From: Fidelibacterota bacterium
GTDB lineage: Bacteria; Fidelibacterota; Marinisomatia; Marinisomatales; JAADGP01
Direction: 5' to 3'
Length of the DNA stretch: 39,616 nucleotides
Assembly (NCBI GenBank): GCA_027021785.1
Contig: JALUTR010000211.1
Location: 1 to 39,616 of the forward strand
Under the pieces are notes generated by a model, which saw nothing but the letters and a program-made list of their open reading frames with translations, did no database searches and was not told where the DNA came from. Positions 1-39,616 of the stretch are shown here, one piece after another. Every line of letters starts with the position of its first letter. Positions within the stretch are counted from its first letter, which is position 1. Position numbers and translations under genes: made by a program.

Positions 1-243
1 TGTGGTTTCTTTCCCTTCCTCGTATCCGGCTTGAAATGCCTCCTCCTTTGCTTCCTGCAAGGCTGATTCCAGAACCCGGATGCGTTCTTTCAGCATTTCA
101 ATATTCTTCCCGTCCATATCCGTTGTTATTACAGGATCCGTGGCACCGTTCATAATTTCTTCATTGACGTGAACTCCGGATCCATATTCTTTCACGGAAT
201 TGTGAAAACCAATGATACGATTCTTTAAACGAAGTGTATACAT
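1..243 (-). CDS. fliH: FliH-like flagellar assembly protein, N-terminal 81 aa only (runs off left edge)
   Basis: Reverse complement from 243 reads MYTLRLKNRIIGFHNSVKEYGSGVHVNEEIMNG...LKERIRVLESALQEAKEEAFQAGYEEGKETT. Start codon overlaps the fliG stop (TAATG). The Glu/Lys-rich helix with AGYEEG and its position after fliG fit FliH. Not in the ORF track. Confidence 0.75.
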   Translation of the reverse strand, partial: MYTLRLKNRIIGFHNSVKEYGSGVHVNEEIMNGATDPVITTDMDGKNIEMLKERIRVLESALQEAKEEAFQAGYEEGKETT

Positions 244-1259
244 TATTCAATTATTTCCTCTTCTTCACCCCGTCCTAAAACAATTTCTCCCGATTCTTCC
301 AATTGATGTACAACATCCAGAATCTGTTTTTGCGCCGCTTCCACATCCCTGACCCGCACCGGCCCCAAATATTGCAGTTCATCCTGCAACATTTCGGAGG
401 CCCGCTCGGACATATTTTTAAATATCTTCTGTTTCAATTCATCGCTGGTAGCCTTTAAGGCATACGCCAATGTTTTCGAATCGACTTCTTTCACAATTCT
501 TTGTATCGCATTGTCCGTTAGACCAACAATATCTTCAAAGAGGAACATCAAGCTGGTGATTTCTTCCGCCAGGTCTGCATTCAGATTTCTGAGATGACTT
601 AATATATTCTTTTCAGCGGCACGGCTTGCCGAATTTAAAATTTGCGCTACGGTTTCGGCGCCTCCCGTATTACTTAAATCGCCACCGAACACAACTCCGA
701 TTTGTTCCCGTAAAACGGTTTCAATATCATCAATTAATTCCGGGGATGTCTTTTCCATTGTCGCCAATCGATAGGCTATTTCCGTCTGACTCTCTTCCGG
801 TAGTTCGGATAAAATGGTGGCCGCCTGGCCCGGTTTCAAATTCGCCAGAATCAAGGCGGCTGTTTGCGGGTGTTCATTCTGCAAAAAATTGAGCAACTGT
901 TTATCATCCACAGTCTGTAACAAATAAAATGCGCTTACTTCGGTGGCTGCTTCCGCATGCTTTAATATTTCCTCGGCTTTTTTATGACCGTAAGCGCTTT
1001 CCAATACCCGTCGCGCGTAGTCCAGGCCTCCCTGGACGATATATTCATTTGCCTGCATAAGCTGATAGAATTCTTCGATCACATTTCCCAAAGTCCCGGC
1101 CGGCACATCACGTAATTTTGCAATTTCGATTGCAATTTTCTCCGTCTCCTTATCATTCATATTTTTCATAACCTGGGCGGCATTTTGCACACCCATGGCG
1201 ATTAATATCAGGGCCGCTTTCTGGATCGGTTTCAACGGCCGGGCAGCTTGTTTCGACAT
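243..1259 (-). CDS. fliG: Flagellar motor switch protein FliG
   Basis: 338 aa; FliG motifs such as LQNEHPQTAALILANLKPGQAATILSELPEESQTEIAYRLA; follows fliF. Confidence 0.97.
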   Translation of the reverse strand: MSKQAARPLKPIQKAALILIAMGVQNAAQVMKNMNDKETEKIAIEIAKLRDVPAGTLGNVIEEFYQLMQANEYIVQGGLDYARRVLESAYGHKKAEEILKHAEAATEVSAFYLLQTVDDKQLLNFLQNEHPQTAALILANLKPGQAATILSELPEESQTEIAYRLATMEKTSPELIDDIETVLREQIGVVFGGDLSNTGGAETVAQILNSASRAAEKNILSHLRNLNADLAEEITSLMFLFEDIVGLTDNAIQRIVKEVDSKTLAYALKATSDELKQKIFKNMSERASEMLQDELQYLGPVRVRDVEAAQKQILDVVHQLEESGEIVLGRGEEEEIIE

Positions 1260-1262
1260 CGT

Positions 1263-2852
1263 TTATCCACTCTCCGTATTCGTTATCCACGATCTGATAA
1301 GTTTGGCTGCATTATCGGGACTTTCCTTGCTGTACTTCACAACTTCCCGGGTCATCTTGTCTTTTGCTTTCAATTTTGCTCGGGCTTCCGGGCTGAGTTT
1401 CCGGATATAAATATCTTCGGAAATATCCTCTTCTTCCTCCTCGACCTCCGGAAGTGACGGTTTACCCCCCTGAGATGGTATACTGCGGGCATTGCCGGCA
1501 GTAATCTGCAAAATCGGCTCGGAAGATTTCAAAAGCGTTCTTACAAGGAAAAAGGCCACCAACACTCCAATTACAATTAACCCTTTATCAAGAATTCCAG
1601 CCCATAAGGCCCGTTTCTCCGCCTCTATAAAATACTCCTGTTCTGATTCGAGTGTCGAATCATCAAATTTAACATTCTGTACTTCCACCATATCCCCACG
1701 GTCTTCATTGTATCCAACAGCACTCTTCACCAGGGCGGTTATTTGATTAAGCTCTTTATTACTACGCGGTATGTAATTCTTTACTTCATTTCCCTCCTCA
1801 TCCCTGGTCGTCTCATAGGTTCCGTCAACCAATACAGCCACGGAAAGCCGGTTGATCGTTCCCGTATTGCTGACATAATGCTCTACTGTTTTATTTAATT
1901 CATAATTGGTGATAACATTTTCTTTCGAATAGCCCTCGTCAATATTACTGGTGGAATCTTTACTTTTGGACGTTTCGGTATGACGCTCTTCACTGATTAC
2001 GACCACATTTTCCGGATCATAAGATTCCATCGTTCGTTCGATTTTTTGGAAATCCAGATCCACAGACACTTCCACAACAGCGTTTTGATAACCAACAACT
2101 CCCTCCACCAGATCGGTTACTTTTCTTCGCAGCTTATTTTCAACCGAGTGTCTTAAATCCCATCGGTTTCCAACCGAACCTAAAGCGCTGTCCTCGCTTC
2201 GACGTTTCGAGAGCAGGTTTCCCTTGGAATCAACCACAACCACTCCTTCCGGCTCAATTCCATCGGCGCTGTTTGAAACAATAGCAACAATTCCTCTCAC
2301 CTGTTCGCCGCTCAAATACGCATTGGGCTGTAAATACAAAACCACGGAAGCGGACCCTTTCTTCCGTTCCTCAAATAATTTCCCATCCGGCAACACCAGA
2401 TGGACACGACTGTTTTTTACCCCGGGAAACCGGTTGATGGTTTTTGTTAATTCCCCCTCCAATGCGCGACGCATATTCAATTGCTGCATGAAAGATGTCA
2501 TGCCAATCTTCGAATTATCAAAAATTTCATATCCCGCAACCGGGCTTCCCACATATCCGGATTCGGCAAATTTCAGCCTTAACTCGACAACATTTGTCCC
2601 GGGGACAAGAATCGTACGACCATTATTTTCAACCCGATACTTGATCTTCATTCCCTGCAGGTCAGTTACGATTTTATTGGCCGTGCTAGGATCCAAATCA
2701 GAATACAACACCCTGAATTCAGGCCGGTTTGCCCACAATACCAAGGCTACAATAGCAGAAATCATACTTATCATAACGATCGTAATGACCACCCTTTGGC
2801 CAAGCGAATAACGCCTTAATATCAGTCCTAATTGTTCAAAGAAAGTATTCAT
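1263..2852 (-). CDS. fliF: Flagellar M-ring protein FliF
   Basis: 529 aa; YSDLDPSTANKIVTDLQGMKIKYRVENNGRTILVP, two TM segments, C-terminal FliG-binding-like tail (NAAKLIRSWI). Confidence 0.97.
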   Translation of the reverse strand: MNTFFEQLGLILRRYSLGQRVVITIVMISMISAIVALVLWANRPEFRVLYSDLDPSTANKIVTDLQGMKIKYRVENNGRTILVPGTNVVELRLKFAESGYVGSPVAGYEIFDNSKIGMTSFMQQLNMRRALEGELTKTINRFPGVKNSRVHLVLPDGKLFEERKKGSASVVLYLQPNAYLSGEQVRGIVAIVSNSADGIEPEGVVVVDSKGNLLSKRRSEDSALGSVGNRWDLRHSVENKLRRKVTDLVEGVVGYQNAVVEVSVDLDFQKIERTMESYDPENVVVISEERHTETSKSKDSTSNIDEGYSKENVITNYELNKTVEHYVSNTGTINRLSVAVLVDGTYETTRDEEGNEVKNYIPRSNKELNQITALVKSAVGYNEDRGDMVEVQNVKFDDSTLESEQEYFIEAEKRALWAGILDKGLIVIGVLVAFFLVRTLLKSSEPILQITAGNARSIPSQGGKPSLPEVEEEEEDISEDIYIRKLSPEARAKLKAKDKMTREVVKYSKESPDNAAKLIRSWITNTESG

Positions 2853-2872
2853 TGTTATCTTCAGCCTTCACA

Positions 2873-3190
2873 CTATACTTGCATTCGTTGAATTTCCCGG
2901 TAGGATTCCAATAGTTTGTTCCTGATTTCAAGCATCAATTGAAAGCTTAATCGCCCTTCCTGCATCGTGGCCATAGCCTCCGCAAGATTTTCAGATTTTC
3001 CTTCAATAAATTCGGTGACTTTACTGCCTGCCTCTTTTTGATTGTTGTTAACCGCCGTTAGAAAATCCTTGATTGTATCCGCAAAGTTGACGGATTCATT
3101 TTCCGCCGATTCTTTAACATTATCAGAAGACTGCTTTCGATCGACGATTGCAGCCTGTGTTGTTTGCAACAGTTCTTGTATACCAGCCAT
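2873..3190 (-). CDS. fliE: Flagellar hook-basal body protein FliE
   Basis: 105 aa; C-terminal SFQLMLEIRNKLLESYREIQRMQV is typical of FliE; sits between flgC and fliF. Confidence 0.93.
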   Translation of the reverse strand: MAGIQELLQTTQAAIVDRKQSSDNVKESAENESVNFADTIKDFLTAVNNNQKEAGSKVTEFIEGKSENLAEAMATMQEGRLSFQLMLEIRNKLLESYREIQRMQV

Positions 3191-3195
3191 CTCTC

Positions 3196-3501
3196 CTATC
3201 CTTTCACATCTAATAATTGCCCTTTATGGATTTGAGCAATACGGGCATTGCCGTAAAATTGCATTTCTTCGGGCTGATTACTGCCGAAAAGCATGTGCAA
3301 AGTCGCTTGTTCATCCGTTGTTAATATCACCTTGGTTGCTTCCGGCCGCTCTATACCGGGTACCTCAATTTTTTCATTGAAATTATTCTCAACTACTCCG
3401 GGGGTAGGTCCGTTTTTTAAAGCGCCCTGTTCCTGTGAATCAACCTGTTTATATAATTGCTCAACGGCATAATTATCGCTTGTCGGTGGAATAATTTTCA
3501 T
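3196..3501 (-). CDS. Small uncharacterised protein inserted between flgC and fliE
   Basis: 101 aa, tightly packed with neighbours (5 bp before fliE, 11 bp after flgC); ILTTDEQATLHMLFG...GQLLDVKG C-terminus; no family recognised. Confidence 0.75.
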   Translation of the reverse strand: MKIIPPTSDNYAVEQLYKQVDSQEQGALKNGPTPGVVENNFNEKIEVPGIERPEATKVILTTDEQATLHMLFGSNQPEEMQFYGNARIAQIHKGQLLDVKG

Positions 3502-3512
3502 CGTTGGATATT

Positions 3513-4010
3513 TTAGATCTCCATGGCTTTTTTAGCCATCTGCTTGGAAGCGTTCAGCACACTGATATTTGCTTCGTATGAGCGACTGGCGGCAATCATT
3601 TCAACCATTTCTTCCACGGTATTAACGTTAGGCATCCTGACATATCCCTTTTCATCGGCGCGCGGATGACCCGGATTGTAAATCAACTTTTCCCCTTTAA
3701 CTTCCACCACCTTGAAGGCGGTAGAATAATCCGGCTTCGCGGTGGCAACCCCGGTTGAACCGGTTTCGGAACCAAGATGACCGGTACGTGAACTCCGGAG
3801 CTTCAGTGACATCTGGTCTCCAAATCGATACCCGGATTTCCCGCTTCGATTTGTATCCACCACTGTCTTACGGTGGTAAACATTACCTTTTTCATCGGGG
3901 AGTTTCTCGGCATTGGCAATATTTTCGGCAATTACTTCCATACGTTTCATTTGCGTGGAAAGTCCGGTTAATGTTGTCTTAAACGTTGAAAAAATTCCTC
4001 CGACTTTCAT
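3513..4010 (-). CDS. flgC: Flagellar basal-body rod protein FlgC
   Basis: 165 aa; N-term STQMKRMEVIAENIANAEK and C-term NVNTVEEMVEMIAASRSYEANISVLNASKQMAKKAMEI. Confidence 0.97.
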   Translation of the reverse strand: MKVGGIFSTFKTTLTGLSTQMKRMEVIAENIANAEKLPDEKGNVYHRKTVVDTNRSGKSGYRFGDQMSLKLRSSRTGHLGSETGSTGVATAKPDYSTAFKVVEVKGEKLIYNPGHPRADEKGYVRMPNVNTVEEMVEMIAASRSYEANISVLNASKQMAKKAMEI

Positions 4011-4022
4011 CTTATTTATCCC

Positions 4023-4409
4023 CTATCGATTCCTGCCCGTGATACTTACACTCAAACCATTGTAATAACGATTTAATATCCTGGTGACGAATTCATACCG
4101 GATCTGATTCTCGGCCAGTTCCGTCATTTCTCTCGTCAGGTCAACCTTTTTTTCCTTACTATTATTCAGCTTGCCATCGGTGCTTTCACTAAAATGTGAT
4201 GAACGAATGTGTTTATCCTTTGTCACTTTTATTTTTGACTGATCGACGGCGGAACGCAATGTTGCGGAAAAATCGGTATTAACGCGTGTATAATTAGGAT
4301 TATTGGCCTGGGCTACATTTTGGGAAATCGCCCGGTGTTGCCGTTCATACACGGAAATAGCTTTTTTTAACAACTGTGCCCGTTTGGTATTGAACAACTT
4401 GATATCCAT
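4023..4409 (-). CDS. flgB: Flagellar basal-body rod protein FlgB
   Basis: 128 aa; RQHRAISQNVAQANNPNYTR and C-terminal ENQIRYEFVTRILNRYYNGL. Confidence 0.94.
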   Translation of the reverse strand: MDIKLFNTKRAQLLKKAISVYERQHRAISQNVAQANNPNYTRVNTDFSATLRSAVDQSKIKVTKDKHIRSSHFSESTDGKLNNSKEKKVDLTREMTELAENQIRYEFVTRILNRYYNGLSVSITGRNR

Positions 4410-4424
4410 TTTACTATCTTTATA

Positions 4425-4440
4425 TTCAATTGTTATGCCA
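4425..4440 (-). promoter_or_regulatory. Weak sigma54-like element upstream of flgB (TGGCATAACAATTGAA)
   Basis: Matches TGGCACR-N4-TTGCW with two mismatches, including TTGA for TTGC. Predicted start site falls very close to the flgB ATG. Confidence 0.25.
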
Positions 4441-4906
4441 CCAGGCTTTGGTCGCTGATTCCGGGGCCGCGTCAGGCGAATATATATACCATTTATGACA
4501 TTTATTAATAATAATTTAGCATGTATTCACAAAAAATTTATCCTTACCATAAAGGGAGGGTTTCAATCCGGGGCCTTCCCAAAAACCGGGAAAAATTTTC
4601 CAATTTTTTGGTGAATTTGTCCATGCTCCGATAATTTGGTTTTACAGTCTGATGATTTCGTAAAAAGTCTCATATTGTCATTGTCAGCCCGCAATGGCTG
4701 GAACTTATATTATTGTCATTAACAAGGTAAATGATATTGTCAAAGTTTTGTTGTACCAAATAATGCAATAGGAACAACGAATGAAACGGAACTATCGAAA
4801 TAATAAGGATTTAAATCAATATCCCGAGTAAGAAAATTTTCGTTCAATGATTTGTCTTAACTCTTAATATTTTTTCGTTTAATTCCCCGATTTAATTCAT
4901 AATCTG

Positions 4907-5043
4907 GGTTGAATCAACCAGCATTCAGGCTGGGAGAATAACACCGATGATAAATTAATCGGCAAGAAAGATACAAGCAACGGGCGGAATCCAACCGGAT
5001 TCCTTTGCCTTCGGTGGGAGTGTCTGCGGTTGGATTGATTATA
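4907..5043 (-). promoter_or_regulatory. Candidate structured leader/attenuator upstream of the flgB operon: run of hairpins behind a TATAAT -10 box (5038-5043)
   Basis: Inverted repeats: ggttg/caacc (4907-4919), ccagc/gctgg (4918-4933), ccgat/atcgg (about 4943-4962), ggaatcc-aacc-ggattcc (4986-5003), and aatccaaccg/cggttggatt (4988-4997/5027-5036), which is exclusive of the previous hairpin. Confidence 0.35.
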
Positions 5044-5095
5044 CCGGGATAAAGATAAATTACATCACAATTTCGGGTGGTCTTGCGTCAGCGGA

Positions 5096-6466
5096 TTAAG
5101 CTATTTCCATTGGGAGATCGCCTTCCTGCGCATATTGATGAAGTTTGTTTCGTAGAGTTCTTACACTTATCCCCAATATATTCGCCGCCTGAGTACGGTT
5201 ATTCTGCGTCTTTTTTAAGGTATGATAAATCAATCTCTTTTCCATTTCGGCGATGGACAAGACATCGATTCCGGGACCGTTATGATCCTGCCTGATGTAG
5301 TCGGTTTCCAGTGAAATATGTCCAAGGGTCAGAACCTTCTCGTCCCCGGAATAAAGGATTCCACGTTCAATTAAGTTCTCCAGTTGTCGAACGTTTCCCG
5401 GCCAATTATAGCGAATCAGTTCGTCCAGGGTTTCCTTATTCACTTCTTTTTTGTCGTATCCATATTTCATTTGGAATTTTTTGATGAAATGATCCACCAA
5501 TAAGGGAATATCCTCCGGACGTGTACGCAACGGTGGTACGATTATGGGAAACACATTTAACCGATAAAAAAGATCGGAACGAAACTTTCCTTCCTCCACC
5601 ATCTCATTCACTACCCGGTTTGTTGTAGCCAGGACCCGCACATCCCCGGATATTTCTTTCGTACTACCGATCCGCGTGAATTTCCCTTCCTGCAGAACGC
5701 GTAATAACTTGGCCTGCATGGCAATCGGTATTTCACTGATTTCATCGAGCAGCAGGGTTCCGCCATTAGCCTCCTCAAACAGGCCTTTATGCATTTTGAT
5801 GGCATTCGTAAAGGCACCTTTTTCGTGACCGAAAAGGGTGCTTTCAAACAATGATTCCGGAATTGCGGAACAATTTATTTTTAAAAACGGCTGGTTAACC
5901 CGTTCGCTGTTTTCATGGATCGCAAGAGCGATTAATTCCTTTCCGGTTCCACTCTCGCCCTGAATAAACACGGGCGCGTCACTTTTGGCCACGATGTTGA
6001 TTTGATGATGGATCCGTTCCATGGCCTTACTTTTTCCAACAAGCTTATTAAACTTCTCATTGTACGAAAGCTTGGACTTAAGTTGTTTATTTTCCTCTTT
6101 CAAGTGTTCATATTCAAAGAATCGTTCGACACGGGATTCGATCTGTGAAATGGAAAAAGGTTTGGTAATAAAATCGAAAGCTCCATTATGAAGGGCTTGT
6201 ACCGCGGTTTCGACGGTACCATAAGCGGTGATTATCAGAAATCCAATATTAGGATACTTTTTTCTGACTTTCTCCATCAATTCGGTACCGTTCATTTCGG
6301 GCATAACCAAATCGGTAATAACAAGATCGCATCCTTCGGTATTAATAATTTCCAGGGCTGTTTTCCCATCCTTGGCGTTTTGTACGCTGTAACCACTGTT
6401 TGTAAGCGCCTCCTGAAGTATGGCACGCATGCTATGATCGTCATCGACAACCAATAACCGTCTCAT
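5096..6466 (-). CDS. NtrC-family sigma54-dependent response regulator (REC-AAA+-Fis HTH), probable flagellar regulator (FlgR/FlrC-like)
   Basis: 456 aa; REC with VVDDDHSMR, Walker A GESGTGKE, Walker B GGTLLLDEI, C-terminal NNRTQAANILGISVRTLRNKLHQY; adjacent to flgBC-fliEFG. Sigma54 loop reads GAFTNA. Confidence 0.93.
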   Translation of the reverse strand: MRRLLVVDDDHSMRAILQEALTNSGYSVQNAKDGKTALEIINTEGCDLVITDLVMPEMNGTELMEKVRKKYPNIGFLIITAYGTVETAVQALHNGAFDFITKPFSISQIESRVERFFEYEHLKEENKQLKSKLSYNEKFNKLVGKSKAMERIHHQINIVAKSDAPVFIQGESGTGKELIALAIHENSERVNQPFLKINCSAIPESLFESTLFGHEKGAFTNAIKMHKGLFEEANGGTLLLDEISEIPIAMQAKLLRVLQEGKFTRIGSTKEISGDVRVLATTNRVVNEMVEEGKFRSDLFYRLNVFPIIVPPLRTRPEDIPLLVDHFIKKFQMKYGYDKKEVNKETLDELIRYNWPGNVRQLENLIERGILYSGDEKVLTLGHISLETDYIRQDHNGPGIDVLSIAEMEKRLIYHTLKKTQNNRTQAANILGISVRTLRNKLHQYAQEGDLPMEIA

Positions 6467-6598
6467 AAATACCTCTTAATTTTGGGCTCAACTTTATGGT
6501 ATGCATTTCAAAATTTCAAATAAATAAATAATTATTATATGGCAAGGTTTTATGAAAAACCGCTTAACCATCACTACGGGTAACCAATCGAAAAACCG

Positions 6599-7219
6599 TT
6601 ATTCCAATTTTCGTTTGTTATCCTGTTCAATCCGCTTATTTTTTTGATGACGCGAATAGGAATAGACTGCGATATCCTGATCCGATAATAATTTCCGGTA
6701 TTTATCCATTGTTTTCCTTTGTAATCTTGTTTTATCAGGCATTAGTTCGCTCAATTTAGCTTTTAATTCTTCATTTTCCCTTTTAAGATTCCGAATCAAT
6801 TCCACATTATAATAATTCTCCGCCATTATTTTGTATCGTTCCATCGATCTTTCAATTGAAGAAACGACCTGATCTATTCTGAAAGGTTTTATCAGGTAAT
6901 CGTAAATATTATGCCGCAAAGCTTCAATTGTACTCTTAATGCCCGGGAAACCGGTCATCAGGATATTGATCGCCCTTGGATTATAATTAATTATTCTTTC
7001 GCTCAATTCAATTCCGTCCATATCCGGTAGTCTGATATCCAGGAGAGCGACTTGTATCTTTTGCATACCGATGATCTCAAGCGCCGATTTCGCATTTTGG
7101 GCGGTGAAAACAACGTATCCCTTTCCTTTCAGACCGATCTCCAGGATGTTCAGGATCGAATCCTCGTCGTCAACCACCAGTATGGTTGTCTCCCGTAATT
7201 TGAATTGTTCATTCGACAT
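6599..7219 (-). CDS. Response regulator receiver protein with coiled coil and basic tail, no known output domain
   Basis: 206 aa; REC (ILVVDDEDSILNILEIG...LLDIRLPDMDGIEL...LIKPF), then RNLKRENEELKAKLSEL coiled coil. Confidence 0.88.
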   Translation of the reverse strand: MSNEQFKLRETTILVVDDEDSILNILEIGLKGKGYVVFTAQNAKSALEIIGMQKIQVALLDIRLPDMDGIELSERIINYNPRAINILMTGFPGIKSTIEALRHNIYDYLIKPFRIDQVVSSIERSMERYKIMAENYYNVELIRNLKRENEELKAKLSELMPDKTRLQRKTMDKYRKLLSDQDIAVYSYSRHQKNKRIEQDNKRKLE

Positions 7220-7237
7220 ATTTATTGATTTCGATTT

Positions 7238-8614
7238 CTATACCTGATTTAACGGCTCCCATATTTCCTGAAATAGTTTTGTTCCCAATCCGTTAATAAT
7301 GGTATCAGCGGATTTACCGTCCGTCGGGCAAGTAACGATTGCATATTTAATTGATAGTAAAGGGATATTGCTTTTCTCCGAATAATATTCCTCGACCTTT
7401 CTGCGGATGTTGGCACACGCAAGTTCGGTGGAAACCGTATCCCATCCGGGCAAGACAATCAACATTGAATCCAGGTCGTGCCAGATAATCTCACCGTTTG
7501 TTTCGAATTCATCCCGAATTATCGCGCCTACGGCGGATTCCAGATCGCTAAGCGGCGGCAGATCGGTTGATTCCGGGTTTTTTATTAATCTGAGCAGCGC
7601 AAAAGACACTGACCGATTCGCCCTGATCGAAGAAATAATCTTATCTTTAATAACAGTATACAAAATTTTATCATAGGTTACGTTTTGGGGTCTCATTAAC
7701 GATTCCATTGCTCCCACGGACTGGAAGATCGGAGCTATCTGAGTCGCCAATATTTCCAATAACTTAACTTCATCTTCAAGGGAATATATTTGTTCATTAA
7801 TCTGAAAAATACCTATAAAACCATACAGTTTCTCCTGATAATGTATAGGAACCATAATACAATGATTCTGATTATCACCGATTGCGATTTCTCTGCCGTT
7901 AATCGTCAACTCCGGGAAACCCTTGGATAAGACTATTGATTGGTCATCCCGAACCTGTGAATGATTAATCGTGTCGCCGATTTTGAACCTGAACTGATCA
8001 ATAAATTCATCCGTTAAGCCCCGCGCGCTTTTTATCACAAAATCGCCGGAAAGCTCATCGAATAAAAATATCCCGACTTTTTCTATTTTCATTCCTTCAG
8101 TCAGGGTATCCAGGATCATATCGACGGCAATATCAAATTCAAATACCTGGTAGAGGATTGAACTGATATCATACAACATTGTAATATCGGAAAACATCTT
8201 TTCAATCTTTTTGTTTAAAGCCACATTTTCCCTCCTTAGGAACAATTTCTCCGCCGCACGATCGATTACAGCTTTTATTTCCTTTAATTCAATGGGTTTG
8301 CGAATATAATCATACACACCGTATTGAATCGCTTCAATGGCCGAATCAATCGATGCGAATCCCGTGAAAATGATTACTTCCGTGTCACGCCCGGTTTGTT
8401 TTACCGTTTTCATTACATCCATCCCGGACACTTTCGGCATCATTAAATCCGTAAGAACTATATCATAGGCTTCTTTTTCAATGTATTTCAAAGCCTCCTG
8501 CGGGTCAGTTAAACCCGTAACGTTAAATCCGTTATTTTCCAGGTAGGTTGTGAGGATATCCACAATGATGTGTTCATCATCAATAACCAATACCGATATG
8601 TTTTCTAATTGCAT
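7238..8614 (-). CDS. REC-GAF protein with degenerate GGDEF-like C-terminal domain
   Basis: 458 aa; REC (VIDDEHIIVDI...LTDLMMPKVSGM), GAF-like middle, C-terminal IIWHDLDSMLIVLPG aligning where RYGGDEFxxxLPG is expected. Confidence 0.85.
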   Translation of the reverse strand: MQLENISVLVIDDEHIIVDILTTYLENNGFNVTGLTDPQEALKYIEKEAYDIVLTDLMMPKVSGMDVMKTVKQTGRDTEVIIFTGFASIDSAIEAIQYGVYDYIRKPIELKEIKAVIDRAAEKLFLRRENVALNKKIEKMFSDITMLYDISSILYQVFEFDIAVDMILDTLTEGMKIEKVGIFLFDELSGDFVIKSARGLTDEFIDQFRFKIGDTINHSQVRDDQSIVLSKGFPELTINGREIAIGDNQNHCIMVPIHYQEKLYGFIGIFQINEQIYSLEDEVKLLEILATQIAPIFQSVGAMESLMRPQNVTYDKILYTVIKDKIISSIRANRSVSFALLRLIKNPESTDLPPLSDLESAVGAIIRDEFETNGEIIWHDLDSMLIVLPGWDTVSTELACANIRRKVEEYYSEKSNIPLLSIKYAIVTCPTDGKSADTIINGLGTKLFQEIWEPLNQV

Positions 8615-8625
8615 CAGACAATTCC

Positions 8626-10014
8626 TTACATTTCGGATAATCCCTCAATCACAATTTCATCACCCGTTCGATAAATTGTCACGTTTTGATATAACTTATC
8701 CGTATAATATTGTTGATCACCAATAGTAACCGTAACCCCTTTATGTAATTTGTCCCTTATGATGATCGAATTCGAAGGGGAGGAATTATTCTGTTTTTCG
8801 ATGACAATCTGTCGTTTCTCTTCAATCGCTTCAATGTCTTTCGCAAGTCCTTTTGCCTCCAGGACAATCCTGTCCAACTCCTCCTGTTTTTCGGCCGATA
8901 ATGTTTTTAACCGGGCTTTTAACAGTCTGAAAAAAGATATTCGTTTATTTAATGACGACAATTTTCTTTTAAGGTTCTCAACCGTGTCTATGATTTCCAA
9001 TTGTTCCGAATCATCATTATTCAGATCATCATTATTTACACCTATCTCAGTTGAAATATTTCTTGTGGATCCCACTTCAATCGCCTCCAAACCTTTGCCT
9101 GCCAATATTTTCCCCCCCCGAATTAAGCCCTCATTTTGTTCCAGGATAACCTTCCCTCCCGAGGAAACCTCACTGTTAATCACATAACGATCAATCAGAA
9201 TATCTCGTTTTACGCCAACTGTTGCATCCTGGATAAATCTGCAAAGCAAATTCCCTCCGGCAAAAACTTTAGCCCTTTTTTTACCCAGGATACCCAGTTG
9301 AACCACAACATCCCCTTTTTGTGAATAAACATTTGCCGCCTCAACATTTCCCTCAATATAAATCGAATCGGTGGCATCCACCCGGAAACCGGACCTGACG
9401 TCACCACTTATAAGGAGTTTCCCGTCGAATTTCACATTGCCGGTTTTAAAGTCGACATCCCCCTTAATGTGGTAAACATTGTCAATATCAACTTTCCCTT
9501 CATTACCAAAGACACAACCGGAAACAGCGGCCAGAAGCGTTAACCCATCCTGGGAAATCCTGGTGTTTTTCCCCACCGGCAAAGGAATATCTTTCCCCGG
9601 CATTTCCAATAATTCACCGGTTACGGACTTGCCTGATATACCGGTGGTCGCCGGCAACTTCGATACCAACTCATGGTCTTTCGTTACATACTCAAATTCT
9701 TTCAGACACTTAAAATCCGCTTTCCCATCCTTGGTAATCGTCGGCTTTACCGCCTTGCCCGTATTGACATACCATATCAGTTTGGCATCCTGTCCCTTTA
9801 CCGGTGGTTTCCCGCGGGCGATAATAACATTGGTAACGGGAACTTTCTCAGTCGCTATCCTGTCTATTAACGCCTCGTCAATGCCATAGGAGACCCCCGC
9901 CTTTGCGATTGCTTCGGCGATTTCAAGTCGTGACGGAAAACGATTTCCACCATTATTAATCGTTATTCTCGCTTCCAGTTTGTCTTCGGAAACCGTGACT
10001 TCAATTACATTCAT
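8626..10014 (-). CDS. FapA/DUF342 family protein
   Basis: 462 aa; VKGQDAKLIWYVN, TGISGKSVTGE, IKGDVDFKTGNVKFDGKLLISGDVRSGFRVDATDSIYIEGNVEAANVYSQKGDVVVQLGILGKKRAKVFAGGNL beta-helix, then coiled coil. Confidence 0.9.
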   Translation of the reverse strand: MNVIEVTVSEDKLEARITINNGGNRFPSRLEIAEAIAKAGVSYGIDEALIDRIATEKVPVTNVIIARGKPPVKGQDAKLIWYVNTGKAVKPTITKDGKADFKCLKEFEYVTKDHELVSKLPATTGISGKSVTGELLEMPGKDIPLPVGKNTRISQDGLTLLAAVSGCVFGNEGKVDIDNVYHIKGDVDFKTGNVKFDGKLLISGDVRSGFRVDATDSIYIEGNVEAANVYSQKGDVVVQLGILGKKRAKVFAGGNLLCRFIQDATVGVKRDILIDRYVINSEVSSGGKVILEQNEGLIRGGKILAGKGLEAIEVGSTRNISTEIGVNNDDLNNDDSEQLEIIDTVENLKRKLSSLNKRISFFRLLKARLKTLSAEKQEELDRIVLEAKGLAKDIEAIEEKRQIVIEKQNNSSPSNSIIIRDKLHKGVTVTIGDQQYYTDKLYQNVTIYRTGDEIVIEGLSEM

Positions 10015-10092
10015 CGGGCAAACGGAAATGTGGTTAAGTTATTAAACATCCAACCAAAAGAAATGAATTCCGTATTTCCTTTTCTTTTGTTA

Positions 10093-10356
10093 TCAACTTT
10101 CATATTCAAACTGTATTTCCACTTCTTTTCCACATGAACATTTGAGGATAACGCCGACAATATTTTTATTTTCCCAAATCGGTTCAATTAATGTGCGGTC
10201 TATGTCTTCGAAATCCGATTCATCCACCTCAATCTTCAACGGGTTTTTTATTTCAACCGAATCTCCCTTTATCACCGATTTTCGGTTTACCATATTTTCA
10301 TTCATGTATAAATCCGGGTTATCTTCCAGATCTTCAAATTTCTCTTCAAATTCCAT
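10093..10356 (-). CDS. Small acidic protein with C-terminal CxC motif, uncharacterised
   Basis: 87 aa; VGVILKCSCGKEVEIQFEYES C-terminus; first in a run leading into fapA. Confidence 0.7.
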   Translation of the reverse strand: MEFEEKFEDLEDNPDLYMNENMVNRKSVIKGDSVEIKNPLKIEVDESDFEDIDRTLIEPIWENKNIVGVILKCSCGKEVEIQFEYES

Positions 10357-10650
10357 TTCACCGACACCCTTTTTTCAGGTAATATGAATCCCATAACAAT
10401 TATTTATCCACGGATGATTAATCACACTCCCAAAATTGCAGGGATAGTTCAGGAAATCCATCGTCTATACAGTTATTCCGAATGTTATATTCCTCTTTGA
10501 CACGGTTAATTCACTTAAAACGGAAGATCCCACATAATGCGGCCTTTTCGACGAACCGACGATTATAATTCGTCAAAGTCAGAGGTAATCCCGATGCTAT
10601 CAGTCTCGAATGAAAGTGATCCTTAAGAGATGACATAGCTATTAATTGTG

Positions 10651-11289
10651 TCAGGAGAAGAGGGAATCAATATCATCCTGTGAAATGCCCTCCGCCCGAA
10701 TGATATCGGCCGTTTTCTCCTCGAATTCCTGTTTATCTTTTTCGCGTTTATCCTTATCAAACCCAACCTCGACTATTTCCAGGACCTTCTTTCCCACTTT
10801 CGTATCCGATTTAACATCATTCAAAGAAGCAAACAGATTCATAAACTTTTCATAAATGGCGGCTAATATCCGGTTGGCGTGTTCCAATTGTTGGGCGGTA
10901 ATATCCTGGAATTGAAGCGCAAAAGTGATATCCGTAACCTCATTCTGGATTTCTTCAATTGACTGTTTGGAATCGTGTTTGTTTTTCCCCTCTTCCAAAC
11001 TATCTGATAGAATTCCCAATTTACTCGAGATGCTGTCTAATTTATCCAGAATCTCCTGGGTCGCCGATTCGGTCGCCTTTGTCACCGTGGATATTTTATC
11101 GGAAGCTGTTGGAATTTTTCCCGCGCTGTCTTTAAGAGAGATATTCATCTCGGACATTAAGGGCATAATATCCCTTAGAAACACAAAAAGATCACTTAAA
11201 AATGGTATAACTTCATCACCGATTTTGAAGAACCCTCGCATATCCTCTATTTTTTTTAATACTTCGCTGATATCCTTAACTTTTTCCAT
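10651..11289 (-). CDS. CheZ-like CheY phosphatase (start revised from 11334 to 11289)
   Basis: FALQFQDITAQQLEHANRIL matches the CheZ catalytic helix region; C-terminal EGISQDDIDSLFS. Start at MEKVKDISEVLKK has an AGGAG ribosome-binding site; the longer ORF start overlaps the cheY stop. Confidence 0.82.
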   Translation of the reverse strand: MEKVKDISEVLKKIEDMRGFFKIGDEVIPFLSDLFVFLRDIMPLMSEMNISLKDSAGKIPTASDKISTVTKATESATQEILDKLDSISSKLGILSDSLEEGKNKHDSKQSIEEIQNEVTDITFALQFQDITAQQLEHANRILAAIYEKFMNLFASLNDVKSDTKVGKKVLEIVEVGFDKDKREKDKQEFEEKTADIIRAEGISQDDIDSLFS

Positions 11290-11317
11290 TTCCCATCTCC
11301 TAATTATCAAACGGCAG

Positions 11318-11689
11318 TTAACCCACGAGTTCAACGATTTTCTTCTGCAGCATATCGGGAGTGAACGGTTTTACGATATAACCGTTCACTCCCGCTTTAA
11401 TTGCCGTAATTACGTCTTCCTTCATTCCGCGTGTTGTAATCATCAGAATTGGGGTATCCTCATATTTTTGATCACTACGCAGTTTCTTTACCAGTTCCTC
11501 ACCATTCATTTCCGGCATATTCCAATCCGTCATGACCAAATCGACGGTCTGCCCGTTCAATTTCTCCAACGCATCGGCCCCGTTTTCAGCCTCAAGAACA
11601 TCCTTTAACCCAATACGCTGAAGCGAATTCATGATAATTCTTCTCATGGTAGGTGAATCTTCAGCAAACAGTATTTTCAGGTCTTTCAT
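11318..11689 (-). CDS. cheY: Chemotaxis response regulator CheY (start revised from GTG 11704 to ATG 11689)
   Basis: MKDLKILFAEDSPTMRRIIMNSL...VMTDWNMPEMNGEELVKKLR...MITTRG...VKPFTPDMLQKKI; AGGA 8 nt before the ATG. Confidence 0.93.
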   Translation of the reverse strand: MKDLKILFAEDSPTMRRIIMNSLQRIGLKDVLEAENGADALEKLNGQTVDLVMTDWNMPEMNGEELVKKLRSDQKYEDTPILMITTRGMKEDVITAIKAGVNGYIVKPFTPDMLQKKIVELVG

Positions 11690-11719
11690 TTCATCTATCC
11701 TCACTTGTTTAGCTTATGC

Positions 11720-12790
11720 CTATGACATTGATAAAGATCGAAGCGATTCCATAATCCCATTCACCGACAACACCGAGTCGACAATACCGGCATCCACAGC
11801 CGCTTTCGGCATCCCATAAACAACACATGAAGCTTCATCCTGTGCCAATATTTTCCCACCGATCTTCTTCAATTTTTTTAACCCCTCAACACCATCGCAA
11901 CCCATCCCCGTTAATATTACTCCCAGAACCGATGCTCCGTACGCGTCGATGGCTGAAGAAAAAAGTACGTCCGCGGAGGGATGATATAAACTATCAGCCG
12001 GGTGAATGGTTAAATCCCCAATTACATTCACACCATTTCTTCTGACAACCAGGTGTTTCCCGCCCTGAGCTATATAGGCGGTTCCTTTCGTGATTATATC
12101 ACCCGAACTCGCTTCCTTTACACGTATGGCAGACAGTTTATTTAATCGTTCCGCGAAGCTGTTTGTAAATTCTTTCGGCATGTGTTGAGCGATAAGGATC
12201 GGGGCAGGGTAATTTTCAGGTAAAGCGCTTAAAATCGATTGCACTACCGGCGGCCCACCAGTGGAAACGCCGATAACTATGCAACGAATCTCATTGCTTT
12301 TTAACCGGTAAGTTTTTTCTTCCGCGCTTTTATGAGAAACAGCCTTGGGAACAGAATCCTTTTTTTTCCATCTTGCCCTCAACCGACTTAGATTCGAGTG
12401 TTTGGCAATGGTTTTAATCTTACTGATCAGGCTGTCCTTTATCTGAGTAATGTCGATGGCAACAAAGGATTGTGTTTTTTGGATATAATCCACAGCACCA
12501 CGGTCCAGGGCATCTAATGTTACCTTGGCGCCCGCGGCCGATATGGAACTGACCACCAGCACCGGTGTCGGCACTTCTTTCATTATCATATCCAAACAGG
12601 TCAAACCATTGGTCCTCGGCATTTCTATATCCAGCGTAACAATATCGGGACGATACTGCTTGACTTTCTCAAACCCTTCCTCTCCATCCCGGGCGGTGGC
12701 GACAACCTTTATCTCCGGATCCGATTCGACCATGATCTGGATCGCTTTGCGCATGAAAGCCGAATCATCAATAACAACTACATTAATCAT
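11720..12790 (-). CDS. cheB: Chemotaxis protein-glutamate methylesterase CheB (REC + CheB domain)
   Basis: 356 aa; VVIDDSAFMRKAI, VSTGGPPVVQSIL, AQHMPKEFTNSFAERL, GVILTGMGCDGVEGL. Confidence 0.96.
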   Translation of the reverse strand: MINVVVIDDSAFMRKAIQIMVESDPEIKVVATARDGEEGFEKVKQYRPDIVTLDIEMPRTNGLTCLDMIMKEVPTPVLVVSSISAAGAKVTLDALDRGAVDYIQKTQSFVAIDITQIKDSLISKIKTIAKHSNLSRLRARWKKKDSVPKAVSHKSAEEKTYRLKSNEIRCIVIGVSTGGPPVVQSILSALPENYPAPILIAQHMPKEFTNSFAERLNKLSAIRVKEASSGDIITKGTAYIAQGGKHLVVRRNGVNVIGDLTIHPADSLYHPSADVLFSSAIDAYGASVLGVILTGMGCDGVEGLKKLKKIGGKILAQDEASCVVYGMPKAAVDAGIVDSVLSVNGIMESLRSLSMS

Positions 12791-12797
12791 AACTTCT

Positions 12798-14951
12798 CTA
12801 TTGTTTAACCGTAAATTCTTTAATCAATTCCGGGATGTCCAGTATCAGCGATACACGCCCATCGCCTCTGATCGTTGCTCCACCGACATGGGGAACCTTA
12901 CCCAGGGTCTGCCCTAAAGATTTGACTACCGTCTCTTCCTGTCCCAACAATTCCGATACAACGAGACCCAACAATTTCTCAGCCAGGGAGACAACCACAA
13001 CATAAGTATCGTCGGTTGATCCGTCGTGCGGCTTCGGAACCCCCAATACTTCATCCAATCGGACCAACGGCAAAACGGATTCACGTAACTTAATCACCTC
13101 TTGCCCGTTGATTGATAAAACCATATCCTTTTCCAGTTTGATCGTTTCGATAATCGAAATCAAAGGGATTATGTATAGTTCTTCCCACACGCGGACAACC
13201 ATACCGGTTAGTATTGTCAAAGTAAGGGGGAGTTTGATGATAAAGGTGCTACCTTTGCCAATTTCGGTTTTGATATCAACCGTTCCGTTTAGTTTGGAAA
13301 TGTTGGAATGAACGACGTCCATACCAACACCTCGTCCCGATACATCGGTAATTTTTTTAGCGGTGCTGAAACCGGGTTTGAAAATAAGATTGATAATGTC
13401 CCGTTGGGGAAGTTTCTCCGCTTCGGCTTCGGTAAGAATATTTTTTTCAACCGCCTTTTTAACAATCTTTTCCGTGTCGATCCCCGCGCCATCATCCCCT
13501 ATTTCGATGACAATATGATTCCCTTCCTGGAAGGCCGACAAGGAGATTGTTCCCTTGGCTGGTTTTCCCTGTTTCTCCCTGGTCTTCGGGTCTTCAATAC
13601 CATGATCAACAGCATTCCGAAGCAGGTGAACCAGCGGGTCTCCGATTGATTCAATTACCGAACGATCCAATTCGGTATCTTCGCCTGATATTAAAAGTTC
13701 TATTTCCTTTTTCTTCTCCCGCGACAGGTCCCTTACAAGTCGTGGAAATTTCCGGAATACGTAGGAGATCGGAAGCATTCTCATCTGCATGATGCTTTCC
13801 TGAATTTCGGTCGTGACGAATCCAAGTGCATTGTTGACACCGTTCAGGTCTTCAATCTCTTTTGTCCCCCCAAAGGTCTGGCTAAGTTCGTTACTTACCT
13901 GAAGCAGCCTGTTTTTCCCCAATACCAGTTCTCCGGCCAGATTCATCAAAGTATCCAACCGCTCGACATCCACACGAATGGTTTGTTCCACTTTCCGACG
14001 CGGCTTCCTGGAAACCGTTTCGTTCTTCTTTGTTACCTTGACGGGGGACTTCTCCTCTTTTGCCGGAGTCGCCATGGGTTCCCCGGTTATACCCGATAAC
14101 CGCGCCAATATTTCCTTCGTATCACGGGTAGCCGCACCACCGGTGCGAACTTCTTCCATAAACCCCTTTATCCAGTCCACTGAGGAAAGCAATACGTCAA
14201 TGATACCGGAAGAGGGCGTTATCTTCTTATCACGAATCAGATTCAATATATCTTCGGATTTATGAGCAACACTCGACATTTTTTCCAGGCCCAATATTCC
14301 ACTGTTCCCCTTCAGTGTATGGAAGGCTCTGAAAATATCGTTTATCAGGTCCTCATCCACCGATTCGGTGGAATTCTCAAGTTTTAACAAATCATTATTC
14401 AGAGAATCCAGCAATTCGGAAGATTCGGTGATAAACTCCTCGACCAAATCATCGGGAAAATCGGATAAATCCAAAACAATCTCATCAGCCTGATTCTCGG
14501 ATTCCTGGGGAGGAGGTTCTTCCTTGATTTTCCCGTTAACCCGCTTGCCGTTTTCATTCAGGATATTTTCGATTTCACTGACCAAATCCTGGATGTCCTC
14601 TTCGTTTTCCTCCCGGTTCTGTACGTCGGCTATAAATTCCTTGAACCAATCCACCGTTTCCAACAACACATCTACAACCTGGGGTGTCGTCTCCAGTTTT
14701 CCGTTTCGAATGGTATTCAACACATCCTCAGCAGCATGGGCCAAATTGGTGCATTTCTCGAAATTCAGGAAGCCACTGGTCCCTTTTATGGTATGATAAG
14801 CCCTGAAGACCCGGTTAATCAGGTCCTCGTCATATTCACCACTTTCAAGTACTAACAAATCTTCATCCAGTTGATCTATAAGCTCATTTGTTTCAACAAC
14901 GAAATCATCCAGGATTTCATCCATTCCTTCTAATTGATCGTAGATACTCAT
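12798..14951 (-). CDS. cheA: Chemotaxis histidine kinase CheA with two tandem HPt domains
   Basis: 717 aa; HPt1 VFRAYHTIKGTSGFLNF, HPt2 IFRAFHTLKGNSGILGL, P3/P4 (HLLRNAVDHGIEDP, IGDDGAGID, VSGRGVGMDVV) and C-terminal CheW-like P5. Confidence 0.97.
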   Translation of the reverse strand: MSIYDQLEGMDEILDDFVVETNELIDQLDEDLLVLESGEYDEDLINRVFRAYHTIKGTSGFLNFEKCTNLAHAAEDVLNTIRNGKLETTPQVVDVLLETVDWFKEFIADVQNREENEEDIQDLVSEIENILNENGKRVNGKIKEEPPPQESENQADEIVLDLSDFPDDLVEEFITESSELLDSLNNDLLKLENSTESVDEDLINDIFRAFHTLKGNSGILGLEKMSSVAHKSEDILNLIRDKKITPSSGIIDVLLSSVDWIKGFMEEVRTGGAATRDTKEILARLSGITGEPMATPAKEEKSPVKVTKKNETVSRKPRRKVEQTIRVDVERLDTLMNLAGELVLGKNRLLQVSNELSQTFGGTKEIEDLNGVNNALGFVTTEIQESIMQMRMLPISYVFRKFPRLVRDLSREKKKEIELLISGEDTELDRSVIESIGDPLVHLLRNAVDHGIEDPKTREKQGKPAKGTISLSAFQEGNHIVIEIGDDGAGIDTEKIVKKAVEKNILTEAEAEKLPQRDIINLIFKPGFSTAKKITDVSGRGVGMDVVHSNISKLNGTVDIKTEIGKGSTFIIKLPLTLTILTGMVVRVWEELYIIPLISIIETIKLEKDMVLSINGQEVIKLRESVLPLVRLDEVLGVPKPHDGSTDDTYVVVVSLAEKLLGLVVSELLGQEETVVKSLGQTLGKVPHVGGATIRGDGRVSLILDIPELIKEFTVKQ

Positions 14952-14969
14952 GGAGGGGTCCTTCGATTA

Positions 14970-15338
14970 CTACTCGTTCAAGAATTTCGAGACCTGGTAC
15001 TGGACCATCTTGGCATCAAAAGGTTTTTCCAGATAGGCATTGGCCCCGGCTTTTTTCCCTTGTTTCTTTGATTCCTCCCCCCGCTCCGACGAAAGGATAA
15101 TGATTGGCAAATCCTTGTAATCATCCGAATTCCGGATTGTCTCAATTAATTCGAATCCATCCATATTGGGCATATTCAAATCGACTATTGCCAAGTCAAC
15201 CTTCGTCTGTGAAATCTTCTCCAAGGCGTCCATCCCATCCTCTGCGGCAACCACTTCGAATTCCTGCATCTTAAGACTGAATGAAACAAATTTCCGAACA
15301 GTAGATGAATCATCTGCCACTAATATTACGCGTTTCAT
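14970..15338 (-). CDS. CheY-like single-domain response regulator
   Basis: 122 aa; VILVADDSSTVRKFVSFSL...AIVDLNMPNMDGFEL...ILSSERGEE...YLEKPF. Confidence 0.93.
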   Translation of the reverse strand: MKRVILVADDSSTVRKFVSFSLKMQEFEVVAAEDGMDALEKISQTKVDLAIVDLNMPNMDGFELIETIRNSDDYKDLPIIILSSERGEESKKQGKKAGANAYLEKPFDAKMVQYQVSKFLNE

Positions 15339-15361
15339 AACAACTCCTCTGTTTTTAACTC

Positions 15362-16231
15362 TTATTCCTTTTTATAAAGGAAAGTCCCCGGGAAATGCTC
15401 GACTTTAAAAGCTGAACTGATCCCATGAAGGGATTCCGCTTCACCAAGAAACAGATACCCACCATGATTCAGGGTATCATAAAAACTACGGATAACTCTC
15501 TTTTTCATCATTTCATCAAAATAGATCAATACGTTTCTGCAAAATATGAAATCGACGCTCCCGATCAGCCGAATTTTATGCACGTCCTTAAGATTTAAAT
15601 ATTGGAACTCAACATTGCGTTTCAAATCATCTTTTATTTCCGCGTGGGTACTGTTATTAACAAAGTACTTGGCCTTATAATGAGAAGGCATGGAACCCCG
15701 GAAAGAGTTTTTAGTAAAGAGTCCCTTTTTTGCTTTTTCCAAAACATTATGGCTGATATCGGTCCCCAGAAGGTCTATCTTCATTCCCCCTAACGACCCG
15801 TTCATGTTTTCTCTGATCATTATTGCAAGGGTGTAAACTTCCTCACCCGTGGAACAACCTGCGCTCCAAATCCTTATTTTCTGACGCCCCTGTTCACGCC
15901 TGGTTTTAACCATTACCGGAAATAACTTTTCGGAAAACACCTTCAGTTGCCTCTCGAAACGGAAAAAATAAGTTTCATTGATTGTAACCAGGTTGAAAAT
16001 CATGGTTAATTCTTCTTTTTGATTCATGCCACGTTTCAAATAGGCAACGTATTCTTCGAAAGATTCGAGTTCCAATTTCTGTATTCTTCGATTCAACCGT
16101 CCTTCAAGGAGATATAACTTACCTTCGGAAAAGAAAATTCCGCTTTTTTCATAAATGAAATCCCGTAGCTCACGAAACGTTTCAGGGCTTAGCTTTATAT
16201 TTTTACGTAGTCCTATATGATGATTCTTCAC
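15362..16231 (-). CDS. cheR: Chemotaxis protein methyltransferase CheR
   Basis: 289 aa; N-term FRELRDFIYEKSGIFF, TINETYFFR, IWSAGCSTGEEVYTLAM, DFIFCRNVLIYFD, GYLFLGEAESL. Confidence 0.95.
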   Translation of the reverse strand: MKNHHIGLRKNIKLSPETFRELRDFIYEKSGIFFSEGKLYLLEGRLNRRIQKLELESFEEYVAYLKRGMNQKEELTMIFNLVTINETYFFRFERQLKVFSEKLFPVMVKTRREQGRQKIRIWSAGCSTGEEVYTLAIMIRENMNGSLGGMKIDLLGTDISHNVLEKAKKGLFTKNSFRGSMPSHYKAKYFVNNSTHAEIKDDLKRNVEFQYLNLKDVHKIRLIGSVDFIFCRNVLIYFDEMMKKRVIRSFYDTLNHGGYLFLGEAESLHGISSAFKVEHFPGTFLYKKE

Positions 16232-16240
16232 AATCGATCC

Positions 16241-17161
16241 TTATAGTTGAGCTAGTTCTACCATTTTTTGTATGGTTTCAATGTCATCATCAATCTCCAA
16301 CACAAATCTTTCAAAGTCCATATCCCTTAACTTTTCATTCTCTTTTTGCAAAATTTTCCACCCTTCTTCTTCACGCGGTATTGATTGGACAAAACCCGTA
16401 CCGAAACGAATGGATTTAAAATTGCATACGAGATCCGAAATCTGGATTAATGCAGTGGAGACTTCATATTTGGGATTCGATACAAGCTCCGGTTTATGGT
16501 GAAAACCGATCGCATTGATGATTGCTTCGGGTAATTCCCACTTTTCAGCTAACCACCGACCGGCATCAGCGTGTGTAACTCCGAAGACTTCCATTTCAGC
16601 GTCATAGCTGGTCAGCTTATCCTTCTCGGCTAATTTTACAGCCTTGGTATATTTTTCAGGGTCAATCCGATATAAAACCAATTTACCCACGTCATGTAAT
16701 AAACCAAGTGAATAAGGACTACTCGGGACAGATAAACGTAACCGTTTATTCAATAATTGAGCAATATGCCCGCACGCGGCCGAATGCTCCCATAGTTTAT
16801 TCCATTCAAGCCACTGATCACCGATATCACGACTCAATAAAAGTTTCAACACCGTAAAGCTGAGCACCAAGTGGCTCAACTCTTCCATTCCAATTACAAC
16901 GATTGCATGTCTTAACGTTTCCACACGATTCCTTAGCCCGTAATAAGCGGAATTGGCGATCTTAAGAATTTTCAAGGCTAACGGCGGATCTCTCTCAATT
17001 ATCGGGATCATCTGAGAGACGGAAAGATTATCCTCACGGGTAACACGCAATATTTCCATAGCAATCGCCGGCACGGTAGGTAACTTTGTTAATGAATAAA
17101 CCTCGTTCCGGTAATATTCCGGGGGATGGATCGAGCTCATGGTCGTGTCAGTGTGTTCCAT
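16241..17161 (-). CDS. HDOD domain protein (copy A)
   Basis: 306 aa; LPTVPAIAMEILRVTRE, LALKILKIANSAYYGL, LRHAIVVIGMEEL, LGLLHDVGKLVLY, GFHHKPE. Confidence 0.92.
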   Translation of the reverse strand: MEHTDTTMSSIHPPEYYRNEVYSLTKLPTVPAIAMEILRVTREDNLSVSQMIPIIERDPPLALKILKIANSAYYGLRNRVETLRHAIVVIGMEELSHLVLSFTVLKLLLSRDIGDQWLEWNKLWEHSAACGHIAQLLNKRLRLSVPSSPYSLGLLHDVGKLVLYRIDPEKYTKAVKLAEKDKLTSYDAEMEVFGVTHADAGRWLAEKWELPEAIINAIGFHHKPELVSNPKYEVSTALIQISDLVCNFKSIRFGTGFVQSIPREEEGWKILQKENEKLRDMDFERFVLEIDDDIETIQKMVELAQL

Positions 17162-17208
17162 TCAAATCCTCTGATAATTTTTTACTTTTTAACCGCAATG
17201 GTAGGTCC

Positions 17209-18465
17209 TTACAATTCGTTAATTGCTTGTATCGCAGCCCCACGGATATCTTCGTTTTCGCAATTACTCAAATTTTCAAGTAAAGGTTTTGCTTCCGTCA
17301 ACTTTAATTGAACGGATGTTTTAATCGCTGCAATAACAGGTAAACCGCGCTCTTCGTATAACATTTTCAACACGGTATCCTTAACTCTTTGTTTATCGAA
17401 ATTCACCAATGATTCCAGGGCTGTGTATGCAACCCAATCATCTTCATGATCGGTCAAATCGCAGATCATTTCCACCAACCGCTTGTCATTTTTGGCCGCA
17501 TTGATTAATGCCACAATCAATGCGGGAGGCAGTTTATCCACATTCTCAAGGAATTTTTTAAGAACATGATAATCGGGCTTCAATGATAGCTGATAACTAA
17601 CCAACTCCGTCAGGATATCATCCTGATCGTCATAACATTTAATAATCATTTCACTCAGGTCGGCATCTCCATCATTCAATACATTAACATTTCTTTTTCT
17701 ACCAATCCTCAGGATAGCCCGGCAAACCTGTTCTTTTAACGCCATCGGGACATTGTCCATGTTTTCCTTCAAAGCCTTTAACGATTCGATATTGCCGATA
17801 TTGCCGAGAGCATCGATAACCGCGTATACAACCATGTAGTTATCATCATTGAGGTTTTTCTCTAAAAACGACGCCGCCTCATGGTCTCCGATCAAACCAA
17901 TAGCTTCCGCAGTTTCCAATTTCAGAGCCTTGTCCCTGTCAAAAATCGTATACAAAGTTGACAAAGCCTCCCTGGAACCGATTTTCCCCAGAGCTTCCAC
18001 TGCCGATACAACAACATTTTTTACATCATCTTCCAGCGCCGCCTTGCATAAACCGGGTACTGCCCTATTACTCCCCGCCAAGCCCAGAATATCAGCCGCA
18101 AACTTCCGGACATCCTCATTCTCATGGAAAAGCGCCGGGAGAAGTCCGTCGATTGCATCATCGCCAAAGCGTACCAGAATGGCGGCGACGATATTACGTA
18201 CTTCAATTCGCACACTACCCAGTAACGGAACCAATTTTTCCACACAGAGTTCGGGCGGAAGGGTTTCCAACACCTCCGAAGCCGCCTCCCGGACAGCTCG
18301 GTTTTCATCCTGTATCGCCTGAATCAGATAATCGACGATTTGAGACGGTTCAAATTCTTCCAGATTGTAAACGGCCCAGCGACGCTCATCGGAATCAACG
18401 GCACTTAACTTATTTACGATCGACTCAAGTTTGGGATTTGTCTCAGCGGTTCTGCTAATTGTCAT
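17209..18465 (-). CDS. HEAT-repeat (PBS lyase-like) protein
   Basis: 418 aa; repeated helices such as AVREAASEVLETL, DVRKFAADILGLAGSNRAVPGLCKAALEDDVKNVVVSAVEALGKIGSREAL. Confidence 0.88.
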   Translation of the reverse strand: MTISRTAETNPKLESIVNKLSAVDSDERRWAVYNLEEFEPSQIVDYLIQAIQDENRAVREAASEVLETLPPELCVEKLVPLLGSVRIEVRNIVAAILVRFGDDAIDGLLPALFHENEDVRKFAADILGLAGSNRAVPGLCKAALEDDVKNVVVSAVEALGKIGSREALSTLYTIFDRDKALKLETAEAIGLIGDHEAASFLEKNLNDDNYMVVYAVIDALGNIGNIESLKALKENMDNVPMALKEQVCRAILRIGRKRNVNVLNDGDADLSEMIIKCYDDQDDILTELVSYQLSLKPDYHVLKKFLENVDKLPPALIVALINAAKNDKRLVEMICDLTDHEDDWVAYTALESLVNFDKQRVKDTVLKMLYEERGLPVIAAIKTSVQLKLTEAKPLLENLSNCENEDIRGAAIQAINEL

Positions 18466-18477
18466 CGTTGTATTTTC

Positions 18478-19206
18478 CTATGCTGAATGATTATCATTTG
18501 AAACTGTTTTTTGAAAAAAGTGACTCCCCGATTTCAATCGTGTAAAACCTATTTGTTTTAAATATCGACTTCCAATCGTCTCAACGTAAAGATAGCCCCC
18601 TTCCCGGAGATAATCAGTAATCGATTTCACAATTACCTTCCGGTATTCCTTATCGTAATAAAGCAACACGTTGGTGCATACTATTATGTCGTATTTTGCT
18701 CCAAATGATTTGCTGGTGATATCTTCGACACAAAAATTTATTCGCCGGGCCAGGGACGAATTAACGGCTATTGTTTTATCATCAATCAATTGGTAGAATT
18801 CATCATATTCCCGTAACTTTTTTAATTCACCCACTTTTATTTGGTATTCCCCTTTTATTCCCACATCAATTTGTTTGCGGTTAATGTCCGACGCCCGAAT
18901 CATGAAATTGGCTGCTATTCCTTTATTATTAAACCATCTCTGCGTGACCATCGCCAGGGAATAAGGTTCCCGGCCATCGGAACAACCGGCCGACCAAATC
19001 AGTAATTTTTTTCGGTTCGTCTCCTGCCTGAATAAAGCCGGCAGTACCAACTGCTCCAACTCCCGGAACAGGGTTAATTGCCTGAAAAAATCGGTCCTGG
19101 TTACCAACATACTGCTACTGAAAAAGCTCTCCAGATCGCTACTCGGTCCCAAGTCGGCCTCGTAAACATGCTTTGCTGTTGCTTTCGGTTTATCAATCAT
19201 TGCCAA
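18478..19206 (-). CDS. Short CheR-like methyltransferase lacking the CheR N-terminal helical domain
   Basis: 242 aa; VTRTDFFRQLTLFRELE, IWSAGCSDGREPYSLAM, DIIVCTNVLLYYD, GGYLYVETIGS. Confidence 0.85.
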   Translation of the reverse strand: MAMIDKPKATAKHVYEADLGPSSDLESFFSSSMLVTRTDFFRQLTLFRELEQLVLPALFRQETNRKKLLIWSAGCSDGREPYSLAMVTQRWFNNKGIAANFMIRASDINRKQIDVGIKGEYQIKVGELKKLREYDEFYQLIDDKTIAVNSSLARRINFCVEDITSKSFGAKYDIIVCTNVLLYYDKEYRKVIVKSITDYLREGGYLYVETIGSRYLKQIGFTRLKSGSHFFQKTVSNDNHSA

Positions 19207-19220
19207 TCAGATTGCCTTTT

Positions 19221-20144
19221 TCATAGCTGAATAATATTTACCATGTTTTTTATCCCTTCAAAGTAATCATTCATACCGGAAATCAACTCTTTGAACTCCA
19301 TTATCCGTAAATGCTCATATTTCGTCTGTAGTAATTTCCAGCCTTCGATCTCTTTGGATAACAGTTTATCGGTCTTTACGTCGAAATTCATTCCCTTAAG
19401 ATGTGTTATCGTATCAACGAGCTGAATCAATGCCGTGGATTCCGAATGTTCACTGTCTACGATTTGTAGGGGAGTATGGTGGTAACCGATTGTATATTGA
19501 ATCGCTTCCGGGAGTTTCCACTTTTCAGCAATCCATTTCCCGGCATCCATATGGGTAATTCCGAATATTTCCAATTCGGCTTTGATCGAATCACATTTTT
19601 CCCTTTTGGCAAAATCCAGGGACTCTTCATATAAAGAGGGGTTAATCCGGTACAATACTAATTTCCCAACATCATGCAACAGTCCCAGGGAATAGGGACT
19701 GCTCAGAATTCCAAGTCTTAATTCCCCATTGAGTATTTCGGCAATGTGCCCGCAGGCGGCGCAATGTTCCCAAAATCGGCGCCAATAGAACTGTTTTGAT
19801 TCTTCCCCCTGCATGAATGCCCTGATAACCGAAAACCCGATTGCCAAATTACCCAATTCCCTCATTCCGATTACAACAATCGCCTGCCTGAGCGAATCGA
19901 CTTTTTCACCAATTCCGTAATAAGCCGAATTTGCAATCTTTAATAACTTCATTGTGAGCGACGGGTCCTTATCAATAATAGGAACCATCTGACTGGCCGA
20001 TAGTCTGTCTTCCCGCGTGAGTTTCATAACTTCCGTAGCGATTTCCGGTAAGGTAGGAAGCCCGGATAACGAATAAATCTGATCGCGGTAAGATGACGGA
20101 CTACGTTTGGTGGATGAATAATAATTTTGTTCAATCAGAACCAT
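19221..20144 (-). CDS. HDOD domain protein (copy B, paralogue of 16241..17161)
   Basis: 307 aa; YRDQIYSLSGLPTLPEIATEVMKLTREDRLSASQMVPIIDKDPSLTMKLLKIANSAYYG, SSPYSLGLLHDVGKLVLYRI shared with copy A. Confidence 0.92.
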   Translation of the reverse strand: MVLIEQNYYSSTKRSPSSYRDQIYSLSGLPTLPEIATEVMKLTREDRLSASQMVPIIDKDPSLTMKLLKIANSAYYGIGEKVDSLRQAIVVIGMRELGNLAIGFSVIRAFMQGEESKQFYWRRFWEHCAACGHIAEILNGELRLGILSSPYSLGLLHDVGKLVLYRINPSLYEESLDFAKREKCDSIKAELEIFGITHMDAGKWIAEKWKLPEAIQYTIGYHHTPLQIVDSEHSESTALIQLVDTITHLKGMNFDVKTDKLLSKEIEGWKLLQTKYEHLRIMEFKELISGMNDYFEGIKNMVNIIQL

Positions 20145-20206
20145 TACCTTGCTCTTTCTTCGCTGAATTTCCCATACTCAATTTGAATTCGGACAAAATC
20201 GATTCC

Positions 20207-21028
20207 CTATATTGGTTTAATCGTTAAATCGTTCAATGAAATCTGGTTAATCTTCTCTGCGATCTGTTGGAGTGTTTTTATCTTCACCGTCGGAACGGTT
20301 TTAATCGCCGCATTTGGCATTTCCTTAAACAATGCCGTGGAGGGTTGTTGCACCCACACTTCTCCGCGATTCAGGAAAATCGTTTTCGTGCCCTCGGCTC
20401 CATCATTAAGCATTCCGGAAAGGATAACCCCGATTACATTCTCACGAAAACGGGCTCCCGCCGCGGCGAAGGCCTTATCAATATCCGGTCTGAAACGCTG
20501 TTTGTAGTTAACCGGCTTCACTACAAAGGATTTCGTTTGTCTGCTGAATCCCGTTTCCATCTCACCCGGCAGGAAATACAACCTTGATCCACGAATAGGC
20601 TCGCCATCTTTTACAGGAATAATCCGCTGAAAGGTGGAATTCGCAAGATCCAGCTTGGTTAAAAATTTGAATCCGGGATTATGATGCATGACAATAATGA
20701 TCGGTATATGTGGAACAATTAAATGTTTGAACAGACTCCGGAGAGCCACATTTCCCCCGGCCGAGCATCCCAGTAAAACCAATTTTGACCATGATATATG
20801 GAACCGCTTTCTGTCCAAGAAATCGAAAACACGCTCCAATACCGGATCCCCACTTCGTGAGAATACAGATGATGGTTTTGGATGGACCCTGGCCTTTTGT
20901 ATCGTATCGGCAATATCCAGGATAAGATTCCGATCCAGGGAGGATGAATTCTGAATGGTAATTCTCGCAAAGCCGCTGATTAACGGATCCTGGAATTGGG
21001 TAAACATTACATGTCTGTTGAAAGTCAT
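20207..21028 (-). CDS. Stand-alone CheB-type methylesterase domain protein (no REC)
   Basis: 273 aa; VLLGCSAGGNVALRSLF, IVMHHNPGF, GVILSGMLNDGAEG retain Ser/His/Asp; N-terminus lacks a receiver domain. Confidence 0.82.
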   Translation of the reverse strand: MTFNRHVMFTQFQDPLISGFARITIQNSSSLDRNLILDIADTIQKARVHPKPSSVFSRSGDPVLERVFDFLDRKRFHISWSKLVLLGCSAGGNVALRSLFKHLIVPHIPIIIVMHHNPGFKFLTKLDLANSTFQRIIPVKDGEPIRGSRLYFLPGEMETGFSRQTKSFVVKPVNYKQRFRPDIDKAFAAAGARFRENVIGVILSGMLNDGAEGTKTIFLNRGEVWVQQPSTALFKEMPNAAIKTVPTVKIKTLQQIAEKINQISLNDLTIKPI

Positions 21029-21055
21029 TCATCATCTATTTTTTTGGCTATAGGA

Positions 21056-21244
21056 TTAACCTTTGAACCCTGTTTCACCATCCATCAAATACCTTTCTAT
21101 TGAACCCCGTAGAATTCTCCACCCGCGTCCAACTTTCACCGCATGCAGTTCACCGGATTTCACCAAATTATAAAGAGTCTTTTTACTGACTTTCAGTATC
21201 GCCGTGGCTTCGTCAACAGTTAGAACATCGTCCTTTGTAAGCAT
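21056..21244 (-). CDS. Excisionase/BldC-like helix-turn-helix DNA-binding protein
   Basis: 62 aa; LTVDEATAILKVSKKTLYNLVKSGELHAVKVGRGWRILRGSIERYL. Confidence 0.85.
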   Translation of the reverse strand: MLTKDDVLTVDEATAILKVSKKTLYNLVKSGELHAVKVGRGWRILRGSIERYLMDGETGFKG

Positions 21245-21269
21245 AATCCGACTTTATTATTTATTTATT

Positions 21270-21289
21270 TCACCGATCCGTATCGGTGA
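21270..21289. promoter_or_regulatory. 8-bp perfect inverted repeat (tcaccgat-ccgt-atcggtga) just upstream of the HTH gene
   Basis: Direct reading; 26 bp before the start codon at 21244. Candidate operator or leader hairpin. Confidence 0.45.
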
Positions 21290-21413
21290 TGAATCAATGT
21301 TGGTTGGTTTTGATACAAACACTTCTCTGCATTTCCTCCCGGGAGCGTAAATAACCATTTATTATTACGAGCCCCCAGGCTGCACTGTCATTCTTACAGC
21401 ATAAACTTCAATT

Positions 21414-21422
21414 ATTATACCA
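21414..21422 (-). promoter_or_regulatory. Candidate extended -10 promoter (TGGTATAAT) for the HTH/chemosensory operon
   Basis: Minus strand reads TTCGATTGTGGTATAATAATTG; no convincing -35. Confidence 0.4.
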
Positions 21423-21546
21423 CAATCGAATAAAGATAATGAATTATATCCGAAATACGGCCTTCACGTCGATGTGTTGGATATAATCGAGGTACGGATA
21501 AATAACGTTAATGGAAATTAAGAGAGGTTAGGGGAGGAATATTTTT

Positions 21547-21637
21547 CCTGTTTCGGAACGTAATTTCCTCTCAAACAGGTTCCGAATTGTTATTAATCTG
21601 CGTCGGTCAGCAATACCGATAGATTAAACGACCGCAG
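21547..21637. other. Structured intergenic segment with alternative hairpins
   Basis: cctgttt/aaacagg (21547-21553/21573-21579), ttcggaac/gttccgaa (21552-21559/21579-21586), ctgcg/cgcag (21598-21602/21633-21637); the first two overlap and cannot co-form. Confidence 0.35.
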
Positions 21638-21689
21638 AAAAAATATAGTAATTCCGGGCTCCGGATATGTTTGTTACGATTTTTGACTC

Positions 21690-22127
21690 TCAACCTTCCG
21701 GCAGTTTCACGGTATTCAACCAAAAGTTCTCAATGGAATCCACGACATCTATAAATTGATCAAAATCGATCGGCTTAAGAATATAACAATTACCGTGAAG
21801 GTCATAGACATTCCTGATATCGTCTTCGGCCTGGGAAGTGGTAAGAACTATTACCGGGATTCGTTTTAAATTACGATGTTTCTTAATTTCCTCGAGTACT
21901 TCCCGGCCGTTTCTCCGCGGCAAATTCAGATCAAGAATAATAAGATCCGGGCGCGGGGCATTATTATATTCATCAAGTTTATAAAGAAATGTCAAGGCTT
22001 CATCCCCGTCCTTCACAACACTCAGATTGGGTTTTATTTTTCCTACTTTAAATGCTTCCAAAGTTAATCGCACATCTCCCGGATTGTCTTCCACAAGTAA
22101 GATATGCACCGGTTTATTGTTAGTCAT
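21690..22127 (-). CDS. Rcp1-type response regulator
   Basis: 145 aa; HILLVEDNPGDVRLTLEAFK...LIILDLNLPRRNGREVLEEIKKHRNLKRIPVIVLTTSQAEDDI...YILKP. Confidence 0.93.
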   Translation of the reverse strand: MTNNKPVHILLVEDNPGDVRLTLEAFKVGKIKPNLSVVKDGDEALTFLYKLDEYNNAPRPDLIILDLNLPRRNGREVLEEIKKHRNLKRIPVIVLTTSQAEDDIRNVYDLHGNCYILKPIDFDQFIDVVDSIENFWLNTVKLPEG

Positions 22128-22246
22128 TGCTTCGTAATTCTCTCTTTTATTCCACTATTCAAAAGTTGCTGACATCCCGTACTCATATACCTGACGATTA
22201 TCAGGCCCGGTCGGATTTTTCATATCAATCCAAAGCATCTTATCAT

Positions 22247-25200
22247 CTAAAGATTTTTCTTATCCAATGGCGGTAAGGTAAAATAGAATGTTGTCCCCTT
22301 TCCCACCTCTGATTCCAACCATATTTTACCCCCATGGCGTTCCACAATTTTCTTGCAGACAGCCAGACCGATCCCCGTTCCCGGGTATTCATTACGTGTA
22401 TGTAAACGTTGAAATATCACGAATATACGATCTTTATACTGGGATTCGATTCCGATTCCATTATCTTTTACTGAAACAACCCATTGCTCATTTTCAAGCT
22501 TGGCGCTGATATGGATTTTAGGGTTTTCCTTACTTCTGAACTTAATGGCGTTCCCAATTAAATTCTGGAATAACTGCCCTAATTGGATTTCATCCGCGTA
22601 TACCGTAGGCAACGAATCGTATATAACTTCCGCATTATTCTCTTCAATCGAAACTTTCAGATCTTGGAGTGTTTTCTTTAATACAACATTACAATCCGTA
22701 GCCTCAAATGGTTTGCCACGTGTACCGATTCTCGAAAAAGTCAATAAATCGTTGATCAAAATCTGCATCCGTTTGACACCCTCAACGGCGTACCTTATAA
22801 ACTCATCGGCTTCCGAATCGAGTTTTCCTTTATACCGCCTTGCCAATAACTGCGTATAACTGCCTACCATCCGCAGCGGTTCCTGCAGATCATGAGAGGA
22901 CACGTATGCAAATTGTTCCAATTCCCTGTTTGATTTTGCGAGTTCCTCAACAGTTTTTCTCAATGTTTCTTCGGCTCGTCTTCGTTCCACGGCCTCCAAG
23001 GCCAATGAAACCGTCGAAGCAACCGCGGCGGCAAAGTCCTGCTCCTCCAATGTCCATTGCCGGAAAGTCCCCACGTGCCCATGACAAACGATACCCACGA
23101 CCTCCCCGTGCAACCAGACAGGAACATCCATTACGGAATTAATCCCAAACTCCTTGAAATAAACCTCGGACAGTTCCTTGGTCCGGGAATCGGTATGTAC
23201 ATCATATACTGCCATGATCCGACTCTCCATTAAAGCTCTAAAGTACCCGGGGTATTGCTTTACATCGAGCTTAGCTCCTCTCTCATGCTTTCCCAGGTCT
23301 ACCCTAAATAGATCCTGACAAATAAACTCCGTTCGATCTTCATTGAAAAGCCAGATACTGACTCGTTCCACATTCAATGTCCGGCCATCGACCTCGGTCA
23401 CTTTCTTTAACAATAAATTAAGGTTGGAAATATCAAGTTTTGACAATTCCAAAAGGGCTTCTGTCCGTACAAGATGTTGCCGTTGTTCCTCTTCGATTCT
23501 CTTCTTCTCCGAAACATCCCTCAGAGACGTAATGATCGCCTTTTCTCCATTGTATACGGTCATTGCCAATGTCATTTCCGCCGGGAATGATTCCCCATTC
23601 TTCCTTCGATACCATATCTCGAATTTTTCGGAACCTTCCCGGTGTATCCGGCTGATATAATTCTCAAAATCCGTAATTGTGTTTTTACTTGAATCCATTA
23701 ATCGCACCAACGGCTGGTTGATCAGGTCAGGCTGTTTATAACCGAATATCTCAACCAATGCCGGATTTACATCCACGATTTTCCCTTCTTTATCGAGAAT
23801 TATTATCGCATCCGCGGTGCTGTTAAACAACTTTCGATAGTTTTCCTCGGATCTCCTGATCCGATTAAACATCTCGGCATTTTTCAGCGCATTGGATATT
23901 TGCGCGGAAAAAACCGGAAGGGCGGGCAGAAAAGGCTTTATTGAATCCCTGGATAACAGGATAATCGTACCGATAATCCTGTTATCCAATATAATCGGTG
24001 TATAAACCGACTGATCGACATTGATAATGCTGATAATCCTTGTTGCAGCCGGTTTTGCTATTTTCGGAATAAAATAACCGACGGACTTGATAGGGTCGTC
24101 CAACGCCAATATGGGCACTTCCTTTTCAATCATTTCTTTTAATTGAGGAACACGATCAACCTCAATGATAAAACTGTCTTTCCTGATTCCGGTGAGACTT
24201 TCCAGGATTTGCAATAATTTTTGCGAAAACGAAAAATGCTCGATCCAGGCTATTTTCTGATCTTCGGAGAAACGAAGAACGATATTCTGCAACCCCAGCT
24301 TCTCCAGCTCCTCCGTCATTGTCAGATAAATCTCATCGGGGGAAAGTAGTGTTTGCACTTTCGTCGCAACCGCACTGATCGAGGACAGGATATCGGAAGT
24401 TCTTTTCTGAGTGGTAATATCGATAAAAGAGACCACGCATTTTTCGGTTCTTGGCAGCATTGTCAGGAAGATTAAAACATCCTTTAATTTCCCCTCCAGG
24501 TTTCTCAGCTTGGTTTCGTATTTGAAGGGTGAATGTTCGGGCAGTTTTCGCTGGAGTTGATAATATTCTTTCATCATTTCCAGGTCTTCACGGTTCGCAA
24601 AATCCGTCCATTTCAGCATTCCGCCGCTTCCACTCGTCGGATGTCCCACGAGCTTTTCGAATTCCGTATTGGCCATCGAAACAGTCATATCCTCTTCTAT
24701 AATGGCTATGGCTGTCCCCGTTGACTCAAAGGTGGTTCGATATTGCTCCTCACTCTCTTTAAGTTCCTCTACTTTCTGATGCAGACTGGCGTATAAATTT
24801 TCAATTTTTTCCATTGATTCCATCAACGCCTTATTCCTCTCCTGCTCGAAGAGGATACTGGAATTTTTACCGAACAAATTTTTATAATCGATACTGCGAC
24901 CGATGAAATATCCCAAAAGGGGAATGGCTATCCCAATCATTACTTTTATCGCCAACGGAATCGATACATTAAGAAATACCAGGTGAATAATCAGAAGGAC
25001 AAAAAAGCCGCAGACAATACCAACTATACCAAAAGATCTCCCCGGTTTATTACCCCACACCAATTCGTAAATACAGGATTCCGCCCCGTCGGCAGCACAT
25101 TGTATTTCCTTTATATCGGCAAGCGGCAAACCCCATAAAGTAGGAACCGAACATAAATGGCCCTGCATATTCAGGCAATTGTTCCTGTTTTGTTTGTATC

Positions 25201-25651
25201 CTTCTTTAATAAACCGTGCTTCAATCTTGATCCTGTTTTTTCCCAGTTCAATAATATCGTATCGACCAATTTTATTGAACTTGGGAGCTGTGCTGACGAT
25301 TAATTTATAGGCTGAACCGATCGTACCGAAAGACACATAAATAGTTCGTAATATTTTCCACAACCCCTTTTGGCTTGCATTGGTTCCCGCTTTAAAAGGA
25401 GCCCTGGGATCATTCGTATATTTCACCAGTTCCTCGAGAAGATGAACCATGTAGTCGTAACTTATCCAATTATCCTCATCTTCAAGATATTCCAGTTGCA
25501 TCCCTGTATTCAGAATGAAATTTTCAAGTTCGTTACCCCCATATTTTTCTTTAAAATACGAAAGCAGGGAACCAACTACGCGGCAGTTGAGCTCCATTTT
25601 CATCTTATCCGGGGAGATTACAGACATTTCCCATTTATCAGATCGCCGCAT
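22247..25651 (-). CDS. Membrane sensor histidine kinase: Cys-containing N-terminal sensor, 2 TM, PAS, GAF-like, PAS, GAF, HisKA-HATPase
   Basis: 1134 aa; N-term CLNMQGHLCSVPTLWGLP...CAADGAESCIYELVW, TM IVCGFFVLLIIHLVFL and IGIAIPLLGYFIG, AYVSSHDLQEPLRMVGSYTQLLARRY, DNGIGI, GTGIGLAVCKKIVERHGG. Confidence 0.92.
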   Translation of the reverse strand: MRRSDKWEMSVISPDKMKMELNCRVVGSLLSYFKEKYGGNELENFILNTGMQLEYLEDEDNWISYDYMVHLLEELVKYTNDPRAPFKAGTNASQKGLWKILRTIYVSFGTIGSAYKLIVSTAPKFNKIGRYDIIELGKNRIKIEARFIKEGYKQNRNNCLNMQGHLCSVPTLWGLPLADIKEIQCAADGAESCIYELVWGNKPGRSFGIVGIVCGFFVLLIIHLVFLNVSIPLAIKVMIGIAIPLLGYFIGRSIDYKNLFGKNSSILFEQERNKALMESMEKIENLYASLHQKVEELKESEEQYRTTFESTGTAIAIIEEDMTVSMANTEFEKLVGHPTSGSGGMLKWTDFANREDLEMMKEYYQLQRKLPEHSPFKYETKLRNLEGKLKDVLIFLTMLPRTEKCVVSFIDITTQKRTSDILSSISAVATKVQTLLSPDEIYLTMTEELEKLGLQNIVLRFSEDQKIAWIEHFSFSQKLLQILESLTGIRKDSFIIEVDRVPQLKEMIEKEVPILALDDPIKSVGYFIPKIAKPAATRIISIINVDQSVYTPIILDNRIIGTIILLSRDSIKPFLPALPVFSAQISNALKNAEMFNRIRRSEENYRKLFNSTADAIIILDKEGKIVDVNPALVEIFGYKQPDLINQPLVRLMDSSKNTITDFENYISRIHREGSEKFEIWYRRKNGESFPAEMTLAMTVYNGEKAIITSLRDVSEKKRIEEEQRQHLVRTEALLELSKLDISNLNLLLKKVTEVDGRTLNVERVSIWLFNEDRTEFICQDLFRVDLGKHERGAKLDVKQYPGYFRALMESRIMAVYDVHTDSRTKELSEVYFKEFGINSVMDVPVWLHGEVVGIVCHGHVGTFRQWTLEEQDFAAAVASTVSLALEAVERRRAEETLRKTVEELAKSNRELEQFAYVSSHDLQEPLRMVGSYTQLLARRYKGKLDSEADEFIRYAVEGVKRMQILINDLLTFSRIGTRGKPFEATDCNVVLKKTLQDLKVSIEENNAEVIYDSLPTVYADEIQLGQLFQNLIGNAIKFRSKENPKIHISAKLENEQWVVSVKDNGIGIESQYKDRIFVIFQRLHTRNEYPGTGIGLAVCKKIVERHGGKIWLESEVGKGTTFYFTLPPLDKKNL

Positions 25652-25745
25652 TTATTTTACTGTCACCAGTCCTTCCCTTATTATTTCGGTTGAATTTTGT
25701 TTCGATAATTCCCGGCCCCGCCGATTATACGTTCTTCAAACATTT

Positions 25746-26900
25746 CTACCGGCCCATCCGCTTTCTTGCTTCTTCATTAAAATGATGTATCTTTTCCGCT
25801 ATCTCTATTTTCGGCGTCATGAGTTTAAATGCCTTGGCAAACACGGGGCTCAATATACGATTCCGATGTTTCATATACATGTACAAGGGCACGAGATGGG
25901 CGCCAAGGTCCAGTTTGTTATGATAAGTTGTGATCCCATATTCAACATTATCCAATTTTTCGTCGATACCTAATTTTACCGCCTGATAATATATATTAAA
26001 GTATATTTTATATTTCTCATTCAACTCATAATCTATACCCAAATACAACGGCCTCAGCGTTTTATCATCGATCAGAAATAACCCGAAACCGATAACGGCA
26101 TCGTCTTTTTTAATCAGCACTGCTTTGGAACGATTCCCCAGGCAGATATCCATATTCCGAAAATATTCCACGGTGAGAATTTCCCGACGATATTCCGTTG
26201 CTTTGTCGTAAACATTTTGCCATAGTCTGACAAAATCCTCGGCATATTCGGCAAATTCCCCGGTTACCTGGACCGATATCTCTTCACAGGAAAGCATGTC
26301 AATTCTTTTAGTGAACTCCCTTCTATACAAGGCTTTAAAACTTTTTAAATAATCCTCAAACGATTCCCAATAAATTGGTAACATCGTGTCGGGTAGATTC
26401 TCAACCTTGCTATATCCCGCGTCCTCAAGACAACCGAACAGTTTCAGCTCTTCATCAACAAAATCTCTCAATAATATTAATCCACATTGTTGAGTTTCGG
26501 CGATTTCTTCCATTTTCGCGGCAAATTTTATTATGACTTCCTTTCGGTCGATGTCGTCACGAAATGAATACGTGTTACCAAGAGCCACCGGCGTGCCGCA
26601 TTCGAAAAGTTTAAGAATCAGAAAACCGGGGAAAACGTTCCGTATTGAATCTATAATTTTTTTGGAAATACCCTGTGCGAAGATCGCCAGATCGAAACCT
26701 ATTGAATATGTGCATGTGTGGGCAACGATTTCATTATTCAAATAGGCCACCAGATAAAAATAATCGCAATCATTTATATTTGAACGCTCAATAGCCTTCA
26801 GGTACTGATGACTACAAATAATCTGATCTTCCCCGACAATTGCATTCCAATCTTTCTCCTCCACATCCGTAACACTTTTGAAAACCTTTATTTCCATCAT
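25746..26900 (-). CDS. GNAT/FemAB-like N-acyltransferase family protein
   Basis: 384 aa; DYLKSFKALYRREFTKRI, AVIGFGLFLIDDKTLRPLYLGIDYELNEKYKIYFNIYYQAVKLGID, GAHLVPLYMYMKHRNRI; GGAGA ribosome-binding site. Confidence 0.75.
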   Translation of the reverse strand: MMEIKVFKSVTDVEEKDWNAIVGEDQIICSHQYLKAIERSNINDCDYFYLVAYLNNEIVAHTCTYSIGFDLAIFAQGISKKIIDSIRNVFPGFLILKLFECGTPVALGNTYSFRDDIDRKEVIIKFAAKMEEIAETQQCGLILLRDFVDEELKLFGCLEDAGYSKVENLPDTMLPIYWESFEDYLKSFKALYRREFTKRIDMLSCEEISVQVTGEFAEYAEDFVRLWQNVYDKATEYRREILTVEYFRNMDICLGNRSKAVLIKKDDAVIGFGLFLIDDKTLRPLYLGIDYELNEKYKIYFNIYYQAVKLGIDEKLDNVEYGITTYHNKLDLGAHLVPLYMYMKHRNRILSPVFAKAFKLMTPKIEIAEKIHHFNEEARKRMGR

Positions 26901-26953
26901 CTCTATATCTCCGTTAAATACTCCAATAATATCTTTCTCTCGTTATCGGTTGG

Positions 26954-28210
26954 TTAAATGATTCCGAATTCCTTCCCGACCTGTTCCATGATGGTGAGCG
27001 CATCGTCCATATCCTGTTTCCGATGAGTCGCCATCAAACACACACGAAACCTCGCTTTATTTTTCGGAACTGCCGGGTATGGAATCGGGCTTATATATAA
27101 ACCCAGTTCGTTAAATCTTTTACCCATCTTCCTCAGTGTCAATTCCTTACCGATAAACACCGGTAGAATCGGGGTATAAACATCCGGTAGATTATACCCC
27201 ATTCCCCTGAGATGACTGTGCATATATACGGCGTTTTTTTTGAGCTTTATGATCATTTGCGGTTCCTCTTCGATCACATCGAGCGCAGCCAGGGCGCTTG
27301 CCTCAACGGAGGGAGGAAGATTGGATGAAAAGAAATATGAATGCGCAAAGTGCCTGAGGTGGTTTACCACGTCCCTGGACGACGCGACAAATCCGCCCAC
27401 ACCGGCTAACGCTTTGCTTAGTGTTCCCATGATAATATCAACTTCTCCGATCATATCGAAATAATCGCACGTTCCCCGACCATTGTTCCCTATCACACCA
27501 ATGGCATGGGCCTCATCAATCATTACCCGCGCGTTGTATTTTCGTGCAAGTTCCATAATCTCCGGCAACGGACATATATCGCCATCCATACTGAAAACAC
27601 CGTCAGTGACGATCAATTTCCCGGCATATTTATCGCAACTTCTCCTCAGTATATTTTCAAGATGGCTCATATCACGGTGTCTGTAAACCCTATAGTCACC
27701 TTCCGATAAACGACACCCGTCAACAATGCTGGTATGATTGAGCATATCGCTGATTATCAAATCACCTTTTCCGGCCAAAGCGGAAAGGGTGCCCACATTT
27801 GTTGAATATCCATTTGGAAAGACAACGGCATCCTCACAACCAAGAAACATCGCGAGTCTCTTTTCCAGTCTCCTGTGAATTTCCGTCGTGCCGCTTAATA
27901 AAGCGGCTCCCCCACTACCAGTGCCAAACTCCTCGCAAGCCCTTATTGCCGCGGCAACAACCTTCGGGTGCGTAGTCAAACCAAGATAATTATTGGACCC
28001 CATCATGATTACTTCCCGCGGTTTACCCGATTTTTCTTCAACAATATTCACACGGTTTTCACAGGGAGTGGCAAGAACCTTTTGGTATATGTAATAGCCT
28101 TTCCTTTTATAATCATCAATATATTCCAGACTTGGTCCGGTCTTCGCGAAAATATCCTTGTCTGATAATTCTCCGAAATCAGCGAGTGTATAATTATCCG
28201 AATTGATCAT
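26954..28210 (-). CDS. Alpha-oxoamine synthase (KBL/BioF/serine palmitoyltransferase-like), PLP-dependent
   Basis: 418 aa; MMGSNNYLGLTTHPKVVAAAI, GTGSGGAALLSGTTEIHRRLE, DEAHAIGVIGNNGRG, GTLSKALAGVGGFV (PLP Lys); AAGGAGAG ribosome-binding site. Confidence 0.92.
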   Translation of the reverse strand: MINSDNYTLADFGELSDKDIFAKTGPSLEYIDDYKRKGYYIYQKVLATPCENRVNIVEEKSGKPREVIMMGSNNYLGLTTHPKVVAAAIRACEEFGTGSGGAALLSGTTEIHRRLEKRLAMFLGCEDAVVFPNGYSTNVGTLSALAGKGDLIISDMLNHTSIVDGCRLSEGDYRVYRHRDMSHLENILRRSCDKYAGKLIVTDGVFSMDGDICPLPEIMELARKYNARVMIDEAHAIGVIGNNGRGTCDYFDMIGEVDIIMGTLSKALAGVGGFVASSRDVVNHLRHFAHSYFFSSNLPPSVEASALAALDVIEEEPQMIIKLKKNAVYMHSHLRGMGYNLPDVYTPILPVFIGKELTLRKMGKRFNELGLYISPIPYPAVPKNKARFRVCLMATHRKQDMDDALTIMEQVGKEFGII

Positions 28211-28256
28211 AAGTACTCTCCTTGCGTTTATTTATCTCCAATTGATTTTCTTGTTA

Positions 28257-28275
28257 TGCGGCACCTTCCGCCGCA
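28257..28275. other. Hairpin tgcggc-N7-gccgca in the leader of the alpha-oxoamine synthase gene
   Basis: Perfect 6-bp GC-rich stem about 47 bp upstream of the start; no T-tract on the minus strand. Confidence 0.35.
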
Positions 28276-28431
28276 ACACCGGGTGTATATGTTTGTATTA
28301 ATTTTTCATACATAATTTCGATCACTAAAATCACTTCAGCCATTTGCGGTAATTTCACATTTAACAAACAGAATTTCCGTTTAGTGCGGCCGTCCGGTAC
28401 TATCCGTGTTTCTGGTGAACGGGGCTTATTT

Positions 28432-29529
28432 TCAGCTTCCTTTCTCTAATATCTTGATCGTCGCCAATGCCACGTCCACATCATACAGTTTTTTCAGGTT
28501 TTTCCTTAAATGGTTTATCATAAATGTATGTCCGTACACGGTTTCCCTTTCGACTTCCTTAGCCCTGGAAAACAATATCCTGTATGTATCATCAGCAACA
28601 CTGATAATCCTGGAAGGGAGAGGAATATTGGTCCCGCAGACACCACGGGGGCCGGATCCGTCAAAATGTTCCAATTGGTATCCGATAATCTTTGCGATCA
28701 AACCAAACCCGGGCATTCTTTTAAGCACTTGTTCCCCCAGGATTGGGAAACGATAATATTGTTTTAATTCTTCGTGACTAAACATACCAAGCGGTTTTTC
28801 GGTATAGATATCCGGCAACAGGATCAACCCGATATTTTTCAGATAAGCGGCAATCCTGACGGCGTTCTTTTCCTGTTCCGGAAGATTCATCATTGTTGCT
28901 ATCTTGGTTGAAAATTCCGCGACCCATTGACCGTTCTGAAAAAGTTTCTGATTTTTTATCTTGATCAATGATGCTAAAAACGAAAAAATCGTCTTAAAAT
29001 TTTCCTGCTTGAGAGCTATCCTCTTCTCGTTTTCAGCCAAAAGCATCTGTATTTCCGCTTCCCGCTCTTCCAATTGGGTATGCAGGATTTCCAAATCGGA
29101 TTTTGCGTCTTTATAAACATCACGCGAACCAATCAACTTTTGCGTTTTCTCTCTTTCCCTGAAATAGTCAACCGCATCCATCACAATCGACACAAATTCC
29201 TCGGGATCACAAGGTTTAATCAGGAACCGGAATACCTGCCCCACATTAATCGCCTTGAGCATCATGTCCTGTTCCGCATAACCGGTCAGAATCAACCTTA
29301 TCGTGTCGGGAGAAACCTCCTTTGCCTGTTCGACCAACTGAAGTCCGGTCATACGGGGCATTTTATGATCAGTTACCAAAACCGTTATGGGTTGCGACTT
29401 TAAAATGTCAATCGCTTTTTGGGGATCGGTATTTGTAATGACTTCTACCGGATAAGCCTCAAAAAGTCCGCCGTACTCTTCTAATATATCCTCCTCGTCA
29501 TCGACAATCAGAATCTTATGCTGGTCCAT
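28432..29529 (-). CDS. REC + degenerate HD-GYP-like protein
   Basis: 365 aa; ILIVDDEEDILEEY...VTDHKMPRMTGLQL...FLIKPC; C-terminal AAYLKNIGLILLPDIYTEKPLGMFSHEELKQYYRFPILGEQVLKR...IGYQLEHFDGSGPRGVCGTNIPLPSRIISVAD. AGGAGG ribosome-binding site. Confidence 0.88.
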   Translation of the reverse strand: MDQHKILIVDDEEDILEEYGGLFEAYPVEVITNTDPQKAIDILKSQPITVLVTDHKMPRMTGLQLVEQAKEVSPDTIRLILTGYAEQDMMLKAINVGQVFRFLIKPCDPEEFVSIVMDAVDYFREREKTQKLIGSRDVYKDAKSDLEILHTQLEEREAEIQMLLAENEKRIALKQENFKTIFSFLASLIKIKNQKLFQNGQWVAEFSTKIATMMNLPEQEKNAVRIAAYLKNIGLILLPDIYTEKPLGMFSHEELKQYYRFPILGEQVLKRMPGFGLIAKIIGYQLEHFDGSGPRGVCGTNIPLPSRIISVADDTYRILFSRAKEVERETVYGHTFMINHLRKNLKKLYDVDVALATIKILEKGS

Positions 29530-29623
29530 TTACATCCTCCTTAGCTTTTTATAATCCCATTCTGTTCCCTGACTACGGGTAACTTTGAGACAGTAATTCT
29601 TTAATCCTCCGCAATAACACGCG

Positions 29624-30802
29624 TCATCCGACAACCAGTTTTTCCATGTTTGACATTTTGGAGGGATATTTGGGAAACATCAGTTCAAATATTGTTCCCA
29701 CTTCATCCTCAACGGTAAAGGAAACATTCCCATCGTGTCTCACCATTATCTGTTTCACCACGTGCAATCCCATACCGGTACCTTTTACCGCCGATTTGGT
29801 GGAGATAAACGGATCGAATACCCGGTTACGAATTTCCGTGGGAATCCCCCCTGCCCAGTCCTTGACATATATACAGTGTGCATCATCATTCGTTGATGTA
29901 TAAACAAAAATTTTTCTTTCCGTTTCCGCTTCCGGCTCCTGTTCTTTTTCCAGATATGCGTCCCGCGCATTAATGAATAAATTCATAACGACCTGGGCAA
30001 TTGAGCTCCGGTTACAATAAATGGCAAAATCCGCGGGGATATCCAGTTCGACCTCGATTCCCTGCTTCGATAACTGTTTTCCAATCATACTCATCACCGT
30101 ATTCAGAATATCCGACAACGAACATCTATCAAAAATTTCGTCCGCTTTCACATAACCCAACAGGTTTGTGATAATCGAAGACATATAGTTCGTTAACTGG
30201 TCCATTTTCTCCAACTTTTCGAGCAGTGTTTCCGCTGTTAAAGAATTATTATTTTGCATTTGCCTTAAATTGCTTATGCTGAATTTGAATGTCTGGAGAG
30301 GTTGGTTCAATTCATGGGCAATGCCGGCCGCCAATGTTCCGATGGTACTCAATCGTTCGGACTCCGAAGCTTTGGTCAAAGCATCCTTATGATCCAATTC
30401 CGTTCTTTTCCGTTCGATGGCATAGCGTATGGCACGAATTAACAAATGACTATCCACCTGCCCTTTTACAAGATAGTCCTGAGCACCGGCCTGGACGGCT
30501 TTGACCGCTATTTCCTCGTTATTTAGACCTGTCAGAACGACAATCGGAAGATCCGGCACATGTTCATGCGTCTTGTTAACAGTCTCCAATCCGTTGGCGT
30601 CGGGCAATGATAAGTCCAATAGAATCAGATCATAGTCGTCCTTATCAGTCAGCTTCAAAGCATCTTCCAGATAATCGGTGTGTGTCAAATCAATATTCGA
30701 AGAACCGGCGTCCTTCAAAAACTCCCGAAATAAACGCGCATCACCGGGATTATCCTCAACCAACAATATTTTTATCACATCATTTCTGGTAGCTTTCATC
30801 AT
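29624..30802 (-). CDS. REC-HisKA-HATPase histidine kinase (start revised from 30904)
   Basis: REC ILLVEDNPGDARLFREFL...LLDLSLPDANGL; HisKA TLAAGIAHELNQPLQTF; HATPase GTGMGLHVVKQI. ATGA overlap of its start with the upstream kinase stop. Confidence 0.9.
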   Translation of the reverse strand: MMKATRNDVIKILLVEDNPGDARLFREFLKDAGSSNIDLTHTDYLEDALKLTDKDDYDLILLDLSLPDANGLETVNKTHEHVPDLPIVVLTGLNNEEIAVKAVQAGAQDYLVKGQVDSHLLIRAIRYAIERKRTELDHKDALTKASESERLSTIGTLAAGIAHELNQPLQTFKFSISNLRQMQNNNSLTAETLLEKLEKMDQLTNYMSSIITNLLGYVKADEIFDRCSLSDILNTVMSMIGKQLSKQGIEVELDIPADFAIYCNRSSIAQVVMNLFINARDAYLEKEQEPEAETERKIFVYTSTNDDAHCIYVKDWAGGIPTEIRNRVFDPFISTKSAVKGTGMGLHVVKQIMVRHDGNVSFTVEDEVGTIFELMFPKYPSKMSNMEKLVVG

Positions 30803-33800
30803 ACCCCCTGTGTTTTCGGAATAGAGAAATAAAATGTCGTACCGATTCCTAACTCCGATTCGAACCAAATTTTTCCTCCGTGGCGTTCCACAATTTTCTT
30901 GCAAACGGCTAATCCGATCCCGGTACCGGGATATTCATTAAGGGTATGGAGGCGTTGGAAAATCACAAAAATACGATCCTTATATCTGGGTTCTATTCCG
31001 ATTCCATTATCTTTCACCGAAAACACCCATTGCCCTTTCTTTTCTCCGGCCCCGATATGGACCCGGGGCGGTTTGTTATTTCTGAATTTAATCGCGTTGG
31101 AAATCAGATTCTGAAATAACTGCCCTATTTGTACGCCGTCAGCCAATATGGTCGGTAATGTATCGTAGGTCACAACAGCATTACTTTCCTCAATCGCTAA
31201 TTTCAAATCCTGGAGTTTGGCCTCAAGTATTTCCGCACTGTTGATCTGGGTGAATGGTTTTCCCCGGGTCCCAACCCGTGAGTAAATCAACAAATCATTG
31301 ATCAAAGTCTGCATCCGTTTAACCCCATCCAGGATATAATCGATGAATTCATTCGCGTCTTCATCCAGATGATTTTTATAGCGACGGGCTAAAAGTTGTG
31401 TATAACTTCCCACCATGCGCAGCGGCTCCTGCAAATCGTGGGATGCGACATAGGCAAATTGTTCCAACTCGGCGTTGGAACGTGCCAAATCCTCGGCAGT
31501 CCGTTTCAACTTTTGTTCCGCTTCTTTCCGATCGGTAATGTCGGTATGGGACCCGGCCAGCTTCAAAGGGTTGCCCTGCTCATCTTTCATTACGAAACCA
31601 CGACACTCAATCCAAATGTAATTATTCGACTTGGATCGCAAACGGTATTCCAGGGAAAAAGAAGTGTCTTTCCCTGAAAGGTGTTTATCCCAGATCTTTA
31701 ATACGCGTTCCAGATCATCAGGATGGATCAGATCGCGCCAGGCTTCGAACGTATTTTTAATCTCATTTTTCCCATAACCCAACATCCTTTTCCACCGGTC
31801 GGAAAAATAGGTTTCCCCACTCTTGAAATCCCAGGTCCAGATACCATCTTTTGTACCCCGAACCGCCAACGAAAAACGCTCCTTGCTCTCGCGCAGGGCC
31901 TGTTCCGCCAATTTCTGTTTGGTAATATCGATTATTATACCACGTAATTTTCCTATTCTGTCATTCTTGTCTTTTACGAAATGCAATATATTACGGACCC
32001 AAACAACCCGTCCATCGGCGGCGACTGTTCGGTACACGTACTCATGATCCGTTCCGTTCCTTACGCTTCTTTCAAAATATCTGGTTGCCGTTTTACGGTC
32101 ATCGGGATGGAGTATCGCTTTCCAGAAGTCGGGTTTTGTTAACCATTCATTAATCGGATATCCCAATATTTCTTCCGCCTTTTGGCTCACAAATGTGAAC
32201 CGCCCACTCTCTATATCCGCTTCCCATACGATCGCGTCAATGCCTTGCACAAGATCCCGGTAACGCTTTTCACTTTCAACCAAAGCTGCTTCGATTTTCC
32301 TCCGTTCGGTTACATCCGATCCAAAAGTCATTACACCTACAACCGCTCCGTTTTCAATGATCGGTATTTCGGTTACCAATAATGTGATGACGTTGCCCCG
32401 CCGACTTGAAATTCCAAGCTCAAAAGTGTAAGTCTCATGTTGTTTAATAACATTGACAAAGCAATTCCTGGCTTTGGACTGGTCCTTTGAACTGATATAA
32501 TTGGTTATATTTTTCCCTAATAAATCATCGGTATCATATCCCATCATTTCACTTCCACGACGATTTATGAAAGTGATGTTCCCCTCCAAATCCGTTGTCC
32601 AAATCAGATCATGCGATGTTTCGACAATGGTACGATACTTTTCCGCACTTTTTTCAAGCTCTTCCCCGGCCCGCTTGTGTTGGATCGCATTGGTAAAGAT
32701 TTCGCCGATAATATTTATTAAACGAATTATCTCATCTGACCATGACCTTTCGACGCGCACCGAATCGAAACCCAAAAACCCGATCAATTTTCCGACATAA
32801 ACCATCGGCGCGACGACAAGCGACCGGATATTCTGATCATCAAGGATTGCCTTTTCCCTTCCCGCCTCGGGTGGGAGATCGGCGACACGCGGAATTACTA
32901 TTTCCTCGAAATTGTTCAGTTTTTCCATCCACCATGGAAACATTTCCACCGGTAATTCCTGTAAATTATCTATCTCCGGCCGAATTCCATCGGCACACCA
33001 CTCATGGGTATTGCTTATTCTTTTCCCATCATTGGATAATAAAAAAATGTAACTCCTGTCTATTCCGGTAAATTCACCGATGGATTCCAGCGCGGCATTA
33101 ATTCCATTTCCAATATCTTCCACGGGCAGGTTAATAAAATAGCTGGATATTCTCCCTATCAGTTGCTCGAGTTGCATCCTGTACTCCAGAGCATCGATTG
33201 CCCGTTTTCGTTCCGTGATGTCATACATGTGACAAACAATATAATCCGCAAGCCCCCCCGACATTTCCACCGGTCCCAGCATGATCTGATAAGTATCACT
33301 GCCATGCAGACTTCTTACTTCAAATTCATGGATCCCCCCCTCAACGAAACAGGCATTAATCTTTTCCTCGAACAATCCCCGATCTTCGGGATAAATATCA
33401 TCGAAAACACGCGATGTTATCAGAAATTCCAATTCCTCCTGTCCCACCGCCGGGTTCATATCCAGTATCCGACCTTCCTGATCCAGGAGAAAAATATAGC
33501 TTGGAGATGATTCGACAACGGTCCGATAACGTTCTTCGCTTACAAGCAATGCCTCCTGGACCCGTATACGGGCCAGGGCCCCACCACATTGATTCGCAAA
33601 TGTTTGTAACAATTCGAGGTCCTTTTTGTCATAACGATCAGGCACATAACTCTGAACGGAGAGTATACCTACCGCCTGATCCTTCCACAACACGGGCACA
33701 AACATCAGTGAGCGGGACAGTCTTTCCTTATCCCCGAACCGTAGATTTTTTCTTCCCTGCGATCTTTTTTTACGATTGATTAACAGGGGTTTGCCTTCCA

Positions 33801-34962
33801 GAACTTCCTGATTCCTTTCCGCCGTCAGAGAATAACTTCGTGTGGGAACAGCCTCCGGCTCATCCTTTCCTGAAGGGGTGTCCTCATTATAAAGACCGAC
33901 CAAAGTGTTCTCCGCTCGATCAATCAAATCGAAGGAAAATGCATCGTGATGGAATAATTTCCTTGATTCCTCCGCCACTATTTTCCCGACCTCTTTCAGA
34001 GTCAGTGGCTCGGTCAACCTTCTGGATAACCTCTGGATAACCTCCCTTTCCTCTTCGGCTTGATTCCGCTCGATGACACGACCAAGTTGAGCCCCTATAT
34101 GAGACATAACACCCATTAAATGCTTATCCGGTTCCACAATATCCGTTGAAAAAAATTCCAGAACACCCACAACTTTTTCCCGAATTAATACGGGAAAACC
34201 GAATCCTGTTTTTATTTTAACAACTTCAATAAATTTCGTCCTTGGATATCTTGGGTCTTTTCGTATACCGATGACCCAAACCGGTTTACCGCTCTGTAAT
34301 ACCCGGCCGGGTAAACCATCACCAACGGTAAATCTGGTGTCCTCAGTTACCTGTTTGAAAGCCCGGAATCGTTCATGATCGTCCAGATACCAGATTTTCG
34401 TGGATTGGAGTAAATCAGGATGGTTACTGTCAACCCTATAAACATGACCGACAGGCCATCCCGTTAAAGAACATACATTATCGACGCAAACCTGGAATAC
34501 TTCCTCAACCGTTTTCGCGTTACTCGCGGCCATTGCAATATTTTGCAATAATTCTTTGTAAGCGATCTCCTTTTGTAACGATTCGTGGATAATTTTTTGT
34601 TTTGCGATTTCCCGAATCACGATTGTATAATACTTTTCTTCCTTCATCTTCCACAATGAAATGGTAAGTTCTATCGGGATTTCATTTCCGTTCTTTCCAA
34701 GGCCGATCAACTCAACGGCCTTGCAGGATAGTTTTGATTTTCCCGGCGAAATCGCTTGTCTCATTAACCGTTCGGGGATATCCCGATATTTATCGGAGAT
34801 AATAATAACCAGAGGTTTACCGATTATTTCATCCGCGGAATATCCGAAGACCCTCTCAGCCATGTTGTTCCAGAAAATGATATTTCCTTTACAATCGACG
34901 GAAACGATAACGTCGGCGGCGGATTCGACAATGGCGCGGATATGATCCTTTTTCAACAACAT
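30799..34962 (-). CDS. Large multi-PAS/GAF sensor histidine kinase (soluble)
   Basis: 1387 aa; several PAS (VDCKGNIIFWNNMAERVFGYSADEIIG; TDLEGNITFINRRGSEMMGYDTDDLLG; WDFKSGETYFSDRWKRMLGYGKNEI) and GAF domains, AYVASHDLQEPLRMVGSYTQLLARRY, GTGIGLAVCKKIVERHGG. Confidence 0.95.
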   Translation of the reverse strand: MLLKKDHIRAIVESAADVIVSVDCKGNIIFWNNMAERVFGYSADEIIGKPLVIIISDKYRDIPERLMRQAISPGKSKLSCKAVELIGLGKNGNEIPIELTISLWKMKEEKYYTIVIREIAKQKIIHESLQKEIAYKELLQNIAMAASNAKTVEEVFQVCVDNVCSLTGWPVGHVYRVDSNHPDLLQSTKIWYLDDHERFRAFKQVTEDTRFTVGDGLPGRVLQSGKPVWVIGIRKDPRYPRTKFIEVVKIKTGFGFPVLIREKVVGVLEFFSTDIVEPDKHLMGVMSHIGAQLGRVIERNQAEEEREVIQRLSRRLTEPLTLKEVGKIVAEESRKLFHHDAFSFDLIDRAENTLVGLYNEDTPSGKDEPEAVPTRSYSLTAERNQEVLEGKPLLINRKKRSQGRKNLRFGDKERLSRSLMFVPVLWKDQAVGILSVQSYVPDRYDKKDLELLQTFANQCGGALARIRVQEALLVSEERYRTVVESSPSYIFLLDQEGRILDMNPAVGQEELEFLITSRVFDDIYPEDRGLFEEKINACFVEGGIHEFEVRSLHGSDTYQIMLGPVEMSGGLADYIVCHMYDITERKRAIDALEYRMQLEQLIGRISSYFINLPVEDIGNGINAALESIGEFTGIDRSYIFLLSNDGKRISNTHEWCADGIRPEIDNLQELPVEMFPWWMEKLNNFEEIVIPRVADLPPEAGREKAILDDQNIRSLVVAPMVYVGKLIGFLGFDSVRVERSWSDEIIRLINIIGEIFTNAIQHKRAGEELEKSAEKYRTIVETSHDLIWTTDLEGNITFINRRGSEMMGYDTDDLLGKNITNYISSKDQSKARNCFVNVIKQHETYTFELGISSRRGNVITLLVTEIPIIENGAVVGVMTFGSDVTERRKIEAALVESEKRYRDLVQGIDAIVWEADIESGRFTFVSQKAEEILGYPINEWLTKPDFWKAILHPDDRKTATRYFERSVRNGTDHEYVYRTVAADGRVVWVRNILHFVKDKNDRIGKLRGIIIDITKQKLAEQALRESKERFSLAVRGTKDGIWTWDFKSGETYFSDRWKRMLGYGKNEIKNTFEAWRDLIHPDDLERVLKIWDKHLSGKDTSFSLEYRLRSKSNNYIWIECRGFVMKDEQGNPLKLAGSHTDITDRKEAEQKLKRTAEDLARSNAELEQFAYVASHDLQEPLRMVGSYTQLLARRYKNHLDEDANEFIDYILDGVKRMQTLINDLLIYSRVGTRGKPFTQINSAEILEAKLQDLKLAIEESNAVVTYDTLPTILADGVQIGQLFQNLISNAIKFRNNKPPRVHIGAGEKKGQWVFSVKDNGIGIEPRYKDRIFVIFQRLHTLNEYPGTGIGLAVCKKIVERHGGKIWFESELGIGTTFYFSIPKTQGV

Positions 34963-35107
34963 GAGTCCCCGTCTTCAGTCACGAAAAACACTAAAACGCC
35001 GATCTGTTGGTATGGCGGAACGGTTTGAATCGGTTCTTTCAAAATACCACCCGGAAGAATAACCCCTTGAAAGGCCGAACAGTCGGACATTCGCAAAACA
35101 TTATAAA

Positions 35108-35174
35108 ACCGGTATTCCAAAGATCAATCCCAACCAATTTCCCGATGGAATATTATACTCGCCCGAATACCGGT
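35108..35174. repeat. 10-bp perfect inverted repeat accggtattc/gaataccggt with a TATAAT box in the spacer; third half-site at 35326-35335
   Basis: accggtattc 35108-35117, gaataccggt 35165-35174, ggaataccgg 35326-35335; minus-strand TATAAT at 35152-35157. Confidence 0.5.
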
Positions 35175-35674
35175 CTTCAGCGCAAATCCATCTTTTTGTT
35201 TTAAAAAATGCAAAAGTCCAGGCACCACCCTTCTTTTTTCAAAACAACCGGATAAAGATATAATAATATCGGTATCAAACAGCCTGATTCCATTATCCCT
35301 GCGAACCCTTTATCATAGTACTATTGGAATACCGGATCATTTTATCCGCCTGTAACAACGTCCGACTCCACCCTCCGGTTGATGAAATCCCTTGAACCGT
35401 CTTTTGTTGATTCTCCATTGAACACAATTACCAGCTTATATTGAAAAAATATCCACCCCCGTAATCGTGAATGTAATTAACGGGAAAAGATCGGGCATCA
35501 GAATGATTTTGCACTGTATTCCCTGATGAATGCTCAGCTCTCTTCCTGTCGGGATAAAGCACAATCACACTTTCCAAGCAGGACTGAATTGATTAACATA
35601 CCGGTGTTTTAATATCACTATTATTTAACAACGTTTATTATTTTTACACCATCATACCATATACATTATATCTT

Positions 35675-35690
35675 TTCAATTAATGTGCCA
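35675..35690 (-). promoter_or_regulatory. Candidate sigma54 promoter TGGCACATTAATTGAA
   Basis: One mismatch (TTGA for TTGC) to TGGCACR-N4-TTGCW; about 710 bp upstream of the PAS kinase start. Confidence 0.4.
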
Positions 35691-35738
35691 CGACGGACAT
35701 TAAGCGAAAAAATCAAGTGTTTGGGTTTTCTCCCGGTT

Positions 35739-35826
35739 TTTCCCGACGGGAAACCATCGGCAACAGAAACGATACAAAGATTATTGACGGGAAATAATGG
35801 GCTTGATAGTGGAATAATTTTCCCGT
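35739..35826. repeat. Clustered CGGGAAA/TTTCCCG inverted repeats
   Basis: tttcccg-a-cgggaaa (35739-35753) and acgggaaa/tttcccgt (35787-35794/35819-35826); additional copies at 35138-35144 and 35480-35487. Confidence 0.45.
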
Positions 35827-36012
35827 TTTGGTAATTTATTCCCGATCACATATAAAAAGTTAAACATGCCAACTCTTACTCAGATCGCGGAAGATAATTC
35901 ACATCGGATGCGCGTACACGGGAAGCATTTTTCAAACGATTGGCGCCATCACGTCGGGCTAAAAACGGGTGAATTTTGTTCTTTTCATATATACCGCCGT
36001 CTCAGGACTTTT

Positions 36013-36834
36013 TCATTCGAAGAGGGTTTTATCCAGGGTCAACAACAACATCATCCCGCCACCGTTATTTGTTTGTGATCGTTTCAATTCCACGATTCCC
36101 TTAATGTATATATCGTCTATTCCGGGGATCGAAGGCGGAGGTTGCACTGAATTTAACGGAACGCGCACAATATCGGCCACCGCGTCGACCAAAAAACCCA
36201 TTGTTTGTCCTTCCGTATTCACTACAATGATACGGGTTTCTTTTGTTCGATCCGCCACCTTCAGCCCCAACCATTCACGCGAATCGATTACCGGTATAAT
36301 ATGCCCACGAAGATTGATTACCCCCAGATGATATTCGGGCATATGTGGAACTCTGGTAATCTCCGGACAACGAACAACCTCCTGAACACATCGAATATCC
36401 ACACCGAAAGTCCGGCCATCCAGGAAAAACATTACCACGCCGATAATTTCCTCAGTCCCGATTTCTTCAGATCCTGATTGTCGGTCGTTTCCGGAAAGTA
36501 CTCTTTCTTTCGTCCCTGATTCGGTTCCGGGAACCGGCTTCACCTCTGCCGCGCCAAACTGATCGTCTTGATCAGCCGGATGAATTTTCGCCTTCTCAAT
36601 CGTTGAAGGCAATTCCGATCTTCCCGCCGTAAATCTTTCAAAATCCTCGTTTTTATTTTCCTGTATCGCAAGGAATTCTTTTAAATGAGGCTGGGTTACA
36701 ACTTCTTCCGTATGGGTATGAACGTCGGGAACAGACGATTTTTCCTGTTTCTCCGAACCGCGTTTGTTTTCAATTGTTCTTCCCTTATCAATTTCTTTTT
36801 GCAGCTTTCTTAATTTCAGAATATCAATCATCAT
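36013..36834 (-). CDS. CheW-like adaptor with ~130-aa charged N-terminal extension
   Basis: 273 aa; C-terminal IIGVVMFFLDGRTFGVDIRCVQEVVRCPEITRVPHMPEYHLGVINLRGHIIPVIDSREWLGL. Confidence 0.93.
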   Translation of the reverse strand: MMIDILKLRKLQKEIDKGRTIENKRGSEKQEKSSVPDVHTHTEEVVTQPHLKEFLAIQENKNEDFERFTAGRSELPSTIEKAKIHPADQDDQFGAAEVKPVPGTESGTKERVLSGNDRQSGSEEIGTEEIIGVVMFFLDGRTFGVDIRCVQEVVRCPEITRVPHMPEYHLGVINLRGHIIPVIDSREWLGLKVADRTKETRIIVVNTEGQTMGFLVDAVADIVRVPLNSVQPPPSIPGIDDIYIKGIVELKRSQTNNGGGMMLLLTLDKTLFE

Positions 36835-36892
36835 TGTTCACCAGATTATTGTGTTTGGGTCGGGAATGGATAATCAGCGTTGTTACAATATC

Positions 36893-37762
36893 TCACCCCT
36901 TCAGATACGGAATTGATTTTGCAGCCTTCTTAACCATTGGTAAGGTAACAAATTTTGATTCCTCACTCATGGCCTGCATTAAGGAGAATGTTGCCAGATG
37001 GTTAATCGGTCGTGGTATCCCGCGTGTAATCTCATAAATCTTCTTTATTGTTTCGGAGGGAAATATTTCCTTCCCCAAATAACCAGCTTTTTGCAACCGA
37101 TGGATAAGATAATCCCGGATTTCTTCCTGGGTGAGCGGATTTAAAGTTGCCGTAAATCGAATACGTTGTAAAAATGCCCGGTAATATTTTCGCTGCAACC
37201 TTTTCCCCAATTCCGGTTGTCCAAATAAAACCAGGGAAAGTAAATTTTGTTTGTCTGTCTGAAAATTGCTCAACAACCGTAATTCATCAAACACGGCTTT
37301 CGAGGGAATCATATGAGCTTCATCAATAATCACTACGGGAAAGATTCCTCTTTCAAATAATGTTGCTAATCCGGTTTGGATTTGATTTATAATGTCATTT
37401 TTATAGTAACGGGGCTCATCATTAAAGAGTCGCCGATAGATTTCCTTCAACATTCCCGTGGCAGTCAATCGGGGATTAATGATGCAACAGACCCGGTATT
37501 CTTTTTCCGGTAAATAATCAATCAGGCACCGGGACAATACCGTTTTCCCGGAACCGACTTCGCCAATGACCAAGGCCATTTCGTGTTGCTCAACAGCATA
37601 TATAATCCATTCCAGTATTGTTGCGTGATTGTGACTGGAATAATAGTATTCCGGGTCAGGTGTAAGTCCGAACGGATCGGAATGCAGACCAAAAAAATCA
37701 GCGTAAATACACTTTCCGTCGTTTAAAGTTTGCTGCATCGTATCGCCATCATTTTTATCCAT
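36893..37762 (-). CDS. ExeA/GspA/MshM-like AAA ATPase
   Basis: 289 aa; FFGLHSDPFGLTPDPEYYYSSHNHATILEWIIYAVEQHEMALVIGEVGSGKTVLSR, VVIIDEAHMIP, FGQPELGKRL, GIPRPINHLA. Confidence 0.92.
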   Translation of the reverse strand: MDKNDGDTMQQTLNDGKCIYADFFGLHSDPFGLTPDPEYYYSSHNHATILEWIIYAVEQHEMALVIGEVGSGKTVLSRCLIDYLPEKEYRVCCIINPRLTATGMLKEIYRRLFNDEPRYYKNDIINQIQTGLATLFERGIFPVVIIDEAHMIPSKAVFDELRLLSNFQTDKQNLLSLVLFGQPELGKRLQRKYYRAFLQRIRFTATLNPLTQEEIRDYLIHRLQKAGYLGKEIFPSETIKKIYEITRGIPRPINHLATFSLMQAMSEESKFVTLPMVKKAAKSIPYLKG

Positions 37763-37767
37763 CCACT

Positions 37768-38007
37768 TTATTGTAACATAACCATCCGTTCCGCTTCCGG
37801 CGCCGGCGTTACCTGATGCGATATTTCCCGGTAGGAATAGTATTGTAACCCATTCAATCTGAATGCGGTTTTACTACCGGCTCTATCGATCCCGGGTATC
37901 ATTATAACTGATCGATCTTTTCCGGACGCATCCGGTAACGGATTCAACCGTGTTTTTGTTCCGGTCAGATCCGCCTTGACGGAGATCGACCAGGCGGGTA
38001 AATACAA
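37768..38007 (-). CDS. Possible small uncharacterised protein upstream of the ExeA-like gene
   Basis: 79 aa, 28 bp after the dehydrogenase stop and 5 bp before the ATPase start, TTG start; fits operon spacing but no family recognised. Confidence 0.35.
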   Translation of the reverse strand: MYLPAWSISVKADLTGTKTRLNPLPDASGKDRSVIMIPGIDRAGSKTAFRLNGLQYYSYREISHQVTPAPEAERMVMLQ

Positions 38008-38035
38008 TTATCTTTGGGAAAGTTGTTGCTAATAA

Positions 38036-39460
38036 TCAAATTCCCATCTCTATATAACTTGTGCTTATCTTTTTTATTGCGACCGCGTAAGCGGCCGTCC
38101 GGAAATCGGGTATTTCTTCCCGGCTGTAAAATTTCTCACGTATTTCCCGATATGCGGCACGCATCGTATCATCAAGCCCCGATCGAACCAAATCCAGTTC
38201 CCGGGCCCCATCCGTAAAAGCCTTACGTTCATATGTCGGTAATTTTTTATTTAACAGAGATTCGAGGATTTCCACGATTTGTTGACCTTTGAGTTCCTCG
38301 TAACGGCGTTCAAGACGTCCAAAGCGAATATGTGACAGGTTTTTAATCCATTCAAAATAGGAAACCGTAACACCACCGGCGTTAACATAAATATCCGGCA
38401 ATATTACCACCCCCCTGTCCCGCAGCTTCGCATCCGCCAAATATGTTACCGGTCCATTAGCGGCCTCCACGATCAGCGGGGCCTTTATACGATCGGCGTT
38501 ATAAACGGTTATTTGCGATTCGAGGGCAGCCGGTAGTAGAATATCACATTCCATTTCCAGTATTTCGGTCCCATTTTCAAAATAACGACCTTCCGAATAT
38601 CCCCGTACCCCACCAAAATGACGAAGAAATCGTGCCACGTCGTCGATATCAAGCCCTCTTTCATTTACCACGGCGCCGTCGCGTTCAATAACCGCGATTA
38701 CTTTCACACCGTCTTCATCCGATAAAAAGCGGGCGGCATGATACCCGACATTGCCCAGTCCCTGGATTATCATCCGTTTCTCATCCAAATCCCCCTCTAA
38801 ACCGGCATGCCGTACATCTTCCGGATGACGGAAAAATTCCCTCAATGCATACTGTACGCCTCGTCCCGTTGCTTCCACGCGTCCGCGGATTCCGCCCTGG
38901 GAAACCGGTTTCCCTGTTGTTGCCGCAATATGATTGATATCAGTGGGGTGTAAATGTTTATACGTATCGGCAATCCATGACATCTCGCGTGGTCCTGTTC
39001 CCATATCGGGTGCCGGTACATTCGTGCTGGGACTGATATAACCCCGTTTCGCCAGTTCACGGGCGAAACGTCGTGTGATCTGTTCCAACTGGTCCGCATT
39101 ATATTTCCTGGGATCAATTACCAAACCACCCTTGGACCCACCATAAGGTACATCGACAATGGCACATTTGTAGGTCATCAGGGCCGCTAACGCTTCCACC
39201 TCTTCCTGGTTCACTTTCGGCGCATACCGTATGCCCCCTTTTGCGGGGAGACGATGCTCACTATGGACGGCCCGCCAGCCCGTGAAAATCTCAATCCGTC
39301 CGTTTAGTTTTACCGGAAACTGAACCTGGAATACGGAATTACAAGCCTTTATCTGATCTCCTAACCCTTCCGGCAATTCGACAAACTTTACCGCCCGGTC
39401 GAACATTAAACCGACACTTTTAAGAAATGACGGTTCCGTTTTTCCCTTGGTATTATTCAA
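38036..39460 (-). CDS. Glu/Leu/Phe/Val dehydrogenase family (glutamate dehydrogenase-like)
   Basis: 474 aa; IFTGWRAVHSEHRLPAKGGIRYAPKVNQEEVEALAALMTYKCAIVDVPYGGSKGGLVIDP, VPAPDMGTGPREMSWIADTY, IQGLGNVGYHAARFL. Confidence 0.95.
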   Translation of the reverse strand: MNNTKGKTEPSFLKSVGLMFDRAVKFVELPEGLGDQIKACNSVFQVQFPVKLNGRIEIFTGWRAVHSEHRLPAKGGIRYAPKVNQEEVEALAALMTYKCAIVDVPYGGSKGGLVIDPRKYNADQLEQITRRFARELAKRGYISPSTNVPAPDMGTGPREMSWIADTYKHLHPTDINHIAATTGKPVSQGGIRGRVEATGRGVQYALREFFRHPEDVRHAGLEGDLDEKRMIIQGLGNVGYHAARFLSDEDGVKVIAVIERDGAVVNERGLDIDDVARFLRHFGGVRGYSEGRYFENGTEILEMECDILLPAALESQITVYNADRIKAPLIVEAANGPVTYLADAKLRDRGVVILPDIYVNAGGVTVSYFEWIKNLSHIRFGRLERRYEELKGQQIVEILESLLNKKLPTYERKAFTDGARELDLVRSGLDDTMRAAYREIREKFYSREEIPDFRTAAYAVAIKKISTSYIEMGI

Positions 39461-39510
39461 TATCGTGCCGATACAATTAAGTTACTTCAAAAAACAGAAG
39501 TCAGATATTT

Positions 39511-39616
39511 TCACGCTGATGTTATTTGTTCGAAGGCTTTTGTTTCCGCGTCCGAGAATATCCGGTTGGTGTCCAGCACAATCAGCAGTTGCCCCTCCTC
39601 ACCCGACTGTTGGGAC
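39511..39616 (-). CDS. 3' end of a second CheW-like protein (runs off right edge)
   Basis: Minus strand reads ...SQQSGEEGQLLIVLDTNRIFSDAETKAFEQITSA* with TGA at 39513-39511; resembles CheW C-termini. Not in the ORF track. Confidence 0.65.
   Translation of the reverse strand, partial: SQQSGEEGQLLIVLDTNRIFSDAETKAFEQITSA

Follow-up and report, generated by a model that had tools for sequence, protein, structure and literature searches.

The window, by which we mean the whole 39,616-nucleotide stretch of Fidelibacterota DNA analysed here, encodes on its minus strand a PLP-dependent alpha-oxoamine synthase (AOS; 26954-28210, 418 aa) of an apparently PigH-like, secondary-metabolism lineage and, across a gap of 53 bp (26901-26953), a co-directional FemAB_like/GNAT-fold acyltransferase (PF04339, hereafter FemAB; 25746-26900, 384 aa). 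The two open reading frames had been predicted from the sequence 53 bp apart, and both are present at exactly these coordinates with Pfam matches above the cut-offs. The genes probably form an operon, and the 221-bp non-coding gap upstream of the AOS (28211-28431, minus strand) is the likely promoter site of the unit; promoter matches within this gap were not above chance. GC content is flat across both genes, giving no signal of foreign composition.

The remaining genes on either side of the pair confirm the sensor-kinase surroundings described in the original prediction. A sensor histidine kinase of 1134 aa (22247-25651) starts 94 bp past the FemAB gene, and a stand-alone response regulator receiver, a candidate partner of this kinase (21690-22127), lies another 119 bp on, all on the same strand. 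Flanking the pair on the other side, also on the minus strand, are a response regulator with an HD_5 output domain (28432-29529; NosR-like, below cut-off), a receiver-histidine kinase hybrid (29624-30904) and a large PAS/GAF sensor histidine kinase (30799-34962). Most other genes of the window are flagellar, chemotaxis or two-component genes (Pfam). Flanked by chemotaxis and glutamate dehydrogenase genes, the frame at 36893-37762 encodes a homologue of the XrtA/PEP-CTERM-type ATPase that scores 195 bits against a cut-off of 324. Next to the pair there is neither an exporter gene nor one for an ACP. Lacking, as predicted, are genes for biotin synthesis and threonine degradation among the open reading frames scanned with Pfam, a set that includes only part of the small or overlapping frames.

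The AOS translation contains both GSNNYLGLTTHPKV and GTLSKAL and matches Aminotran_1_2 above the gathering score (E 4.8e-58, Pfam). The active site is intact, with the PLP lysine K265 and H158, D231, H234 and R388, all invariant in A2. By NCBIfam the enzyme is about equidistant from the serine palmitoyltransferase (SPT), KBL and BioF models and falls under all cut-offs. The SPT models NF047600, NF047599 and NF047603 score 405.5, 335.3 and 273.8 bits (cut-offs of 640, 500 and 670), and the BioF model TIGR00858 scores 395.8 bits (cut-off 426). The closeness of the BioF and KBL scores to those for SPT would be in keeping with an ordinary metabolic role as a paralogue of BioF or KBL, an explanation that we nevertheless find barely credible. 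Approximately unbiased (AU) tests place the enzyme in neither clade (p 0.034 for BioF and 0.033 for KBL). In the organism's own genome (3.22 Mb, 99% complete), contigs other than this one carry two further AOS genes. There, a threonine dehydrogenase-like gene is directly followed by KBL (contig C265), and no bioB was found over the cut-off, the sole weak match being 76 residues at a LipA-like gene. The genome thus holds a threonine-degradation pair away from the window and, at the cut-off used, no match for bioB, and both identities were rejected.

With its gene next to that of a sensor histidine kinase, the AOS-superfamily enzyme resembles CqsA/CqsS and LqsA/LqsS, which had been offered as one precedent. 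Were the enzyme an alpha-hydroxyketone synthase of this type, its acyltransferase neighbour would be unrelated to its function. We consider this very unlikely. The CqsA/LqsA model NF005526 gives 210.3 bits where the cut-off is 428, well short of the SPT, KBL and BioF scores, so membership of that family is not supported; the lineage is different, and the system has an extra component, a FemAB partner that is repeatedly fused or paired to an AOS (see below). The sensors also differ. CqsS has a membrane sensor domain, whereas the window kinase has a V4R-like/PAS/GAF sensor region.

In a tree of 118 AOS sequences, the window enzyme falls inside a nine-member group (SH-aLRT 93) that also holds the AOS of a Bacteroidales UBA1035 locus (L092), PigH enzymes, the AOS of two further loci (L075 and L087), a Phocaeicola plasmid AOS and a Streptomyces AOS. 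In a more careful tree of 36 rows it stays with L092, L075/L087 and PigH (89/86), and AU tests do not reject its grouping with L092 or with PigH. The trees place the enzyme among AOS of secondary metabolism such as PigH, the closest characterised-type group. It shares with the AOS domains of PigH, here taken from full-length plasmid matches, an N-terminal extension and an NRxxIxxExxGxxRE segment. This placement would suit a reading in which the FemAB transfers an aminoacyl or acyl group to a natural product built on an AOS core, an antibiotic or pigment-like compound of the prodiginine/tambjamine kind rather than a signal. Unlike PigH, however, the enzyme has no fused ACPs, and near the pair in the window there are no PKS, NRPS, ACP, pyrrole or transporter genes. 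We regard this reading as improbable.

L075 (2672-7197) and L087 (2406-10120) represent an operon conserved in two distant genomes, with UbiA-like, radical-SAM, lipid-kinase-like, AIR-synthase-like, old-yellow-enzyme-like, AOS and SDR genes (families assigned by eye); it looks like an undescribed lipid pathway, and its AOS groups with that of the window. On the human gut Phocaeicola dorei plasmid pBdorCL06T03-4 (L189, 4986-6940), a full-length AOS gene is directly followed by one for a TetR regulator, with no FemAB. Viral contigs yielded no relatives of the window AOS.

The second precedent was the bacterial sphingolipid pathway of Caulobacter and E. coli BL21 (SPT, CerR/KdsR and bCerS), in which an AOS works with an N-acyltransferase acting on an aminoketone, the chemistry that we propose here. 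N-acylation before reduction has been discussed for that pathway, and the E. coli BL21 gene yghO was named as an aca/bCerS homologue (PMC9386255); in BL21 it shares its neighbourhood with spt (L237). The window FemAB has no detectable homology to YghO (BLASTP E 0.27; HHalign probability 0.5%), which itself has no Pfam match and hence lacks PF04339, and a ceramide synthase identity was rejected. Likewise, both SPT sets are rejected for the AOS (AU p 5.1e-4 and 2.7e-5). Thus, the precedent stands as an analogy of chemistry and fails by homology. No YghO-like gene was found in the organism's own genome, in a search run without a positive control. In two other loci (L178, 4889-9889, and L018), a FemAB homologue has B12-radical-SAM-like genes as neighbours together with a gene resembling that of the ceramide synthase YghO; in L178 the product of this last gene is 32% identical to YghO.

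The organism may nonetheless make sphingolipids by a separate route. On contig C120 (L016, 5917-9235), genes for a CFB-like SPT (526 bits, cut-off 640), a 3-ketodihydrosphingosine reductase-like SDR (330 bits, cut-off 400) and a cyclopropane synthase occur in a row, which suggests sphingolipid production. This bears on the possibility that the product of the pair is a structural membrane lipid, a sphingolipid-like or capnine-like N-acyl aminoketone, with the kinases as bystanders or envelope regulators. Such a role is consistent with the best PDB matches of the AOS, which are SPT, with its retention of the LMATH motif region of CFB SPT, and with the lipid-like clusters around several of its relatives (L075, L087) and around the Nostoc and rhizobial relatives of the FemAB described below. 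We judge it unlikely, if less so than a natural product, as the genome already has an SPT and ketosphinganine-reductase locus, the AOS lies outside SPT, the FemAB is not bCerS, no reductase, ACP or head-group gene adjoins the pair, and neither the congener nor any other sampled member of the phylum has the pair.

The FemAB matches PF04339 at 59.3 bits (gathering cut-off 27; E 4.7e-16), a family found in only two of 14 control genomes; its AlphaFold model is of low confidence (pLDDT 30). Searches found no relatives in phages and only distant ones on plasmids, and the single protein used as a query against genome contigs gave no match. Across the 245 genomes sampled from the phylum, distant homologues occur in only three others, none seen adjoining an AOS; the congener has none. 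Nor do these genomes hold any near relative of the window AOS, the best match being at 49%. In other bacteria, FemAB homologues accompany other PLP aminotransferases and lipid genes, and PF04339 relatives in Nostoc and rhizobia sit among desaturase and Cfa-like genes. These associations would fit the acylation of an amine that has just been formed, in a family that also includes enzymes with other functions. One rhizobial plasmid cluster (L008, L009), downstream of a response regulator and a sensor kinase, encodes a class III PLP aminotransferase, an arginase-like protein, a desaturase, a PF04339-type GNAT, a Cfa-like synthase and two SMR-like transporters. A plasmid of Nostoc sp. C052 (L007, 1671-15918) encodes a nitric oxide synthase oxygenase, a desaturase, a class III aminotransferase, a FemAB-type GNAT, a formyltransferase and a DevBCA exporter.

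The functional link between the two genes is indicated by their recurrence elsewhere. We identified 12 proteins in Bacteroidota that unite AOS and FemAB, in both domain orders. A FemAB-profile search of 344 Bacteroidales genomes recovered five, one with FemAB before AOS (L155, 793 aa) and four of the opposite order (L165-L168), and a search of 396 Bacteroidota genomes added seven of the AOS-FemAB order (L220-L226). In L092, which came from a scan of named genomes, the genes for AOS and FemAB overlap, with a TetR gene lying divergently beside them; a large N6-methylase/helicase gene lies next to this pair, and one of the same kind adjoins fusion L225. Counting as linked modules both fused and adjacent genes, our definition here, they comprise the window, L092, L155, L174-L177 and L220-L226. 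The acyltransferase of the window and the FemAB half of L155 are sisters in the FemAB tree (SH-aLRT 93), whereas their AOS partners do not group (AU p 0.003), and thus the two enzymes came together, or had their pairing renewed, on more than one occasion. That one acyltransferase lineage repeatedly pairs with different AOS lineages is strong evidence that the two enzymes act in sequence. The fusions and the overlapping pair bear out the co-occurrence anticipated for these genes, leaving the idea of a functional pair well supported, and we consider it very probable that they form one biosynthetic unit. A FemAB gene alone does not imply such a module, since the Bacteroidota search also returned many stand-alone homologues with no AOS nearby. 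No full-length fusions were found on plasmids, and our search of the open-access literature, to which it was confined, found no relevant paper on AOS combined with FemAB, DUF7793 or RteC.

The kinase downstream of the pair has a V4R-like N-terminus, two predicted transmembrane helices, and PAS, GAF, HisKA and HATPase domains. The V4R match of its N-terminal 200 residues is marginal (E 0.1, Pfam). Fold matches of this region (low-confidence model, pLDDT 52) are to H-NOX, TRAPP and DmpR, none significant (best E at least 6.8e-3); we take these folds to be all of one ligand-binding superfamily. Three cysteines, Cys159-x25-Cys185-x7-Cys193, have the same 26/8 spacing as the DmpR zinc cysteines 151, 177 and 185, a spacing reached in 0.2% of shuffles. 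The ligand glutamate lies two positions off (Glu182, three residues before Cys185, versus DmpR Glu172, five before Cys177). The region (25052-25594, minus strand, about residues 20-200, ahead of the helices) is thus possibly a V4R-like ligand-binding domain with DmpR-type zinc-site spacing, as in the aromatic sensors DmpR, MopR and XylR, from which the protein differs in its histidine kinase output and in the glutamate position. It was not found in 40 relatives of the kinase, the congener's included, and so shares the patchy distribution of the AOS-FemAB pair; plasmids yielded no relatives of it.

Sensory genes also accompany the fusions. All 11 of the AOS-FemAB order are adjoined by a gene for a SpoIIAA-like DUF7793 protein, divergent in most, and by a kinase or PAS regulator. 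Four have a HisKA/HATPase kinase after DUF7793, three of these being PAS-HisKA-HATPase; that of L174, a locus with its genes all in one direction, is HisKA-HATPase-REC with no recognised PAS. The other seven have a regulator of about 305 aa of HAMP-PAS-AraC type (in L220, by Pfam, HAMP E 0.011, PAS 0.0013 and AraC-type HTH 1e-13). Among 70 unselected AOS loci, a kinase, PAS or REC gene occurred within two genes in two and DUF7793 in none. The 11 fusions form one related clade, so their neighbourhoods are not independent events, and L155, nearest to the window in its FemAB, stands beside no kinase or other sensor. In the window itself, with its many signalling and chemotaxis genes, a kinase neighbour is less surprising.

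On the opposite side of the fusion, five of the seven loci with the 305-aa regulator encode an RteC-like protein, confirmed with Pfam for L220 (1.4e-61); the other four were identified by eye. RteC regulates excision of CTnDOT-type elements. The fusions of L220-L226 stand between the DUF7793/PAS-AraC type regulator pair and RteC-like or HTH genes, and possibly lie inside conjugative elements.

That separate genes of the window are fused in other bacteria beside sensor proteins suggests the joint making of a small fatty molecule, so far undescribed and possibly a chemical signal. We predict from the chemistry of the two families that the AOS would carry out the decarboxylative condensation of an acyl thioester and an amino acid, of which serine, glycine and alanine are the probable candidates, to a 2-aminoketone, and that the FemAB-fold enzyme would then move a second acyl (or aminoacyl) group onto the new amine to give an N-acyl aminoketone. 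This product would most likely be used as a small lipophilic signal or regulatory lipid, and its likely receiver in the window, by a second step of reasoning, would be the kinase 94 bp downstream, through the V4R-like domain. Taken whole, we hold this scheme to be evenly balanced, and the signal role on its own has slightly less than an even chance. Of the sensing link originally proposed, the sensory connection is plausible, given the V4R-like kinase and the sensors at the fusions; sensing of the product by the adjacent kinase, also plausible, goes a step beyond these neighbourhoods. A wider and distinctly more tentative proposal is that AOS and FemAB together make N-acyl aminoketone signals of a family not yet described, for which cognate sensors exist (the V4R kinase here; PAS kinases and PAS-AraC and TetR regulators in Bacteroidota), and that some of these systems lie near RteC-type conjugative-element regulators and control mobile-element transfer.

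If correct, AOS plus FemAB N-acylation would constitute a third biosynthetic logic in AOS-based bacterial chemistry, with receivers built in, and would offer a testable route to signalling molecules of Bacteroidota and uncultured phyla; small-molecule signalling could then be linked to the transfer of conjugative elements. Whether or not a signal is involved, the recurring fusion gives PF04339 enzymes, the function of which is mostly unknown, a partner and a likely substrate class.
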